Assembly (NCBI RefSeq): GCF_004153545.1
Contig: NZ_SDVA01000005.1
Location: 62,001-126,000 of the forward strand
DNA: 64,000 nucleotides
Direction of reading: 5' to 3'
Origin: Serinicoccus sediminis
GTDB taxonomy: Bacteria; Actinomycetota; Actinomycetes; Actinomycetales; Dermatophilaceae
Position 1 is the first letter of the stretch; each line of letters begins with the position of its first letter. Positions 1 to 64,000 of the stretch are shown one piece after another. The position numbers and the translations under genes were made by a program. The notes under the pieces are model-generated. The model was not told the origin of the DNA. It did not search any database and saw only the letters and a list, made by a program, of their open reading frames with translations.

Positions 1-1
1 C

Positions 2-835
2 GAGACGGCCGCGGTGACGAGCTCCTTCGTCGGGCCGTCCTGGGGTGAGACGGTGACCCAGCAGGCCATCATCGCGCTGGCGGTCTTCCTCGCCCTCGTC
101 ACCCTGGTCCTGACGTTCTACTTCCACACGTGGAAGATGGCGGTCGCCGCCCTCGTCGCGCTGGTGCACGACGTCCTCTTCACCGTGGGCATCTACGCGC
201 TGCTGGGCATCGAGGTGTCGCCCGCCTCGGTCATCGGCTTCCTCACCATCCTCGGCTACTCGATCTACGACACCATCGTCGTCTTCGACAAGGTCCGGGA
301 GAACACCGACCACGCCTTCGACACCAAGCGGCAGACGTATGGCGAGGCCGCCAACCAGGCGGTCAACCAGACCCTCGTCCGGTCGATCAACACCTCGGTC
401 GTCGCGCTGCTGCCGGTGGCCGTCATCCTCGTCATGGGGGTCACCCTCATCGGTCCGGGGACGTTGGTGGACCTGTCGTGGGCGCTGTTCATCGGCATCG
501 CGGTCGGCACCTTCTCCTCGATCTTCATCGCCACGCCGCTGCTGGTGCAGCTGCGGCAGGGTGAGCTGATGGTGCGCCGGCACGACGCGCAGGTGACCCG
601 CCGGCGGGAACGTCGGGACGAGCGCTCGACCCCGCACGCCGACGACGAGCTGCTGGACACGACCGACGAGGAGTCGGACGACGCCGAGCTCGTCGGGGCC
701 GGCACCGGGTCGCAGGGGGGCGCGTCGCGCGCCCCCGGGACGACGCGGGGCGACCAGGCGCCGGGGCGTCAGCTGCACCCGTACGCCCAGCGCGGGCCGC
801 GCAACCAGCCGAAGCGCAAGCGCCGTGGGCGCTGA
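2..835 (+). CDS. secF: SecF, protein-export membrane protein (5' end outside window)
   Basis: C-terminal part of SecF, the partner of SecD that uses the proton gradient to help SecYEG-exported proteins leave the membrane. The reading frame is open from base 2, so the N-terminus lies upstream of the window. Visible are the last transmembrane segments and the family signature ILGYSIYDTIVVFDKVREN. A long charged, low-complexity cytoplasmic tail follows the last helix, rich in Arg, Asp and Glu and ending in a Lys/Arg-rich patch. The 3' end overlaps apt by 11 bp, the usual secD-secF-apt-rel arrangement of actinobacteria. Confidence 0.95.
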   Translation, partial: ETAAVTSSFVGPSWGETVTQQAIIALAVFLALVTLVLTFYFHTWKMAVAALVALVHDVLFTVGIYALLGIEVSPASVIGFLTILGYSIYDTIVVFDKVRENTDHAFDTKRQTYGEAANQAVNQTLVRSINTSVVALLPVAVILVMGVTLIGPGTLVDLSWALFIGIAVGTFSSIFIATPLLVQLRQGELMVRRHDAQVTRRRERRDERSTPHADDELLDTTDEESDDAELVGAGTGSQGGASRAPGTTRGDQAPGRQLHPYAQRGPRNQPKRKRRGR

Positions 836-1388
836 AGCGGGGGCGGTGACGGGGTCCGTGCCCGACGCCCGGCTGGCCGCGGACGTGCTCGCCGGGATGC
901 GTGACATCCCCGACTTCCCCGAGGAGGGCGTGGTCTTCAAGGACTTCACACCCGTGCTCCTCGACCGTGGGCTGCGGGACCGGATCGTCACCGACACGGT
1001 GCAGCGGCGGCAGGGCCAGGTGGACGTGGTCGCGGGCATCGAGGCCCGGGGGTTCATCCTCGGCTCGATGGTGGCGCACGCGCTCGGCGTCGGCTTCGTG
1101 CCCGTGCGCAAGGCCGGCAAGCTGCCGGCGGCCGTGCACCGCCAGTCCTACACGCTGGAGTACGGCACGGCCACCCTGGAGATCCACCAGGACGCCGTCT
1201 CCCACCACGAGCGGGTCCTGGTCGTCGACGACGTGCTCGCCACCGGAGGCACGCTGGCCGCGACCTGCGAGCTCATCGAGCGCTGCGGTGCCAGCGTGGC
1301 CGCCATCGAGCTGGTCCTGGAGATCGAGGCGCTGGCGGGTCGGGCCCGGCTCGGCGGCTACGACCTGCACTGCCTCACCAGCGTCTGA
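825..1388 (+). CDS. apt: Adenine phosphoribosyltransferase
   Basis: Converts adenine and PRPP to AMP (purine salvage, cytoplasm). The 187-residue protein is normal for the family. The PRPP-binding motif RVLVVDDVLATGGT lies near residue 130, and the N-terminal half carries the family segment IPDFPEEGVVFKDFTPVL. The GTG start at 825 lies inside secF, which implies translational coupling; a second GTG at 846 is possible. The next gene, rel, has its own promoter 63 bp downstream. Confidence 0.95.
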   Translation: MGAEAGAVTGSVPDARLAADVLAGMRDIPDFPEEGVVFKDFTPVLLDRGLRDRIVTDTVQRRQGQVDVVAGIEARGFILGSMVAHALGVGFVPVRKAGKLPAAVHRQSYTLEYGTATLEIHQDAVSHHERVLVVDDVLATGGTLAATCELIERCGASVAAIELVLEIEALAGRARLGGYDLHCLTSV

Positions 1389-1439
1389 ACGGGCCCACCG
1401 CAGCGGTCACCGGGATGCCGACCCGCCGCGGCCACCGCC

Positions 1440-1445
1440 TATGAT
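1440..1445 (+). promoter_or_regulatory. -10 element of a leaderless rel promoter
   Basis: TATGAT ends seven positions before the A of the rel ATG at 1452, so transcription would begin at or next to the start codon. No ribosome binding site lies between. No clear -35 is visible. Confidence 0.6.
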
Positions 1446-1451
1446 CTGTGC

Positions 1452-3770
1452 ATGAGCGAGCCCGCAGCGACCACCCCACCCGCCAGGGTGGGCGGTGGCC
1501 TGCGGCCCCGGTGGGCCCGGCTCGGCGGGGCCCGGACGACCGCGAACCCCGCGCTTGAGCCGCTGCTGCGCTCGGTGCGGGCCACCCATCCCAAGGCCGA
1601 CCTCGGGCTCATCGAGCGGGCCTACGCCGTCGCCGACGAGATGCACAAGGGCCAGCTGCGCAAGAGCGGTGACGCCTACATCACCCACCCCCTCGCGGTG
1701 GCGACGATCCTGGCCGAGCTCGGCATGACGCCCTCGACCATCGCGGCGGCGCTGCTGCACGACACGGTCGAGGACACGCCATACTCGCTGGAGCAGCTGC
1801 GCCGCGACTTCGGTGACGAGATCGCGATGATGGTCGACGGGGTCACCAAGCTCGACAAGATGACCTACGGCGACGCCGCCCAGGCGGAGACCGTCCGCAA
1901 GATGGTGGTCGCGATGGCGCGCGACATCCGGGTGCTCGTCATCAAGCTCGCCGACCGGCTGCACAACGCGCGGACGTGGCGCTACGTCTCGCCCGAGAGC
2001 GCGGCGCGCAAGGCCTCGGAGACGCTGGAGATCTACGCCCCGCTCGCGCACCGGCTGGGGATGAACACCATCAAGTGGGAGCTGGAGGACCTCTCCTTCG
2101 CCCAGCTCTACCCCAAGGTCTACGACGAGATCGTGCGCATGGTCGCCGACCGCGCGCCGGCCCGGGAGGAGATGCTCTCCCGGATCCGCGGCGAGATCGC
2201 CGACGAGCTGCGGACCGCCAAGATCCGGGCCACCGTCACCGGTCGCCCCAAGCACTACTACTCGGTCTACCAGAAGATGATCGTGCGGGGGCACGACTTC
2301 GAGAAGATCTACGACCTGGTCGGGGTGCGCGTCCTCGTCGACTCGATCCAGGACTGCTACGCGGTGCTCGGCGCCCTGCACAACCGGTGGAACCCGGTGG
2401 CCGGGCGGTTCAAGGACTACATCGCGATGCCGAAGTTCAACATGTACCAGTCGCTGCACACCACGGTCATCGGGCCGGGCGGCAAGCCGGTGGAGATCCA
2501 GATCCGCACCTTCCAGATGCACCGGCGCGCGGAGTACGGCGTCGCGGCGCACTGGAAGTACAAGGAGCAGGGGCCGGACGGGTCCCGCGCCGTGGCCGGG
2601 GCCGACGGGGGACCGGGCGCGCTGGAGGGGATGCAGTGGCTGCGCCAGCTCATCGACTGGCAGCAGGAGACCTCCGACCCGGGGGAGTTCCTCGACTCGC
2701 TGCGCTTCGAGATGGGCGCCGCCGAGGTCTACGTCTTCACCCCCGACGGCGACGTCATCGCGCTGCCGGCCGGGGCGACGCCCGTCGACTTCGCGTATGC
2801 CGTGCACACCGAGGTCGGGCACCGCTGCGTCGGGGGGCGGGTCAACGGCAAGCTGGTGTCGCTGGACTCCGAGCTCAGCAACGGCGACGTGTGCGAGATC
2901 ATCACGAGCAAGGCGCAGGACGCCGGGCCCAGCCGGGACTGGCTGAGCTTCGTCAAGAGCGCACGGGCCCGCAACAAGATCCGGCAGTGGTTCACCCGTG
3001 AGCGGCGCGAGGAGATGGTCGAGTCCGGCAAGGACGAGATCGCCAAGGTGCTGCGCAAGCAGAACGCCCCGCTGCAGCGGCTCATGAGCCACGACACGCT
3101 CACCGCGGTGGCGCAGGGGCTCAACTACAAGGACATCGACGGCCTCTTCGCCGCCGTCGGCGAGGGGCACGTCTCGGCCCAGCACGTCGTCAAGCAGCTC
3201 ACCGCCACCCTCGGCGGCGAGGACGGCACCGAGGAGGACCTGGCCGAGGCGGTGCGGCCGCGACGCGGCCGGGTCGCCCAGTCCGACCCGGGGGTCACCG
3301 TCGTGGGCGCGGACGACATCTGGGTCAAGATCGCCAAGTGCTGCACCCCGGTGCCCGGCGACCCCATCCTCGGCTTCGTCACCCACGGCAAGGGCGTGTC
3401 CGTGCACCGCACCGACTGCACCAACGCCAAGGAGCTGCAGGACAAGTCCGCCGAGCGCATCATCCGGGTGGCATGGGCGCCGACCGCCAGCAGCCTCTTC
3501 CTCGTCAACATGCAGGTCGAGGCGCTGGACCGGGCGGCGCTGCTGTCGGACATCACCCGGGTGCTCTCCGAGCAGCACGTCAACATCCTGTCCGCCTCGG
3601 TGCAGACGAGCCGCGACCGGGTGGCGCTGTCGAAGTTCACCTTCGAGATGGCCGACCCGTCACACCTGGAGTCCGTGCTGCGGGCGGTGCGCCGCATCCC
3701 GGCGGTGCTCGACGCCTACCGGGTCACCGGCACCGCCAGCACCGACCCGCACCGCCGCGCCCACGCCTGA
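1452..3770 (+). CDS. rel: Bifunctional (p)ppGpp synthetase/hydrolase Rel
   Basis: Makes and degrades the alarmone (p)ppGpp in the stringent response, acting on stalled ribosomes. It has 772 residues, the usual long-Rel size. Domains in order: an HD hydrolase (His79-Pro80, His103-Asp104, Glu107-Asp108), a synthetase domain ([12 protein letters not shown] near residue 265 and [11 protein letters not shown] near 286), a TGS domain ([14 protein letters not shown] near 426), a Cys-Cys region ([10 protein letters not shown] near 630) and a C-terminal ACT domain from about 680. The HD residues are intact, so the enzyme should be bifunctional. It converges on the aminopeptidase gene across a long inverted repeat. 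Confidence 0.97.
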
Positions 3771-3781
3771 GCCCCCGGCGA

Positions 3782-3835
3782 CGTTCTGGACATACGTTTC
3801 TGGGGGACGGGCCCCACCTTCCTATGTCCAGAACG
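3782..3835. terminator. Nested inverted repeat between convergent rel and M18 genes
   Basis: Thirteen-base arms (CGTTCTGGACATA at 3782-3794 and its complement at 3823-3835) enclose a 28-base loop that has its own GGGG/CCCC pairing. The position suits a bidirectional terminator, but there is no T-tract. The AT-richer arms are unlike the surrounding DNA, so a small palindromic repeat element is also possible. Confidence 0.6.
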
Positions 3836-3855
3836 CGGCGAGCTGCCGCGTGCGC

Positions 3856-5196
3856 TCAGGCGGGCGAGAGGAAGGCGGCCAGCGCGGCGGCATACCCCGC
3901 CTGGTCGAGGGTGCCGCAGATCTCGCGCGTGGAGTGCATCGACAGCACCGGGGCGCCGAAGTCCACGGTCGTCGCGCCGGTGAGCGCCGAGGTCATCGGG
4001 CCGACGGTGGACCCGCAGGGCAGGTCTGAGCGGGTGACGAAGGTCTGCATCGGCACCCCCGCCTGCTCGCAGGCCAGCGCGAAGGCGGCCGCGCCGAGGG
4101 AGTCGGTGGCGTAGCGCAGGTTGGTGTTGACCTTGAGCACCGGCCCGCCGTTCATGTGGATCGGGTGCTCGGGCTCGTGCCGCTCGGGGTAGTTGGGATG
4201 GGTGGCGTGAGCCATGTCGCCGGAGGCGACGACCGTCCCGGCCAGCGCCCGCCAGTAGTCCTCCCTGGTCCCGCCGGCGGCCAGGACGATCCGCTCCAGC
4301 CACGCGGGCAGCAGGGTCGACTGGGCGCCGCGCTCGGAGGTGCTGCCGACCTCCTCGTGGTCGAAGAGCACGATGACCGGCACCGTGGGCACAGCCGCAT
4401 CGACGGGCTCGGCGACGGCCTGCAGCAGGGCCCGGACCGCGGCGTACGACGTCGCGAGGTTGTCGAGACGGGCGGAGGCGACGAGCTCGCCGTCACCGCC
4501 GATGCGTCGCGCGGGCGTGAGGTCGTGGGTCATGGCGTCGAAGCCGAGCAGGTCCTCGCGCGCGACACCGACCCGGTCCGCGAGCCAGTCGCCGAAGCCA
4601 CCGGTGCTCCCGCTCCCGGGGCTCCAGTGCGGCGCCAGGTGCTGCTGGTCGTTGAGGTTGAGCCCCTCGGTGCGGACCGTGCGGTCGAGGTGGATCGCCA
4701 GCTGGGACACCCGCAGCAGCGGGTCGTCGCGCCGCCACAGGTGCTGGGTGACGCCACCGGGGGCGTCGGTGTCGCGCACCGCGACGCGGCCGGAGAGGCC
4801 CAGGTCGCGGTCGAGCCACGAGTTGGTCAACGCGCCGCCGTAGACCTCGACCCCCAGCATCCGCCAGCCGGCCCGGGTCCAGTCCGGGTGCGGCTTGACC
4901 CGCAGGTTGGGGGAGTCGGTGTGCGCGCCGACGACCCGGTATGCCGTGTGCGCCGGGCGGTCTGCCGGCAGGTGGGCGGTGGACCAGGCCAGCAGCGAGC
5001 CACCCCGGCGCACCACGTAGTGCCCCGGTGCGGCGGGGGTCGCCGCGGTCTCCGCGACCTCGGTGAACCCGGCCTCGACGAGCAGGTCGGCGGCGGAGCG
5101 CACGGCGTGGAACGGCGAGGGGGAGGCGTCCAGGTAGGTGCACAGGCCGTCGGCGACCTCGCCGACCTCGGTCGCGAGGCGGGTGAGGCTGCTCAC
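3856..5196 (-). CDS. apeB: M18 family aminopeptidase
   Basis: Zinc aminopeptidase of the aspartyl-aminopeptidase family, which removes N-terminal, often acidic, residues from peptides in the cytoplasm. It has 446 residues. Metal-site and active-site segments are present: VGAHTDSPNLRVKPHPD near residue 88, FDHEEVGSTSERGA near 279 and HPIHMNGGPVLKVNTNLR near 345. The chosen GTG start at 5196 overlaps the stop of the upstream DUF349 gene by 4 bp (GTGA), which indicates translational coupling. The exact peptide preference cannot be read from the sequence. Confidence 0.93.
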   Translation of the reverse strand: MSSLTRLATEVGEVADGLCTYLDASPSPFHAVRSAADLLVEAGFTEVAETAATPAAPGHYVVRRGGSLLAWSTAHLPADRPAHTAYRVVGAHTDSPNLRVKPHPDWTRAGWRMLGVEVYGGALTNSWLDRDLGLSGRVAVRDTDAPGGVTQHLWRRDDPLLRVSQLAIHLDRTVRTEGLNLNDQQHLAPHWSPGSGSTGGFGDWLADRVGVAREDLLGFDAMTHDLTPARRIGGDGELVASARLDNLATSYAAVRALLQAVAEPVDAAVPTVPVIVLFDHEEVGSTSERGAQSTLLPAWLERIVLAAGGTREDYWRALAGTVVASGDMAHATHPNYPERHEPEHPIHMNGGPVLKVNTNLRYATDSLGAAAFALACEQAGVPMQTFVTRSDLPCGSTVGPMTSALTGATTVDFGAPVLSMHSTREICGTLDQAGYAAALAAFLSPA

Positions 5197-6848
5197 CGGC
5201 TCAGGCCCCCACGGGCCGAGTCCAGCCAGAGCTGCTTGGTGGCCAGCTCGGACTCCAGGGCCGCGGCCTTGCGGTCGTCGCCGGCGGCGCGCGCCGCCTC
5301 CAGGTCGGCCCCGAGACCCTGCACGGCGCGCTCGAGCTGGTCGACCATGGACCGGGCCCGCGCGTCCAGCTCGGGGTCGGTCCGCCGCCACTGGGAGTCC
5401 TCGATGTCGCGGACCTTCTGCTCGACGGCCCGCAGGCGGTTCTCCACCCGCTTGATGTCGGCCCGCGGGACCTTGCCGGCCGCGTCCCAGCGGTCCTGCA
5501 CCCGGCGCAGCTCGGCCTTGGCCTGGTCGAGGTGGGCCTCGTCGACGGTGATGGCCTCGGCCTCGCCGAGCAGCGCCTCCTTGACCTTGAGGTTCTCGGT
5601 GAACTCCGCCTCCTCGGCCGCCACCACCTCGTCCTTGGCGTCGAAGAAGGAGTCCTGGGCGGCCTTGAACCGGGCCCACAGCGCGTCGTCGTCGGCCCGG
5701 GACGCGCGGCCGGCGCGCTTCCAGTCCTGCATGAGGCGCTTGAAGGCCCCGGCGGTCTGGCCCCAGTCCTTGCTCGTCGACAGCGCCTCGGCCTCGCGGA
5801 CCAGGCGCTCCTTGGTGGCCTTCGCGTGCCCGTGCTCCTCGTCGAGCTGGGCGAACCAGGCCTTGCGCATCTTGTCGAAGGCGGACCGCGCGTGGCTGAA
5901 CCGCTGCCACATCGCGTTCTCCGCCTCCTTGTCCAGGCGCGGCCCGGAGCGCTGGTGCGCCTTCCACTCGTCCAGCAGCTCGCGGATGCGGGCGCTGCTC
6001 TGCTTCCACTGCATCCGGCCCGGTTCGGTGGCGGCGATCTGCTCCGCCTCGGCCACGAGCTTCTCGCGCTCCTGGGCGGCCTGCGCCTTGGCCTTGACCC
6101 GCTCCTCCTGCTCGGTGCGCGACCGGGTCTTGACCTCCGCCTCGAGCTCCTTGGTGATCGCCTCGAGCGCGGCCAGGTCGCCGACGACGTGGGCCTCGCC
6201 GATCTGCTCCTTGAGGTGGGCCAGGGACTGCCGGGCGTCGTGCGCGGACATCTCGGTCCCGGCCAGGCGTGCCTTGAGCAGGTCGGCGGAGGCCAGCATC
6301 TCGTCGTACTTGCGGGCGAAGTAGGCCAGCGCCTCCTGCGGTGAGGCGCCGGGGTAGGACCCGACCTCGCGCTCGGTGCCGTCGGCCAGGGTCACGAAGA
6401 CGGTGCCGTCGTCGGCCACCCGCCCGTGCTTCATCGACTCGCTGGGGTCCGGGTGCGGCTCGGGGCTGGGGGCGGCGACGGCCGACGGCCGCGGCGCCGC
6501 CGGCTTGCGGGCGGCGAACATCGCGGGGGAGGGGGCCGACGGCTTCGGGGGAACCGGGGTCTGTGACTCGGCGGGTGCCTCGGGCTCGGCCGGTGCCTCC
6601 GGCGCAGCCGGCTCCTCTTCCTGCGCGGGAGCCTCTGCCGCGGGCTCGGTGGGAGTTTCGGCCTCGGACGGTGCGTCTGCCTCGCTCTCGGCCGGGCTGT
6701 GCGCCTCGGCCACGGTCTCCGCGTCCGCGGTCGCCTGCGGCTGCCCCTGGTCCGGTGCGCCGGTGGGCTCCACGTCCTGGGTCGCGGCCACCTGGGGCTC
6801 GGCCCCCTGGTCGTCAGGCTCGGTCGGGGAGGGCGTCTGCTCGGACAC
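5193..6848 (-). CDS. DUF349 coiled-coil protein
   Basis: Actinobacterial DUF349 family protein of unknown biochemical role, 551 residues from the chosen GTG. The first ~170 residues are low-complexity and rich in Pro, Ala and Glu. The rest is repeated DUF349 helical units with W/F-containing segments such as EHGHAKATKERLV and WKRAGRASRADD, strongly charged and probably coiled coil. The GTG at 6848 has a GAGAGG ribosome binding site 8 bases upstream; an in-frame ATG at 6887 is an alternative. It is translationally coupled to the M18 aminopeptidase, so the two products may act together, but that is only inference from the overlap. Confidence 0.88.
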   Translation of the reverse strand: MSEQTPSPTEPDDQGAEPQVAATQDVEPTGAPDQGQPQATADAETVAEAHSPAESEADAPSEAETPTEPAAEAPAQEEEPAAPEAPAEPEAPAESQTPVPPKPSAPSPAMFAARKPAAPRPSAVAAPSPEPHPDPSESMKHGRVADDGTVFVTLADGTEREVGSYPGASPQEALAYFARKYDEMLASADLLKARLAGTEMSAHDARQSLAHLKEQIGEAHVVGDLAALEAITKELEAEVKTRSRTEQEERVKAKAQAAQEREKLVAEAEQIAATEPGRMQWKQSSARIRELLDEWKAHQRSGPRLDKEAENAMWQRFSHARSAFDKMRKAWFAQLDEEHGHAKATKERLVREAEALSTSKDWGQTAGAFKRLMQDWKRAGRASRADDDALWARFKAAQDSFFDAKDEVVAAEEAEFTENLKVKEALLGEAEAITVDEAHLDQAKAELRRVQDRWDAAGKVPRADIKRVENRLRAVEQKVRDIEDSQWRRTDPELDARARSMVDQLERAVQGLGADLEAARAAGDDRKAAALESELATKQLWLDSARGGLSR

Positions 6849-6974
6849 GGTGGTGGCCTCTCGGATAGGGACCGCGAGCGCGACCATCGGGGTCGCCTCG
6901 ACATGACGTTGACCCCTCGACCCTACCCAACGCGGGCGCCCGCGGCCGGGGCGAGGTCGGGGCGTGGCGGTGCG

Positions 6975-6980
6975 TAGGGT
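6975..6980 (+). promoter_or_regulatory. -10 element (TAGGGT) of leaderless promoter
   Basis: TAGGGT ends 8 positions before the ATG at 6988. This supports 6988 over the in-frame GTG at 6964, which lies upstream of the -10. Confidence 0.55.
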
Positions 6981-6987
6981 CGGTCGC

Positions 6988-7701
6988 ATGTTCGTCCGCA
7001 GCGTCGTCGCTGACGCCTTCGCCACCAACTGCTACGTCATCGCCCCCGCCCCCGGGGAGGAGTGCGTCGTCGTCGACCCCGGGATCGGCGTCGAGGGGCG
7101 GGTGCAGGAGATCCTCGCCGAGCACCGGCTCCGCCCGGCCGCCGTCCTGCTCACCCACGGTCATCTCGACCACGTGTATGCCGTGACCCCGGTCTGCGCG
7201 GGCACCACCGCGGTCGGCCCCTACATCCACACCGACGACCGCTACCGGCTGCGCGACCCGCTCTCGTCCCTGAGCCCCGAGCTGGTGCTGGCCATGGAGC
7301 AGCAGTTCGGCCGCCGGGCGACCTGGACCGAGCCGGAGGAGGTCGTCGAGCTGGCCGACGCGCAGGACCTGGAGATCGCGGGCCTGCGGATCGGTGTGGC
7401 CCATGCACCGGGCCACACCGAGGGATCGGTGCTGTTCACCACCACGGGGGTGCCGGACGGCATACCGGCGGAGGAGCTGGACCGCACGGTGATCTCCGGG
7501 GACGTGCTCTTCGCCGGCTCCATCGGCCGCACCGACCTGCCGGGGGGCGACGGTGCGGCGATGCAGCGCAGCCTGCGCGACGTCGTCCTCCCCCTGGCCG
7601 ACTCCTCGCTCGTGCTCCCCGGGCACGGCCCGGCGACGACCATGGCGCGCGAGCGCGCGACCAACCCCTACCTCACGGCCCTGTCACCGGACGGCCGCTG
7701 A
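6988..7701 (+). CDS. Metallo-beta-lactamase-fold hydrolase (glyoxalase II-like)
   Basis: Cytoplasmic hydrolase of the glyoxalase II/MBL superfamily, 237 residues. The metal motif LTHGHLDHVYAV (HxHxDH) is followed by AHAPGHTEGSVLF, SGDVLFAGSIGRTDLPGG and the final LPGHGP histidine, so all expected metal ligands are present. Actinobacteria commonly carry such a gene near rel and hisS. The natural substrate is unknown (a thioester or mycothiol thioester is plausible). The ATG start is set by the TAGGGT -10 just upstream. Confidence 0.9.
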   Translation: MFVRSVVADAFATNCYVIAPAPGEECVVVDPGIGVEGRVQEILAEHRLRPAAVLLTHGHLDHVYAVTPVCAGTTAVGPYIHTDDRYRLRDPLSSLSPELVLAMEQQFGRRATWTEPEEVVELADAQDLEIAGLRIGVAHAPGHTEGSVLFTTTGVPDGIPAEELDRTVISGDVLFAGSIGRTDLPGGDGAAMQRSLRDVVLPLADSSLVLPGHGPATTMARERATNPYLTALSPDGR

Positions 7702-7704
7702 CCC

Positions 7705-8421
7705 CTACGCGTCGGCGCTGCCGGACCCCCCGGCGGCGGGGCCGGCGCCGTGCAGCTCGCGGTGCAGCCGCTGCATCCGGGCGTCCAGCTCCGCGGCGCT
7801 CGTCGCGGCGTCCTTGAGCTCGCCGAGCAGCCCTTCGGGCACGTTGCCGTCGTACTTGTAGTGGATCTTGTGCTCGGTGCTGGCCCAGAAGTCCATGGCG
7901 ATGGTGCGCAGCTGGACCTCGACGGGCACGTCCACCCGCCCGGTGGAGAGGAAGACCGGGATCTCGACGATCGCGTGCAGGCTGGCGTAGCCGTTGGCCT
8001 TCGGCTCGGCGATGTAGTCCGACACCCGCCGGATGGTCAGGTCGTCCTGCTGGGTGAGCAGGTCGAAGATGCGGTAGGCGTCGGTGACGAAGCTGCACGA
8101 CACCCGGATGCCCGCGATGTCGGTGATCTCCCGGCGGATGGTGTCGAGGTCGAGGGCCAGGCCGCGGCGCAGCACCTTCTCGCGCAGGCTGTCCGGCGAC
8201 TTCACCCGGCTGGAGACGTGCTCGATGGGGTTGTAGTCGTGCATGTGCGCGAACTCGTCGCGCAGGATCTCGATCTTGGTCTCGACCTCGCGCAGCCCGA
8301 ACTCGTACTCCAGCAGGAAGCGCTGCAGCTGCCCGCCCACCTCGCGCAGCTGGGCGGGCGTGATGCTGCCCTCCGCGGCGAGGGCGAGGGAGGGCGGCTC
8401 GGCAGCGGCAGCGGTGCTCAT
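7705..8421 (-). CDS. Small alarmone synthetase (RelA/SpoT synthetase domain only)
   Basis: GTP pyrophosphokinase of the YjbM/YwaC type, 238 residues, with no HD, TGS or ACT domain. Family segments: SSRVKSPDSLREKVLRR, DIAGIRVSCSFVTDAYRIFD, YIAEPKANGYASLHAIVEIP and VPVEVQLRTIAMDFWASTEH, which together carry the ATP- and GTP-binding residues. It should synthesise (p)ppGpp without being able to hydrolyse it, in addition to the long Rel in this window. A CATAGT -10-like hexamer 8 bases before the ATG suggests a leaderless transcript. It diverges from hisS and stops 3 bp from the MBL gene. Confidence 0.9.
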   Translation of the reverse strand: MSTAAAAEPPSLALAAEGSITPAQLREVGGQLQRFLLEYEFGLREVETKIEILRDEFAHMHDYNPIEHVSSRVKSPDSLREKVLRRGLALDLDTIRREITDIAGIRVSCSFVTDAYRIFDLLTQQDDLTIRRVSDYIAEPKANGYASLHAIVEIPVFLSTGRVDVPVEVQLRTIAMDFWASTEHKIHYKYDGNVPEGLLGELKDAATSAAELDARMQRLHRELHGAGPAAGGSGSADA

Positions 8422-8505
8422 GCCCCCCACTATGCCTCGCGGCGGCCCCGCGCGCCCGTGCCCGTGCCCGTCCGGCCGGCGGCGGGGGCACGGCATACCC
8501 CTCGA

Positions 8506-8511
8506 TAGACT
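8506..8511 (+). promoter_or_regulatory. -10 element (TAGACT) of leaderless hisS promoter
   Basis: TAGACT ends 7 positions before the GTG of hisS at 8518 with no ribosome binding site between, the leaderless geometry seen repeatedly in this window. Confidence 0.55.
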
Positions 8512-8517
8512 CCCCGG

Positions 8518-9915
8518 GTGATCTCCCCGCGCACGCCCTCCGGTGTCCTCGAGCTGCTGCCGCCCGAGCAGGTCGCCTTCCAGAGGATGCTGGACGCGAT
8601 CCGCTCCGGCTACGAGCGCTTCGGCTTCCTGCCCATCGAGACGCCCGTCTTCGAGCGCTCGGACGTGCTGCTCACCAAGACCGGCGGCGAGACCGAGCGG
8701 CAGGTCTACTTCGTGCAGTCGACGGGGGCGCTGGACAAGGCCCGGGCCGACGGCGGCGACGACACGCTGCCCGACCTGGCGCTGCGCTTCGACCTCACGG
8801 TGCCGCTCGCGCGCTACGTCGCGGAGCACGAGCACCAGCTGACCTTCCCGTTCCGCCGCTACCAGATGCAGCGCGTCTACCGCGGCGAGCGTCCGCAGCG
8901 GGGTCGCTTCCGCGAGTTCTACCAGTGCGACGTCGACATCATCGGCTCGGGCGAGCTCTCGGTCCGCCACGACGCCGAGGCGCCGGCCATCATCAACGCC
9001 ATCTTCACCGACCTGGCCATCGGCACCTTCACCATCCAGGTCAACAACCGCCGGCTGCTGCGCGGCTTCTACGAGGACCTCGGCATCACCGACGCCGAGG
9101 TCCAGGCCGCCGTGCTGCGGGAGGTCGACAAGCTCGACAAGCGGGGCGCCGACTACCTGCGGACCACCCTGACCGGGGAGGGGTTCGGGCTGTCCGAGGA
9201 GGTCGTCGAGCGCATCCTGGCCTTCGTGCAGACCCGCTCCAGCGGCCACGACGACGCCCTGGCCCGGTTGGCCGAGGTCGAGGCGGGGTCGACCGGCAGC
9301 AGCGCGCTCGCCGAGGGGGTGGCCGAGCTGCGCGAGGTGCTGTCGCTGGTGCGCGCCCTCGGGGTGCCGGAAGACAACTACTGCCTCAACTTCTCCATCG
9401 CGCGCGGCCTGGACTACTACACCGGGACCGTCTACGAGACGACCCTGGACGAGCACCCCGAGCTCGGCTCGATCTGCTCCGGCGGGCGCTACGACGACCT
9501 GGCCGGGCAGTACACGAGGTCGCGCCTGCCCGGGGTCGGCATCTCCATCGGCCTGTCCCGGCTGTTCTGGCAGCTGCGCGAGGCCGGGCTCGTCGACGCC
9601 TCGGCCGGACAGTCGACCGTGCAGGTCCTCGTGCCCCAGGTCGACCCCGCCCTGCTCGACGACCAGCTCGCGCTGGCCTCCCAGCTGCGGCACGGCGGCA
9701 TCAACACCGAGGCGGTCCTCGACGGCGGCAAGCTCGGCAAGCAGCTGCGGTATGCCGACCGCGCCGGGATCCGCTTCGTCGCCATCCTGGGCCCGCAGGA
9801 GGCCGCCGACGGCACGGTCACCCTCAAGGACCTGCGCCGCCAGGACCAGTTCACCGTGCCGCGCGACGAGGTCGTCAGCGCGCTGCGGGTCGAGCTGGCC
9901 CAGCCGCTGGTCTGA
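8518..9915 (+). CDS. hisS: Histidyl-tRNA synthetase
   Basis: Class II aminoacyl-tRNA synthetase charging tRNA-His, 465 residues. Visible landmarks are class II motif 2 ([20 protein letters not shown] then [12 protein letters not shown]), the histidine-binding segment [26 protein letters not shown], and motif 3 in [15 protein letters not shown]. The C-terminal part is the anticodon-binding domain. The GTG start follows a TAGACT -10 directly. The 3' flank is a 22-bp-period repeat array shared with the convergent cyclophilin gene. Confidence 0.97.
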
Positions 9916-9929
9916 GGCGGGCCGGGCGC

Positions 9930-10035
9930 GCGTCCGGTGTGCGCTGGAAAGGCGTCCGGTAGGCGCTGGACACGCGTCCGGTGTGTCCTGGACGCGCGTC
10001 CTGTGCGTGCTGGACGCGCGTCCTGTGCAGGGGAG
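9930..10035. repeat. 22-bp-period tandem array, locus 1 (about 5 copies)
   Basis: Copies begin at 9930, 9952, 9974, 9996 and 10018, an exact 22-bp spacing. Each starts with GCGTCC[G/T]GTG and continues with a more variable half often ending GCTGGAC. The array fills the gap between the convergent hisS and cyclophilin genes. The same unit, in the opposite orientation, forms the array at 19350, and both orientations occur at 38252. Confidence 0.85.
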
Positions 10036-10045
10036 GGGGCGGCGG

Positions 10046-10735
10046 TCAGTCCTCGACGGTGACGGAGAGCAGGCTGATGGGCTGCGCGGGGGCGCCGTCG
10101 CCGCCGCCGGAGGCGGTGCCCTCGGCGGCCACCGCCTCGATGACGTCCAGGCCCTCGGTGACCTGCCCGAAGATGCTGTAGCCGCCGCCCTCGACCGGCA
10201 GCTGGGTCTCCTCGTAGACGACGAAGAACTGGCCGCCGTTGCTGTTCGGGTCCTGGGTGCGGGCCATCGCCAGGGTGCCGGGCGGGTACATGCCCGTCTC
10301 GGGGGCGTTCTCGATGCCGTAGCCGTAGCCGGGGTTGCCCTGGCCGGTGCCCGTCGGGTCGCCGCACTGCAGCACGTAGATGCCCTCCGTCGTGAGCCGG
10401 TGGCACGGGCTGTCCTGCCAGTAGCCCTCCTCGGCGAGGAAGGCGAACGAGGCCACCGTCTGCGGCGCCTGCTCGGCATACAGCTCCAGCTGCACGTCGC
10501 CGCAGGTGGTCTCCAGGGTCGCCGTCACCGTCCCCGTGCCCCCGAGCGGCTCGGGGAGGTCCTGCGGTGAGTAGGTCGTGACGTCGGCCGGGGGCTCCGG
10601 AGCCTCGTCGCACGACAGCGGCGCCGGGGAGGCGCCGGACGTCTCGCCCTCGGGCTGGACCCCCGGGGACGACTCGCCCCCGCAGGCGGTGAGCAGGAGC
10701 AGGCTGGCGGCGAGGGGCGCGAGTCGACGGTGCAC
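10046..10735 (-). CDS. Cyclophilin-type peptidyl-prolyl isomerase, lipoprotein
   Basis: Secreted, membrane-anchored cyclophilin of 229 residues catalysing cis-trans isomerisation at proline. It has a lipoprotein signal peptide (HRRLAPLAASLLLLTAC, lipobox Cys at residue 18), an acidic linker, then the cyclophilin domain with PQTVASFAFLAEEGYW, MARTQDPNSNGGQFFVVY and YSIFGQVTEG. The GTG start at 10735 is chosen because it begins the signal peptide and is preceded at a distance of 7 by a GAGGAT -10. Longer upstream starts would bury the signal peptide. Confidence 0.88.
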   Translation of the reverse strand: MHRRLAPLAASLLLLTACGGESSPGVQPEGETSGASPAPLSCDEAPEPPADVTTYSPQDLPEPLGGTGTVTATLETTCGDVQLELYAEQAPQTVASFAFLAEEGYWQDSPCHRLTTEGIYVLQCGDPTGTGQGNPGYGYGIENAPETGMYPPGTLAMARTQDPNSNGGQFFVVYEETQLPVEGGGYSIFGQVTEGLDVIEAVAAEGTASGGGDGAPAQPISLLSVTVED

Positions 10736-10741
10736 CCGGGC

Positions 10742-10747
10742 ATCCTC
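10742..10747 (-). promoter_or_regulatory. -10 element (GAGGAT) of leaderless cyclophilin promoter
   Basis: On the minus strand GAGGAT ends 7 positions before the GTG at 10735. The same hexamer precedes xerD and the glutamate-cysteine-ligase-like gene at the same distance. Confidence 0.45.
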
Positions 10748-10779
10748 GCACGCGGCTTTGGACGCGCCGCCCGGCCGTG

Positions 10780-10798
10780 TTAGCGTGCTAGCGCGTTG
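10780..10798 (+). promoter_or_regulatory. CTAG-centred palindromic site upstream of TrpR-like gene
   Basis: The stretch reads TTAGCGTGCTAGCGCGTTG, with a perfect GCTAGC palindrome. TrpR operators have a CTAG core, so this is a candidate operator for the TrpR-like protein encoded immediately downstream. A function here is inference. Confidence 0.3.
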
Positions 10799-10832
10799 AT
10801 ACAGCAGGACGTGACGAGGCGAGAGGACGGGC

Positions 10833-11159
10833 ATGAAGCAGCGGGACACCGGGAGCGCCGCGCGGGCGGGCGTCCGCGCCGACCTCGCCGCCGTGCTCGC
10901 CGGTCTGACCGAGCCCACGGCCGTGGACGCCTTCCTGGACGACCTGTGCACCCCCGCCGAGATCGAGGCCCTGGCCGACCGCTGGTCGGTGGTGCCCCTG
11001 CTCGCCGAGGGTATGTCGTACCGCCAGATCCACGACGTCACCGGGGTGAGCGTGACGACGGTCGGGCGGATCGCCCGGTGCGTGGACGGCGGCGCCGGCG
11101 GCTACCGTGCCGCCCTGGAGCATCGCCGTGCGCATCCGGCGGCCGCCCCGTCCGCCTGA
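10833..11159 (+). CDS. TrpR-like regulator (YerC/YecD family)
   Basis: Small helix-turn-helix protein, 108 residues, of the Trp-repressor superfamily. The recognisable core is [18 protein letters not shown] followed by the HTH segment [27 protein letters not shown] ribosome binding site lies 7-8 bases before the ATG. It is the first gene of the his region, 95 bp ahead of hisG in the same direction, so it probably regulates the his genes. YerC/YecD members adjacent to hisG occur in several bacteria (recalled, not checked). The ligand is unknown. Confidence 0.8.
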
Positions 11160-11254
11160 GGCGCCCGACGGCGTGCGCCGCCCCCGACAGCACCAGCCCC
11201 ACCTCCCGGTCACCGCACGCGGTGCCCGACCCTGATCCTGCGAGAGAGGTCCCG

Positions 11255-12163
11255 ATGACCCCGCCTGCCCAGCCCCGCGAGCGCCTGCGCGTGGCGATCC
11301 AGAAGTCCGGCCGCCTCGGCGACCCGGCCCGCGAGCTGCTCGCCTCCTGCGGGCTGACCTGGCGCGAGAGCCGCGACCGGCTGTTCTGCTACGGCGAGAG
11401 CCTGCCGGTCGACCTGCTCCTGGTCCGCGACGACGACATCCCCGGCCTCATCGCCGACGGCGTCTGCGACCTCGGGATCGTCGGCCGCAACGTGCTCGTC
11501 GAGCACGGCCTCGCCCGGGAGGCCCAGGGCCGCGGTGTGGAGCTCACCGAGTGGCGCCAGCTCGGCTGGGGCACCTGCCGCCTCGACATCGCCATCGACG
11601 AGGAGCAGGAGTGGACCGGGCCGGAGCAGCTGGCCGGGCTGCGGATCGCCACGTCCTACCCGCACACCCTCGGCCGCTGGCTGGCCGAGCAGGGCGTCCA
11701 GGCCGACCCGGTCGTGCTCAACGGCTCGGTCGAGATCGCCCCCCGCCTCGGGCAGGCCGACGTGGTCTGCGACCTGGTGTCCACCGGCGGCACGCTGCGG
11801 GCCAACCAGCTCACCCCGGTCACGACCATCCTGCACAGCGAGGCCGTCATCGCCGGCCCGGGGCGGACCCTCGACGACGGGCGCCAGGAGATCGCGGACC
11901 TGCTGCTGCGCCGGCTGGACGGTGCCGTGCAGCTCAAGGAGTCGCGGCTGCTCATGCTCCGTGCCGCGCGCGAGGGCCTCGACGACGTCCTCGGGCTGCT
12001 GCCCACCGGTCACGAGCCGACGGTGACGGCCGTCGAGGGCCGTGACGAGGTGGCCCTGCAGATGCTCGTGCACGGCCCGGTGTCCTGGGCCCGGCTCGAG
12101 GACCTCAAGCGGGCCGGCGCGCACAACCTCATGGTGCTGCCGGTGGAGGGGATGCTGGCATGA
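11255..12163 (+). CDS. hisG: ATP phosphoribosyltransferase, long form
   Basis: First step of histidine synthesis (ATP plus PRPP to PR-ATP), feedback-inhibited by histidine through its C-terminal domain. The 302-residue length marks the long HisG form. Segments such as [50 protein letters not shown] and [14 protein letters not shown] closely follow the E. coli enzyme as I know it. The ATG has a strong GAGAGAGG ribosome binding site. The gene overlaps hisD by 4 bp (ATGA). It begins the operon hisGDCBHAF(IE). Confidence 0.95.
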
Positions 12164-13473
12164 ACATCCTCACCTGGGCCGACCTCGACGACACCCAGCG
12201 CCGGGACGCGCTGCGCCGGGGGACCGCCGCGGCCGGGCCGGAGGTCACCGCCGGGGTCGCGCAGATCCTGCAGCAGGTCCGCGAGGGCGGCGACGACGCG
12301 CTGCTCGAGCTCACCGCCCGGCTGGACGGGGCGCGGCCGGCCGGCCTGCGGGTGCCGGTGGCCGACCGGGACGCCGCGGTGGCGGCGCTCGACCCGGGCC
12401 TGCGTGCCGCGATCTCCGAGGCGGCGCAGCGCATCCGCGTCTTCCACGAGGCCGGCATGCAGCGGGGGTATGCCGTGGAGACCGCCCCCGGGGTGGTCTG
12501 CCGGCGGGTGGTACGCCCGATCCGGCGGGTCGGCCTCTACGTCCCCGCGGGGTCGGCCCCGCTGCCGAGCACCGCGCTCATGCTGGGCGTGCCCGCCCAG
12601 CTCGCCGGCTGCCCCGAGGTCGTGCTGTGCACACCGCCGCGCCCCGACGGCACCGCCGACCCGGCCGTGCTGGCCGCGGCCGCCGAGTGCGGCATCGAGG
12701 ACGTCTTCGTCGTCGGCGGTGCCCAGGCGATCGCCGCCATGGCCTACGGCACCGCGTCGGTCCCGCTGTGCGACAAGCTCTTCGGACCGGGCAACGCCTG
12801 GGTGACCGAGGCCAAGCGGCAGGTGAGCACCGCGGAGGGCGGCCCCGGCATCGACATGCCGGCCGGTCCCTCGGAGGTCCTCGTGATCGCCGACGCCGGC
12901 GCCGACCCGGAGTTCGTCGCCGCCGACCTGCTCTCCCAGGCCGAGCACGGCCCGGACAGCCAGGTCGTCCTGCTCACCGACAGCCGGCAGCTGGCGTCCG
13001 CCGTCGCCGCCCAGGTCGCCGAGCAGGTCGAGTCGTTGCCGCGGGCCGACATCGCCCGCAAGGCGCTGGCGTCCTCGCGCCTGGTCGTCACCGCCGACCT
13101 CGACGAGGCGGTGGACGTCTCCAACGACTACGCCCCCGAGCATCTCATCCTGGCCCTGCGGGACGCCGAGGACTGGGTGGGGCGCATCGACCGGGCCGGG
13201 TCGGTCTTCCTCGGCGACCACACCCCGGAGACCCTCGGCGACTACTGCTCGGGCACCAACCACGTGCTCCCCACGGCCGGGGCCGCGCGGTTCACCGGCG
13301 GGGTCAACGTCTCCGCCTTCCAGATCGCGATGACCGTCCAGCAGGCCACGCCGGAGGGGCTGGCCATGGTGGGACCGTGCGCGGTGACCCTCTCCGAGGC
13401 CGAGGCGCTGCACGCCCACCAGCGCGCGGTGACACGTCGCCTGGCCCGGCTGCCCGAGGAGTCGGCGCCGTGA
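12160..13473 (+). CDS. hisD: Histidinol dehydrogenase
   Basis: Catalyses the last two steps, L-histidinol to L-histidine with two NAD+ (437 residues). Segments include [69 protein letters not shown] and the catalytic/zinc region [17 protein letters not shown] and [22 protein letters not shown] and the overall spacing resemble the enterobacterial enzyme. Start and stop codons overlap both neighbours by 4 bp. Confidence 0.96.
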
Positions 13474-14621
13474 GCCCGCAACGCCCGGAGCTGGCCTTCC
13501 CCACCGACCTCCTGCGGCCCGACCTGCGCGGCTTCGCCGGCTACTCCTCGGCCCGCACCAGCTTCCCCACCGGCCCCGTGGACCGCATCTGGCTCAACGC
13601 CAACGAGTCCGGCGTGGCCAACCCCGCGGACTCCTCGGGGGCCTCGCGGCGCTACCCGGACCCGCAGCCCGCCGAGCTCGTGGAGGCCTTCGCCGACCTG
13701 TGGGCGACCACGCCGGACCGGGTCGTCGTCGGCCGCGGCAGCGACGAGGCGATCGAGCTGCTCGTGCGCAGCCTGTGCCGGCCCGGCGGCGACGGCGTCG
13801 TGGTCACCTCCCCGACCTTCGGGATGTATGCCGTGTCCGCCCGCCTCCACGGCGTCCCCGTCGTGGACGTGCCCCAGGTGGACGACGGCCTGCGCTGGCA
13901 CGTCGACACCGCGGCCGTCGCCCGGGCCGCCCGCGAGCAGGGCGCCCGCGTGGTCTTCCTCGCCTCGCCGGGCAACCCGACCGGGTCGGTGGTGCCGCTG
14001 CGCGAGGTGGCCCGGCTGGCCGACGAGCTCGCCGACCAGGCCGTCGTCGTCGTCGACGAGGCCTACGGCGAGTTCGCGGCCCAGCGCTCGGCCGTCACCC
14101 TGCTCGAGGAGCACCCCACGCTGGTCGTGCTCCGCACCCTGTCCAAGGCGCACGCCCTGGCGGGCGCCCGGGTCGGAATCGCGCTGGCGCACCCCGACCT
14201 CACCGCGGTGCTGCGCCGGGTGCAGGCCCCCTACCCGCTGCCCGAGCCGGTGACCGGCCTCGCGCTGAGGGCGCTGGCGCCCCAGGCGCTGCAGGCCACC
14301 GGGGAGCACGTGGGAGAGGTGCTGCGGCTGCGCGACGAGGTCGGACGCTGGCTGCGCGACCTGCCCGAGGTGGGCACCGTCTACGCCAGCGAGGCCAACT
14401 TCTTCCTCGTCCGCAGCGACGACCCGGACGGGCTGCTGCAGACCCTGGACGCCGCCGGCATCGTGGTCCGCGACATGCGCCACCTGCCCGGCCTCCACGA
14501 CGCGCTGCGCATCACCATCGGCACCGGCCCGGAGATGCGCGCCCTGCGCGGCGCCCTGGCCGACCGCCCCACGCCCCGCCCCACCCCCCGACCGACCCCG
14601 ACCGAGGAGACCCCCGCATGA
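13470..14621 (+). CDS. hisC: Histidinol-phosphate aminotransferase
   Basis: PLP enzyme transferring the amino group from glutamate to imidazole-acetol phosphate, 383 residues. It has [15 protein letters not shown] near the N-terminus, [27 protein letters not shown] and the PLP-lysine segment [14 protein letters not shown] near residue 225. The GTG start overlaps the hisD stop (GTGA). The C-terminus ends in a tandem Arg-Pro-Thr-Pro tail made by a short GC-rich repeat just before hisB. Confidence 0.95.
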
Positions 14622-15688
14622 GCCCCCGCCCGATCTGCTTCGTCGACCGCGACGGCACGATCATCACCGAGCCCCACGACCACCAGGTCGACGCGCTCGA
14701 CAAGGTGGCCTTCGTCGACGGCGTCGTCCCGGCCCTGCTGCGCATCCAGGGCGCCGGCTTCGACCTCGTCATGGTGAGCAACCAGGACGGCCTCGGCACC
14801 GAGTCCTTCCCGCAGGCCGACTTCGACGCCGCCCACGGCCTGGTCATGCAGGTGCTGACGAGCCAGGGCGTCACCTTCAAGGACGTCTACCTCGACCCGC
14901 ACCCCGCCGGCCCGGACGCGCCGTGGACCCGCAAGCCCGGCATCGGCATGGTGGTGCACCTGCTCAAGGACCGCGGCGTCGACTGGGAGCGCAGCGTCAT
15001 GGTCGGCGACCGGGAGACCGACCGGGAGTTCGGTGACAACCTCGGCATCCGCACCTACCTGCTGCCCGGCGACAGCTGGGACCAGATCGCCCACGAGCTG
15101 GCCGACGCCCCGCGCACCGCGCGGGTCGAGCGGGCCACCTCGGAGACGAGCATCACGGTCGACGTCGACCTCGACGCGACCGGGGGCAGCGAGATCTCCA
15201 CCGGCATCGGCTTCTACGACCACATGCTGGACCAGCTGGCCAAGCACGGCGGCTTCCGGATGCGGGTCGCCTGCAGCGGGGACCTGCACATCGACGACCA
15301 CCACACCGTCGAGGACGTCGCCCTGGCGGTCGGCGAGGCCATCCGCACCGCGCTCGGCGACAAGCGGGGCATCGGCCGCTACGGCTTCACCCTGCCCATG
15401 GACGAGGCCCAGGCCACGGCCGCCCTCGACCTGTCCGGGCGCCCCTACTTCGCCTACGAGGGCAGCTTCGAGCGGGAGAGCGTGGGCGACTTCTCGACCG
15501 AGATGGTGGAGCACTTCTGGCGCTCCTTCGCCGACGCCATGCGCTGCACGCTGCACCTGTCGGTCACCGGCAGCAACACCCACCACATGATCGAGGTCGG
15601 CTTCAAGGCGGTCGCCCGGGCGCTGCGGATGGGCATCGCCCGCCAGGGCGACGCCAGCGAGCTGCCCTCGACCAAGGGCGTCCTGTGA
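14618..15688 (+). CDS. hisB: Bifunctional histidinol-phosphatase / imidazoleglycerol-phosphate dehydratase
   Basis: A 356-residue fusion. Residues 1 to ~165 are a HAD phosphatase (DxD at Asp10/Asp12 in [45 protein letters not shown]) that removes phosphate from histidinol phosphate. Residues ~168-356 are the dehydratase with its metal-binding repeats [34 protein letters not shown] and GSNTHHMIE. The fused form is the enterobacterial type; actinobacteria usually have a separate dehydratase and an IMPase-like HisN. In the loop that binds zinc in E. coli HisB-N, the cysteines are missing ([16 protein letters not shown]), only the His being kept. It overlaps hisC and hisH by 4 bp. Confidence 0.94.
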
Positions 15689-16287
15689 GGGTCGCCCTGG
15701 TCGACGGGGGCGGCACCAACATCGGGTCGGTGAGCTACGCCCTCGAGCGCCTCGGTGCCAGCAGCCGGCTCACCGCCGACCCCGGCGACATCCTCGCCGC
15801 GGACCGGGTCGTCCTGCCCGGTGTCGGGGCGGCGGGCGCCGGCATGCGCCGGCTGCGCGAGCTCGGGCTCGTCGACGTGCTGCACGAGGTGCAGGCGCCG
15901 CTGCTCGGCGTGTGCCTGGGCATGCAGCTGCTCTTCGAGCGCTCCGCCGAGGACGGCGGGGTCGACACCCTGGGCCTCGTGCCGGGCGAGGTGCGCGGCA
16001 TACCTCCCCGTCCCGGGGTGCGGGTGCCGCACATGGGCTGGAACTCCCTCGTCGACCTCGTCGAGGACCCGTTGCTCACCGGGGTCGAGGAGGGGGACCG
16101 GGCCTACTTCGTCCACTCCTACGCCGCCCCCACCAGCGCGCAGACGCTGGCGGCGACCGAGCACGGTGGCCGCTGGAGCGCCGTGGTCCGCTCCGGCAAC
16201 CGCTGGGGCGCGCAGTTCCACCCGGAGAGGTCCTCCGCGCTCGGAGCGAGGATTCTGCGAAACTTCCTCCTGGAGGTCGAACGATGA
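15685..16287 (+). CDS. hisH: Imidazole glycerol phosphate synthase, glutaminase subunit
   Basis: Class I glutamine amidotransferase that supplies ammonia to HisF, 200 residues. The nucleophile is in [13 protein letters not shown] (about Cys76) and the His-Glu pair is in [15 protein letters not shown] (near residue 178). PHMGWN and YFVHSYAAP are also present. GGVDTLGLV and [10 protein letters not shown] resemble the gammaproteobacterial subunit. The GTG start overlaps the hisB stop. Confidence 0.94.
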
Positions 16288-17084
16288 CGCGACGCGTCAG
16301 CCCCGCACCCGACACCGGAGAGACCGACGTGACCCAGACCGGACCGTTCACCGTCTACCCCGCCATCGACGTCCGTGCCGGCGCGGTCGTCCGCCTGCTC
16401 AAGGGCGACTACGACCAGGAGACCCGCTACACCGACAACCCGGTGGCGGTCGCCGAGAACTACGCCCGCTCCGGGGCCGCCTGGCTGCACCTCGTCGACC
16501 TCGACGCGGCCCGCGCCGGCGGCTACACCCTGGGCGAGACCCTCACCAGGATCGTGGAGACCACCGGGCTGCGGGTGCAGACCGGGGGAGGGGTGCGCAG
16601 CAGCGACGACGTGCAGCAGCTGCTGGACGCCGGCGCCGAACGGGTGGTCGTCGGCTCGCTCGCGGTGCGCGAGCCGGAGACCGTCACCGGCTGGCTGGAC
16701 CGTTTCGGCCCGGACCGCATCACCGTCGCCCTCGACACCCGCATCGGGGAGGACGGCCGGTGGGTGCTGCCCACCGCCGGCTGGACCTCGGTCGGCGAGC
16801 AGGACCTCACCACGACGCTGCACCGTTACCACGGGTCCGGGCTGCAGCACGTGCTGTGCACCGACATCGGCCGCGACGGCACCCTCTCCGGGCCGAACTT
16901 CCACCTCTACACGATGCTCACCCGCTCCAACCCCGCCCTGCAGGTCCAGGCGTCGGGCGGGGCGCGCTCGGTCGACGACGTGCGCGCCGCGAAGCGCAAC
17001 GGCTGCGCGGGGATCATCCTCGGCAAGGCGTTGCTCGAGGGCCGCCTCACCGTCGCCGACGCCGTCCTGGAGGAGCAGGTATGA
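16284..17084 (+). CDS. hisA: ProFAR isomerase HisA (not the PriA type)
   Basis: (beta-alpha)8 barrel isomerising ProFAR to PRFAR, 266 residues from the overlapping ATG. A GTG at 16329 with GGAGAGA upstream is an alternative start giving 251 residues. The catalytic Asp is in [20 protein letters not shown] and the second in [41 protein letters not shown] and [15 protein letters not shown] follow enterobacterial HisA. Actinobacterial PriA, which also does the TrpF reaction, has VTDIAKDGTLQGPN and SGGIRDD at these places, so this enzyme is probably monofunctional. Confidence 0.92.
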
Positions 17085-17887
17085 CGCTCGCCCGCCGGAT
17101 CATCCCCTGCCTGGACGTGCGTGACGGGCGGGTCGTCAAGGGCACCCGCTTCCGTGACCACCGCGACATGGGCGACATCGTCGAGCTGGCGCAGCGCTAC
17201 GCCGCCTCCGGCGCCGACGAGCTCGTCTTCTACGACATCACCGCGAGCCCGGAGGGCCGCGGCGTGGACGTCGGCTGGGTGGAGCGGGTGGCCCGCAGCA
17301 TCGACATCCCGTTCTGCGTGGCCGGCGGGATCAGGTCGGTCGAGACGGCCCGGGCGGTCCTGCACGCCGGGGCCGACAAGGTCTCGGTCAACACCCCGGC
17401 CACGCAGCGTCCCGAGCTGGTGGGCGAGCTGGCCGAGGCCTTCGGCGTGCAGTGCGTCGTCGTCGGCGTCGACAGCCTGCGCGACGAGGACGGCCACTGG
17501 CGCATCCGGCAGCTCACCGGCAGCCCGGACGCCACCCGCGCGCTGGAGGTCACGACCCTGGAGTGGGTGCGCCGGGTCGTGGACCTGGGCGCCGGCGAGG
17601 TCGTGCTCAACTGCATGGGCTCGGACGGCGTCCGGGACGGCTACGACCTCGAACAGCTGGCCGCGGTGCGCGAGGTGTGCCCGGTGCCGCTGGTCGCCAG
17701 CGGGGGCGCGGGCGCGGCCCGGCACTTCGTCGACGTCTTCCGCGAGGCCGACGTCGACGGTGCGCTGGCGGCCACCGTCTTCCACGACGGGTCCATCCCC
17801 ATCCCCGACCTGAAGCAGCAGCTGGCCCGGGCAGGGGTCGAGGTCCGGCTGGACGCCTCCCCGGCCCCCACGCAGGAGGCATCGTGA
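17081..17887 (+). CDS. hisF: Imidazole glycerol phosphate synthase, cyclase subunit
   Basis: (beta-alpha)8 barrel that closes the imidazole ring using ammonia from HisH, 268 residues. The catalytic Asp12 is in [15 protein letters not shown] and the second Asp in [36 protein letters not shown] and [13 protein letters not shown] follow the enterobacterial form, whereas actinobacterial HisF usually reads FLDVTAS. It has a short non-conserved tail. The ATG and TGA overlap hisA and hisIE by 4 bp. Confidence 0.95.
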
Positions 17888-18633
17888 GCAGCTCGCCCCC
17901 CGCCCCCGACGACCGAGCGCCGCGCATGGTTGACCCTGACCCCGACCGAGCGCCGCGAATGGTTGGCCCTGAGGACGACCGAGCGTCGCGCATGGTTGGC
18001 CCCGAGGACGACCGAGCGTCGCGCATGGTGGGTTTCGAGGTCGCGGACGTGGACTTCGCCAAGACCGACGGCCTGGTGCCCGGCGTGGTCCAACACGCGC
18101 GCACGGGGCAGGTGCTCATGGTCGGCTTCCTCGACGAGCAGGCGCTCCGGGTGACGCTGGACACCGGGCTCGCGACCTTCCACAGCCGCAGCCGCGGGAC
18201 GCTGTGGACCAAGGGGGAGACGAGCGGCAACGTGCTGCGCGTCGAGGCGGTCGAGCTCGACTGCGACCGCGACACCCTGCTGCTGCACGCCATCCCCACC
18301 GGACCGACGTGCCACACCGGTGAGCAGACGTGCTTCGACCCCGGCGCGCGGCCCGGGTCCTTCGTGCACGCGCTGGACGAGGTCGTGCGGGGACGGCAGC
18401 AGGAGCTGCCCGAGGGGTCCTACACCACGACGCTGTTCACCGGCGGCGTGCGGCGGATCGCGCAGAAGGTGGGCGAGGAGGGCGTGGAGACCGCGCTGGC
18501 CGCGGTGGCGCAGGACGACGAGGCGCTGCTGGGGGAGTCGGCCGACCTCGTCTACCACCTGCTCGTGCTGCTGCGCTCGCGCGACCTGGGCCTCACCGAC
18601 GTCGAGCGGGTGCTGCGGCGGCGGCACGGCTGA
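17884..18633 (+). CDS. hisI: Bifunctional PR-AMP cyclohydrolase / PR-ATP pyrophosphohydrolase (HisIE)
   Basis: Fused enzyme doing steps 2 and 3 of histidine synthesis, 249 residues from the overlapping GTG. HisI part: [43 protein letters not shown] and [11 protein letters not shown] (zinc/magnesium ligands). HisE part: [20 protein letters not shown] and [12 protein letters not shown]. The fusion and these motifs are enterobacterial; actinobacteria usually keep hisI and hisE apart. The first ~50 residues are four copies of an 11-residue repeat (DRA[P/S]RMVGPED), absent from the family. The ATG at 18025 gives a normal-length enzyme and may be the real or a second start. Confidence 0.9.
17911..18042 (+). 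repeat. 33-bp in-frame tandem repeat, four copies
   Basis: Copies begin at 17911, 17944, 17977 and 18010, exactly 33 bp apart. Each starts GACCGAGCG[C/T]CGCG and contains ATGGT, so each copy carries an in-frame ATG. Copies 2 and 3 are nearly identical, which indicates recent duplication. The array sits at the hisF/hisIE junction, like mycobacterial MIRU elements that span start-stop overlaps (comparison is inference). Confidence 0.85.
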
Positions 18634-18690
18634 GCCGGCCGGGCCACGGTGGCCGCGTGGGTGCAGCCGCCGGGGTATGCCGCGACCCGT

Positions 18691-19305
18691 TCAGTCGGCG
18701 CGCGGACGCGCGCGCAGGCCGACCTGCGCCAGCTCGAGGTCGGCCAGCGCCCGGATCGCGGCAGGGTCCCCCGAGCGCCATGCGGCGACGGGGTCGTCGG
18801 CGAGCCGTTGCAGGCGGCTGGGGTGCTGGTGGACCAGGGCCCGCAGCGCGAGCAGCTCCTGGGACCGGGGGTCGTGCAGCTCCTTGCCCAGGGAGCGGGC
18901 TCGGAGCACCCACGAGAGCCGGACGACGAGCCACAGCAGGACCACGAGCAGGATGGGCGTGGCCGTCGACAGGATGCTCACCACCCACGCCACGGTCCGG
19001 ACGGCGGCCTCCAGCCGGTCGCCGGCGCTGACCAGGTCGGTCCCGACGCCGGCGGCCCCGGTGAAGGGCGTGTCGAGCTGGTCGCCGACCAGCGGGATCT
19101 CGGTGACCCGGCCGGCCACCTCGTTCATCCGTGACTCCAGCCCTGACCCGGCCGCCCGCAACGGCTCCGCCGGCGCCGCCAGCGTCATGACGAGGTCGAA
19201 CACCAGCCGTCCCACCAGGACCCAGGCGACCACCCACCCGAGGACCAGCAGGTCGGCGACGACCTGGCGGGAGCGACGGGCAGGGGCATCGGCGTACCAG
19301 CGCAT
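18691..19305 (-). CDS. Hypothetical two-transmembrane protein
   Basis: A 204-residue protein I do not recognise. A hydrophobic helix spans about residues 17-40 ([19 protein letters not shown]) and a second about 105-130 ([19 protein letters not shown] region). Between them is a likely extracytoplasmic segment. The C-terminal third is soluble, charged and probably cytoplasmic. The ATG at 19305 follows a GAGACT -10-like hexamer at a distance of 7, so the transcript may be leaderless. It is convergent with hisIE and diverges from xerD across a 22-bp repeat array. Confidence 0.7.
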
Positions 19306-19349
19306 GCCCGCAGTCTCCTCCAGGCGGCACCGTGCGCGCGGGAGGCTTG

Positions 19350-19448
19350 CACCGGACGCGCGCTCCGCGCACACCGGACGCGTCCTCTGCCCACACCGGA
19401 CGCGTCCTCCGCACGCACCGGACGCGTCCTCCGCGCGCACCGGGCGGC
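19350..19448. repeat. 22-bp-period tandem array, locus 2 (about 5 copies)
   Basis: Copies begin at 19350, 19372, 19394, 19416 and 19438, again exactly 22 bp apart. Each starts CACCGGACGCG and is the reverse complement of the unit at 9930. The array lies in a divergent promoter region between the two-TM gene and xerD; both genes' putative -10 elements lie outside it. Confidence 0.85.
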
Positions 19449-19475
19449 ATACGGCCCGGGTCCGTCGTCACCTGA

Positions 19476-19481
19476 GAGGAT
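19476..19481 (+). promoter_or_regulatory. -10-like element (GAGGAT) of xerD
   Basis: GAGGAT ends 8 positions before the xerD GTG at 19489 and no ribosome binding site is seen, suggesting a leaderless transcript. Confidence 0.4.
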
Positions 19482-19488
19482 CACGGAC

Positions 19489-20475
19489 GTGAGCGCGTCC
19501 GTGGCCAGCACCCCCCGCACCCCGCTGCAGCGGGCGTCGGGGGACTGGCTCGACCACCTGCGGGTGGAGCGCGGCCGGTCCGAGCACACCCTGCGGGCCT
19601 ACCGGCGCGACCTCGACCGCTACCTGCGCTACCTGGCCGGTCGGGGCGTCACCGCCCCGGAGCAGGTGCAGGAGCGGCACGTCACCGACTTCCTCGCGCA
19701 CCTGCGCACCGGCGACGACGAGCACGGACCGCTCGCGCCGACCTCGGCCGCCCGCGCGGTGGTGGCGGTGCGCGGCCTGCACACCTTCCTCGCCGTCGAG
19801 GGCGAGACCGTGGCGGACCCGGCCCGCGAGGTCGCCCCTCCCACGCCGCCGCGCCGCCTGCCCAAGGCGCTGACCGTGCACGACGTCGAGCGGCTCCTGC
19901 AGGCGGCCGCGGTGGGTGACACCCCCGCCGCGCTGCGCGACCGGGCGCTGCTCGAGGTGCTCTACGGCTGCGGCGCCCGGGTCAGCGAGGCCGTCGCGCT
20001 GGACGTCGACGACCTCGAGCTCGGCCGCGCGGGTGACGGCACCGGAGGGGTGGTCCGACTGTTCGGGAAGGGACGCAAGGAACGGATCGTGCCGATGGGC
20101 CGCTACGCCCGGGACGCCCTCGACGCGTGGCTGGTGCGGGGCCGCCCCGGGCTGGCGAGGAAGGGTCCCGGCACGCCCGCCGTCTTCGTCAACGCGCGCG
20201 GGGGACGGCTGTCCCGGCAGTCGGCGTGGACCGCGATCCGGACGTACGCCGACCGGGCGGGGCTGCGCGGCGAGATCTCACCGCATACCCTCCGGCACTC
20301 CTTCGCCACGCACCTCCTCGACGGGGGAGCGGACGTCCGCGTCGTCCAGGAGCTGCTCGGCCACGCCTCGGTCGCGACGACGCAGATCTACACCCACGTC
20401 TCGACGCAGCACCTCAGAGAGGTGTATGCGCAGTCCCACCCCCGGGCCCGCAGCGGCGGTCAGGTCTCAACCTGA
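19489..20475 (+). CDS. xerD: Tyrosine recombinase XerD
   Basis: Chromosome-dimer resolution recombinase, 328 residues. The N-terminal SAM-like DNA-binding domain contains [20 protein letters not shown]. The catalytic domain has Arg in [30 protein letters not shown] (His-x-x-Arg), the [13 protein letters not shown] histidine and the nucleophilic Tyr in that last segment. The neighbours parA-scpA-scpB fit a housekeeping role rather than a phage integrase. The protein starts at the GTG just after a GAGGAT hexamer. Confidence 0.93.
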
Positions 20476-20517
20476 GGTCGAGGTGAAGGCAGATGGCCCT
20501 GCCCCGGACCGGTGGAT

Positions 20518-20523
20518 TAGGGT
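20518..20523 (+). promoter_or_regulatory. -10 element (TAGGGT) of parA promoter
   Basis: TAGGGT lies 55 bp before the parA GTG. Unlike most starts here, parA would then have a short leader, with GGAGA as ribosome binding site about 7 bases before the GTG. Confidence 0.5.
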
Positions 20524-20577
20524 CGGAGCGATCGGCGGGACGCCGACCACGACCCACCACGCACCTGGAGACACCAC

Positions 20578-21462
20578 GTGACCCACGACCGGCTGCCCGG
20601 TACCGAGACCTCGGGCGTGGGGCAGGAAGGCCCCACCGGCCGCCCGTTGCCCGACTTCGCCGTCCCCCCGCCCCTGGCCAGCCACGGTCCGGCCCGCGTC
20701 ATCGCGATGTGCAACCAGAAGGGCGGGGTCGGCAAGACCACGACCACCATCAACCTGGGCGCCGCGCTGGCGGAGTACGGCCGGAAGGTGCTCATGGTCG
20801 ACTTCGACCCGCAGGGCGCGCTGTCGGTCGGCTTCGGGGTGCGCGCCCACGACCTCGACGTGACGATCTACAACCTGCTCGTCGAGCGCGGCCACGACGT
20901 CCGCGACGTCATCCAGCCCACGCGCATCCCCGGCATCGACATCCTGCCGACCAACATCGACCTCTCGGCGGCGGAGGTCCAGCTCGTGGGCGAGGTCGCG
21001 CGCGAGCAGGTCCTGGCCCGCGTCCTGCGCCCGGTGCTCGACGACTACGACGTCGTCTTCATCGACTGCCAGCCCTCCCTCGGCCTGCTCACCGTCAACG
21101 CGCTCACCGCCGCGCACGGCGTCGTCATCCCGTTGGAGACCGAGTTCTTCGCCATGCGCGGCGTCGCCCTGCTCATCGAGACCATCGAGAAGATCACCGA
21201 CCGGCTCAACCCGCGCCTGGAGGTCGACGGCATCCTCGCCACGATGTACGACGGCCGCACCCTGCACTCCCGCGAGGTCGTCCGCAGCGTCGTCGACCAC
21301 TTCGGCGACACCGTCTTCCACACCGTCATCAGTCGCACGGTGAAGTTCCCGGACGCCACGCTGGCCGCCGAGCCCATCACCACCTACGCCAGCACGCACT
21401 CGGGCGCGGAGGCCTACCGGCAGCTCGCCCGCGAGCTCGTCTCGCGCGGCGGCGCCCCCTGA
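20578..21462 (+). CDS. parA: ParA/Soj-family ATPase
   Basis: Walker-type partition ATPase, 294 residues. The deviant Walker A CNQKGGVGKTTTTINLGAAL lies near residue 45, Walker A' in LMVDFDPQGALSVGFG and Walker B in DVVFIDCQPSLGLL. No ParB gene follows; instead it precedes scpA and scpB, as in many actinobacteria, where it is thought to serve chromosome organisation rather than origin segregation. The ~40-residue N-terminal extension is low-complexity. Confidence 0.92.
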   Translation: MTHDRLPGTETSGVGQEGPTGRPLPDFAVPPPLASHGPARVIAMCNQKGGVGKTTTTINLGAALAEYGRKVLMVDFDPQGALSVGFGVRAHDLDVTIYNLLVERGHDVRDVIQPTRIPGIDILPTNIDLSAAEVQLVGEVAREQVLARVLRPVLDDYDVVFIDCQPSLGLLTVNALTAAHGVVIPLETEFFAMRGVALLIETIEKITDRLNPRLEVDGILATMYDGRTLHSREVVRSVVDHFGDTVFHTVISRTVKFPDATLAAEPITTYASTHSGAEAYRQLARELVSRGGAP

Positions 21463-21473
21463 GCGAGGTGGGT

Positions 21474-22340
21474 ATGCCTCCCGCCGGCGACGCCAGGCCC
21501 GAGACCCCGGGCGGGGTCCTGGTCGCGGGGCGGGCCGGGTTCGAGGTGCACCTCGACGTCTTCTCCGGACCGTTCGAGCTGCTGCTCGGCCTCATCGCCA
21601 AGCACAAGCTCGACGTCACCGAGATCGCCCTGGCCAGGGTGACCGACGAGTTCGTCGCCTACCTGCGGGCGGCGCAGGACGGCGAGGGGGAGTGGGACCT
21701 GTCCCAGGCCAGCGAGTTCGTCCTCATCGCCGCCACCCTGCTCGACCTCAAGGCCGCCCGGCTGCTGCCGAGTGCGCGGGAGGACGACGAGGAGGACCTC
21801 GCCCTCATCGAGGCGCGGGACCTGCTCTTCGCCCGGCTGCTGCAGTACCGCGCGTTCAAGCAGGTCGCCGACGAGCTGCGGCTGCAGATGGAGGGCAAGG
21901 GCCGGATCTTCGCCCGCGACGTCGGGGTCGAGGAGCGCTTCGCCTCGCTGCTGCCCGAGCTCGTGCTGACCATCACCCCGGAGCAGCTCGCGATGATCGC
22001 CGGGCGGGCGATGATCCCCAAGCCACCGCCCACGGTCGGCGTGGAGCACCTGCACGCCGCCCAGGTGTCGGTGCGCGAACAGGCCTCGATCGTCGTGGCG
22101 CGGCTGCGCGAGCGGGGGAGCGCGAGCTTCCGCGAGCTGGTGGCGGACGCCGACTCCACGCTGGTCATCGTGGCCCGCTTCCTCTCGCTGCTGGAGCTGT
22201 TCCGCGACACCGTGGTCGCCCTGGACCAGGACGAGGCGCTGGGTGAGCTCACGGTGCGCTGGACCGGCCCCGAGGGTGCCGCGGTGGCCCCGGTGGGCAC
22301 CGAGTTCGACGAGGAGGTGACCGGTGAGCCGGTCGGATGA
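21474..22340 (+). CDS. scpA: Segregation and condensation protein A
   Basis: Kleisin subunit that links the SMC heads in the SMC-ScpAB condensin, 288 residues. The family N-terminus FEVHLDVFSGPFELLLGLIA is followed by HKLDVTEIALARVTDEFVAY and the C-terminal winged helix (SFRELVADADSTLVIVARFL). The ATG at 21474 is preferred (GCGAGG upstream); a GTG at 21468 is in frame. It overlaps scpB by 17 bp. Confidence 0.93.
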   Translation: MPPAGDARPETPGGVLVAGRAGFEVHLDVFSGPFELLLGLIAKHKLDVTEIALARVTDEFVAYLRAAQDGEGEWDLSQASEFVLIAATLLDLKAARLLPSAREDDEEDLALIEARDLLFARLLQYRAFKQVADELRLQMEGKGRIFARDVGVEERFASLLPELVLTITPEQLAMIAGRAMIPKPPPTVGVEHLHAAQVSVREQASIVVARLRERGSASFRELVADADSTLVIVARFLSLLELFRDTVVALDQDEALGELTVRWTGPEGAAVAPVGTEFDEEVTGEPVG

Positions 22341-23043
22341 CCAGGACACGACCCCGGTGACGCGCGGCGACGGCATACCGTCGACCGGCACCGACATCGG
22401 CACCGAGCCGGAGCCCGGGCCCGAGCCGCAGCAACCGGCGGCGGAGCCCGAGGACCCGCAGGAGCCCACAGCCCTGGACGTCCGCGCCCTGCCCGGTGGC
22501 GCCCGGTCGGCCGTCGAGGCCGTCCTCATGGTCATCGACGAGCCGGTCACCGAGGAGGCGCTGGCCAGCGCCCTCGAGCTGCCGCTGGACGAGGTCGGCG
22601 CCGTGCTCGACGCGCTCGCCCAGGAGTATGCCGAGGGCCAGCGGGGCTTCATGCTGCGCCGGCTGGGCGGCGGGTGGCGGATCTACAGCCGGCCGGAATA
22701 CGCGCCGGTGGTGGAGAAGTTTCTCCTGGGAGGCCAGCAGGCGCGGCTGACCCAGGCCGCGCTCGAGACCCTCGCGGTCATCGCCTACCGGCAGCCCATC
22801 AGCCGGGCCCGGATCGGCGCCATCCGCGGGGTCAACGTGGACGGTGTCGTGCGGACCCTGCTGGCCCGCGGCATGGTCACCGAGGCCGGCCAGGACCCCA
22901 CCGGCGGCGCGGTGCTCTACGGCACGACCGACCTGTTCCTGCAGCGGATGGGCCTGGACGGGCTGGACGACCTGCCGGCGCTCGCCCCCTATCTCCCCTC
23001 GGCCGAGGTGCTCGAGGAGCTCGCATCGGAAGGACTCGCATGA
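22324..23043 (+). CDS. scpB: Segregation and condensation protein B
   Basis: Dimeric winged-helix partner of ScpA in condensin, 239 residues. The core contains AVEAVLMVIDEPVTEEALAS, GFMLRRLGGGWRIYSRPEYA, LTQAALETLAVIAYRQPISR and IGAIRGVNVDGVVRTLLARG. A ~50-residue acidic, Pro-rich N-terminal region precedes it. It starts inside scpA and overlaps rluB by 4 bp, so the three genes form one coupled operon. Confidence 0.93.
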   Translation: MSRSDDQDTTPVTRGDGIPSTGTDIGTEPEPGPEPQQPAAEPEDPQEPTALDVRALPGGARSAVEAVLMVIDEPVTEEALASALELPLDEVGAVLDALAQEYAEGQRGFMLRRLGGGWRIYSRPEYAPVVEKFLLGGQQARLTQAALETLAVIAYRQPISRARIGAIRGVNVDGVVRTLLARGMVTEAGQDPTGGAVLYGTTDLFLQRMGLDGLDDLPALAPYLPSAEVLEELASEGLA

Positions 23044-24023
23044 CCAACGGCAAGCAGCGACCCGGCTCACGGGGCGGCGACAAGGGCCAGGGCAAGGGCC
23101 AGGGCAAGGGTGCCCCCCGGGGCGGCGCTCGCTCCGGCGGACGCACCGCAGGCGGACGCTCCGGCGGGCGCGGCGGCGCCCCCGGCGTCCCGGCTCAGGG
23201 CGGAGGCGCCGGCCCGCGCCGCGCGGGGGGCAGCCGTCCGCCGCGACGCCGTCGGCCCACCACGCCGCCGGACCCCGCCTCCCGCGACGTCCACAGCCCC
23301 GAGGGCGTCCGCCTGCAGAAGCTGCTGGCCGGTGCCGGCTTCGGCAGCCGCCGCGCCTGCGAGAAGCTCATCGAGGAGGGCCGCGTCGAGGTCGACGGCC
23401 AGGTGGTCGTCGAGCTGGGCGTCCGGGTCGACCCGGCCACCCAGACCGTGCACGTGGACGGCGACCGCGTCGTCGTCGACACCGACAAGGTCTACCTCGC
23501 CTTCAACAAGCCGGCCGGCGTCGTCTCCACCATGGAGGACGACGAGGGGCGGCCCTGCCTCACCGACTACGTGGGCCACCTGTCCCAGCGGCTCTTCCAC
23601 GTCGGCCGCCTGGACGTCGACACCGAGGGCCTGCTGCTGCTCACCAACGACGGCGACCTCGCGCACAAGCTGCAGCACCCGGCCTACGGCGTCCCCAAGA
23701 CCTACGTCGCGCAGGTGCACGGCGTCGTCGGGCCGGGGATCGGCAAGCAGCTGCGCGACGGGGTCCAGCTCGAGGACGGCGTCGCCAAGGCCGACAGCTT
23801 CCGGCTGGTCGACGACATCCCGGGCCACTCCATCGTGGAGGTGGTGCTCCACGAGGGCCGCAAGCACATCGTCCGCCGGATGATGGAGGAGGTCGGCTAC
23901 CCGGTCGAGGCGCTGTCCCGGGTGCAGATCGGCCCGATCCGGCTGGCGGAGCTGCGCCCGGGCAAGTACCGCGCGCTCTCCGCCGAGGAGGTCGCCCAGC
24001 TCTACCGCTCGGCGGGGGAGTAG
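23040..24023 (+). CDS. rluB: Pseudouridine synthase, RsuA/RluB family
   Basis: rRNA pseudouridine synthase, 327 residues. After a ~85-residue Gly/Arg/Lys-rich N-terminal tail come an S4 RNA-binding domain (GVRLQKLLAGAGFGSRRACE) and the catalytic domain with the Asp in HVGRLDVDTEGLLLLTNDGD, then HEGRKHIVRRMMEEVGYPV. The tail contains a short DNA tandem repeat giving KGQGKGQGKG. Placement after scpB is standard in Gram-positive bacteria. Target uridine (23S or 16S) is not determinable. Confidence 0.92.
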   Translation: MTNGKQRPGSRGGDKGQGKGQGKGAPRGGARSGGRTAGGRSGGRGGAPGVPAQGGGAGPRRAGGSRPPRRRRPTTPPDPASRDVHSPEGVRLQKLLAGAGFGSRRACEKLIEEGRVEVDGQVVVELGVRVDPATQTVHVDGDRVVVDTDKVYLAFNKPAGVVSTMEDDEGRPCLTDYVGHLSQRLFHVGRLDVDTEGLLLLTNDGDLAHKLQHPAYGVPKTYVAQVHGVVGPGIGKQLRDGVQLEDGVAKADSFRLVDDIPGHSIVEVVLHEGRKHIVRRMMEEVGYPVEALSRVQIGPIRLAELRPGKYRALSAEEVAQLYRSAGE

Positions 24024-24031
24024 GGCACCAG

Positions 24032-24079
24032 GACGGTCCCGTGCGCGTCGGGCACGTGCCCGAGATCCACGGGACCGTC
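24032..24079. terminator. Nested palindromes after the scpA-scpB-rluB operon
   Basis: Outer arms GACGGTCCCGTG (24032-24043) and its complement (24068-24079) enclose a perfect 16-base palindrome, TCGGGCACGTGCCCGA (24048-24063). The structure begins 9 bp after the rluB stop and ends before the cmk promoter, so it is a likely terminator without a T-tract. Confidence 0.65.
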
Positions 24080-24120
24080 GGCGGCACGGCCGGGGCGGGT
24101 ATGCCGTTCCCCTCGCCGGG

Positions 24121-24126
24121 TAGGGT
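24121..24126 (+). promoter_or_regulatory. -10 element (TAGGGT) of leaderless cmk promoter
   Basis: TAGGGT ends 7 positions before the GTG of cmk at 24133; no ribosome binding site is present. Confidence 0.55.
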
Positions 24127-24132
24127 GGCCGG

Positions 24133-24867
24133 GTGTCCGCACCGCCCCTCACCGTCGCCATCGACGGGCCCTCCGGGTCCGGCAAGTCCTCCGTCTCCCG
24201 GGCGGTCGCCCGTGAGCTCGGCCTGGCCTACCTGGACACCGGCGCGATGTACCGCGCCCTGGCCTGGCACTGCCTCGAGCAGGGTCTGGACCTCGGCGAC
24301 CGGGAGGCGGTGGCCCAGGCCGCCCGGGACCTGCCGCTCGACATGCCGACCGACCCGGACGAGCAGAGCGTCGCCGTCGGCGGCACCGACGTCACCGGTG
24401 CGATCCGCGAGCAGCGGGTCACCGAGCAGGTCTCCGCGGTCGCGACCAACCTCGACGTGCGCGCCGAGCTGCGGCGCCGGCAGCGCGAGGTCATCGGCGC
24501 CCAGCGCGAGCAGCGCGGCGGCATCGTGGCCGAGGGCCGCGACATCACGACGGTCGTCGCGCCGGACGCCGAGCACCGGGTCCTGCTGACGGCCTCCGAG
24601 GAGGCCCGGCTGGCCCGCCGGTCCACCGAGCTGCACGGCGGCGCGGACGCCGTGCAGGTCGCGGCCACCCGCGACCAGATCGTCCGGCGGGACGAGCAGG
24701 ACTCCACCGTGAGCGCCTTCATGGAAGCCGCGGACGGGGTCGTGACGTTGGACACCTCAGACCTGGACTTCGACGAGGTCGTCGCGGCCGTGCTCGCCCT
24801 GGTCAGGGGCGAGGTCACGCCGCGGACCGAACCGGACGCACCGCATACCCCCGACATCGACGCCTGA
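24133..24867 (+). CDS. cmk: Cytidylate kinase
   Basis: Phosphorylates CMP/dCMP, 244 residues. P-loop [20 protein letters not shown] near residue 10, [36 protein letters not shown] and the lid region [10 protein letters not shown] are present, with [10 protein letters not shown] near the C-terminus. The GTG start follows a leaderless -10. The gene is 11 bp ahead of the sulfurtransferase gene. Confidence 0.94.
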
Positions 24868-24878
24868 GGAGAGACCCC

Positions 24879-25730
24879 ATGAGCGACAAGATCGAGGCCT
24901 ACGCCCACCCCGAGCGCCTGGTCACCACCGCGTGGCTGGCCGAGCATCTGGACGACGACGGCGTCGTGGTCCTGGAGTCCGACGAGGACGTGCTGCTCTA
25001 CGACACCGGGCACATCCCCGGCGCCCGCAAGCTCGACTGGCACACCGACCTCAACGACCCGCTCACCCGTGACTACGTCGACGGCGAGCGCTTCGCGCAG
25101 GTCATGTCCGAGCGTGGCATCGGGCGCGACACCACCGTCGTCATCTACGGCGACCGGTCCAACTGGTGGGCCGCCTACGCGCTGTGGGTGATGACCCTGT
25201 TCGGCCACGAGGACGTGCGGCTGCTCGACGGCGGCCGGGCCAAGTGGGTCGAGGAGGGCCGTGAGCTCACCACCGACGCGCCCGAGGTGACCGCCGCCGA
25301 CTACCCCGTCGTGGACCGTGACGACACCGCGGTGCGCGCCTTCAAGGCCGACGTCCTCGACCACCTGGGCCGGCCGATGGTCGACGTGCGCAGCCCGGGC
25401 GAGTTCTCCGGCGAGCTGCTGCACATGCCGGACTACCCGCAGGAGGGCGCGATGCGCGGCGGGCACATCCCCGGGGCGAAGTCCGTGCCGTGGGCCCGGG
25501 CGGCCAACGAGGACGGCACCTTCCGCTCCCGCGAGGAGCTCGAGGCGATCTACCTGCAGGAGCAGGGCCTGTCCACCGACGACGACGTGGTCGCGTACTG
25601 CCGCATCGGCGAGCGCTCCAGCCACACCTGGTTCGTCCTGACCCACCTGCTCGGCTTCGAGAAGGTCCGCAACTACGACGGCAGCTGGACCGAGTGGGGC
25701 AACTCGGTCGGCGTGCCGGTGGAGCGCTGA
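24879..25730 (+). CDS. sseA: Thiosulfate sulfurtransferase (rhodanese, two-domain)
   Basis: Two rhodanese domains, 283 residues. The N-terminal inactive domain has [20 protein letters not shown]; the C-terminal domain has [27 protein letters not shown] and the active-site loop [20 protein letters not shown] with the persulfide-carrying Cys. This matches the actinobacterial CysA/SseA group. The ATG has a GGAGAGA ribosome binding site. Its partner sufE follows after 3 bp. Confidence 0.93.
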
Positions 25731-25733
25731 GGG

Positions 25734-26228
25734 ATGCCGACCGGAACCGACACCGACCGGAGCGACCTGCCGGAGGCCATGGCCGAGCTCGCGGAGGACT
25801 TCCACGCGGTCAGCGAGGCCGAGCGCCTGCAGCTGCTGCTCGAGCTGTCCCGCGAGCTGCCCTCCCTGCCCGAGCGCTACGACGGCAGCCTGGACACCAT
25901 GGAGCGGGTCGACGAGTGCCAGTCGCCCCTCTTCCTGGCCGTCGAGGTCGAGGATGACGCGGACCACACCGTCCGGTTGTTCTTCGACGCCCCGGCCGAG
26001 GCGCCCACCACCCGTGGCTTCGCCGGGATCCTGCACGAGAGCCTGGACGGGCTGCCCGCCCGGCAGGTCCTCGACGTGCCGGACGACGCCCCCTACCGCT
26101 TCGGCCTGGCCGAGGCCGTCTCCCCGCTGCGCATGCGGGGCATGGTCGGCATGCTCAGCCGGATCAAGCGACAGGTGCGGCTGCGCGACGACGCCCGCAC
26201 CGCCGAGGCCGGGCAGGAGAGCGCATGA
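25734..26228 (+). CDS. sufE: SufE-family sulfur acceptor
   Basis: SufE-like protein of 164 residues that accepts sulfur as a persulfide. The conserved Cys is in [20 protein letters not shown], followed by [20 protein letters not shown] and [16 protein letters not shown]. The directly upstream rhodanese suggests it works with that enzyme; actinobacteria commonly pair sseA with sufE. It overlaps der by 4 bp (ATGA). Confidence 0.9.
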
Positions 26229-27763
26229 GCGGACCCACCGGGTCGCCCGACGACGGGGACGTGCAGGTCGAGTGGACCGGCGGTGACCCCGACGCGCTGC
26301 CCGACCTCGAGCCGAGCGAGCAGGACGAGGCGCTCGAGCAGGCGCTGCGCGCCGGGCTCGTCGACTTCGAGCTGTCCGAGGAGGACCAGGCGCTCGTCGA
26401 GCGCGGCGAGCCGGCCGACGACGAGGACGACGCCGTGGGCGGGCGGCCGGTCGTCGCGGTCGTCGGTCGGCCCAACGTCGGCAAGTCCAGCCTCGTCAAC
26501 CGGGTGCTCGGCCGCCGTGAGGCCGTCGTCGAGGACGTGCCCGGGGTGACCCGGGACCGCGTCGCCTACGACGCCGAGTGGTCCGGGCGCCGGTTCACCC
26601 TCGTCGACACCGGCGGCTGGGAGGTCGACGCCACCGGCATCCACCTGCGGGTGGCCGAGCAGGCCGAGGTCGCCGTCGAGCTGGCCGACGTCGTCATGTT
26701 CGTCGTCGACGCCACCGTCGGCGCGACGGACACCGACGAGCAGGTGGTGCGGCTGCTGCGCCGGGCCGGCAAGCCGGTCGTCCTGGTCGCCAACAAGGTC
26801 GACGACCAGCGCTTCGAGGCGGACGCGGCGATGCTGTGGAGCCTGGGTCTCGGCCAGCCCTGGCCGGTGTCCGCGCTGCACGGACGCGGGTCGGGCGACG
26901 TCCTGGACGCGCTGCTGGACGTGCTGCCGGAGACCTCCGCGGTCGCCGGGGTCTACGAGCGGGGTGGGCCCCGTCGCGTCGCGCTGCTCGGCCGGCCCAA
27001 CGTGGGCAAGTCCTCGCTGCTCAACAAGCTCGCCGGGAGCGACCGGGTCGTCGTCGACGAGGTCGCCGGCACCACCCGCGACCCGGTCGACGAGCTCATC
27101 GAGCTCGGGGACGACGGCCGGGTATGGCGCTTCGTCGACACCGCGGGTATCCGCCGGCGGGTGCACCAGACGAAGGGCGCCGACTTCTACGCCTCGCTGC
27201 GCACCCAGGCGGCGCTGGAGAAGGCCGAGGTCGCGGTCGTCCTCGTCGACGTCTCCGAGCCCATCGCCGAGCAGGACATCCGGGTGATCCAGCAGGTCGT
27301 GGACGCCGGCCGGGCCCTGGTCGTGGCCTACAACAAGTGGGACACCCTGGACGAGGAGCGGCGCTACTACCTCGAGCGGGAGATCGAGCGCGAGCTGGTC
27401 CAGATCACCTGGGCGCCGCGGGTCAACATCTCCGCGGCCACCGGACGCAACGTCGCCAAGCTGGTGCCGGCGCTGGACACCGCCCTGGCCTCGTGGGACC
27501 GCCGGATCCCGACGGCCCGGCTCAACGCCTTCCTCGGCGAGGTCGTGGCCGGGCAGCCGCACCCGGTCCGCGGGGGCAAGCAGCCGCGGGTGCTCTTCGC
27601 CACGCAGGCCGACACGCGTCCGCCGAAGTTCGTCATCTTCGCCTCCGGCTTCATCGAGGCGGGGTACCGGCGCTTCCTGGAGCGTCGGCTGCGCGAGCAG
27701 TTTGGCTTCGCCGGGACCCCCATCGAGATCTCCGTGCGGGTGCGGGAGAAGCGCCGGCGCTGA
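26225..27763 (+). CDS. der: GTPase Der (EngA)
   Basis: Double-GTPase essential for 50S ribosome maturation, 512 residues. An acidic N-terminal extension of ~75 residues precedes G domain 1 ([20 protein letters not shown] near 81; VANKVDD) and G domain 2 ([20 protein letters not shown] near 255; AYNKWDT), then the KH-like C-terminal domain ([11 protein letters not shown]). Both G domains are complete. Start overlaps sufE. Confidence 0.96.
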
Positions 27764-27781
27764 CGGTCCGGACCCGCCCGG

Positions 27782-27796
27782 CCGGTTCGGAACCGG
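27782..27796. terminator. Short hairpin after der
   Basis: CCGGTT-CGG-AACCGG forms a 6-bp stem with a 3-base loop 18 bp after the der stop and before the tRNA promoter. No T-tract follows. Confidence 0.4.
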
Positions 27797-27810
27797 GCCC
27801 CCCGGTGGGG

Positions 27811-27816
27811 TAATAT
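27811..27816 (+). promoter_or_regulatory. -10 element (TAATAT) of tRNA-Pro promoter
   Basis: TAATAT, a near-consensus and unusually AT-rich hexamer for this DNA, lies 32 bp before the tRNA gene. Confidence 0.6.
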
Positions 27817-27847
27817 TCCGCAGGTTGCCGCCGCGGCGGTGACGCCA

Positions 27848-27921
<74 letters not shown>

Positions 27922-28096
27922 CCGGACGACCGGCCCCGCCAGCGGACACGCTGTGCCGGGGCCGTTCGTGTGCCCGGTCGTCCTCCCGGCGGCGGTCGTC
28001 CTCCCGACGGAGGACCAACGCGTCCTCCGACGGGCCCCGGAGAGTCGGGCCTTTCCGACGACGCGCTCGCCCCTGTGGTCTCCCTAGCGTCGTGGC
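27922..28096. other. Non-coding spacer after tRNA-Pro
   Basis: I see no gene, no tRNA 3'-end duplicate that would mark an attachment site, and no integrase. A TAGCGT hexamer at 28085-28090 ends 7 bases before the next ATG, a likely leaderless -10. Confidence 0.5.
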
Positions 28097-28939
28097 ATGG
28101 CCCCCTACCGCACCAGCCCGCTCCACGACCCTGCCCCGCGCCCTCCCTCGCACCGTCCTGCGCCGGGACCCACGGATGCCGTGCGGCGCGGCCGTCAGCC
28201 GCGCCCCGTCCCGCAGTACTCCCGTCGCCGCATCCTCGGCACGTGGGCTGGTGCCGCGCTGCCGATGGCGCTGCTCGCCTGGGTGGGTGCCCCGCTGCTG
28301 GCGTCGTTCCTCGACGGGCCGAGCGCGTGGCCGCGGGCCATCCTGCTGTGCCTCACCGCAGGCCTGGTCTGGCAGTTCGTCCTCGTCATGGTCCTCATCC
28401 GCCGCGAGCAGGGGACGCTGCGCTGGCCGGTGCTCAGGGAGGCGCTCTGGCTCCGCAGCCCCCGCCACCCGCGCACCGGCCGGCGGGGCGGGCGGCTGTG
28501 GTGGGTCCTCGTCCCCTGCGTCCTGCTCGTCGCCGCGCAGGAGGAGCTGCCCACGCTCCCTGCGCCGGTCCGGCGGGACCTGGGCCTCTTCCTGCAGTCC
28601 GTCCCCGGCCAGGAGTTCTTCGCCGGCAACTGGGCCTGGTTCGCGGTGGTCGTCGTCATGATGGTGTTCAACACCGTGCTGGGGGAGGAGCTGCTGTTCC
28701 GCGGCCTGCTGCTGCCCCGGATGCGTGGCGCCTTCGGGACGCGGGACTGGCTGGTGAACGGTCTGCTCTTCGCCGCCTACCACCTCCACACCCCGTGGTC
28801 CATCCCCGTGAACCTGCTGGACACCGTCATCGTCTCGTGGCCCGCCAGGCGGTTCCGGAGCGCCCTGATCGGCATCTGCGTGCACAGCGTCCAGACGCTG
28901 GTCCTCACCGCCGTGCTGCTGGGGCTCGTGCTGCGCTGA
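28097..28939 (+). CDS. CPBP-family intramembrane metalloprotease
   Basis: CAAX-protease/bacteriocin-processing family membrane protein, 280 residues with several hydrophobic helices. The motif GEELLFRGLLLPRM (EExxxR) and LLFAAYHLHTPWS (the FxxxH site) carry the expected catalytic Glu and His residues. The substrate is unknown. The ATG directly follows a TAGCGT -10 (distance 7). The N-terminal ~35 residues are Pro/Arg-rich and cytoplasmic. Confidence 0.85.
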   Translation: MAPYRTSPLHDPAPRPPSHRPAPGPTDAVRRGRQPRPVPQYSRRRILGTWAGAALPMALLAWVGAPLLASFLDGPSAWPRAILLCLTAGLVWQFVLVMVLIRREQGTLRWPVLREALWLRSPRHPRTGRRGGRLWWVLVPCVLLVAAQEELPTLPAPVRRDLGLFLQSVPGQEFFAGNWAWFAVVVVMMVFNTVLGEELLFRGLLLPRMRGAFGTRDWLVNGLLFAAYHLHTPWSIPVNLLDTVIVSWPARRFRSALIGICVHSVQTLVLTAVLLGLVLR

Positions 28940-29019
28940 GGTGCCCCAGACCGTCGTCATCCCCCGTCGGGAAGCCTCGCCGTGCCGGGGCGAGGCTAGC
29001 CATGCCGCCCCAGTCTCGC

Positions 29020-29050
29020 TATGGTCGCATTGTCGACAACTAGACAATCA
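29020..29050 (+). promoter_or_regulatory. Promoter and GntR-type operator of the BCCT gene
   Basis: A TATGGT hexamer (29020-29025) would start transcription inside the adjoining inverted repeat. The repeat contains TTGTCGACAA (29030-29039, a perfect palindrome) and also the pair ATTGTC (29029-29034) / GACAAT (29043-29048). It is a degenerate, possibly double version of the GATTGT-N2-ACAATC site found three more times in this cluster. Confidence 0.6.
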
Positions 29051-29089
29051 GCATACTGAGCTGCCCGTGCGCGACCCAAGGAGACGACC

Positions 29090-30835
29090 GTGGACGACCT
29101 CGCACGTCGGTTGGGACTGAAGACCAACCCTCAGATCTTCTTCACCTCGGCCGGGTTGATGGTCATCATCCTCGCCCTGCTGCTCCTCTTCCCCGCCAGT
29201 ATCGGTGACGGCTTCGCCAGCGCCCGCACGTGGGTGACGACCAACCTCGGGTGGTTCTTCATCTTCGGCGTGACCGTGTGGCTCATCTTCCTCGTCTGGA
29301 TCGCCAGCAGCAAGTACGGCGACCTGCGGCTCGGCAAGGGCGACGAGGTCCCCGCCTACACCCGGGTGTCCTGGTTCACCATGCTCTTCGCCGGCGGCAT
29401 CGGCACCGTCCTGATGTTCTGGGGCGTCGCCGAGCCCATCTCGCACTTCACGACGCCGCCGTTCCCGGGGGTGGAGCCCTACAGCGCCCAGGCGGCGGAG
29501 GACGCGATGAACGTCGCGCTCTACCACCTCGGGCTGCACACCTGGGCCATCTTCACCCTCCCCGGCCTGGCCTTCGGCTTCTTCATCTACCGCTACGACC
29601 TGCCGATGCGGGTCAGCTCGGTGTTCTACCCGTTCCTCAAGGACCGCATCCACGGCCCGATCGGCAAGACGATCGACGTCTTCGCCGTCCTCGGCACCCT
29701 CTTCGGGCTGGCTGTCAGCCTGGGCCTGGGCACCTCGCAGATCAGCGCCGGTCTGTCCGAGCTGACCGGGGTCGGCGACAGCGTGCTCGTCCGGGTCCTC
29801 GTCATCACGGTGCTGACGACGGTCGCGACCGTGTCGGTGGCGGTCGGGCTCGACAAGGGCATCAAGAGGTTGTCCAACCTCAACATCGGTATGGCGGTGG
29901 GCATGATGCTCTTCGTCCTCTTCACCGGTGGGGCGACCGTCTTCCTGCTCCGCTCCCTCATCGAGAGCGCGGGCAACTACCTCGCCGCGCTGCCCTCGCT
30001 GGCGTTCTGGAACGACGCCCTGGCCAACGCCACCCAGGCCGACGGCTGGGGCTGGCAGGCCGGGTGGACCGTCTTCTACTGGGCGTGGACGGTGACCTGG
30101 GCGCCGTTCATGGGCGTGTTCCTGGCCCGCATCTCGCGGGGTCGCACGGTGCGCGAGTTCGTCGGTGGGGTGCTGGTCGCGCCCTCGCTGTTCACCCTCG
30201 TGTGGTTCGTCATCTTCGGCTGGTCGGCGATGAACATCGACGGCATCGGCGGCGACGGCGGCCCCATCTCCGCGGCGGTGGCCGAGAGCGTGCCGCTCGC
30301 GATGTTCACCTTCTTCGAGAGCTTCCCGCTGACCACCCTCCTGCAGGGGCTGGTCGTCGTCATCGTGGCGCTGTTCTTCGCCACCTCCGCCGACTCCGCC
30401 GCCCTGGTCATCGACATGCTGTGCAGCGGTGACAACGAGGAGGGTCCGGTCGGGCAGCGCGTCTTCTGGGCGGTCTGCCTCGGGGCGCTGGCCGCGCTGC
30501 TCATCGTCCTCGGCGGCGACGAGGCCATCCCGGCGCTCCAGGAGGTCATCACCGTCGTCGGGCTACCCATCTTCATCCTCGTCTTCGCGATGATCCCGGC
30601 CCTCTTCGCCGGCCTCCGGGCCGAGAAGAAGCGGGTCGAGCGCGGCGACCCGACGGTCAGCCCCCAGGAGCAGATCGAGATCATCGAGCAGGAGGACGAG
30701 CGGAAGCGGGAGGAGGCCGCCCGGCAGCGCGCCGAGGCCGAGAACGGCGTCCCGGCACCGCAGGAGGACGACGCCGAGGACCACGCCGACGCCGAGGCCG
30801 ACGCCGACAGCAGGCAGCCCACGGCCGGGTCCTGA
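29090..30835 (+). CDS. BCCT-family osmolyte/betaine-type transporter
   Basis: Sodium- or proton-coupled importer with about 12 transmembrane helices, 581 residues. The family signature LMFWGVAEPISHF lies near residue 107, and WTVFYWAWTVTWAPF near 325 precedes ARISRGRTVREFV. Two substrate-site changes are visible: the usual W-W-x-x-W cage reads W-T-V-T-W, and the glycine-rich helix (GMGIG in BetP) reads GGIGT. The substrate may therefore differ from glycine betaine. The cytoplasmic tail is long and acidic. GTG start with an AAGGAGA site; a GntR-type operator lies upstream. Confidence 0.9.
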   Translation: MDDLARRLGLKTNPQIFFTSAGLMVIILALLLLFPASIGDGFASARTWVTTNLGWFFIFGVTVWLIFLVWIASSKYGDLRLGKGDEVPAYTRVSWFTMLFAGGIGTVLMFWGVAEPISHFTTPPFPGVEPYSAQAAEDAMNVALYHLGLHTWAIFTLPGLAFGFFIYRYDLPMRVSSVFYPFLKDRIHGPIGKTIDVFAVLGTLFGLAVSLGLGTSQISAGLSELTGVGDSVLVRVLVITVLTTVATVSVAVGLDKGIKRLSNLNIGMAVGMMLFVLFTGGATVFLLRSLIESAGNYLAALPSLAFWNDALANATQADGWGWQAGWTVFYWAWTVTWAPFMGVFLARISRGRTVREFVGGVLVAPSLFTLVWFVIFGWSAMNIDGIGGDGGPISAAVAESVPLAMFTFFESFPLTTLLQGLVVVIVALFFATSADSAALVIDMLCSGDNEEGPVGQRVFWAVCLGALAALLIVLGGDEAIPALQEVITVVGLPIFILVFAMIPALFAGLRAEKKRVERGDPTVSPQEQIEIIEQEDERKREEAARQRAEAENGVPAPQEDDAEDHADAEADADSRQPTAGS

Positions 30836-30840
30836 CCCAC

Positions 30841-30884
30841 GACCGGAGCCCGTGACCACCACGAGGTGGTCACGGGCTCCGGTC
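30841..30884. terminator. 20-bp perfect hairpin between convergent genes
   Basis: Arms 30841-30860 and 30865-30884 are perfectly complementary around the loop ACGA; a partial third copy (CACGGGCTC) follows at 30890. It lies between the convergent transporter and aminotransferase genes and should terminate in both directions, without a T-tract. Confidence 0.85.
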
Positions 30885-30953
30885 ATGCTCACGGGCTCTG
30901 GTCGCGCCCGATCCCGCGTCCTTCCGCTGCTTCCGGGCCGCGGACGGGGGGTG

Positions 30954-32204
30954 TCAGAGCACGTCGGCCAGCGCCTTCTGCCACAGGTCGCCGGCCTCGT
31001 CGACCTGCTCCTGCGTCACCACCAGCGCGGGGATGAAGCGCACCACCTGGCCCCAGGCGCCGCAGGTGAGCAGCAGCAGGCCGTGCTCGGCCGCCGCCTG
31101 CTGGGCGCGGGTCGCCGTGGCGCCGTCCGGCTCTCCGTCCGCGGTGCGGAACTCCGAGCCGAGCATGAGGCCGAGGCCGCGCACGTCGGTGATCGCGGCA
31201 TACCCGTCGGCGGCGGAGCGCAGGCGGCCGCGCAGCTGCTCGCCCCGCGCGGCGGCGTTGCCGACGAGGTCCTCGCGCTCCATGACGTCCAGGGTCGCCA
31301 GCGCCGCGGCGCAGGCCACCGCGTTGGCGCCGTAGGTGCCGCCCTGCGAGCCGGGCCAGGCGCGGCCCATGAGCTCCTGCGAGGCGGCGATCCCGGAGAG
31401 CGGGAAGCCCGAGGCGATGCCCTTGGCGGTGATGAGCACGTCGGGGGAGACGCCGAAGTGGTCGTGCCCCCAGAAGCGCCCGGTGCGACCCCAGCCGGTC
31501 TGCACCTCGTCGACGACGAGCAGGATGCCGTGCCGGTCGGCCCGCTCGCGCAGCCCGGCGAGAAACGCCGCCGAGGCGGGGACGTACCCGCCCTCGCCGA
31601 GGACCGGCTCGACGAGGAAGGCCGCCGTGTCCTGGGGGGCGGTCACCGTCTGCAGCAGGTGGTCCAGCTCGCGGAGCGCGAAGTCGGTGGCCTGCTCCTG
31701 GCTCCAGCCGTAGTGCGTCGGGTTCGGGAACGGGGAGACCGCGACGCCCGGCATGAGCGGGGCGAAGCCGGAGCGGAACTTCGTGCCCGAGGTCGTCAGC
31801 GAGGCCGCGGCGACGGTGCGGCCGTGGAAGCCGCCGTGGAAGGCGACGATGTTGGGCCGGCCGGTCGCCTGCCGCGCGAGGCGCAGGGCGGCCTCCACCG
31901 CCTCGGACCCGCTGTTGGCGAAGAACATCGAGTCCAGCCCCTCGGGCAGCACCTCGGACATCCGGTCCACCAGGTCGAGGAGCGGGCGGTGCATGACCGT
32001 GGTGTACTGCGCGTGGATGATCTTGGCGACCTGCGCCTGCGCGGCCGCCACCACCTCCGGATGGGCGTGACCGGTGCTGGTCACGCCGATGCCGGCGGTG
32101 AAGTCCAGGTACCGGCGGTCCTGCTCGTCGAAGATCACGGCGCCCTCGCCGCGGTCGGCGATGACGGGAGTGGCTTGCTTGAGCATCGGGCTGAGGTGCG
32201 CCAC
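30954..32204 (-). CDS. Class III (GABA/diaminobutyrate-type) aminotransferase
   Basis: PLP enzyme moving a terminal amino group to a keto acid, 416 residues. Motifs: FTAGIGVTSTGHAHPEV, FFANSGSEAVEAALRLARQA, FHGGFHGRTVAAASLT, LLVVDEVQTGWGRTGRFW and the PLP lysine in LITAKGIASGFPLSG (near residue 259). The GTG at 32204 is chosen because CAGGAG lies 7 bases upstream; an upstream TTG at 32237 would sit inside the operator. Divergent from the aldehyde dehydrogenase gene, with which it could form an amine to semialdehyde to acid pathway. Confidence 0.9.
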   Translation of the reverse strand: MAHLSPMLKQATPVIADRGEGAVIFDEQDRRYLDFTAGIGVTSTGHAHPEVVAAAQAQVAKIIHAQYTTVMHRPLLDLVDRMSEVLPEGLDSMFFANSGSEAVEAALRLARQATGRPNIVAFHGGFHGRTVAAASLTTSGTKFRSGFAPLMPGVAVSPFPNPTHYGWSQEQATDFALRELDHLLQTVTAPQDTAAFLVEPVLGEGGYVPASAAFLAGLRERADRHGILLVVDEVQTGWGRTGRFWGHDHFGVSPDVLITAKGIASGFPLSGIAASQELMGRAWPGSQGGTYGANAVACAAALATLDVMEREDLVGNAAARGEQLRGRLRSAADGYAAITDVRGLGLMLGSEFRTADGEPDGATATRAQQAAAEHGLLLLTCGAWGQVVRFIPALVVTQEQVDEAGDLWQKALADVL

Positions 32205-32223
32205 GGTCGACTCCTGCGATTGA

Positions 32224-32239
32224 TAGATTGTTGACAATC
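32224..32239. promoter_or_regulatory. GntR-type operator overlapping a TAGATT -10
   Basis: GATTGT-TG-ACAATC (32226-32239) is a perfect inverted repeat in the divergent region. TAGATT (32224-32229) is a plus-strand -10 overlapping its left arm, so bound regulator would block the aldehyde dehydrogenase promoter. Confidence 0.75.
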
Positions 32240-32268
32240 CGAACGTACCGCATCACCAGGAGGCCGTC

Positions 32269-33807
32269 GTGAGCGCCGAAGGACCCACCGCAGCAGGGAC
32301 GTCGCAGGACCGGGGCAGGGAGGACGAGCGTCCCGACCAGGACCCCGCCCTGCACCAGGTGCCGACCGACCTGTTCATCGGCGGATCGTGGGTGCCGGCC
32401 GGCTCCGGTGAGCGCTTCGACGTGGCCGACCCGGCGACCGGGCGCACCCTGGCGCGGGTCGCCGACGCCGGGCCGCAGGACGGTATGCGGGCGCTCGAGG
32501 CCGCCGCCGAGGCGCAGGCCGAGCTCGCGGCCAGCTCGCCGCGGCAGCGCGCGGACTGGCTGAACGCGGCATACCAGGCGGTCATGGACCGGGCCGACGA
32601 GCTGGCGCTGGTGATGACCCTGGAGATGGGCAAGCCGCTGGCGGAGGCCAAGGGCGAGGTGACCTACGCCGCGGAGTTCCTGCGTCACTTCGCCGGGGAG
32701 GCGCTGCGCATCGAGGGGGGCTACCAGAGGTCGCCCGCCGGCGACGGGCGCTTCCTGCTCATGCGCCAGCCGGTGGGCCCCGCGCTGCTCATCACGCCGT
32801 GGAACTTCCCCATGGCGATGGGCACCCGCAAGATCGGGCCGGCCATCGCCGCCGGGTGCACCAGCGTCATCAAGCCGGCCCAGCAGACGCCGCTGTCGAT
32901 GCTGGCGCTCGTCGACATCCTCGCCGAGGTCGGCGTGCCCGCCGGCGCCGTCAACGCCGTGACCACCACCCACGCCGGCGCGGTCATGGAGCCGATGATC
33001 CGCTCCGGGCTGGCCCGCAAGCTGTCCTTCACCGGCTCGACCAAGGTCGGCAAGGCCCTGCTCGAGCAGGCCGCCGAGCGGGTCATGCGCACCTCGATGG
33101 AGCTGGGCGGCAACGCCCCGTTCATCGTCTTCGAGGACGCCGACCTCGACGACGCCGTCGCGGGCGCCATGGCGGCGAAGATGCGCAACATGGGCGAGGC
33201 CTGCACCGCGGCCAACCGCATCTACGTCCACGAGTCGGTCGCCGAGGCCTTCGGCGAGAAGCTCTCGGCGCAGATGGCGGCCCGCACCGTGGGGCCGGGC
33301 ACCCGGGAGGGCGTGACGGTCGGCCCGCTCATCGACGAGGCGGCCCGCGACAAGGTGCGTGACCTGGTGCAGGACGCCGTGGACCGCGGGGCGCAGGTGC
33401 TGACCGGCGGCGAGGTCCCCGACGGGGAGGGCTGGTTCTACCCGCCCACCGTGCTCACCGGGGTCTCGCCGGACGCCCGCATGGGCAGCGAGGAGATCTT
33501 CGGCCCGGTGGCGCCCCTGACGCCCTTCAGCACCGAGGCCGAGGTGGTGCGGCTGGCCAACGACACGCCCTTCGGCCTGGTGTCCTACGTCTACACCCGT
33601 GACCTGGACCGTTCGCTGCGCATGGCCGAGGCGCTCGAGACGGGCATGGTCGGCCTCAACCAGGGCGTGGTGTCCAACCCGGCCGCGCCCTTCGGCGGGG
33701 TCAAGGAGTCGGGCCTCGGCCGCGAGGGCGGCGCCGTCGGCATCGAGGAGTTCCTGGAGATGAAGTACGTCGGGATCGCCGGACCCCGGCCCGCTCAGGA
33801 GGGCTGA
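32269..33807 (+). CDS. NAD(P)-dependent aldehyde dehydrogenase (succinate-semialdehyde type)
   Basis: Oxidises an aldehyde to an acid, 512 residues. Motifs: LLITPWNFPMAMGTRKIGPA, KLSFTGSTKVGKALL, catalytic Glu in SMELGGNAPF (near 277) and catalytic Cys in MGEACTAANRIYVHE (near 310), with FGGVKESGLGREGG at the C-terminus. This is the GabD-like group. A ~30-residue acidic N-terminal extension is present. GTG start with a CAGGAGG site. It overlaps the convergent regulator gene by 13 bp. Confidence 0.92.
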   Translation: MSAEGPTAAGTSQDRGREDERPDQDPALHQVPTDLFIGGSWVPAGSGERFDVADPATGRTLARVADAGPQDGMRALEAAAEAQAELAASSPRQRADWLNAAYQAVMDRADELALVMTLEMGKPLAEAKGEVTYAAEFLRHFAGEALRIEGGYQRSPAGDGRFLLMRQPVGPALLITPWNFPMAMGTRKIGPAIAAGCTSVIKPAQQTPLSMLALVDILAEVGVPAGAVNAVTTTHAGAVMEPMIRSGLARKLSFTGSTKVGKALLEQAAERVMRTSMELGGNAPFIVFEDADLDDAVAGAMAAKMRNMGEACTAANRIYVHESVAEAFGEKLSAQMAARTVGPGTREGVTVGPLIDEAARDKVRDLVQDAVDRGAQVLTGGEVPDGEGWFYPPTVLTGVSPDARMGSEEIFGPVAPLTPFSTEAEVVRLANDTPFGLVSYVYTRDLDRSLRMAEALETGMVGLNQGVVSNPAAPFGGVKESGLGREGGAVGIEEFLEMKYVGIAGPRPAQEG

Positions 33808-34517
33808 GTTCCGGCCACCGGCGGGCCGAGGCTGCCGCGGGAGGACCCGGTGAGCCGGCGCACCGCGTCGCGCATGTGCTGCACGAGCAGGGCGTCGGTG
33901 TGCCGAGGCTCGGCCTCGAGGAACGACCGGGCGATCTGCCGGTGCTCACCGACCCGCTCCTCGTCCACGGCATACGTCGGCTCGAGCAGGTGGATGCACA
34001 TCCGGGTCTCGGTGAGCAGCGTCGCGTGGAAGCGGGACAGCTGAGGGCTGTGCGCGCGGTCGACGAGCACCTGGTGGAAGCGCACGTCGGCGAGGCTGAC
34101 CTCGCGGACGTCACCGGTCGCGGCGGCGTCCGCCATGTCGTCGACGACCGCCAGCAGCGCGGCGCAGGTCTCCTCCGGGCCGTCCTCGTGGATCCGGTCA
34201 CCCGCGGCCCGCTCCACGGCGGCCCGCGCCAGGTAGAGGTCGCGCACCCGGTCGTCGGTCATCTCGACGACGAACAGGCCACGGTTGCGGTGCGCCACCA
34301 GCAGCCCCTCCTGGGTGAGCCGCTGCAGCCCCTCGCGCAGGGGGCCCCGGCTGACCCCGAGGCGGGCGGCGTACTCCACCTCGCCCAGCTGGCTGCCCGG
34401 CGCGATCTCGCCGCTCGCGATCGCCTCGCGGATGCGGGCCGCGACGATGCTCGGCGTGGACTCCCGCGGCACCGGCTCGAGCGAGGTGGCCGGCACGGGG
34501 CGCAGGTGGTGGGTCAT
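33795..34517 (-). CDS. GntR-family regulator, FCD (FadR-like) subfamily
   Basis: Transcription factor of 240 residues. The winged HTH (IVAARIREAIASGEIAPGSQ then YAARLGVSRGPLREGLQRL) is followed by an all-helical FCD effector domain from about residue 100. FCD domains bind small carboxylates, often with a metal held by Asp/His residues such as those in LADVRFHQVLVD and GEHRQIARSF. FCD regulators bind TTGTNNACAA-like sites, matching the four inverted repeats here, so this is the likely repressor of the whole 29-46 kb region. It overlaps the upstream racemase-like gene by 4 bp. Confidence 0.9.
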   Translation of the reverse strand: MTHHLRPVPATSLEPVPRESTPSIVAARIREAIASGEIAPGSQLGEVEYAARLGVSRGPLREGLQRLTQEGLLVAHRNRGLFVVEMTDDRVRDLYLARAAVERAAGDRIHEDGPEETCAALLAVVDDMADAAATGDVREVSLADVRFHQVLVDRAHSPQLSRFHATLLTETRMCIHLLEPTYAVDEERVGEHRQIARSFLEAEPRHTDALLVQHMRDAVRRLTGSSRGSLGPPVAGTQPS

Positions 34518-35272
34518 CGGGTGGCTCCGTCCGGACGGGTCGGGTGGTGTCGCGCGAAGAGGCTGCCCAGGCCGGGGACCGCCGGCACCTCGCCGAGGAG
34601 GGCCAGCCCGTCGTGCAGGCTCACCTGGTTGGCGGTGAGGACGACGGTGCCGAGCTCGGCCTCGAGCTCCTCCAGCCAGGGGAGGGTGTGCATCGCGGTG
34701 TCCGGGACGAGCACCGCCTCGGCGCCGTCCCGGTCCACGCCACCGGCCAGGGCGACCACCTCGGCGCGGCCCAGGGTGCCGACCTCGGCAGCGGTGACGA
34801 TGTCGTGGCTGCCGAGCGCGGTCACCTCGATCCCGGCCCGCCCGAGGAAGGTCACGAAGGCGGTAGCGACGTCGTGCGGGTAGGACGCGGCCACCGCCAC
34901 CCGGGTGAGCCCCAGGCGCCGGGCCGCCCGGACGAAGGCCAGCGACGTCGAGGTCGTCGGGAGACCGGTGCGCGCCGCCAGCCCGGCCACCTGCTGGTGC
35001 GCGCCCTCCCAGCCGAAGACGAAGCTGCCCGAGGTGCACGCCCACACGACCGCGTCGCAGGGGCTGGTGGCGGACAGCCGGTCCGCCCCGTCGGCCAGCC
35101 GGGCGCTCCCGCCCAGGTCGAGCAGGGCGTCGACGCGGTGCGCGTCCTCGCCGACGCTGGTGTGCACGACGGGCAGGCGCACGGCATACCCCGCCTCGCG
35201 CAGCAGCCCCTCCACCCACGGGTAGTCGTCCTCCGCGCTGTGCCCCGGATAGAGGATCCCGATCGTGCTCAC
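34514..35272 (-). CDS. Asp/Glu racemase / maleate isomerase superfamily protein A
   Basis: A 252-residue member of the superfamily that includes maleate isomerase, arylmalonate decarboxylase and the ectoine-cluster protein EutA. The first catalytic Cys is present (VVWACTSGSFVFG), but where paralog B has VSCTNLRT this protein reads LVPDTAMHT, so the second Cys is absent. GTG start at 35272; an in-frame upstream start would place the N-terminus beyond the promoter. Co-transcribed with the GntR gene (ATGA overlap) and divergent from the FAD/Fe-S dehydrogenase. Reaction unknown. Confidence 0.8.
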   Translation of the reverse strand: MSTIGILYPGHSAEDDYPWVEGLLREAGYAVRLPVVHTSVGEDAHRVDALLDLGGSARLADGADRLSATSPCDAVVWACTSGSFVFGWEGAHQQVAGLAARTGLPTTSTSLAFVRAARRLGLTRVAVAASYPHDVATAFVTFLGRAGIEVTALGSHDIVTAAEVGTLGRAEVVALAGGVDRDGAEAVLVPDTAMHTLPWLEELEAELGTVVLTANQVSLHDGLALLGEVPAVPGLGSLFARHHPTRPDGATR

Positions 35273-35319
35273 ACTCGCCCCTGTCGACGGCGGCCGTCCG
35301 TCGTCGGCCGGCCGAGGAC

Positions 35320-35335
35320 TAGATTGTAGACAATC
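35320..35335. promoter_or_regulatory. GntR-type operator overlapping divergent -10 elements
   Basis: GATTGT-AG-ACAATC (35322-35335) is a perfect inverted repeat. TAGATT (35320-35325) is a plus-strand -10, and TACAAT (minus strand, 35323-35328) a near-consensus minus-strand -10, so the site covers both promoters and would autoregulate the regulator operon. Confidence 0.75.
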
Positions 35336-35354
35336 ATCACCCGCAGGAGGACCG

Positions 35355-38264
35355 ATGGAGTACGACGTCACCCGGCTCGCCCGGACCCTCGACGCGCAGC
35401 TGCGGGGGACGGTCGGTGCGGACGCGCTGTCGCGGGCGCTCTACGCGACCGACGCGTCGAACTACCGCGTCGTGCCGGACGTCGTCGTCGTGCCGCGGGA
35501 CGAGCAGGACCTGGTGACGGCCCTGGCTCTCGCGCGGGACGCGGGGGCGCCGGTGGCGCTGCGCGGCGGCGGCACCTCGATGGCCGGGAACGCGCTCGGC
35601 GGGGTCGTCGTCGACGTCCGGCGACACCTCGACCGCGTGCTCGACATCGACCCGGTCGCCCGGACGGCGACCGTCCAGCCCGGGGTCGTGCTCAGCCACC
35701 TCGTGGCGGCGACGAAGCAGCACGGCCTGACCTTCGGCGCCGACCCCTCGTCGGCGAGCCGCTGCACCCTCGGCGGGATGATCGCCAACAACGCGTGCGG
35801 CGCGCACTCGGTGGCGTGGGGCACCACGGCCGACAACGTGCGCAGCCTGCGGGTGCTCACGGCGGCGGGGGAGCAGGCCCGGGTGGACGCGCTCGGGCCG
35901 GGCGGTGCACCGGGCGACGCGCCCGACCCGGCGCTGACCGGGGTGCACGCCGAGCTCGCTCGCATCGGCCGCGACAACGCGACGCTCATCGGCCGCCGGT
36001 TCGGCACCTTCTCCCGGCAGATCTCCGGGTACGCGCTGCAGCACCTGCACCCCGACCGCGGCGTCGACCTCGCCCGGCTGCTCTGCGGGAGCGAGGGCAC
36101 CCTCGCCACGACCCTCGAGGCGACCGTGTCGTTGGCGCAGACCCCCCCGTCCGTGGTGCTGCTGACCCTGGGCTTCCCGGACGCCGTGTCGGCCGCGCGC
36201 AGCGTGCCGACCGTGCTGCCGCACGAGCCGCTGACGATGGAGTCGATCAACGCCACGCTGGTCGAGCGGCTGCCGGACGACACCCGCCGGGCCGCGCAGG
36301 CGGCCGGGCTGCCACCGGGACGGATGTGGCTGCTGGTGGAGATCGCCGGGGAGGACGAGGCGCAGGCGCGCGTCCGCGCGGCGGCCGTGGCCGAGGCGGT
36401 GCGCGACGGCATACCCGGGAGCAGCGCGGCGGTCGTCACCGACCCGGGTGCGCAGGCCGTGCTGTGGCGGTGCCGGCGGGACGGCACCGGGCTGGCGACG
36501 CGGCGGGCCGACGGCGCCGAGGCGTGGGCCGGGTGGGAGGACGCCGCGGTGCCGCCCGAGCGGCTCGGCGACTACCTCACCTCGCTGGACGAGCTCATGG
36601 CGCGCTACGGCTACTCGGGCGCGTCCTACGGGCACTTCGGCGAGGGATGCATGCACCTGCGGATCGACTTCGACCTGGTCACCGACGCGGGGGTGCGCGA
36701 CTACCGCGCCTTCCTCGAGCAGGCCACCGACCTGGTCGTCTCGCTCGGCGGGTCGGTCTCGGGCGAGCACGGCGACGGCCGGGCGCGGGGCGGGCTGCTG
36801 GAGCGGATGTACGGCGCCGACACCACCGCCATCTTCGCCGAGGTCAAGCGGGCGTGGGACCCGCAGGGGCGGCTCAACCCCGGCGTCATCGTCGACCCGC
36901 CGCCGGTGGACGCCGCGCTGCGCCAGCACGGCCACGCGCAGGGCTTCCCGCAGCGCACCACGCTGGCCTTCTCCGCGGACGCGGGCAGCTTCGCCCAGGC
37001 GCAGCGGCGGTGCGTCGGGGTGGGCAAGTGCGTGCAGACCTCGGGCGGGGTGATGTGCCCGAGCTACCAGGTGACAAGCGAGGAGAAGGACTCCACCCGC
37101 GGGCGCGCCCGGGTGCTCTTCGAGATGATGGAGGGCGACGTCATCACGGACGGCTGGCGGGCCCAGGAGGTCCACGACGCGCTCGACCTGTGCCTGTCGT
37201 GCAAGGGGTGCGTGGGCGACTGCCCGGTCAACGTCGACATGGCGTCCTACAAGGCGGAGTTCACCCACCAGCACTACCAGGGCCGGCCCTGGGCCCGCCC
37301 GCGCTCGCACTGGTCGATGGGCTGGCTGCCGGCCCTGGCCCGCGGCGCCGCGCTGGCCCCACGCGTGACGAACGCGCTGACCGGCTCCCGGCTGGCCGGG
37401 CCGCTCAAGCGGGCCGGTGGCATCGCCGCCGACCGCGAGCTGCCGACCTTCGCCCGCCAGACGTTCACCTCGTGGTTCGCGCGCTCGCACACGCCCGCAC
37501 GGGGCGAGGGGCGCACCCCGGTGCTGCTGTGGCCGGACACCTTCACCACCTTCCTCGCGCCCGAGGTGGGCCGGGCCGCGGTCGCGGTGCTCGAGGACGC
37601 CGGGATGGAGGTGCACCTGCCGACCGGCCCGGTCTGCTGCGGGCTCACCTGGGTCTCCACCGGCCAGCTGGGGGTGGCGCAGCGGGTGCTGCGGCGCTCG
37701 CTGGCGACCATCGGCCCGGCGCTGCGGGCGGGGGCGACCGTCGTCGGGCTGGAGCCGAGCTGCACGGCGGTGTTCCGGCACGAGGCCGTCGACCTGCTGC
37801 CGGACGACCCGCTGGCCACGTTGGCCAAGGGGCAGGTGCGGACCCTCGCGGAGACGGTCGCCGAGGTCGCGCCCGACTGGGAGCCGCCGCAGGTGGACCG
37901 GGACGCGCTGGTCCAGGTGCACTGCCACCAGCACGCGGTGACGGGGTTCGACGCCGACCGGGCCCTCATGGCCCGCGCCGGCATCCGGGCGCAGGTGCCG
38001 GACTCGGGATGCTGCGGGCTGGCCGGCAACTTCGGCTTCGAGGACGGCCACGAGCAGCTGTCCCGGCAGATCGGGGAGCGGGTGCTGGCGCCGGCGGTCC
38101 GGGCGGCGGACCCGGCCACGGAAGTCCTGGCCGACGGCTTCTCCTGCCGCACCCAGATCGCCGACCTCACCGCGCGCCGCGGCCGCCACCTCGCCGAGCT
38201 CCTGGCCGACGGCATACCCCGCACCCAGGCGGCGGGCGCCGGGTCCGCACAGGACGTGCGGTAG
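35355..38264 (+). CDS. Fused FAD-linked oxidase / Fe-S dehydrogenase (GlcD-GlcF or YdiJ type)
   Basis: A 969-residue oxidoreductase. The N-terminal VAO-type FAD domain has VALRGGGTSMAGNALGGVVV and SRCTLGGMIANNACGAHSV; the FAD-oxidase C domain follows (SGEHGDGRARGGLLERM). Two 4Fe-4S motifs come next (CVGVGKCVQ with a later CPSYQ near 553, and CLSCKGCVGDCPVN near 612), then two CCG-type segments (VCCGLTW and GCCGLAGNFG). Such enzymes oxidise D-2-hydroxyacids (D-lactate, glycolate, D-2-hydroxyglutarate) into the respiratory chain. ATG with GGAGG site. Its last codons are part of a 22-bp repeat array. Confidence 0.9.
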   Translation: MEYDVTRLARTLDAQLRGTVGADALSRALYATDASNYRVVPDVVVVPRDEQDLVTALALARDAGAPVALRGGGTSMAGNALGGVVVDVRRHLDRVLDIDPVARTATVQPGVVLSHLVAATKQHGLTFGADPSSASRCTLGGMIANNACGAHSVAWGTTADNVRSLRVLTAAGEQARVDALGPGGAPGDAPDPALTGVHAELARIGRDNATLIGRRFGTFSRQISGYALQHLHPDRGVDLARLLCGSEGTLATTLEATVSLAQTPPSVVLLTLGFPDAVSAARSVPTVLPHEPLTMESINATLVERLPDDTRRAAQAAGLPPGRMWLLVEIAGEDEAQARVRAAAVAEAVRDGIPGSSAAVVTDPGAQAVLWRCRRDGTGLATRRADGAEAWAGWEDAAVPPERLGDYLTSLDELMARYGYSGASYGHFGEGCMHLRIDFDLVTDAGVRDYRAFLEQATDLVVSLGGSVSGEHGDGRARGGLLERMYGADTTAIFAEVKRAWDPQGRLNPGVIVDPPPVDAALRQHGHAQGFPQRTTLAFSADAGSFAQAQRRCVGVGKCVQTSGGVMCPSYQVTSEEKDSTRGRARVLFEMMEGDVITDGWRAQEVHDALDLCLSCKGCVGDCPVNVDMASYKAEFTHQHYQGRPWARPRSHWSMGWLPALARGAALAPRVTNALTGSRLAGPLKRAGGIAADRELPTFARQTFTSWFARSHTPARGEGRTPVLLWPDTFTTFLAPEVGRAAVAVLEDAGMEVHLPTGPVCCGLTWVSTGQLGVAQRVLRRSLATIGPALRAGATVVGLEPSCTAVFRHEAVDLLPDDPLATLAKGQVRTLAETVAEVAPDWEPPQVDRDALVQVHCHQHAVTGFDADRALMARAGIRAQVPDSGCCGLAGNFGFEDGHEQLSRQIGERVLAPAVRAADPATEVLADGFSCRTQIADLTARRGRHLAELLADGIPRTQAAGAGSAQDVR

Positions 38265-38489
38265 GCATACACAGGACGCGCCGTCATCGCGCTCCGGACG
38301 CGTGTTCGCGCTACACAGGACGCGCCTTCCGCTAGACGTGTCGTGTCTGCGCCCCGCGCACGTCCTGTGGGTGCCGACGACGTGTTCGGTGTGCGCTGGT
38401 GACGTGTTCTGTGAGTGCCGACGACGCGTCCTGTGAGTGCCGACGACGTGTTCGGTGTGCGCTGGCGACGTGTTCTGTGCGGCTAGCGC
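38252..38489. repeat. 22-bp-period tandem arrays, locus 3, in opposite orientations
   Basis: Four copies (GGACG[C/T]G at 38252, 38274, 38296 and 38318) run in one orientation; the first lies in the last codons of the dehydrogenase gene. After a ~40-base gap, copies in the other orientation start at 38360, 38380, 38402, 38424, 38446 and 38468 (22-bp steps except the first, 20). Consensus of the conserved half is [A/G]CG[C/T]GT[C/T]C[G/T]GTG-like. The array ends at the 3' end of the convergent M20 gene. Confidence 0.85.
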
Positions 38490-39703
38490 GGGCCCGGGGC
38501 GAGGAGGTGCAGGACGGTGCGCGCGTAGCCACGGGCGGCGAGGAGCAAATCGTCGACCGCCACCGACTCGTCCGGGCGGTGGGCCTGCTCGTTGACCGAG
38601 CCGGGGCCCTGCACCACGACCGGTATGCCCCACGCCTGCGCCACGAAGCCGCCGTCGCACGCGGCGGTCCACCCCTGCAACGGCACCGGCCCGCGCCCGG
38701 CCCCGCTCATCGCCGCGTCCACGGTCCGCACGAACGGCTCCTCCGGGGCGGTCTCGAAGCCCGGCATGTCCATGGGGGAGGACACCGACCAGCTCAGCCC
38801 TCGCGCCTCCAGGTCGAGGGCGGTGAGCCTCTCCCGCACGGCGTCGACGACCGCGTCCATCGGCTCGCCCGGCAGCAGCCGTCGGTCCACCTCGACCCGG
38901 CAGAGGTCGGGCACGGCCGATCCGGACGTCCCGCCCTGGATGACGCCGACGTTGACCGTGGCCGGTCCGACGAGCGGATGCGCCCTGGCCGCCAGCTCCT
39001 CGTGCCAGCGGTCCAGGTCGGCGACGACGAGCGCGGCGCCGCTGATGGCGTTGCGCCCGTCCGCGGGCCGTCCCGCGTGCGCGGCGACCCCGCGCACCTC
39101 CACGTGCAGGTATGACGCACCCCGCGCGGCCACCACCGTCGCCAGGTCGGTCGGCTCGGCCACGACGCACCCCAGCAGGTCGGGTGCCGCCTGCTCGACG
39201 TAGCGGCGGATGCCGATGCCGTTCTGCTCCTCGTCGCACAGCGCGTCCAGCAGGACCGGCCCGGTGAGCCGCACCCCGGCCTCGCGCACGGCGGCCATCG
39301 CCAGCAGCACCGCCGCGAGCCCGCCCTTCATGTCCGCGCTCCCGCGGCCCACGAGGCGCCCGTCGGCGAGCGTCGCGGCATACGGGTCGACGGTCCAGTC
39401 CTCGAGCGGTCCCGGTGGGACCACGTCGGTGTGCCCCAGGAAGAGGAGCCCGGGCCCGTCGCCGCCGTCCAGGCGCACGCCGACGTTCGGCCGACCGGGC
39501 TCGACCTCCTGCACCTCGGCGGTCAGCCCGAGCCCGCCGGCCAGGCCGGCCAGCACCTGCGCCGTGGCGGCCTCCTCGCCGGGCGGGTTGGCGCCCGGTG
39601 CGCGGACGAGCTCCTGCGCCAGGGGCACGAGCCGCTCGGCGGTGAGGAGCGCGAGCACCCGCTGCCCGGCCGCGGTGCGCGCGGTCACCTCCCCGCCGGT
39701 CAT
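38483..39703 (-). CDS. M20 family metallopeptidase/deacylase (ArgE/DapE-like)
   Basis: Zinc hydrolase of 406 residues that removes an acyl group or cleaves a dipeptide. Motifs: LLFLGHTDVVPPG (His-x-Asp), VGRGSADMKGGLAAVL (bridging Asp), LLDALCDEEQNGIG (Glu-Glu), VVAEPTDLATV and a C-terminal histidine in GSVNEQAHRPDESV. The dimerisation domain includes GVAAHAGRPADGRNAI. It is the last gene of a four-gene coupled operon with both neighbours overlapped by 4 bp. In ectoine catabolism deacetylation is done by a different family (DoeB/EutE), so this could be a substitute; speculative. Confidence 0.88.
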   Translation of the reverse strand: MTGGEVTARTAAGQRVLALLTAERLVPLAQELVRAPGANPPGEEAATAQVLAGLAGGLGLTAEVQEVEPGRPNVGVRLDGGDGPGLLFLGHTDVVPPGPLEDWTVDPYAATLADGRLVGRGSADMKGGLAAVLLAMAAVREAGVRLTGPVLLDALCDEEQNGIGIRRYVEQAAPDLLGCVVAEPTDLATVVAARGASYLHVEVRGVAAHAGRPADGRNAISGAALVVADLDRWHEELAARAHPLVGPATVNVGVIQGGTSGSAVPDLCRVEVDRRLLPGEPMDAVVDAVRERLTALDLEARGLSWSVSSPMDMPGFETAPEEPFVRTVDAAMSGAGRGPVPLQGWTAACDGGFVAQAWGIPVVVQGPGSVNEQAHRPDESVAVDDLLLAARGYARTVLHLLAPGPR

Positions 39704-40911
39704 CGACCGGTCGCCACGTCCACCGCCCGGGCCAACCTGGCCACGCCCTCCCGGATGCGGTCCGGCGGGGTGGAGGCGAAGCAGAGCCGCAGGTCGTGCG
39801 GGAAGCGGCGGCCGGGGGAGAAGGCGTTGCCGGGGATGTAGGCCACGCCCTCGGCCAGCGCGGTCTCGAAGAGCGCCTCGGTGTCCACCTCGTCGCCGAA
39901 GGACACCCAGAGGAAGAACCCGCCCTCGGGGTCGGTCCACGAGGCCCGCCCGGAGAAGTGCTCGGTCAGCGCCTGCTGCATGGCCTCCTTGCGCCGCCGG
40001 TACTCCTCCCGCTGCACGGTCAGGTGCTCCTCCAGCTTCCCGGACTCCAGGAAGGCCGCGACCAGGCGCTGCGCGGGCAGGTTGGTGCACGTGTCCATGG
40101 ACTGCTTGGCGTGGATGAGCAGCTGGCCCAGCGACGGGTCGGCGTCGACCCAGCCGACCCGCAGGCCGGGGGCGACGATCTTGGAGAAGGTGCGGACCGA
40201 GAAGACGAGCGGGTCACCGTCGGCGAGCTCGTGCAGGCTCGGCACCGGGTCGCCGGCGAAGCGCAGCATCCCGTAGGGGTCGTCGTCGAGGACGACGCTG
40301 CCCCAGGACCGGGCGACCTCGAGCAGCTCGCGGCGCCGCTCCAGCGACATCGAGGTGCCGGAGGGGTTCTGGAAGGTCGGCACGGTGTAGACGACCTTGG
40401 GTGCGCGCCCGGCCCGGTCCACCGCCGCGCGCAGCGCGTCGATCGACATGCCGTCCTCGTCGACCTCGATCTCCGCGAGCTCGGCCTGGTAGGCCAGGGC
40501 CGTCGCGCTGCCGTTGGTGTAGGTCGGCGACTCGACGGTCACGAGGTCGCCCGGGTCGATGAACAGCTTCGCGGCGAGGTCCAGGCCCTGCATGCCGCCG
40601 GCGGTGATGGTGAGCCGCTCGTCGGTGGTGGCGTCGGTGGTGCCCTCCAGCATGTCCAGCAGGGCGGCCCGCAGCCCCGGGTCGCCCTCGGTCGCCGCGT
40701 AGTCGAAGGACGCGGGCGTGCCGAGCTCGGCCCGCGCCGCCTCGGCGAGCGCCGCGGTGGGGATGGCCTCGGCGGCCGGGCTGCCCATGGCGAACCGGAC
40801 GATGTCGTGGGTCTGCCGGGCGAGCAGCGAGGTGCTGGAGTCGATGACCGAGCCGACGAGCTGGTCGGTCCGGGAGGCCAGCGGGAGGCGGGTCGTGGCG
40901 GTCGAGGTCAT
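39700..40911 (-). CDS. PLP aminotransferase, class I (LysN / 2-aminoadipate type)
   Basis: Fold-type I aminotransferase of 403 residues without an HTH domain. Motifs: FAMGSPAAEAIPTAALAEA, ITAGGMQGLDLAAKLFIDPG, VESPTYTNGSATAL, VPTFQNPSGTSMSLERRREL, VLDDDPYGMLRF and the PLP lysine in VRTFSKIVAPGLRVGW. Similar enzymes act on 2-aminoadipate, Leu or aromatic substrates; specificity is not readable. Coupled by ATGA overlaps to the M24 gene upstream and the M20 gene downstream. Confidence 0.88.
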   Translation of the reverse strand: MTSTATTRLPLASRTDQLVGSVIDSSTSLLARQTHDIVRFAMGSPAAEAIPTAALAEAARAELGTPASFDYAATEGDPGLRAALLDMLEGTTDATTDERLTITAGGMQGLDLAAKLFIDPGDLVTVESPTYTNGSATALAYQAELAEIEVDEDGMSIDALRAAVDRAGRAPKVVYTVPTFQNPSGTSMSLERRRELLEVARSWGSVVLDDDPYGMLRFAGDPVPSLHELADGDPLVFSVRTFSKIVAPGLRVGWVDADPSLGQLLIHAKQSMDTCTNLPAQRLVAAFLESGKLEEHLTVQREEYRRRKEAMQQALTEHFSGRASWTDPEGGFFLWVSFGDEVDTEALFETALAEGVAYIPGNAFSPGRRFPHDLRLCFASTPPDRIREGVARLARAVDVATGR

Positions 40912-42128
40912 GGGTGGGTCACCAGTCCTTGGTCGAGGGGGGCAAGCAGCTCGGGCGGGCCGTCGGTGACGAGCACCGACTCGGAGGTCTCGTAGCCCCA
41001 GCGGTCCATCCACATCCCGAGGATGACGTGGAAGCACATGCCGGGCGTCAGCACCGTGTGATCCTCGGCGCGCAGGCTGACCGTGCGCTCGCCCCAGTCG
41101 GGCGGGTAGCCGATGCCGATGGAGTAGCCGATGCGCGACTCCTTGGACAGCCCGTGCCGGGAGATGGCGCGGGTGAAGGCGGCGTGGACGTCGGCGGTGG
41201 TGCTGCCCGGCCGCATGGCGGCGAGCGCCTGCTCCAGGCCGAGACCGGTGGCCTCCGCGGTCTGCGCCAGCCGGGCCGGGGGAGGCCCGAGGCTGACGGT
41301 CCGCGCGAGGGGCACGTGGTAGCGCCGGTGCACGCCGGCGAGCTCGATGGTCGTGGCCTCGCCCTGCCGCAGCGGCTCCTCCACCCAGGTCAGGTGGGGC
41401 GTGCCGGCGGTCTCGCCGCTCGGCAGCATGGGCACGATGGCCGGGTAGTCGCCGCCCAGCGCCTCGGTGCCGTGCGCCTGGGCCTGCTGGATCTGCGCCA
41501 CGACGTCGCACTGCCGGGCCCCGGCGCGCAGGGTGTCCACGGCCACCCTCATCGCCCGGACGGTCACCTCCCCGGCCGCCCGCATGAGCGCGATCTCGGT
41601 GTCCGACTTCACGACCCGCAGCCAGTTGACGAGCTCGCGGCTGTCCACCAGCCGGGCCTGCGGCAGGCAGGCGCCGAGGGCGAGGTAGGCGCGCGGGCTG
41701 AAGTAGTGGGCGTCCATCTCCAGGGCGACGGTGGCCGGCCCGGCCGGCAGGGCACCCACCTCGAGCCCCCGACGGGCGATCCACTCGAAGGGGTGGATGT
41801 CGTGCCGGTGGACGTAGTGCTCGGGATAGCCGTGGATGCGTGCGGGCGGCAGCGACGCGGTGTGGTGGCCGCCCTTGGCGTCCATGGCACGCAGCACCAG
41901 ATGGGCCTCGCCCCGCACCGGGACCAGCAGAGCCTGCGGCATGTAGAACGACCAGGCGTTGTAGCCGGTGAGGTAGTAGAGGTTGGCCGGGTCGGTGACG
42001 ACGAGGGCGTCGTGGCCGCGCGCGGCCAGCTCCTGCTGCACCCGGGCCAGCCGCTGCTCGTGCTCGGCGCGCAGCGCGTGCGGGTCGGCCGTCTGCTCGG
42101 CCCGGGTGATCTCGGTCAGCTCGCTCAC
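40908..42128 (-). CDS. M24 family protein, creatinase / ectoine hydrolase (DoeA/EutD)-like
   Basis: A 406-residue pita-bread-fold protein with a creatinase N-terminal domain. Segments YYLTGYNAWSFYMPQALLVP, HRRYHVPLARTVSLG and RIGYSIGIGYPPDWGERTVS resemble what I recall of ectoine hydrolase DoeA/EutD. At the usual M24 metal-ligand positions the residues differ (IELAGVHRRYHVPLART instead of a D-G...D-x-T-R-T pattern, and no His in IGYSIGIGY), so it is probably a metal-free amidohydrolase like creatinase rather than a peptidase. GTG start overlaps the racemase B stop. Confidence 0.82.
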   Translation of the reverse strand: MSELTEITRAEQTADPHALRAEHEQRLARVQQELAARGHDALVVTDPANLYYLTGYNAWSFYMPQALLVPVRGEAHLVLRAMDAKGGHHTASLPPARIHGYPEHYVHRHDIHPFEWIARRGLEVGALPAGPATVALEMDAHYFSPRAYLALGACLPQARLVDSRELVNWLRVVKSDTEIALMRAAGEVTVRAMRVAVDTLRAGARQCDVVAQIQQAQAHGTEALGGDYPAIVPMLPSGETAGTPHLTWVEEPLRQGEATTIELAGVHRRYHVPLARTVSLGPPPARLAQTAEATGLGLEQALAAMRPGSTTADVHAAFTRAISRHGLSKESRIGYSIGIGYPPDWGERTVSLRAEDHTVLTPGMCFHVILGMWMDRWGYETSESVLVTDGPPELLAPLDQGLVTHP

Positions 42129-42898
42129 GGTGCTCCCTGGAGGGTCGAGGTGGTGCTGACGGTGCTCTCGTCCCCGAGGTCGGGGTGCCGGTCGACCAGC
42201 GACTGGCCGGGGCCGACCGCTGCGCGCCCGAGGACGGCGAGGGCCAGCCAGAGGGTGACCTGGTTGGCGCTGAGGACGGGTATGCCGAGCTCGGACTCGA
42301 GCTCCCCCAGCAGGTCGTAGGTCCGCAGGTTGGTGCAGGACACGAAGACGGCCTCCGCGTCGCCGGTGAGCGTGCCCCGGACCAGGTCGGCGGTGACCTC
42401 CTCGGGCACGGTCCAGATCTGGCCGGTCAGCCCCAGGTGCCCGGCCGAGACCACCCGGACGCCCGCCTCGGTGAGGAACGCCCCCAGGCGGTCGGTGACC
42501 GCCTCGTCGTAGGGGGTGACCACGCAGACTCTCCCGACCCCGAGCGCGCGCAGCGCGCTCACCGCCGCGCCGCTGGTCGTGACCGCCGCCGGCGCCCCCG
42601 CCTCGACCACGGCCTGCCGCAACGCGCGCTCGCCCTCCACCCCGGCGACGAAGCTGCCGGAGGTGCAGGCGTAGGCCACGACGCCGGGCAGCACGGTGGA
42701 CAGGTCGTGGGTGGCCTGCCCCACCGCGCCGGGCGCGCGGACGGCCCGCGCCTGCGCCAGGCTCACCGGGAGGGGGAGGTGCGGGGTCCGGGTGAGGTGC
42801 AGGGTCGCGCCCGCGGGGCACCAGCGCCACAGCTCACGGTCCAGGGCGAAGTCGTAGGGCACGACGACGCCGATCCCGTCCTCGCGGATCTCACGCAC
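42125..42898 (-). CDS. Asp/Glu racemase / maleate isomerase superfamily protein B
   Basis: A 257-residue paralog of the 34514 gene product. Both catalytic cysteines are present: VVAYACTSGSFVAG and AVFVSCTNLRTYD, as in maleate cis-trans isomerase. The GTG at 42898 is favoured because a CAGGGT -10 ends 8 bases before it, 18 bp from a TTGTCA inside the operator; a GTG at 42907 is in frame. First gene of the four-gene minus-strand operon (racemase B, M24, aminotransferase, M20). Resembles EutA of ectoine clusters in family only. Confidence 0.82.
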   Translation of the reverse strand: MREIREDGIGVVVPYDFALDRELWRWCPAGATLHLTRTPHLPLPVSLAQARAVRAPGAVGQATHDLSTVLPGVVAYACTSGSFVAGVEGERALRQAVVEAGAPAAVTTSGAAVSALRALGVGRVCVVTPYDEAVTDRLGAFLTEAGVRVVSAGHLGLTGQIWTVPEEVTADLVRGTLTGDAEAVFVSCTNLRTYDLLGELESELGIPVLSANQVTLWLALAVLGRAAVGPGQSLVDRHPDLGDESTVSTTSTLQGAP

Positions 42899-42905
42899 CT
42901 GACCC

Positions 42906-42957
42906 ACCCTGCCTGACGAGGAGGATTGTTGACAATCCGACACGGCCTTTCTACGGT
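42906..42957. promoter_or_regulatory. Divergent promoters sharing one GntR-type operator
   Basis: GATTGT-TG-ACAATC (42924-42937) carries both -35 elements: plus-strand TTGACA (42929-42934), 17 bp, then TACGGT (42952-42957), 7 positions before the GTG at 42964; and minus-strand TTGTCA, 18 bp, then CAGGGT ending at 42906, 8 positions before the GTG at 42898. Both transcripts would be leaderless, and regulator binding would block both. Confidence 0.7.
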
Positions 42958-42963
42958 CACCGT

Positions 42964-43962
42964 GTGACGGGATCTCGCGCACGAGCCGTGGTGCTGACGG
43001 CGCCGGGCCTGGACCCGCCGCCCCAGCTCGCCGACCTGGCCGACGACCTCGACGTCGAGGTGGTGCACGCCGACGGCCTGGCGCAGGCGCTCGCCGGGGC
43101 CCGGGTGCTCTTCCTCTGGGACTTCTTCTCCCCGGCCGTCGCGCGGGCCTGGGAGGCCGCCGACGCCCTCGAGTGGGTCCACGTCGCGGCGGCCGGGGTG
43201 GACACCCTGCTCTTCCCCGGGCTGGTCCGCTCACCGGTCGTCGTCACCAACGCCCAGGGCGTCTTCGACCGGCCCATCGCGGAGTTCGTCCTGGCCAGCG
43301 TGCTCGCCCACGTCAAGCGGCTGCACGAGAGCCGGGACCTGCAGCGCCAGCACCGGTGGCAGCACCGCGAGACCACCCTGCTGCTGGGCCAGCGGGTGCT
43401 CGTGGTCGGCACCGGGGGCATCGGCCGGGCGACCGTCGCCCTCCTCCGCGCGGTGGGGTGCGAGGTCAGGGCGGCCGGACGCCGCGCGGTGCCCGACGAC
43501 CACGAGCTCGGCGAGGTCGTCGCGAGCAGCGCGCTCGTCGACCACGTGGGCTGGGCCGACCACGTCGTCAACGCCGCGCCCCTCACCCCGGCCACCACCG
43601 GGTTGCTGGACGCGTCGGTGTTCGCGGCGATGCGCCCGGGGGCGCACGTCGTCAACATCGGGCGCGGCGCGAGCGTCGTGCAGGACGACCTGCTGGCTGC
43701 GCTCCGCACCGGCCACCTGGGCGGCGCCTCGCTGGACGTGCTGGAGGAGGAGCCGCCGCCCGAGGGGTCGCCGGTGTGGGACACGCCAGGCCTCGTCCTG
43801 TCGGCGCACCTGTCCGGCGACGTCGTCGGCTGGCGGGACACCCTGGCCGAGCAGTTCGTCGCCAACGCCCGCCGGTTCGTCGCGGGCGAGCCGCTGACCG
43901 GGGTGGTCGACAAGGAGCTGGGCTACGTCCCGCGCACCGGGTCCGGGCAGGTGCGGGTATGA
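42964..43962 (+). CDS. D-2-hydroxyacid dehydrogenase family protein
   Basis: NAD(P)-dependent dehydrogenase of 332 residues. The nucleotide motif VVGTGGIGRATVALLRAVG lies near residue 148; VNIGRGASVVQDDLLAAL, the Glu in DVLEEEPPPEGSPVW and the catalytic His in VLSAHLSGDVVGW (near 280) follow. It probably reduces a 2-keto acid to the D-hydroxy acid or the reverse; the FAD/Fe-S enzyme in the same regulon could oxidise such a product. Leaderless GTG start. Overlaps the amidase gene by 4 bp. Confidence 0.88.
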   Translation: MTGSRARAVVLTAPGLDPPPQLADLADDLDVEVVHADGLAQALAGARVLFLWDFFSPAVARAWEAADALEWVHVAAAGVDTLLFPGLVRSPVVVTNAQGVFDRPIAEFVLASVLAHVKRLHESRDLQRQHRWQHRETTLLLGQRVLVVGTGGIGRATVALLRAVGCEVRAAGRRAVPDDHELGEVVASSALVDHVGWADHVVNAAPLTPATTGLLDASVFAAMRPGAHVVNIGRGASVVQDDLLAALRTGHLGGASLDVLEEEPPPEGSPVWDTPGLVLSAHLSGDVVGWRDTLAEQFVANARRFVAGEPLTGVVDKELGYVPRTGSGQVRV

Positions 43963-45431
43963 CGTCCGTCGCCCGGGTCGGCGCGGCTCCCCGCCACCCG
44001 GCCCGGCCCACCGTCCTGGAGCTGTCCGCCGCCTACGCCGCCGGCACCACCACGCCGGTGGAGGCCACCGAGGCCGCGCTGGCCGCCATCGAGACCTACG
44101 ACCCGCTCGTGCGCGCCATGGTCCTGGTCGACGCCGAGGGCGCCCGCCGGGCGGCTCGGGAGGCGACCACCCGCTGGGAGCAGGGACGTCCGCTCGGCCC
44201 GGCCGACGGCATACCGACGACGATCAAGGACATCCTGCTGACCCGCGGCTGGCCGACGCTGCGGGGCAGCCGGCTCATCGACCGGGGGAGGGCGCAGGAC
44301 TGGCCCGAGGACGCACCGGCGGTCGCCCGGCTGCGCGCCGCCGGGTGCGTGCTCCTCGGCAAGAACGCCACTCCCGAGTTCGCCTGGAAGGGCACCACCG
44401 ACTCGCTGCGCCACGGCGCCACCGGCAACCCGTGGGACCCGCGCCTGACCGCCGGCGGCTCCAGCGGGGGAGCGGCGGCGGCGGTCGCCCTGGGGATGGG
44501 CGCGTGGACGGTCGGCACCGACGGCGGCGGTTCGGTGCGGATCCCCGCCGCGTTCACCGGGACCGTCGCGCTGAAGCCCACCTACGGCCGGGTGCCGCTG
44601 CACCCGGCCAGCCCCTACGGCACCCTCGCGCACGCCGGCCCGATGACCACCTCGGTGGCCGACGCCGCCCTCATGCTCGACCTCGTCGGGGTGCCGGACC
44701 CCCGCGACTGGTCCGCCCTGCCGGAGGCGCCGCGTTCCTTCCTCGACGGGCTCGAGGACGGCGTGCAGGGGCTGCGGGTCGCCGTGTCCCCGCGGCTCGG
44801 TCTGGGGGACGAGGTGGTCAACCACCCGGCCGTCGACCGGGCCGTCCGGGAGGCGGCCGAGGCGCTGGCCGCCGCGGGGGCGCAGGTCGAGGAGGTGGAC
44901 CCCGAGCTGGCGGGCACCGGCTGCCTGGAGGCCTTCCACACGCTGTGGTTCACCGGCGCCGACAAGGTCGTCCAGGCCTACGGGGAGGGTGCCCTGGAGC
45001 AGGTCGACCCTGGGCTGCGGCGGGCGATCCGCCGCTACGGGCAGGGGGTGAGCGCCGCCGACTACCTCGACGCCACCGCGGTGCGCATGGAGCTGGGTCG
45101 TCGGATGGGCCGCTTCCACGAGCGCCACGACGTGCTCCTCACCCCGAGCGTGCCCGTCCCCGCCTTCGACCTGTCGCGGCAGGGCCCCGACGACGTCGAC
45201 CAGCTGTGGACGTCGTGGACCCCCTACACCTACCCCTTCAACATGACCCAGCAGCCGGCCCTGTCGGTGCCCGCCGGGCTCACCGACGACGGCCGGCCGG
45301 TCGCCGTGCAGGTCGTGACCGCGCGGCACGCCGACGCCCTCGCCCTGCGGGTGGGCCGGACCCTGGAGGAGCGCGCGTGCTGGCGCGACGTCCTCCCCCC
45401 GCTGCTGGACCGGACCCAGGAGGCACCATGA
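43959..45431 (+). CDS. Amidase signature family hydrolase
   Basis: Amidohydrolase of 490 residues with the Ser-cisSer-Lys triad: Lys in PTTIKDILLTRGWPTLRGS (near 88), cis-Ser in LTAGGSSGGAAAAVALGMG (near 166) and the nucleophile in VGTDGGGSVRIPAAFTG (near 189). Would release ammonia or an amine from an amide substrate of the pathway. Coupled to genes on both sides by ATGA overlaps. Confidence 0.92.
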   Translation: MTSVARVGAAPRHPARPTVLELSAAYAAGTTTPVEATEAALAAIETYDPLVRAMVLVDAEGARRAAREATTRWEQGRPLGPADGIPTTIKDILLTRGWPTLRGSRLIDRGRAQDWPEDAPAVARLRAAGCVLLGKNATPEFAWKGTTDSLRHGATGNPWDPRLTAGGSSGGAAAAVALGMGAWTVGTDGGGSVRIPAAFTGTVALKPTYGRVPLHPASPYGTLAHAGPMTTSVADAALMLDLVGVPDPRDWSALPEAPRSFLDGLEDGVQGLRVAVSPRLGLGDEVVNHPAVDRAVREAAEALAAAGAQVEEVDPELAGTGCLEAFHTLWFTGADKVVQAYGEGALEQVDPGLRRAIRRYGQGVSAADYLDATAVRMELGRRMGRFHERHDVLLTPSVPVPAFDLSRQGPDDVDQLWTSWTPYTYPFNMTQQPALSVPAGLTDDGRPVAVQVVTARHADALALRVGRTLEERACWRDVLPPLLDRTQEAP

Positions 45432-45934
45432 GCCGTTTCCTCACCCTCACCCTCGACACGCGCGGCGTGACCTGCCGCGCCCGGCTGCTCGAGGAGGAGG
45501 CACCCCGCACGTGCGCCGTGGTGTGGGCCGCGCTGCCGCTCACCGCTGCGGTCTTCCACGGCAAGTACGCCCGGAACGAGATCTACAGCCTCGTGCCCCG
45601 CCTGGGCGAGGACCCGGGCAAGGAGAACACCACGGTCACCCCGATCCCCGGCGACCTGTGCTGGTTCACCTTCGACGGCGCCGACCTCGGCAACCCCGCC
45701 TACGGCTACGAGGCCGAGCGCGAGCACCGCGCCGCCGGGGAGGGCGGCATCGTCGACCTCGCGCTGTTCTACGGGCGCAACAACCTGCTCATCAACGGCG
45801 ACCAGGGCTGGGTGCCCGGCAACGTCTTCGGCGAGGTCGTCGACGGGCTCCCGGAGATGGCGCAGGCCTGCCAGGACGTCTGGATGGGTGGCGCCCGCGG
45901 CGAGACGATGACGCTGGCGCGCGCCCAGGCCTGA
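45428..45934 (+). CDS. DUF3830 (cyclophilin-like fold) protein
   Basis: A 168-residue protein of the DUF3830 family, predicted to have a cyclophilin-like fold. Conserved-looking stretches are AVFHGKYARNEIYSLVP, TVTPIPGDLCWFTFDG, VDLALFYGRNNLLINGDQG and GWVPGNVFGEV. No enzymatic role is established. Its overlap with the amidase stop and its place in the operon suggest a small hydrolase/isomerase or binding role in the same pathway; unproven. Confidence 0.8.
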   Translation: MSRFLTLTLDTRGVTCRARLLEEEAPRTCAVVWAALPLTAAVFHGKYARNEIYSLVPRLGEDPGKENTTVTPIPGDLCWFTFDGADLGNPAYGYEAEREHRAAGEGGIVDLALFYGRNNLLINGDQGWVPGNVFGEVVDGLPEMAQACQDVWMGGARGETMTLARAQA

Positions 45935-45951
45935 GGCGCCCGACGTCACCA

Positions 45952-45988
45952 GGCCCGGCCGGCGCACGGCACCGGCTCCGGTCGGGCC
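45952..45988. terminator. Inverted repeat between convergent DUF3830 and VOC genes
   Basis: GGCCCG (45952-45957) and CGGGCC (45983-45988) enclose further CCGG pairings. The repeat lies in the 72-bp convergent gap and is a possible bidirectional terminator. Confidence 0.45.
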
Positions 45989-46006
45989 CGGCGTCACCTC
46001 CCCTCC

Positions 46007-46489
46007 TCACCGGCCGAGGGCGGCCTCCCGGATCGGGCCCATCTCGATCTTGCGCTGCGTGAGCATGACCTCGGTCGCCCGCCGGGCGACCTCCGGGTCG
46101 TCGTGGGTGGTGAGCTCGTCGAGCTCGGTCGGGTAGACCTGCCACGAGACACCGAACCGGTCCTTGAGCCACCCGCACTCGCTCTCCTGACCGCCGCCCT
46201 CGAGCAGCGCCGACCAGTAGTGGTCGGTCTCCTCCTGGGTGTCCGTGCGCAGCACGATGGAGAAGGCCTCGTCGGGCGTGAAGTGCGGCCCGCCGTTCAG
46301 CCCCGTGTAGCGGACGCCCGCGAGCTCGAACTCGACCGTCAGCACCGAGCCGACCGGTTTGTCGGAGGGCGTGTCCGCGGCATACCGGCTCACCTCCAGG
46401 ACGCGCGAGCCCGGCACCACGGAGCAGTAGAACTCCGCCGCCTCCTCGGCCTGGTCGTCGAACCACAGGCAGTGCCCCAGATGGATCAT
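46007..46489 (-). CDS. VOC-fold protein (PhnB / 3-demethylubiquinone methyltransferase-like)
   Basis: Glyoxalase-superfamily protein of 160 residues with the PhnB-like pattern: HLGHCLWFDDQAEEAAEFYC, FELAGVRYTGLNGGPHFTPD, EETDHYWSALLEGG and CGWLKDRFGVSWQVYPTEL. PhnB-like members have no firmly known reaction. ATG with a strong GGAGGAG site. It is not obviously part of the preceding catabolic cluster. Confidence 0.85.
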   Translation of the reverse strand: MIHLGHCLWFDDQAEEAAEFYCSVVPGSRVLEVSRYAADTPSDKPVGSVLTVEFELAGVRYTGLNGGPHFTPDEAFSIVLRTDTQEETDHYWSALLEGGGQESECGWLKDRFGVSWQVYPTELDELTTHDDPEVARRATEVMLTQRKIEMGPIREAALGR

Positions 46490-46594
46490 GGCGGTCTCCT
46501 CCCGCTCCCGACGCGCCCCGGTGGCGCGTGCGTGCGGGGTATGACCGTCGTCCCCCACCGGACTCATCGCCGGGCACCGGAGGGCGCGACGGTC

Positions 46595-46600
46595 TAGGGT
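46595..46600 (+). promoter_or_regulatory. -10 element (TAGGGT) of leaderless promoter
   Basis: TAGGGT ends 7 positions before the ATG at 46607. Confidence 0.55.
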
Positions 46601-46606
46601 CGCGCC

Positions 46607-47083
46607 ATGCGCCGGCTGTGGACCTGGATCGTCGTCATCCTCGTGGTGGGTCTCCTGCTGAGCCTGCCTTCGGTCAGCCTCTGGCGGCCCACGCCGTCCA
46701 CCCCGGTGCGCGAGGGACTGTTCGCCCTGGCCGGGTTCACCTCCCTCGCCTCCTCCCTCCTGCTCGGGCTCGGTGCCGCCATGACGGGGCTGGCCCTGGC
46801 CGTGCGCTGGGACGTGGTCCGGCTGCCGCCCGGTGGGCCGGCCGAGCGCGCCGCGCTCGTCGGGGGTGGCCTGGTGGCCGCCGGTCTGGTCCTGCAGGTG
46901 CTGCTGGGGGCCGTCGCCCCGGTGGTGGCCCTCTCCCTCCTGGTGGTCGGCGCGACCGCGGTGCTGCACGGGGCCGGCGTGGTGCTGCTGGCCCTCTGGC
47001 TCGTCGGCCGCTGTGCGCCCGCGGCCGCGGGGCGGGTGGACGGGGTCGCGGGACCCGTGTCAGACCAGTCACACCCCCGCTGA
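46607..47083 (+). CDS. Hypothetical membrane protein, about four helices
   Basis: A 158-residue very hydrophobic protein, not recognised. Helices lie at about 5-22, 40-62, 85-105 and 108-130, with short loops. No catalytic motif is visible. A TAGGGT -10 directly before the ATG supports the start and shows it is probably expressed. It lies upstream of pgsA but pgsA has its own promoter. Confidence 0.65.
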   Translation: MRRLWTWIVVILVVGLLLSLPSVSLWRPTPSTPVREGLFALAGFTSLASSLLLGLGAAMTGLALAVRWDVVRLPPGGPAERAALVGGGLVAAGLVLQVLLGAVAPVVALSLLVVGATAVLHGAGVVLLALWLVGRCAPAAAGRVDGVAGPVSDQSHPR

Positions 47084-47122
47084 CGGGCGTTTCGCGACGC
47101 GGGCGGGGCGTCGCCCAGCGCC

Positions 47123-47128
47123 TACACT
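47123..47128 (+). promoter_or_regulatory. -10 element (TACACT) of leaderless pgsA-like promoter
   Basis: TACACT ends 8 positions before the ATG at 47136. Confidence 0.5.
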
Positions 47129-47135
47129 CGACGGC

Positions 47136-47768
47136 ATGACGGACGTCCAGGGGGACAGCTCCGGCCGGGCCGGCCGGCAGCGGGTGCTGCCGGTCACCGA
47201 CCGGCTGTGGACGGTGCCCAACCTGCTCTCGATGCTGCGCCTGGCGCTGGTGCCCGTCTTCGTGGGGGCACTCGCTCAGCGCGAGCTGGGGTGGGCGGCG
47301 CTGGTGCTCGTGGTGTCCGGGGTGTCCGACTTCGCGGACGGCAAGATCGCCCGGCACTACGGGCTGACCAGCCGGCTGGGCCAGGTGCTCGACCCCGTCG
47401 CCGACCGGCTCTACATCGCGGCCACCGTCATCGGGCTCGCCGTCGTCCAGGTCATCCCCTGGTGGCTGGTCGTGGTGCTCTTCGCCCGGGAGCTGTTCAT
47501 CGTGCTCCTCTACCCGGTGGTCCACCGGTACCGGTTGCCCATCCCCGAGGTGACCTTCATCGGCAAGGCCGCGACGTTCAACCTGCTGGGCGGCTTCCCG
47601 CTGGTGCTGCTGGGCCACCTGCCGGGCTGGTGGAGCGTGCTCTGCCTGGCGTCCGGGTGGGCCCTGGTGTGGTGGGGCACGGTGCTCTACTGGGTGACCG
47701 GGCTGGTCTACGGGTGGCAGGTCTCGGTCATGGCGCGGGAGCGGCGCGGCAGCGGGGTGCCCGGGTGA
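47136..47768 (+). CDS. pgsA: CDP-alcohol phosphatidyltransferase (PgsA-like)
   Basis: Membrane phospholipid synthase of 210 residues with several helices. The family signature D-x2-DG-x2-AR-x8-G-x3-D-x3-D is complete near residue 65 (DFADGKIARHYG then LGQVLDPVAD). The N-terminal VPNLLSMLRLALVPVFVGAL is typical. Its position ahead of DUF881-sbp-DUF881-gcvH matches mycobacterial pgsA2 (Rv1822); which alcohol it uses is not certain. It overlaps the next gene by 4 bp. Confidence 0.9.
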   Translation: MTDVQGDSSGRAGRQRVLPVTDRLWTVPNLLSMLRLALVPVFVGALAQRELGWAALVLVVSGVSDFADGKIARHYGLTSRLGQVLDPVADRLYIAATVIGLAVVQVIPWWLVVVLFARELFIVLLYPVVHRYRLPIPEVTFIGKAATFNLLGGFPLVLLGHLPGWWSVLCLASGWALVWWGTVLYWVTGLVYGWQVSVMARERRGSGVPG

Positions 47769-48685
47769 GGCCCCGGCGTCAGGCCGAGCCCGACCGTGAC
47801 CCGGCGGCCTCGATGGCCCTGCTCGAGGAGGTGCTCGACCCGCCCGTGGGCCCGGGCTACTCGTCGGCGGCCCAGGACCGGCGCGCCCAGGGGCTGGCCC
47901 CGTCCTCGGGGACCCGCACCTGGCTGATGTTCGTCACCGCGGTCGGTCTGGGCCTGCTCTTCACGGTGACCGCGGCCACGCTGCGGACGCCGGACCCGGC
48001 CGAGGCGGCCGGCCGGGAGCAGCTCATCGCCCGGATCGACGCGGCGGAGGCGCTCGGTGACGAGCGCAGCGAGCAGGCGGCGAGCCTGCGGGCCGAGATC
48101 AGGGGCATCGAGCAGCAGGCGCTGCAGACCACCGGCAGCGGCTCCAGGTTGGCCGACGCCGAGCTGCGCGCCGGGGGTGTCGCGGTCCAGGGGCCGGGCG
48201 TCGAGGTCACCCTCCGGGACGCCGAGCGCGCCACCGACGCGGCACCCGGCGAGGACAGCCAGCCCGAGCGGGTCACCTCCCGCGACCTGCAGCTGCTCGT
48301 CAACGGGCTCTGGGGCGCAGGGGCCGAGGTCGTCGACATCAACGGCCACCGCCTGACGAGCACCTCGGCGATCCGCTTCGCGGGCCAGGCCATCATCGTC
48401 GACTTCCGGGGGCTCACGCCCCCCTACGTCGTGCAGGCCATCGGCGACCCACAGGCCCTGCAGGCCGAGCTCTCCACCGGCATGACCGGTGCCTACCTGC
48501 TGGAGCTGGAGCGGCAGTTCGGGCTGCGCTCCGAGGTCGAGGTCCGCGACCAGCTCGTCGTCGGGCCTGGTGCCCGCCTGACCACCCGCGTGGGCCGCAT
48601 CCCCACCGAGCTCGCGCCGCAGACCCCGGAGCCGGCCGACCCCTCCGGCTCGACCTCCACCCCCACCCGTGAGGAGCCACGGTGA
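47765..48685 (+). CDS. DUF881 family membrane protein (first copy)
   Basis: Membrane-anchored protein of 306 residues. A cytoplasmic N-terminus of ~50 residues, one transmembrane helix (WLMFVTAVGLGLLFTVTAAT), a coiled coil (SEQAASLRAEIRGIEQQ), then the extracytoplasmic DUF881 domain with GPGVEVTLRDAE, GAEVVDINGHRLTSTSAIRF and YVVQAIGDPQAL. The C-terminal tail is Pro/Thr-rich. DUF881 genes flank sbp in actinobacteria; the function is unknown, possibly envelope-related. Confidence 0.88.
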   Translation: MRPRRQAEPDRDPAASMALLEEVLDPPVGPGYSSAAQDRRAQGLAPSSGTRTWLMFVTAVGLGLLFTVTAATLRTPDPAEAAGREQLIARIDAAEALGDERSEQAASLRAEIRGIEQQALQTTGSGSRLADAELRAGGVAVQGPGVEVTLRDAERATDAAPGEDSQPERVTSRDLQLLVNGLWGAGAEVVDINGHRLTSTSAIRFAGQAIIVDFRGLTPPYVVQAIGDPQALQAELSTGMTGAYLLELERQFGLRSEVEVRDQLVVGPGARLTTRVGRIPTELAPQTPEPADPSGSTSTPTREEPR

Positions 48686-49014
48686 TCCCCGTCCTCGGCC
48701 TGCTGGTCGGCGTCGTCCTGGGGCTGGTCGTCAGCCCCGAGGTGCCGTCCTGGCTCCAGCCCTACCTCCCGATCGCCGTCATCGCGGCGCTCGACGCCGT
48801 CTTCGGCGCCGCCCGGGCCTCGCTGGAGGGCATCTTCAACGACCGGGTGTTCGTCATCTCGTTCCTGTCCAACGTCGTCGTGGCGGCGCTCATCGTCTTC
48901 CTCGGCGACCAGCTCGGCGTGGGCGCGCAGCTGTCCACCGGCGTGGTCGTCGTGCTCGGGCTGCGGATCTTCTCCAACGTGGCGGCCATCCGTCGTCACC
49001 TGCTGGGGGCCTGA
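48682..49014 (+). CDS. sbp: Small basic protein Sbp (DUF1290)
   Basis: A 110-residue protein with three hydrophobic helices, matching the DUF1290 small basic membrane protein: VAVIAALDAVFGAARASLEG-type centre and NDRVFVISFLSNVVVAALIV. In Bacillus sbp sits near ftsAZ; in actinobacteria between two DUF881 genes, as here. Function unknown. Start GTG overlaps the preceding stop; the next gene begins on the base after its stop. Confidence 0.88.
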   Translation: MIPVLGLLVGVVLGLVVSPEVPSWLQPYLPIAVIAALDAVFGAARASLEGIFNDRVFVISFLSNVVVAALIVFLGDQLGVGAQLSTGVVVVLGLRIFSNVAAIRRHLLGA

Positions 49015-49845
49015 GTGTCGGACGAGCACGGCCCGGCCCCGCCTCCGGAGCCCACCCCCGCCGCGGACCCGCGCGCGGGGCGGCCGCCATGGTCGCGGCG
49101 CCGCCCGCTGCCCAGCCGTGCGGAGGCCCGGCGCCGGCTGCGCGCCTTCGGCCGCTTCCACCCCACCCGGGGCCAGCTCGTCGCGGCGCTGCTCACCGCC
49201 CTCCTCGGGGTGGCCCTCGTGGCCCAGGCCCGGGTCACCGAGGAGGCGGGGCTGCAGCAGCTGCGGCAGACCGAGCTGGTGGCCCTCCTGGACGACGTCA
49301 CCACCCGGGCGCAGGAGCTCGGTGCCGAGGTCGCCGAGCTGGAGGACGACCGTTCCCGGCTGCTGGGGGCCGAGGGCGACGAGGCGGCGGCCGAAGCGGC
49401 CCGGCAACGGCTGCAGTCCTACCAGATCCTCGCCGGCACGGTCCCGGTCGAGGGCCCGGGCATCACCGTCCTGGTCGACGACGAGGCCGGGGTCATCACC
49501 CAGACGATGCTGCTGGACGGCATCCAGGAGCTGCGGGACGCCGGTGCCGAGGCGATCCAGATCGGCACGGTCCGGGTGGTGGCCTCCTCCTACGTCGGCA
49601 CCGACGAGCAGGGCCGGGTCCTGGTGGACGGGCAGCCGCTCAGCACCCCCTACACCATCACCGCGGTGGGGGACGCCCATACCCTCGCCGGGGCGATGGC
49701 CATCCCCGGGGGGTTCTCGGACTCCCTGCGCGGAGCCGGCGCGGGCGTCACCGTGGTGGAGGCCGACACGGTGCTGGTGGATGCGTTGCACGAGCCGAGC
49801 GAGCCTCGTTACGCTCAGCCTGTCCCGTCGACCCAGGACCCCTAG
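49015..49845 (+). CDS. DUF881 family membrane protein (second copy)
   Basis: A 276-residue paralog of the 47765 product with the same plan: Pro/Arg-rich cytoplasmic N-terminus, one helix (LVAALLTALLGVALVAQARV), coiled coil (EVAELEDDRSRLLG), DUF881 domain (GPGITVLVDDEAGV, GAEAIQIGTVRVVASSYVG, YTITAVGDAHTL). It begins immediately after the sbp stop, so it belongs to the same transcript. Confidence 0.88.
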   Translation: MSDEHGPAPPPEPTPAADPRAGRPPWSRRRPLPSRAEARRRLRAFGRFHPTRGQLVAALLTALLGVALVAQARVTEEAGLQQLRQTELVALLDDVTTRAQELGAEVAELEDDRSRLLGAEGDEAAAEAARQRLQSYQILAGTVPVEGPGITVLVDDEAGVITQTMLLDGIQELRDAGAEAIQIGTVRVVASSYVGTDEQGRVLVDGQPLSTPYTITAVGDAHTLAGAMAIPGGFSDSLRGAGAGVTVVEADTVLVDALHEPSEPRYAQPVPSTQDP

Positions 49846-49910
49846 GTCGACGTCAGGCCACTGCCGTCCGAGAACCGTGCGGCGACCGGTACGTCCGACC
49901 GAGGAGAGCG

Positions 49911-50300
49911 ATGAGCACCTTGCAGTACCCCGACGACCTGCGCTACACGACCGACCACGAGTGGGTCCGCGACGTGGGTGACGGGGTGGTGCGGGTCGGC
50001 ATCACGGCCTACGCCCAGGACGCCCTGGGGGACGTCGTCTACGTCTCGCTGCCCTCCGTCGGCGACGACGTCGCGCCTGGTGACTCCTGCGGCGAGGTGG
50101 AGTCGACCAAGTCGGTGAGCGACATCTACGCCCCGTTGGCCGGGGAGGTCACGGCCGTCAACGAGCAGCTCGACGCCACCCCCGAGCTGGTCAACACGGA
50201 CAGCTACGGCGAGGGCTGGATGTACGAGCTGAAGCTCGCCGACTCCTCCGTCCTGGACGGGTTGATGGACGCCGAGGCCTACCAGAGCCAGCTCGACTGA
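49911..50300 (+). CDS. gcvH: Glycine cleavage system H protein
   Basis: Lipoyl carrier of the glycine cleavage complex, 129 residues. The lipoyl-lysine site is GEVESTKSVSDIYAPLAGEV, and the N-terminus has YTTDHEWVRDVGDGVVRVGI. ATG with a GAGGAGAG site. Its partner gcvP is 3 kb downstream beyond the garA-ftsR-DUF151-merR genes, the actinobacterial arrangement. gcvT is not in this window. Confidence 0.95.
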   Translation: MSTLQYPDDLRYTTDHEWVRDVGDGVVRVGITAYAQDALGDVVYVSLPSVGDDVAPGDSCGEVESTKSVSDIYAPLAGEVTAVNEQLDATPELVNTDSYGEGWMYELKLADSSVLDGLMDAEAYQSQLD

Positions 50301-50319
50301 GGTGTCCCCGGGCCTGACG

Positions 50320-50325
50320 TAGAGT
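50320..50325 (+). promoter_or_regulatory. -10 element (TAGAGT) upstream of garA
   Basis: TAGAGT lies 68 bp before the garA ATG, giving an internal promoter for garA-ftsR with a leader and a GAGGAGGT ribosome binding site. Confidence 0.5.
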
Positions 50326-50392
50326 TGGGCCACCACCGTCGACCACCGGTCGACGGTCAGTACGTCAACCCACCGACGAGGAGGTCAGCACC

Positions 50393-50854
50393 ATGAGTGG
50401 CGACGATCGTGACCGCGAGCACCACGACCTGGGTGCCGACCCGACGACGGCGCGGATCCCTGGGGGCACCGACCTGCCCGCGGCGGAGTACACCTTCGAC
50501 GACGAGGCGCCCCGGCTGTCCGCCGACGACCAGCGCACCGTGGACGCGCTGCGTCCCGGGACGGCGCTGCTCATCGTGCTGCGCGGCCCCAACTCGGGGG
50601 CCCGCTTCCTGCTGGACGCCGAGGAGGTGACCACCGGGCGGCACCCGCACAGCGACATCTTCCTCGACGACGTCACCGTCTCCCGGCGGCACGCGCAGTT
50701 CGTCAAGGAGGGCGAGGGGTATGCCGTGCGCGACGTCGGCTCGCTCAACGGCACCTACGTCAACCGGCAGCGGATCGAGGAGATGCCGCTGAACCAGGGC
50801 GACGAGGTGCAGATCGGCAAGTTCCGGCTGGTCTACTACCGCGGTCGGTCGTGA
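50393..50854 (+). CDS. garA: FHA-domain metabolic regulator (GarA/OdhI family)
   Basis: A 153-residue FHA protein that, in relatives, binds and controls 2-oxoglutarate dehydrogenase and glutamate enzymes. The FHA domain has TTGRHPHSDIFLDDVTVSRR, HAQFVKEGEGYAVRDVGSLN and GTYVNRQRI, ending QIGKFRLVYYRG. The N-terminal phosphorylation motif ETTSVF of mycobacterial GarA and OdhI is not found; only DPTTARI near residue 16 offers adjacent threonines. Regulation by Ser/Thr kinases may therefore differ. It overlaps ftsR by 4 bp. Confidence 0.9.
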   Translation: MSGDDRDREHHDLGADPTTARIPGGTDLPAAEYTFDDEAPRLSADDQRTVDALRPGTALLIVLRGPNSGARFLLDAEEVTTGRHPHSDIFLDDVTVSRRHAQFVKEGEGYAVRDVGSLNGTYVNRQRIEEMPLNQGDEVQIGKFRLVYYRGRS

Positions 50855-51630
50855 GCTCCCCGGCCCACGACGACCTTCCTGCCGGGCCGGCGAGGGGCGT
50901 GTCCATCGGGGCTGTCCTCAAGCAGCTGCACGGCGACTTCCCCGACCTCACCGACTCCAAGATCCGCTACCTCGAGCAGGAGGGGCTCATCAGCCCTGAG
51001 CGCCGCGCCTCCGGCTACCGGACCTTCACCGAGGCCGACATCGCCCGGCTGCGGTTCGTCCTCACCGCGCAGCGGGACCGTTTCTGGCCGCTCAAGGTCA
51101 TCAAGGACGCGCTGGACCGGTTGGACCGTGGGCTGGACGTCCCCGGTCTGACCACCTCGGCGCCGCAGCCGACGGCGGCGGCGCCCGCCCCGGCCCCGCC
51201 GGCCGAGGCCCCGACCGAGACCCCGGTGGCCGACCTCAGCGCCGGGGCGCTGCGCCGGCGCAGGGCGGTGCGGCTCTCGCCGACCGAGCTGCGGGAGCGT
51301 ACCGGGCTGGACTCCGCGGCCTACGCCCAGCTCAAGGCCTTCGGCCTGCTGCGCACCGACGCGGGGGGCAAGCACCACGCGGACGACGTCGACGTGGCCG
51401 AGGCCGCGGTCGCGCTGTCGCGCTACGGGCTCGAGGCGCGGCACCTGCGGCTGTTCCGGGTGGCCGCGGACCGCGAGATCGGGCTGACCCAGCAGCTGCT
51501 GGAGCCGCTGCGCAGGCGTCGGGCCCGAGGGGCCTCCGGCCCCGACCCGGCCGACCGGGAGGCCGAGCTGCTGGCGCACACCCTGTCGCTGCACGTGGCC
51601 CTGGTGCGCTCCGGGCTGCAGCAGCGCTGA
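50851..51630 (+). CDS. ftsR: MerR-family regulator FtsR-like
   Basis: A 259-residue MerR regulator matching Rv1828/FtsR by context. The HTH lies in VSIGAVLKQLHGDFPDLTDS, IRYLEQEGLISPERRASGYR and TFTEADIARLRFVL; a Pro/Ala-rich linker (residues ~105-130) leads to a C-terminal second domain with LSPTELRERTGLDSAAYAQL and YGLEARHLRLFRVAADREIG. FtsR activates ftsZ in corynebacteria. GTG start overlaps garA. Confidence 0.88.
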   Translation: MSSPAHDDLPAGPARGVSIGAVLKQLHGDFPDLTDSKIRYLEQEGLISPERRASGYRTFTEADIARLRFVLTAQRDRFWPLKVIKDALDRLDRGLDVPGLTTSAPQPTAAAPAPAPPAEAPTETPVADLSAGALRRRRAVRLSPTELRERTGLDSAAYAQLKAFGLLRTDAGGKHHADDVDVAEAAVALSRYGLEARHLRLFRVAADREIGLTQQLLEPLRRRRARGASGPDPADREAELLAHTLSLHVALVRSGLQQR

Positions 51631-51688
51631 GCGCAGGCGGCACCGGTCCGTCGGCACGCCTGGTCCGACGGTCACGCCGCAGGAGCGG

Positions 51689-51694
51689 TACCGT
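51689..51694 (+). promoter_or_regulatory. -10 element (TACCGT) of leaderless promoter
   Basis: TACCGT ends 7 positions before the GTG at 51701. Confidence 0.5.
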
Positions 51695-51700
51695 GGCAGG

Positions 51701-52198
51701 GTGAGAGAGCTCGACGTGCTCGGTGTCCGGGTCGAGATGCCGAACAACAGCCCCATCGTCCTGCTGCGCGAACGCGACGGGCAGCGTTACGTCCCCATCT
51801 GGATCGGGGCCCCGGAGGCCACCGCGATCGCCTACGCGCAGCAGGGGGTCGAGCCCCCGCGCCCGCTGACCCACGACCTCATGGTGACGATGATCGGTGC
51901 GCTCGGACGCACCCTGGAGGAGGTGCGGATCACCAGCCTCCAGGACGGCATCTTCCATGCCGAGCTGCACTTCGACGGTGAGACCGTGCTGTCCGCCCGA
52001 CCTTCCGACGCCATCGCGCTGGCGCTGCGGTCCGCCACCCCGATCCTGACCACCGAGGAGCTGCTCGATGACGTCGGCGTGACGATGGCGGTCGAGGAGG
52101 AGGACGAGGTCGAGCGGTTCCGCGAGTTCCTCGACGAGGTGTCGGCCGAGGACTTCGAGTCGCCGGGGGAGTCGGGACCGGACGAGGGTCAGGCCTGA
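51701..52198 (+). CDS. Bifunctional nuclease family protein (DUF151)
   Basis: A 165-residue DUF151 protein (Rv1829 position). Motifs: RVEMPNNSPIVLLRERDGQR, YVPIWIGAPEATAIAYAQQG, LTHDLMVTMIGALG and ARPSDAIALALRSATPILTT. Plant and archaeal relatives show nuclease activity; in bacteria the role is unclear. The C-terminal ~35 residues are strongly acidic. Leaderless GTG start. Confidence 0.9.
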   Translation: MRELDVLGVRVEMPNNSPIVLLRERDGQRYVPIWIGAPEATAIAYAQQGVEPPRPLTHDLMVTMIGALGRTLEEVRITSLQDGIFHAELHFDGETVLSARPSDAIALALRSATPILTTEELLDDVGVTMAVEEEDEVERFREFLDEVSAEDFESPGESGPDEGQA

Positions 52199-52301
52199 TG
52201 TCCCGGCGTGGCGTCGTTGACCGGGGGACCCCCTGCGCATACCGTCGACCCGTGCCCACGCGGCACGTCAGTCACACGAGCCACACACGCGAGGAGGACC
52301 G

Positions 52302-52895
52302 GTGAACGCTGGAGCAGACGCGCCGGGCGGGTCGAGCGGACGTCCGGCAGAGCAGTCGGTCGCCTCGCAGGGTCTGCTGTTCACCGAGGACACCGCCGCG
52401 CTGGACGACGGCATCGGCTACCGCGGGCCCACGGTGTGCGGCGCCGCCGGCGTCACCTACCGCCAGCTGGACTACTGGGCCCGCACCGGGCTCCTGGAGC
52501 CCTCGGTGCGCAACCCCTCCGGCTCGGGCACCCAGCGGCTCTACAGCTTCCGCGACATCCTCGTGCTCAAGATCATCAAGCGGCTGCTCGACACCGGGGT
52601 CTCGCTGCAGCAGATCCGGGTCGCGGTCACGGCCCTGCGGGAGCGGGGCGTCCAGGACCTGGCGCACATCACCCTCATGAGTGACGGCGCCAGCGTCTAC
52701 GAGTGCACCAGCGACGACGAGGTCATCGACCTGGTCCGTGGCGGCCAGGGCGTCTTCGGGATCGCCGTCGGCAGCGTCTGGCGGGAGGTCGAGGGCCAGC
52801 TCGCGCAGCTGCCCAGCGAGCGGGCCGACGTCGTGGTCGGGGAGCACCCGGACGACGAGCTCTCGGCGCGGCGCAAGGCCCGCAAGACCTCCTGA
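52302..52895 (+). CDS. MerR-family regulator (Rv1830-like)
   Basis: A 197-residue MerR protein. A ~40-residue disordered N-terminus (with LLFTEDTAALDDGIGYRGPT) precedes the HTH VCGAAGVTYRQLDYWARTGL followed by GSGTQRLYSFRDILVLKIIK, then the dimerisation coiled coil and VRGGQGVFGIAVGSVWREVE. GTG with a GAGGAGG site. Position between DUF151 and gcvP equals Rv1830 of mycobacteria, linked there to cell division and persistence; its target genes here are unknown. Confidence 0.86.
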   Translation: MNAGADAPGGSSGRPAEQSVASQGLLFTEDTAALDDGIGYRGPTVCGAAGVTYRQLDYWARTGLLEPSVRNPSGSGTQRLYSFRDILVLKIIKRLLDTGVSLQQIRVAVTALRERGVQDLAHITLMSDGASVYECTSDDEVIDLVRGGQGVFGIAVGSVWREVEGQLAQLPSERADVVVGEHPDDELSARRKARKTS

Positions 52896-52937
52896 CGGCA
52901 CGGCCGCTCCGAGGCGTCGTGGCCGCGCCCACCCTGC

Positions 52938-52943
52938 TAGATT
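52938..52943 (+). promoter_or_regulatory. -10 element (TAGATT) of the gcvP transcript
   Basis: TAGATT lies just upstream of the glycine riboswitch, giving a start near 52950 and a leader of about 185 bases. Confidence 0.5.
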
Positions 52944-52959
52944 GAGGCTGCTGACGACG

Positions 52960-53063
52960 TCGCGTGGGAGAGTCCTCTCCGCACTGCGGTGAGGCGCCGA
53001 AGGGGCATACTCCCCACCAAGCTCTCAGGCGCCGGGACCACGCGGAGCAGGCGACTCTGGAAC
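52960..53063 (+). ncRNA. Glycine riboswitch aptamer
   Basis: Conserved blocks appear in order: GTGGGAGAG, GGCGCCGAAGGGGCA, AAGCTCTCAGGCGCC, GGACCACGCGGAG and GACTCTGGA. These match the glycine riboswitch aptamer and its ligand-binding core. It directly precedes gcvP, whose product consumes glycine. Only one clear aptamer is seen; many glycine riboswitches are tandem. Confidence 0.85.
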
Positions 53064-53133
53064 GTCCCGTCCCGCGGGGCCGGCAGAGGGGGAGGTGCCA
53101 GCGCAGGCCCGAGCCCGAAGGAGCCGTCCGTCC

Positions 53134-56037
53134 ATGAGCCACCACTCGCCCGACTTCGTCGCCCGTCACGTCGGTCCCCGCCCCGAGGACGTCGAGCGCA
53201 TGCTCGAGGTCGTCGGCTACGACAGCCTCCAGGCCCTGGTCGAGGCGGCCACCCCCGAGGGGATCCGCGGGGCGGCGCCCCTCGCGATCGAGGCGGCACC
53301 CAGCGAGCAGGCGGTCATCGCCGAGCTGCGCGACCTGGCGAGCCGGAACACCGTGGTCACCCCGATGATCGGCCTCGGCTACTACGGCACCCAGACCCCG
53401 CCGGTGGTCCTGCGCAACATCCTGGAGAACCCGGCGTGGTACACCGCCTACACCCCGTACCAGCCGGAGATCTCCCAGGGCCGGCTGGAGGCGCTGCTCA
53501 ACTTCCAGACCGTGGTCACCGACCTGACCGGCCTGGCCGTGGCCGGCGCGTCGATGCTCGACGAGGGCACGGCCGCCGCCGAGGCCATGGCGCTCATGCG
53601 CCGGTCCAGCAAGGCGGCCAAGGACGCGGTGCTGCTGCTCGACGAGCACGTCTTCCCGCAGACCGAGGCGGTGGTCCGGGCCCGCGCCGAGGCCATCGGG
53701 TGGACGGTCGTCACGGCCGACGTGACCGGCATCGAGGACGTCGAGGGCCTACGCTCGGCGGCCGGCGGCCAGGAGGTCTTCGGGCTGCTGGTGCAGTACC
53801 CCGGCGCCGACGGCCAGGTCCGGGACGTCGCGGCCGCGGCCGCAGCGGCGCACGAGGCCGGGGCGCTGGTCACCGCGGCCGCCGACCTGCTCGCCCTCAC
53901 CCTGCTGGCGCCGCCCTCCCGCTGGGGCGCCGACGTGGCCGTCGGCAGCACCCAGCGGCTCGGGGTGCCGCTGGGCTTCGGTGGACCGCACGCCGGCTAC
54001 CTCGCCGTCCGGGAGGGACTGGAGCGCACGCTGCCGGGTCGCCTCGTCGGGGTGTCCAAGGACGTCGACGGCAAGCCGGCCTACCGCCTCGCCCTGCAGA
54101 CCCGTGAGCAGCACATCCGGCGGGAGAAGGCCACGTCCAACATCTGCACCGCGCAGGTGCTCCTCGCCGTCATGGCGTCGATGTATGCGGTGTGGCACGG
54201 CCCGGAGGGGCTGCGGCGGATCGCGCGACGCGTGCACGCCCAGGCGACCGCCCTCGCCGGGGTGCTGACCGAGGCCGGCCACGAGCTCGCCGGGGACCGC
54301 TTCTTCGACACCCTGCAGGTGCGCGTCCCGGGCCGGGCCACGGACGTGCTCGCGGCCGCGCTGGAGCGCGGCATCAACCTGTGGCGGGTCGACGACGACA
54401 CCGTGCTGCTGTCCGTCGACGAGCTCACCACGACCGACGACCTGCGCGCGGTGGCCGAGGCCTTCGGCGCCGACCCGGGGTCGCTGCCGGACGGTGCCGG
54501 CTTCGACGACGACGCCGACGACGCCGACGAGCAGCTGTTCGGCGACCTCTCCCGGACCGGGGACGAGGCATACCTCACCCACCCGGTGTTCTCCCGCCAC
54601 CGCAGCGAGACCGCCCTGCTGCGCTACCTGCGCACGCTCTCGGACAAGGACTACGCCCTGGACCGGGGCATGATCCCGCTGGGCTCGTGCACCATGAAGC
54701 TCAACCCGACCACGGCCATGGAGTCCGTCACCTGGCCGGAGTTCGGCTCGCTGCACCCCTTCGCCCCGGCCGACCAGAGCGCGGGCTACCGCGAGCTCAT
54801 CGACCAGCTGTGCGGCTGGCTGGAGGAGATCACCGGCTACGACCGGGTGTCCCTGCAGCCCAACGCCGGCGCCCAGGGCGAGTTCGCCGGGCTGCTCGCC
54901 ATCCGGCAGTACCACCTGGCCAACGGCGACGACCAGCGCACGGTCTGCCTCATCCCGGCCAGCGCGCACGGCACCAACGCGGCCAGCGCGGTCATGGCCG
55001 GCCTCAAGGTGGTGGTCGTCAAGAGCACCGACACCGGCGAGATCGACCTCGAGGACCTGCGCGCCAAGATCGAGACCCACCGGGACCAGCTCGCCGGCAT
55101 CATGGTGACCTACCCCTCGACGCACGGCGTCTACGAGGACACCATCACCGAGCTCTGCGAGCTGGTGCACGAGGCGGGGGGCCAGGTCTACGTCGACGGG
55201 GCCAACCTCAACGCGCTCCTGGGCATCGCCAAGCCGGGCGAGTTCGGCGGCGACGTCAGCCACCTCAACCTGCACAAGACCTTCACCATCCCGCACGGCG
55301 GCGGCGGTCCCGGGGTCGGTCCGGTCGCGGTGCGCGAGCACCTGGCGCCCTACCTGCCCAACCACCCCTTCGACGCCCAGGCCGGCCCGGAGAGCGGCCC
55401 CGGGCCGATCTCCGCGGCGCCCTTCGGCTCGGCCGGCATCCTGCAGATCCCGTGGGCCTACATCCGGCTCATGGGTGGCGAGGGGCTCACCCGGTCCGGG
55501 CAGGTGGCGGTGCTGTCGGCCAACTACGTCGCCCGACGGCTCGACGAGCACTTCCCCGTGCTCTACACCGGCGACCACGGGCTGGTGGCGCACGAGTGCA
55601 TCCTCGACCTGCGCGGGCTGACCAAGTCCACCGGCGTCACCGTCGACGACGTCGCCAAGCGGCTCATCGACTACGGCTTCCACGCCCCCACGATGTCCTT
55701 CCCCGTCGCGGGCACCCTCATGGTGGAGCCGACCGAGTCCGAGGACCTCGCCGAGATCGACCGCTTCGTCGACGCCATGATCGCCATCCGGCGCGAGATG
55801 GACGAGGCGGCGCGGTCCGAGGGCGGCGTCGAGGCCAGCGCGCTGCGCGGGGCCCCGCACACCGCGCTGTCGCTGGCGGGGGAGTGGGACGCCTCCTACG
55901 ACCGGATGACCGCCGCCTACCCGGAGGGCGTCGACCCCGACCGCAAGTACTGGCCGCCGGTGCGCCGCATCGACGGCGTCTACGGCGACCGCAACCTGGT
56001 GTGCTCGTGCCCGCCGCCGGAGGACTTCGAGGCCTGA
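53134..56037 (+). CDS. gcvP: Glycine dehydrogenase (decarboxylating), P protein
   Basis: PLP enzyme that decarboxylates glycine and passes the aminomethyl group to GcvH, 967 residues (fused two-half P protein). N-terminal [60 protein letters not shown], and the PLP lysine in [20 protein letters not shown] (near 715). The ATG at 53134 has AAGGAG 11 bases upstream at the end of the riboswitch leader; a GTG at 53095 in the leader is rejected. Glycine should switch expression on. Confidence 0.96.
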
Positions 56038-56043
56038 GCCGCA

Positions 56044-56083
56044 GGGGGCTGCGCCCCCGGGCACCCCGTCGGGGCCACGCCCC
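56044..56083. terminator. Two short hairpins after gcvP
   Basis: GGGGGC-TGC-GCCCCC (56044-56058) and GGGGC-CAC-GCCCC (56071-56083) lie within 50 bp of the gcvP stop. No T-tract follows, as for the other candidate terminators here. Confidence 0.6.
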
Positions 56084-56139
56084 GGACCCGGCCACCCGCG
56101 CGGTCGTCGCTGGTGGTGGTCATGCGCGCCCCGGTGTGT

Positions 56140-56145
56140 GAGGAT
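56140..56145 (+). promoter_or_regulatory. -10-like element (GAGGAT) of leaderless promoter
   Basis: GAGGAT ends 8 positions before the ATG at 56153 and supports that start over the in-frame GTG at 56138. Confidence 0.4.
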
Positions 56146-56152
56146 TCAGCGC

Positions 56153-57691
56153 ATGGGCCAAGAGGTGAGTCACAGCGAGTTCACGCGGGAGCAGCGGCTG
56201 GCGTTCCGGGCCAAGGTCCGCGACGACCTGGACTGCTTCGAGCAGATGCTGGAGGGCAGCCGGTTCGACTTCACCCGTCCGCAGATGGGGCTGGAGATCG
56301 AGCTGAACCTCGTCGACGACACCTCGCTGGACCCGGCTCTGCGCAACCGGGAGGTGCTGGCCGACATCGGCGAGGGCGACTTCCAGACCGAGGTGGGCCG
56401 CTACAACATCGAGCTCAACGTCCCGCCCCGGCCGATGGCCGGCGACCAGGCCGTGCGCCTGGAGCGCTGGCTGTCCCAGTCGCTGCGGCGCGCGGGTGAC
56501 GCGGCCCGCGGTCACGACTGCCGGGTCGCCTCGGTGGGCATCGTCCCCACGCTGGAGGCCGAGCTCTTCGACCAGCCGTGGCTGTCCGACGGGGTGCGCT
56601 ACACCGCGCTCAACGACTCCCTCATCCGGGAGCGGGGCGAGGGCCTCGAGCTGGAGATCGAGGGCCCCACGGGGGAGCGCGTGGACAGCTACCACGACAC
56701 CATCGGCCCGCTGTCCGGGTGCACCTCGGTGCAGCTGCACCAGCAGGTGACGCCGCTCGACTTCCCCGTCTACTGGAACGCCGCGACGGTCATCAGCAGC
56801 CTGCAGATCGCGGTCGGCGCCAACTCGCCCTACCTCTTCGGGCGCCGGCTGTGGGCCGAGACCCGGATCCCGTTGTTCACCCAGATGACTGACACCCGGT
56901 CCATCGAGCTCAAGCACCAGGGGGTCCGGCCGCGCGCCTACTTCGGCCGCAACTGGATCACCTCGATCTTCGACCTGTTCGAGGAGAACGTCCGCTCCTT
57001 CCCGGCGCTGCTGCCGGAGAGGTCGGACGAGGACGCCAAGGCGGTGCTCGCCGCCGGCGGGGTGCCGCACCTGTCCGACCTCAAGCTGCACAACGGCACG
57101 GTATGGCGCTGGAACCGGCCCATCTACGACACCACCCAGGGTGTCCCGCACCTGCGGGTGGAGAACCGGGTGCTGCCGGCCGGCCCCACCGCGGTCGACA
57201 CGGTGGCCAACGCCTGCTTCTACTACGGGCTGCTGGAGTCCTTCACGACCAGCGGCCGGCCGATCTGGACCAAGATGTCCTTCGCCGACGCCGACCGCAA
57301 CTTCCGTGAGGCCGCCAAGCACGGCATCTCCGCCACCCAGGTCTGGCCGGGTCTGGGCACCATGCGAGCGGTCGACCTCGTCGCCGACCACCTGCTGTCG
57401 GTCGCCGACGACGGACTGGCCGCGCTGGGCCTGCGCCGTGAGGTCCGCAGCCACTACCTGTCGATCATCGAGGGCCGCTGCCGGGCCCAGACCAACGGCG
57501 CCAGCTGGCAGGTGGCCGTCACCCAGGCGTACGAGGCCGCAGGCCACTCCCGGCGGGAGGCGCTGCACGCCATGTTCGGCCACTACCTGGACCACTCCGA
57601 GGAGAACACCCCGGTCCACACCTGGGAGGTGCCCGAGGTGGAGGCGCGATCGGTCGACGACCTGGAGGACGCTGCCGGGCGCTCCGCCTAA
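56153..57691 (+). CDS. Glutamate-cysteine ligase family (carboxylate-amine ligase) protein
   Basis: A 512-residue GCS2/YbdK-related enzyme. Segments: FTRPQMGLEIELNLVDDTSL (metal-binding Glu residues), EVGRYNIELNVPPRPM, RYTALNDSLIRERGEGLELE, GCTSVQLHQQVTPLDFPVYW and HLRVENRVLPAGPTAVDTVA. Actinobacteria make mycothiol rather than glutathione, so the substrate may not be cysteine; members of this group are poorly characterised. Its stop overlaps the convergent phosphatase stop by 4 bp. Confidence 0.8.
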   Translation: MGQEVSHSEFTREQRLAFRAKVRDDLDCFEQMLEGSRFDFTRPQMGLEIELNLVDDTSLDPALRNREVLADIGEGDFQTEVGRYNIELNVPPRPMAGDQAVRLERWLSQSLRRAGDAARGHDCRVASVGIVPTLEAELFDQPWLSDGVRYTALNDSLIRERGEGLELEIEGPTGERVDSYHDTIGPLSGCTSVQLHQQVTPLDFPVYWNAATVISSLQIAVGANSPYLFGRRLWAETRIPLFTQMTDTRSIELKHQGVRPRAYFGRNWITSIFDLFEENVRSFPALLPERSDEDAKAVLAAGGVPHLSDLKLHNGTVWRWNRPIYDTTQGVPHLRVENRVLPAGPTAVDTVANACFYYGLLESFTTSGRPIWTKMSFADADRNFREAAKHGISATQVWPGLGTMRAVDLVADHLLSVADDGLAALGLRREVRSHYLSIIEGRCRAQTNGASWQVAVTQAYEAAGHSRREALHAMFGHYLDHSEENTPVHTWEVPEVEARSVDDLEDAAGRSA

Positions 57692-58311
57692 CGGCGGTTC
57701 CAGGCCTCCACGGTCGGCTGCTCACGGTGGTGACCCAGGATGGCCAGCGACCCGACCTCGAAGGTGAGGTGCTGGCCGAACCGCGGGGCCTGACGCAGGT
57801 AGACGCTGGTGAGGATGCGCAGCGCGTGCCCGTGGCCCACCAGGGCCACGTCGCCGTCGAAGAGGTGGGGCCACACCCGCTCCAGGACCACGCTGGCCCG
57901 CCCGGCGACCTGCTCCACGGTCTCGCCGGGGGTGTCGCCGGGGACGACGCCGTGGTGGAAGACGTTCCACCGGTAGCCCAGCTCCCGGCGGATGTCCGGG
58001 GTGCTGCGCCCCTCGTAGCCGCCGTAGTCCCACTCCTTGAGGTCCTCGTCGATCTCGTCGACGCGGAGGCCGGCCAGCTCGGCGGTGTGCCGTGCGCGCT
58101 GCAGCGGTGAGCAGCGGACGTGGGCGAAGGTGAGCCCGGCCAGCACCTTCTGCAGCCCCGCGGCGGCCTGCTCGCCCTCCGGGAGCAGGGGCAGGTCGGT
58201 GAGGCCGGTGTGCTGCCCGGAGCGGGACCACTCGGTCTCCCCGTGCCGGATGAGCACGAGGCGGTGCGGAGGGATGGCAGGGCCGGGGATCTCGCTGGTG
58301 GGGTCGTCCAT
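57688..58311 (-). CDS. Histidine phosphatase (phosphoglycerate mutase family)
   Basis: A 207-residue branch-1 histidine phosphatase. The catalytic RHG is in LVLIRHGETEWSRSGQHTGL; RCSPLQRARHTAEL, LKEWDYGGYEGRS and the second His in VALVGHGHALRILTSVYL complete the active site. Substrate unknown. ATG at 58311; a minus-strand TAGTGT -10 (58319-58324) ends 8 bases before it, so the transcript is probably leaderless. Confidence 0.9.
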   Translation of the reverse strand: MDDPTSEIPGPAIPPHRLVLIRHGETEWSRSGQHTGLTDLPLLPEGEQAAAGLQKVLAGLTFAHVRCSPLQRARHTAELAGLRVDEIDEDLKEWDYGGYEGRSTPDIRRELGYRWNVFHHGVVPGDTPGETVEQVAGRASVVLERVWPHLFDGDVALVGHGHALRILTSVYLRQAPRFGQHLTFEVGSLAILGHHREQPTVEAWNRR

Positions 58312-58317
58312 TCCTGG

Positions 58318-58324
58318 CACACTA
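58318..58324. promoter_or_regulatory. Overlapping divergent -10 elements
   Basis: Plus-strand CACACT (58318-58323) ends 7 positions before the OsmC ATG; minus-strand TAGTGT (58319-58324) ends 8 positions before the phosphatase ATG. The two hexamers share five base pairs in an 18-bp intergenic gap. Confidence 0.5.
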
Positions 58325-58329
58325 CCCAC

Positions 58330-58761
58330 ATGCCTGACGACGCATACCGCTCCGTGTCCCTCACCCGCACCGGTCCCGGCCAGTTCGAGGCGGTGAACGC
58401 CCGGGGCGGCTCGATCCCGGTGGGGATGGGCGCCGGTGAGGACGGCACGGCGTTCTCCCCGGTCGAGCTGCTCCTCGTCGCGGTGGCCGGGTGCTCGGGG
58501 ATCGACATCGACCTGCTGACCTCTCGCAAGGCCGAGCCCACGGCGTTCGCGGTGACGGCCGGGGCGGAGAAGCTGCGGGACGAGGAGGGCAACCACCTCG
58601 GCCCGGTCACGGTGACCGTGGAGGTCACCTTCCCGGAGGGGGAGGACGGGCAGGCAGCCCGGGACCGGCTGCCGGACGCGGTCGCGAAGTCCCGGGACCG
58701 GCTGTGCACCGTCTCCCGGACGGTCGCCCTGCCGACCCGGGTCGACTTCGAGATCCGCTGA
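58330..58761 (+). CDS. OsmC/Ohr family protein
   Basis: A 143-residue OsmC-fold protein. PVELLLVAVAGCSGIDIDLL carries one of the usual peroxidatic cysteines, and the second lies in SKSRDRLCTVSRTVALPTRV. Such proteins reduce organic peroxides using lipoyl or thiol reductants. It is in the general OsmC/YhfA group rather than clear Ohr. The ATG is placed by the CACACT hexamer and the conserved start; it diverges from the phosphatase gene. Confidence 0.85.
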   Translation: MPDDAYRSVSLTRTGPGQFEAVNARGGSIPVGMGAGEDGTAFSPVELLLVAVAGCSGIDIDLLTSRKAEPTAFAVTAGAEKLRDEEGNHLGPVTVTVEVTFPEGEDGQAARDRLPDAVAKSRDRLCTVSRTVALPTRVDFEIR

Positions 58762-58775
58762 GCGCGACCGGCGGG

Positions 58776-60056
58776 ATGCCGACGCCCCGTCCCGGGCCCG
58801 AGGCCCCAGGTGGCCCGGACCGGCTGCTGCGGACGCTGACGGCGGGCGACGCGGTCACCGTCGGCCTCGGCGCCATGCTGGGGGCCGGGGTCTTCGCCGT
58901 GTGGGGCCCGGCGGCACAGGCCGCCGGGCCGGCGCTGCTGCTCGCCGTGCTGCTGGCCGGTGGGGTCGCCGCCTGCAACGCCCTGTCCTCCGCGGCCCTC
59001 GCGGCGCGCCACCCCGCGGCGGGCGGCGCCTACGTCTACGGGCGGGAGCGGCTGGGCCCGCTGTGGGGCTACCTCGCCGGGTGGTCGTTCGTCGTGGGCA
59101 AGACCGCCTCGTGCGCCGCCATGGCGATGACCGCGGCCGCCTACCTCGCCCCGGGGCGCGAGCGGCTCGCGGCGGTCGGTGCCGTCCTCACGGTCACCGC
59201 GCTCAACCTGGCCGGGGTGCAGCGCTCGGCCCGGGTGACCAGGGTCCTGGTGGCCGTGGTGCTGGCCACCCTGCTGGTGGTCGTCGCCGCCACCCTCGCC
59301 CGGCCCGGGTCGACGGTCCAGGCGGGGGTCCCTCCGGCGGTGGGCGGCGACCTCCTCGGCCTGCTGCAGGGGGCCGGACTGTTCTTCTTCGCCTTCGCCG
59401 GGTATGCCCGCATCGCCACCCTGGGGGAGGAGGTGCGGGACCCGGCGCGCACCATCCCCCGGGCGGTCGTGGTGTCGCTGTCGGTGGTGCTGCTGACCTA
59501 CCTGCTCGTCGCGGTGGCCCTGCTGCACGGGCTCGGCCTGCCGGCGCTGTCCGGGGCGACGGCACCCCTGGCCGAGCTGGCCGCCGCGATCGTGCCCGGG
59601 CAGGGGTCGTGGGTCGTGCGGGTGGTCGCCGGTCTGGCCGCGCTCGGGGCCCTGCTCAACCTGCTGCTCGGCATCTCGCGCACCACGGTGGCGATGGCGA
59701 GGGACGGCCACCTGCCGCGGCCGCTGGCCCGGCTGTCGGGTCCGCGCCGGGTGCCGCGGGCCGCGGAGCTCGCGGTCGGCGGGGTGCTCGTCGTGGTGGT
59801 CCTCGTCGCCGACCTGCGCGGTGCCATCGCCTTCTCCAGCTTCGGGGTCCTGCTCTACTACGCGGTGGCCAACGCCAGCGCCCTCACGCTGCGGGGGCGC
59901 TGGCGCGGGGCGCCGTGGGTGCCCGCGCTCGGCCTCGCGGGCTGCCTCACCCTGGCCAGCGCGCTACCGGGAGCCGCCGTCGCCGGAGGGCTGGCCGTCC
60001 TCGCCCTGGGGCTGGTCGGCTACGCCCTGACCCGGCGACGGGACGCTGCGCGGTGA
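58776..60056 (+). CDS. APC-family amino acid permease
   Basis: Transporter of 426 residues and about 12 helices. TAGDAVTVGLGAMLGAGVFA is the APC helix-1 substrate/sodium motif, followed by HPAAGGAYVYGRERLGPLWG, FFFAFAGYARIATLGEEVRD and PARTIPRAVVVSLSVVLLTY. Substrate not predictable. ATG at 58776, 14 bp after the OsmC stop. Its last 93 bp overlap the convergent DUF421 gene. Confidence 0.88.
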   Translation: MPTPRPGPEAPGGPDRLLRTLTAGDAVTVGLGAMLGAGVFAVWGPAAQAAGPALLLAVLLAGGVAACNALSSAALAARHPAAGGAYVYGRERLGPLWGYLAGWSFVVGKTASCAAMAMTAAAYLAPGRERLAAVGAVLTVTALNLAGVQRSARVTRVLVAVVLATLLVVVAATLARPGSTVQAGVPPAVGGDLLGLLQGAGLFFFAFAGYARIATLGEEVRDPARTIPRAVVVSLSVVLLTYLLVAVALLHGLGLPALSGATAPLAELAAAIVPGQGSWVVRVVAGLAALGALLNLLLGISRTTVAMARDGHLPRPLARLSGPRRVPRAAELAVGGVLVVVVLVADLRGAIAFSSFGVLLYYAVANASALTLRGRWRGAPWVPALGLAGCLTLASALPGAAVAGGLAVLALGLVGYALTRRRDAAR

Positions 60057-60683
60057 GGAGCCCGTGGTGGGCTCGGAGGGGTGCGCGGCCCGAGGCTGCT
60101 CGGCCGGCCCGGTGTGCAGGTGGCCGGCGCTGCGCAGGTGCTCCTGCACGCGGTGGGCGCCCTTGACGCCGAGCAGCGCCCTGGGGTGGATCGCCTGGCC
60201 CGCCCGCACCACGGAGATCTGCCCGTTGGGCTCGAGGACGACGAGGGCGACCTGGGTGAGGTGGCTGACCCCGGCCTGGCGCAGGGCGCTCCACAGCATG
60301 GGGGTCGTCAGCCCGTAGGTGCGCATCGTGTCGGTCTGCACCTTGCCGGCGACGACGAGCACGGCGGCGCGCGCGCGGGACTGCTCGTCGAGCTGGGGGA
60401 GCGGCAGCCGGCGCAGGTTGCGGAAGAGCACCTCCAGGGTGGCCAGGGTGCCGAGCGCGATGAGCCCGCCGGTGAGAGTGGGCACGTGGCCCATGGTGGA
60501 GCGGCCCACGATGGCGCCGAGGACGGTGACGATGGCGAGGTCGAGGCTGCGCGGGCTGGAGTAGAGCCGCTGGCCCCAGAGCCGGAGCACCGCGCCGAAG
60601 ACGAAGTAGATCGTCACCGTGCTGAGCACCACGGCGATCGCCCCGGCGGGGGTGATGCCGATGTAGTGCCACAGGTCGCGCAT
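59964..60683 (-). CDS. DUF421 (YetF-like) membrane protein
   Basis: A 239-residue protein with three N-terminal helices (ITPAGAIAVVLSTVTIYFVF onwards) and the cytoplasmic DUF421 domain: LGAIVGRSTMGHVPTLTGGL, RAAVLVVAGKVQTDTMRTYG and VALVVLEPNGQISVV. The last ~55 residues are low-complexity and overlap the APC permease gene antisense. ATG at 60683; a CACGAT hexamer ends 8 bases before it. Function unknown. Confidence 0.82.
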   Translation of the reverse strand: MRDLWHYIGITPAGAIAVVLSTVTIYFVFGAVLRLWGQRLYSSPRSLDLAIVTVLGAIVGRSTMGHVPTLTGGLIALGTLATLEVLFRNLRRLPLPQLDEQSRARAAVLVVAGKVQTDTMRTYGLTTPMLWSALRQAGVSHLTQVALVVLEPNGQISVVRAGQAIHPRALLGVKGAHRVQEHLRSAGHLHTGPAEQPRAAHPSEPTTGSSPRSVPSPGQGVADQPQGEDGQPSGDGGSR

Positions 60684-60756
60684 GGCACACATCGTGGCAG
60701 ACGGTGTCCCGACAAACCGGTGGAGGTCGGTCGGCGCCGTCGGGCAGGCTAGGACC

Positions 60757-61764
60757 ATGGACGAGCGCACCGAGCCGGGCACGGCATACCGATGGAGCAG
60801 GCTGACCGAGGACGACGCCCCGGCCTGGTCCGACCTGGTCAACCACCTGGCCGTGGTCGACGGCACCGAGGAGTTCCTGTCCGCGGAGGACCTGGTCGAG
60901 GAGCTGCGCTCACCCGGTCACGACCCGGCCACGGACTCCTGGGCGGTCTGGCAGGAGGACGCCATGGTCGCCTACGGCGTCGCCCTGGCGCCGCCGACCA
61001 CCGACCACGAGGGCACGGCCCGGGGCATCGTGAGCGGGGGCGTCCACGCCGATCACCGGGGCCGGGGGCTCGGGAGCGCCCTGCTGGACCGGCTGGAGCC
61101 GCGCGCCACCGAGCTGGTGGGGGAGCGGCACCCGGGCGCACCGGCCTACCTCACCGCCTCCGGTGGGCGGCAGGGCTCCACCTCCCAGCAGCTGCTCAGC
61201 GACCGCGGGTATGCCGTGGTCCGCTGGTTCAACCTGCTGGGGCGGCCGGTGACCGACGGCCCGGCGGTGCCGCAGCTCGAGGGCGTGGAGCTGCGTGCCC
61301 CCCGACCCGAGGACGAGGAGGCGGTGCGGCTGGCGCACAACGCGGCCTTCCGCGACCACTGGGGGTCCGGCCCGTCGGCCCCCGAGCACTGGCACGAGCA
61401 CTGGACCTCGCGCAGCGCGCGTCCCGCCGTCTCGACCCTGGTCTGGGGCCGGGGCGGGGAGCTCGACGGTCAGGTGCTGGCCTACGTCATGGTCGGGCAG
61501 TGGGTGGAGCGGGAGGCCTACGTCACCATCCTCGGCACCGTCCCGCAGGCCCGGGGGCGGGGCATCGCCGCTGCCGCGCTGGCCCGGACCATCGCGGAGG
61601 CCGAGCGCAGCGGCGACTTCGACGTCATCGAGCTCGACGTCGACTCCGACAGCCTCACCGGGGCCACCCGCCTCTACGAGCGGCTCGGCTTCGTGCAGAA
61701 GCACAGCACCTGCGCGATGCGCCGGACCGTGCCGCAGACCGTGGAGCGGCGCCAGGCGGGGTGA
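60757..61764 (+). CDS. Tandem GNAT acetyltransferase (MshD-like architecture)
   Basis: A 335-residue protein with two GNAT domains. The acetyl-CoA loop of the first is GGVHADHRGRGLGSALLDRL and of the second GTVPQARGRGIAAAALARTI; the C-terminus has LDVDSDSLTGATRLYERLGF, typical of mycothiol synthase-like proteins. It may acetylate a small molecule; true MshD identity is not secure. The ATG follows a CAGGCT hexamer at distance 7. Confidence 0.82.
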   Translation: MDERTEPGTAYRWSRLTEDDAPAWSDLVNHLAVVDGTEEFLSAEDLVEELRSPGHDPATDSWAVWQEDAMVAYGVALAPPTTDHEGTARGIVSGGVHADHRGRGLGSALLDRLEPRATELVGERHPGAPAYLTASGGRQGSTSQQLLSDRGYAVVRWFNLLGRPVTDGPAVPQLEGVELRAPRPEDEEAVRLAHNAAFRDHWGSGPSAPEHWHEHWTSRSARPAVSTLVWGRGGELDGQVLAYVMVGQWVEREAYVTILGTVPQARGRGIAAAALARTIAEAERSGDFDVIELDVDSDSLTGATRLYERLGFVQKHSTCAMRRTVPQTVERRQAG

Positions 61765-61807
61765 TCGGCCGGGCGGAGGTGCCGACCGGCCCGGGGGGCG
61801 GGCGGCC

Positions 61808-61813
61808 TAGGCT
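61808..61813 (+). promoter_or_regulatory. -10 element (TAGGCT) of leaderless promoter
   Basis: TAGGCT ends 7 positions before the GTG at 61820, choosing it over the adjacent in-frame GTG at 61817. Confidence 0.5.
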
Positions 61814-61819
61814 GGTGTG

Positions 61820-62632
61820 GTGAGCTCCGCACCCGTCGCCTCCCCCGGCCCGCTCGCCCAGACCGTCGTCGGCGAGAGCGGCCCGACGGTGGTCTTCTGC
61901 CACGGGCTGCTCGGCCGTGGGCGCAACTTCACCGGCATCGCCAAGGCGCTGCAGCCGGACTTCCGGTGCGTCCTGCTCGACATGCCCGACCACGGCCGGT
62001 CCCCGTGGACCGAGCGCATCGACTACGCCACCGCGGCGGCGATGCTGGTCGAGCAGCTGCAGGTGCTGGCCGCCGACGGTCCGGTGCACCTCGTCGGTCA
62101 CTCGATGGGGGGCAAGACCGCGATGACCGCCGCCCTCAGCTCACCCGAGCTCGTCGACCGGCTCGTGGTGGTCGACATCAGCCCCACCGGGGCGGGCGAG
62201 GTGAGCGAGTTCGAGCACCTCATCTCCTCCCTGCTGGCCATCGACCTGGGGTCGATCTCCTCGCACGGGCAGGCGGACGCCGAGCTGGCCGAGGCGGTCG
62301 ACTCGCGCATGCTGCGCGGCTTCCTGCTGCAGAACCTGCGCCGCGACCCGCAGACCCACGCCTTCGGGTGGCAGCCGAACCTCGAGGTGCTCCTGCGTGA
62401 CCTCGGCAGCATCACCGGGGACGTCCCGCACGAGGGCCGCACCTTCGACGGGCCGGTGCTGTGGGTCGGCGGGAGCGAGTCCCCCTACATCAGCAGCGAG
62501 CAGGAGGGGCCGATGCGCGCGCTCTTCCCGCGCACCGTCCAGGTCACCATCAAGGGCGCCGGGCACTGGGTGCACTCCGAGCAGCCGCAGGCGTTCACGG
62601 CCACGCTGCGGCACTTCCTGCGCGCCGGCTGA
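61820..62632 (+). CDS. Alpha/beta-fold hydrolase
   Basis: A 270-residue hydrolase of the YbfF/BioH-like group. The oxyanion region is TVVFCHGLLGRGRNFTG, the nucleophile elbow VHLVGHSMGGKTAMTAALSS (Ser in GHSMGG), then VVVDISPTGAGE and the terminal catalytic His in TIKGAGHWVHSEQPQAF. An esterase role is likely; substrate unknown. Confidence 0.88.
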   Translation: MSSAPVASPGPLAQTVVGESGPTVVFCHGLLGRGRNFTGIAKALQPDFRCVLLDMPDHGRSPWTERIDYATAAAMLVEQLQVLAADGPVHLVGHSMGGKTAMTAALSSPELVDRLVVVDISPTGAGEVSEFEHLISSLLAIDLGSISSHGQADAELAEAVDSRMLRGFLLQNLRRDPQTHAFGWQPNLEVLLRDLGSITGDVPHEGRTFDGPVLWVGGSESPYISSEQEGPMRALFPRTVQVTIKGAGHWVHSEQPQAFTATLRHFLRAG

Positions 62633-62686
62633 CGGCCGACGCCGGCCGGTGGCACCGAGGGGCTGCCGCGCAGGCCTTTAGGTGGC

Positions 62687-62692
62687 TAGAGT
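62687..62692 (+). promoter_or_regulatory. -10 element (TAGAGT) of leaderless promoter
   Basis: TAGAGT ends 7 positions before the ATG at 62699. Confidence 0.55.
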
Positions 62693-62698
62693 CGGACG

Positions 62699-63319
62699 AT
62701 GGCACGCTTCCTCGACATCCACCCGGTCGACCCGCAGCCCCGCCTCGTCCGGCAGGTGGCCCAGGTGCTGAACGAGGGCGGGCTCGTCGCCTTCCCCACC
62801 GACGCCTGCTACAGCCTCGGCGCCCGCCTGGACGACCCGGACGCCAAGGCGCGGATCGTCTCCGTCCGCCAGCTCGACGACCGCCACCACTTCACCCTGA
62901 TGTGCGCGGACTTCTCCCACCTGGGCCAGTTCGTGCAGCTGGACAACACCGTCTTCCGGGCGGTGAAGGCGGCCACCCCGGGGTGCTACACCTTCATCCT
63001 GCCGGCGACCAAGGAGGTCCCCCGGCGGCTCCTGCACCCCAAGAAGAAGACGGTCGGGGTCCGCATCCCCGACCACCCCATCTGCCGTGCCCTGCTCTCG
63101 GAGATGGGGGAGCCGTTGCTCACCAGCACCCTGCTCATGCCCGGCGAGGACGAGCCGTTGGGCTACGGCTGGGAGGTCAAGGAGCGACTGGACCACCAGG
63201 TGGACGTCGTCATCGACGGCGACCAGACCGGCTGCGAGCCGACCACGGTGGTCGACCTGTCCGAGGGCGGCGCCGAGGTGCTCCGCGTGGGCTCGGGGGA
63301 CCCCACGCCGTTCCGGTGA
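62699..63319 (+). CDS. Sua5/YciO-family L-threonylcarbamoyladenylate synthase-like protein
   Basis: A 206-residue YrdC-domain protein closest to YciO. Segments: LNEGGLVAFPTDACYSLGAR, RIVSVRQLDDRHHFTLMCAD, PGCYTFILPATKEVPRRLLH and KKKTVGVRIPDHPICRALLS. YrdC-domain proteins make threonylcarbamoyl-AMP for tRNA t6A; YciO members are weaker or of uncertain role, so the housekeeping Sua5 may lie elsewhere. Confidence 0.88.
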   Translation: MARFLDIHPVDPQPRLVRQVAQVLNEGGLVAFPTDACYSLGARLDDPDAKARIVSVRQLDDRHHFTLMCADFSHLGQFVQLDNTVFRAVKAATPGCYTFILPATKEVPRRLLHPKKKTVGVRIPDHPICRALLSEMGEPLLTSTLLMPGEDEPLGYGWEVKERLDHQVDVVIDGDQTGCEPTTVVDLSEGGAEVLRVGSGDPTPFR

Positions 63320-63374
63320 GCGGGGTGCGGTGCGTCGTGCCGGGCACCGGCCCGCCGCGGCCGCACCCGCGGCG

Positions 63375-63689
<315 letters not shown>

Positions 63690-63765
63690 GCAGTCGTCGA
63701 CGCCGGCATTTCCGTGCCACGACGACGCCTGCGCGACCACGAGCAGCCACGAGCAAGGAGCAGCG

Positions 63766-64000
63766 ATGCCCACCCCCACGGTTCTTCCGATCGAGACCGC
63801 CTCCCTCGGTGACCGCAGCTACCTCGTCCACGACGGCGCGGTGGCCTTCGTCGTCGACCCGCAGCGCGACATCGACCGCGTGCTCGACCTCGCCGAGAGC
63901 GAGGGGGTGCGGGTCACCCACGTCTTCGAGACGCACATCCACAACGACTACGTCACCGGTGGCTACCAGCTCGCCCGGCGCACGGGTGCGGCCTACCACG
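63766..64000 (+). CDS. Persulfide dioxygenase-like MBL-fold protein (3' end outside window)
   Basis: The first 78 residues are visible. IETASLGDRSYLVHDGAVAF, VVDPQRDIDRVLDLAESEGV and HVFETHIHNDYVTGGYQLAR place it with MBL-fold persulfide dioxygenases (ETHE1/CstB type), the THIHNDY motif holding the iron ligands. Such enzymes oxidise glutathione- or other low-molecular-weight persulfides. In many actinobacteria a rhodanese domain follows; that part is outside the window. ATG with an AAGGAG site 6 bases upstream. Confidence 0.88.
   Translation, partial: MPTPTVLPIETASLGDRSYLVHDGAVAFVVDPQRDIDRVLDLAESEGVRVTHVFETHIHNDYVTGGYQLARRTGAAYH

Follow-up and report, generated by a model that had tools for sequence, protein, structure and literature searches.

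The window, the 64-kb stretch of DNA that was analysed, derives from a genome of 3.55 Mb (G000) and contains two neighbouring genes whose ends are occupied by tandem copies of a 22-bp repeat. Here and throughout, genes were called with our own codon-usage script and not with a published gene caller. The features at the locus are as follows, in window coordinates.

35355-38264, plus strand: gene for a FAD-linked oxidase / 4Fe-4S / CCG-domain dehydrogenase (gene call; Pfam FAD_binding_4, FAD-oxidase_C, Fer4_8 and CCG)
38248-38335, plus strand: left half-array of four 22-bp units with the sense core CACMGGACGCG, cores at 38248, 38270, 38292 and 38314
38336-38358, no strand: centre between the inverted half-arrays, with similar sequence in L010, L034 and L139
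38359-38479, minus strand: right half-array of six inverted units in 22-bp steps, with the core variant CACMGAACACG in four of the six
38483-39703, minus strand: Peptidase M20 family gene (gene call; Pfam Peptidase_M20 and M20_dimer)
38486-38500, minus strand: degenerate unit within the M20 coding end, inferred by comparison with L010 and L139

An earlier, sequence-only reading of this DNA had described an array with four copies facing one way and six the other, joining two convergent genes. The copy numbers are borne out, and Pfam matches confirm both gene assignments, and by the gene calls the dehydrogenase and M20 genes converge, with the array joining both stops. A gap between the two sets of copies is also present, but it measures 34 nt from core to core and not the approximately 40 bases first given. 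As had been noticed, the first copy forms the end of the dehydrogenase gene, whose TAG stop (38262-38264) and last four codons lie inside the first unit to give the tail ...SAQDVR*, and the last copy runs up to the M20 gene, the final inverted core ending 3 nt from the stop at 38483-38485. The probable degenerate unit within the M20 coding end specifies APGPR in the source genome, and in L010 and L139 its counterpart is APDAR. Both half-arrays are detected by TRF. Across the window GACGYGTYCNGTG is found 13 times with at most one mismatch against 5.1 expected, and 13 or more matches were reached in none of 100 shuffles, while a looser 14-mer with up to three mismatches shows no excess there (57 matches against 63.7 expected).

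Over the best segment, the dehydrogenase shares 90-91% identity with those of the Serinicoccus relatives L009, L010 and L034, and the gap that follows it exists in several forms. In the outgroup S. kebangsaanensis (L013) the gap is 12 bp long and lacks the core, and the two proteins end in ...GIPRRGAP* and ...RMLG*. The source genome, L010, L034 and L139 (from genome G012) have array-bearing gaps of 208-329 bp, that of the source genome being 218 bp long. In the source genome the dehydrogenase ends in ...GIPRTQAAGAGSAQDVR and the M20 protein in ...LLAPGPR, the latter being LLAPDAR* in L010 and L139; over the four array-bearing loci the tails include SAQDVR* and SAPGPR* at one gene end and LLAPGPR*, LLAPDAR* and LLSPART* at the opposite one. 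Because the array-free outgroup has both a 12-bp gap and different C-termini, the array has rewritten both gene ends, and the earlier suggestion that an insertion took the place of the former 3' ends gains support; none of the compared orthologs combined identical C-termini with the lack of an array. The repeat supplies only the last few dehydrogenase codons, the remainder of the longer tail not being repeat-derived. The array is absent from the more distant L033 and L011, but gene order differs there and the gaps are not comparable.

At L009 the gap is 42 bp long and holds one left and one right unit that form a near-perfect hairpin, a sequence identical to that of stretch L163 of genome G030. 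This single unit was considered as the ancestral state of the locus and rejected, because a tree built from 10.5 kb of DNA nests L009 inside the array-bearing species: the source genome branches first, then L010, and then L009 with L034 and G012 (support 100/100 and 99.7/99). Single-protein trees are compatible with this topology, with weaker support (87/98 and 84/99). Given that the interior of the array is common to the basal source genome and the other array-bearing species, L009 is best read as a contraction, and the array is ancestral within its clade. The L010 array shows a 44-bp higher-order repeat. Together with the recoded C-termini, the 12-bp, 42-bp and about 210-330-bp versions of one and the same gap amount to natural replicates.

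The locus belongs to a family of tandem arrays, dispersed over the genome and specific to the clade, which lie mostly at gene 3' ends. Of 31 same-genus (Serinicoccus-like) genomes, five carry the 22-bp family in abundance, and a variant occurs in a sixth. A two-unit pattern allowing up to three mismatches matches the whole source genome 263 times against 97 for a reversed control, and with at most one mismatch 198 times against 6. At least one match to the pattern was found in 12 of the 58 genomes searched: G000, G012, G028 and G029 have 119-198 each, a strong excess over control; G004 and G030 have 21 each against none in the control; G002 (18 against 16) and G025 (4 against 4) show no excess; and G007, G016, G021 and G035 have a single match each. 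The stop-fused 17-mer CACMGGACGCGCGSTAG, with at most one mismatch, is present 22-31 times in G000, G012, G028, G029 and G030 (control 0-1); among the other 26 same-genus genomes it is as rare as in the control in four (1-2 matches) and absent from 22. The 13-mer CGCACCGGACGCG gives 83, 103, 113, 79 and 35 matches in these five genomes, respectively, and no more than 4 (0-4) in any of the remaining 26. The variant is that of G004, which carries the unit CACCGGACGCGCGTTCCTGCCA at several gene ends. A viral source was discarded, as IMG/VR holds no exact match to the two-unit pattern, and so was a chromosome-wide strand bias, the array matches being divided into 50 forward and 48 reverse. Searches of open-licence PMC papers brought up no description of the family. 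Two further arrays of the family lie in the window.

9929-10027, minus strand: five units between convergent genes that end at 9915 (plus) and 10046 (minus)
19350-19443, plus strand: four clear units and a weak fifth at 19328, in a divergent intergenic region

Many arrays occupy the same places in two species. In G030, 18 of the 20 stretches read (all chosen for matches) map to the same neighbourhoods as array stretches of the source genome, and the 20 mostly contain one or two units; cores are present at all three window loci. Small genes or gene remnants are present between half-arrays, and these were considered as possible mobile cargo.

The placement of the arrays was analysed in 41 stretches of G000, the window included, and in 34 stretches of G012. 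The stretches of both genomes were chosen for pattern matches, those of G000 being drawn from 100 of the 263, so that the 54 arrays counted in them stand for at least 54 in the genome; 44 were counted in G012, and the two sets are not independent, most G012 arrays being orthologous to G000 arrays (34 pairs). The 48 array-bearing gaps of G000 are made up of 23 convergent, 22 tandem and 3 divergent gaps (the array at 19350-19443 being one of the three), whereas only 29 of 191 baseline gene pairs, taken from the window and eight 20-kb stretches chosen without listed arrays, are convergent (p 6e-6). Convergent gaps have a median length of 150 bp with arrays (23 gaps) and 33 bp without (27 gaps, the array-free ones among the 29 of the baseline). 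A co-oriented stop precedes the array in 44 of 54 cases in G000 and 33 of 44 in G012, a count that is trivially true in convergent gaps; only tandem gaps inform on direction, and in these 16 arrays run with the genes and 7 against in G000 (p 0.09), and 11 with and 7 against in G012. Tolerance alone would yield a convergent bias, in keeping with an explanation in which the arrays are neutral or selfish minisatellites: a short seed would have reached gene ends in the ancestor of the clade, the arrays lengthening and shortening by slippage in the places where they are tolerated.

The relationship with stop codons is more exact. A co-oriented stop lies no more than 60 nt from 39 G000 arrays, and in 24 of these it precedes a core by 3-5 nt (modulo 22), an excess with p 5e-12 for a 3-5 nt window that was set with the data already in view. 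In nine genes the overlap with the first unit is exactly 17 nt and the stop is TAG; their tails are SAQDVR, SAPDAR, TPAPDAR, PAQDAR, AAPDAR, TAPDAP, VAPDAR, GAPDAR and PAPDAS; the five of these that were examined in full look, by inspection, unrelated to one another. The arrays have supplied stop codons and C-terminal tails to these genes.

The unit has the 22-bp consensus CACMGGACGCGYSSTCNGNMCR, in which the 11-bp core CACMGGACGCG is accompanied by the weaker positions T15, C16, G18 and C21. For the 49 G000 arrays with three or more units, the core is 0.93 identical inside an array and 0.94 from locus to locus, the spacer 0.70 and 0.57, the core values being inflated because arrays and stretches were mostly found by the core. 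The 34 orthologous G000-G012 pairs, in which one G000 array (L097) is paired twice, have a consensus core identity of 0.952 and a spacer identity of 0.738 (0.541 for non-orthologous spacers), and the DNA around them is 84.6-95.5% identical over the matched G012 stretches. When units are cut by TRF period, with the phase chosen by core match, the core is better conserved than the spacer in 40 of 49 G000 arrays (5 equal, 4 opposite; p 7e-7) and in 30 of 44 G012 arrays (7 equal, 7 opposite; p 3e-4), and the core match is poor (mean above 4 mismatches) in 1 of 49 and 5 of 44, respectively. Every intergenic period-22 array listed by TRF, 4 in the window, 42 at the G000 loci and 40 at the G012 loci, has a core-like site with at most two mismatches, so none of these three sets contains a coreless one, and none of the 14 intergenic repeats with a different period, from the window and eight C16 stretches, contains such a site. 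TRF lists no intergenic period-22 array in the eight C16 stretches or in 79 kb of G030. One coreless repeat of period 44 was seen, at L148.

These data bear in both directions on the minisatellite explanation. Copy number differs in 25 of the 34 orthologous pairs, and this, the higher-order repeat in L010 and the short arrays of G030 are all in line with growth and shrinkage by slippage. The explanation is harder to reconcile with consensus cores at 95% identity beside spacers at 74%, and with cores that are kept better than most of the surrounding DNA, although selection by core inflates both comparisons; the retention of cores by G030 at the window loci and the lack of coreless period-22 arrays in the TRF lists also tell against it. 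On balance we find neutral or selfish repeats a rather doubtful account.

The sequence-only reading had offered, as one of two possibilities, an effect at the RNA level, in which the inverted halves form a long stem in the transcripts of both genes and act as a bidirectional terminator. The target region does fold better than shuffles, with z -4.84 on the plus and -2.74 on the minus strand, and z falls below -3 on at least one strand at 10 of 12 inverted sites (five of the 12 being the target locus in five genomes), reaching about -6 on both strands for the L009 hairpin; with 40 to 60-odd shuffles per sequence at most, the z values for inverted sites are rough. However, in the orthologs L139 and L034 neither strand folds better than its shuffles (z from -1.46 to +0.16), and in L010 this holds for the minus strand alone (z -0.88). 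The large stem is real in the source genome, but the hairpin is not conserved at the locus. Inverted arrangements are also uncommon, since a pair no more than 150 bp apart is found in 5 of the 48 array-bearing G000 gaps, with a sixth pair, at L096, 502 bp apart.

Single half-arrays fold little better than shuffles, with mean sense z values of -0.62 (n=49, 14% below -2) and -0.68 (n=40, 20% below -2) and mean antisense values of -0.64 and -0.47. The 88 nt after the stop have a folding energy of -0.415 kcal/mol/nt behind array-following genes and -0.447 behind other ends (p 0.15). As the mean z is about -0.6 and array-following ends do not differ from others, a generic RNA structure formed by single half-arrays was rejected; as 14-20% of them have a sense z below -2, some contribution from folding is possible. 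A common perfect hairpin of the single core was rejected likewise, as it occurs in 8 of the 31 genomes at one or two places each and so 0-2 times per genome. A U-tract terminator (a GC hairpin followed by a T-run) was sought between 38000 and 38700 and none was found (mean of shuffles 0.1), the long hairpin there having no T-run, and a known RNA family was dismissed because no Rfam 15 model scores above its gathering threshold at the array, the window having only a tRNA and a glycine riboswitch elsewhere. Taken together, these observations make a bidirectional RNA terminator unlikely.

An effect on RNA might instead come from a Rho-loading site or another single-strand element, in the form of a C-rich sense stretch directly after the stop. 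The C/G ratio over the 88 nt is 1.24 for 38 array-following genes and 1.06 for 110 other ends, and the frequency of arrays after a co-oriented stop is as such an element would have it, convergent gaps again counting in either orientation. The C excess is small, however, the folding energy per nucleotide is not significantly weaker than at other ends, and the near-invariant core is unlike the pattern of a rut site, all of which makes this a very improbable explanation.

A constrained site, a freer spacer and helical spacing, seen here in arrays that were selected by core, are what would be looked for in a protein-binding array. We tentatively prefer to see the arrays as putative protein-binding sites in DNA, helically phased, that mark or insulate transcript ends, a reading that we would place slightly short of even. 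The core would be constrained because a candidate protein recognises it in DNA; the 22-bp period, about two helical turns, would align the sites within each array along almost the same face of the DNA; and proteins bound side by side might mark, block or insulate the transcript ends of neighbouring and often convergent genes. The hairpin at the target would then be a by-product of two arrays meeting tail to tail. DNA fits better than RNA as the level of action, since two species have both retained certain divergent and reverse-oriented arrays. Against this reading, long arrays would be dispensable for the role of the core, given the one or two units that are usual at the G030 loci read; 27 of the 29 baseline convergent gaps have no array; and orientation in tandem gaps is only weakly biased. 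A more specific proposal, and an unlikely one in our estimation, is that a candidate clade-specific protein coats the phased arrays, found at dozens of gene ends, and ends transcription there by acting as an oriented roadblock, with no need of hairpins or U-tracts, while the arrays donate stops and a common A-P/Q-D-A-R tail to several different proteins. To our knowledge, how transcripts end in GC-rich actinobacteria without U-tract hairpins is unsettled, and a single conserved word shared by dozens of gene ends bears on this question.

Several known systems resemble the arrays in part. The MIRU of mycobacteria are actinobacterial tandem repeats that overlap stops and are oriented with the gene, as the arrays are; their unit is 46-101 bp, they lie mainly between operon genes, and the likeness is one of description only. 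The paired DNA-uptake-sequence terminators of Neisseria and Pasteurellaceae likewise place inverted pairs of one short, frequent word between convergent genes, an arrangement like that of L009. Uptake sequences are present as numerous single copies, a good many of which are genic, whereas all 11 exact ACNGGACGCG sites in the window sit in arrays and none singly in genes. The Sal-box arrays of TTF-I are oriented tandem short sites just after ribosomal DNA genes, a eukaryotic system that is analogous only in its way of working. In Xanthomonas and Nostoc, G-rich heptamer tandem repeats are intergenic, under-represented between divergent genes, and located on the sense strand within 50 bp of stops, which some of them overlap, with a preference for four units (PMC4692102). 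The two are alike in placement, sense bias and stop overlap; the heptamers form G-quadruplexes from a 7-nt unit (PMC4692102), whereas the unit here is of 22 nt and combines a core that is conserved with a spacer that drifts.

Mobile palindromic repeats of the REP/RAYT type offer another origin. They are described as lying between convergent or same-direction genes, often less than 20 bp from the 3' end (PMC3733652), and the arrays share this preference (23, 22 and 3 of 48 gaps being convergent, tandem and divergent). The placement of the arrays at gene ends and the GTAG/CTAG beside the core in some units recall the GTAG-REPs of that account (PMC3733652). REP sequences are, however, stem-loops tagged GTAG or CGTC and linked to a transposase, whereas the unit here is head-to-tail with a partial dyad and no clear palindrome, and GTAG is confined to some units. 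The transposase domain Y1_Tnp (PF01797) has no match in any of the 31 genus genomes, the control search finding it in 5 of 14, and so, with no RAYT-family match in the genus, this origin was rejected as barely credible. The word Actinobacteria is absent from the main text of the REP/RAYT source (PMC3733652).

A second family of arrays, with a longer period, is also represented in the window.

17908-18029: array of the second family, period 32-33, core ACCGRGCGYCGCGAATGGTTG

The core ACCGRGCGYCGCGAATGGTTG has 144 matches in G000 and none in the control, and the family extends to eight other same-genus genomes with 13-142 matches each; G004 has one match. The existence of two cores at gene ends, with periods of about two and about three helical turns, leans towards DNA binding, and under the roadblock proposal a related protein would perhaps occupy the 32-33-bp arrays. 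In the stretches read, 8 of 10 distinct arrays of this second family follow a co-oriented stop, two of the eight overlapping called genes.

A second family of dispersed tandem arrays, with a period of 32-33 bp and the core ACCGRGCGYCGCGAATGGTTG, is exemplified at window positions 17908-18029. Whole-genome pattern search returned 144 matches to this core in S. sediminis against 0 for the control. The family is also present in eight further genomes of the genus (13-142 matches apiece), and its core is matched once in G004, the congener that carries a variant of the 22-bp unit.

Gene ends in the G004 stretches L181-L188 bear CACCGGACGCGCGTTCCTGCCA units, several of which are followed by TTNTCCACAGG, accompanied in L182 and L187 by an inverted CCTGTGG copy. 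This TTNTCCACAGG/CCTGTGG part, which resembles a DnaA box, may be a related palindromic element.

Within the 22-bp family, the left half-array of the target locus is enlarged in the Serinicoccus relative L010 (6974-7230), where two units alternate to give a higher-order repeat of 44 bp. In L096, a stretch of the S. sediminis genome, the ~500 bp separating two half-arrays (3127-3627) contain no called gene and, on our reading, look like a putative decayed acetyltransferase.

Elsewhere in the window, a long, near-perfect GC hairpin lacking a T-run (30836-30900) lies 3' of a forward-strand gene, in a convergent gap without an array. A glycine riboswitch (52955-53050; Rfam, 57.5 bits) lies shortly 5' of a large forward-strand gene at 53134.
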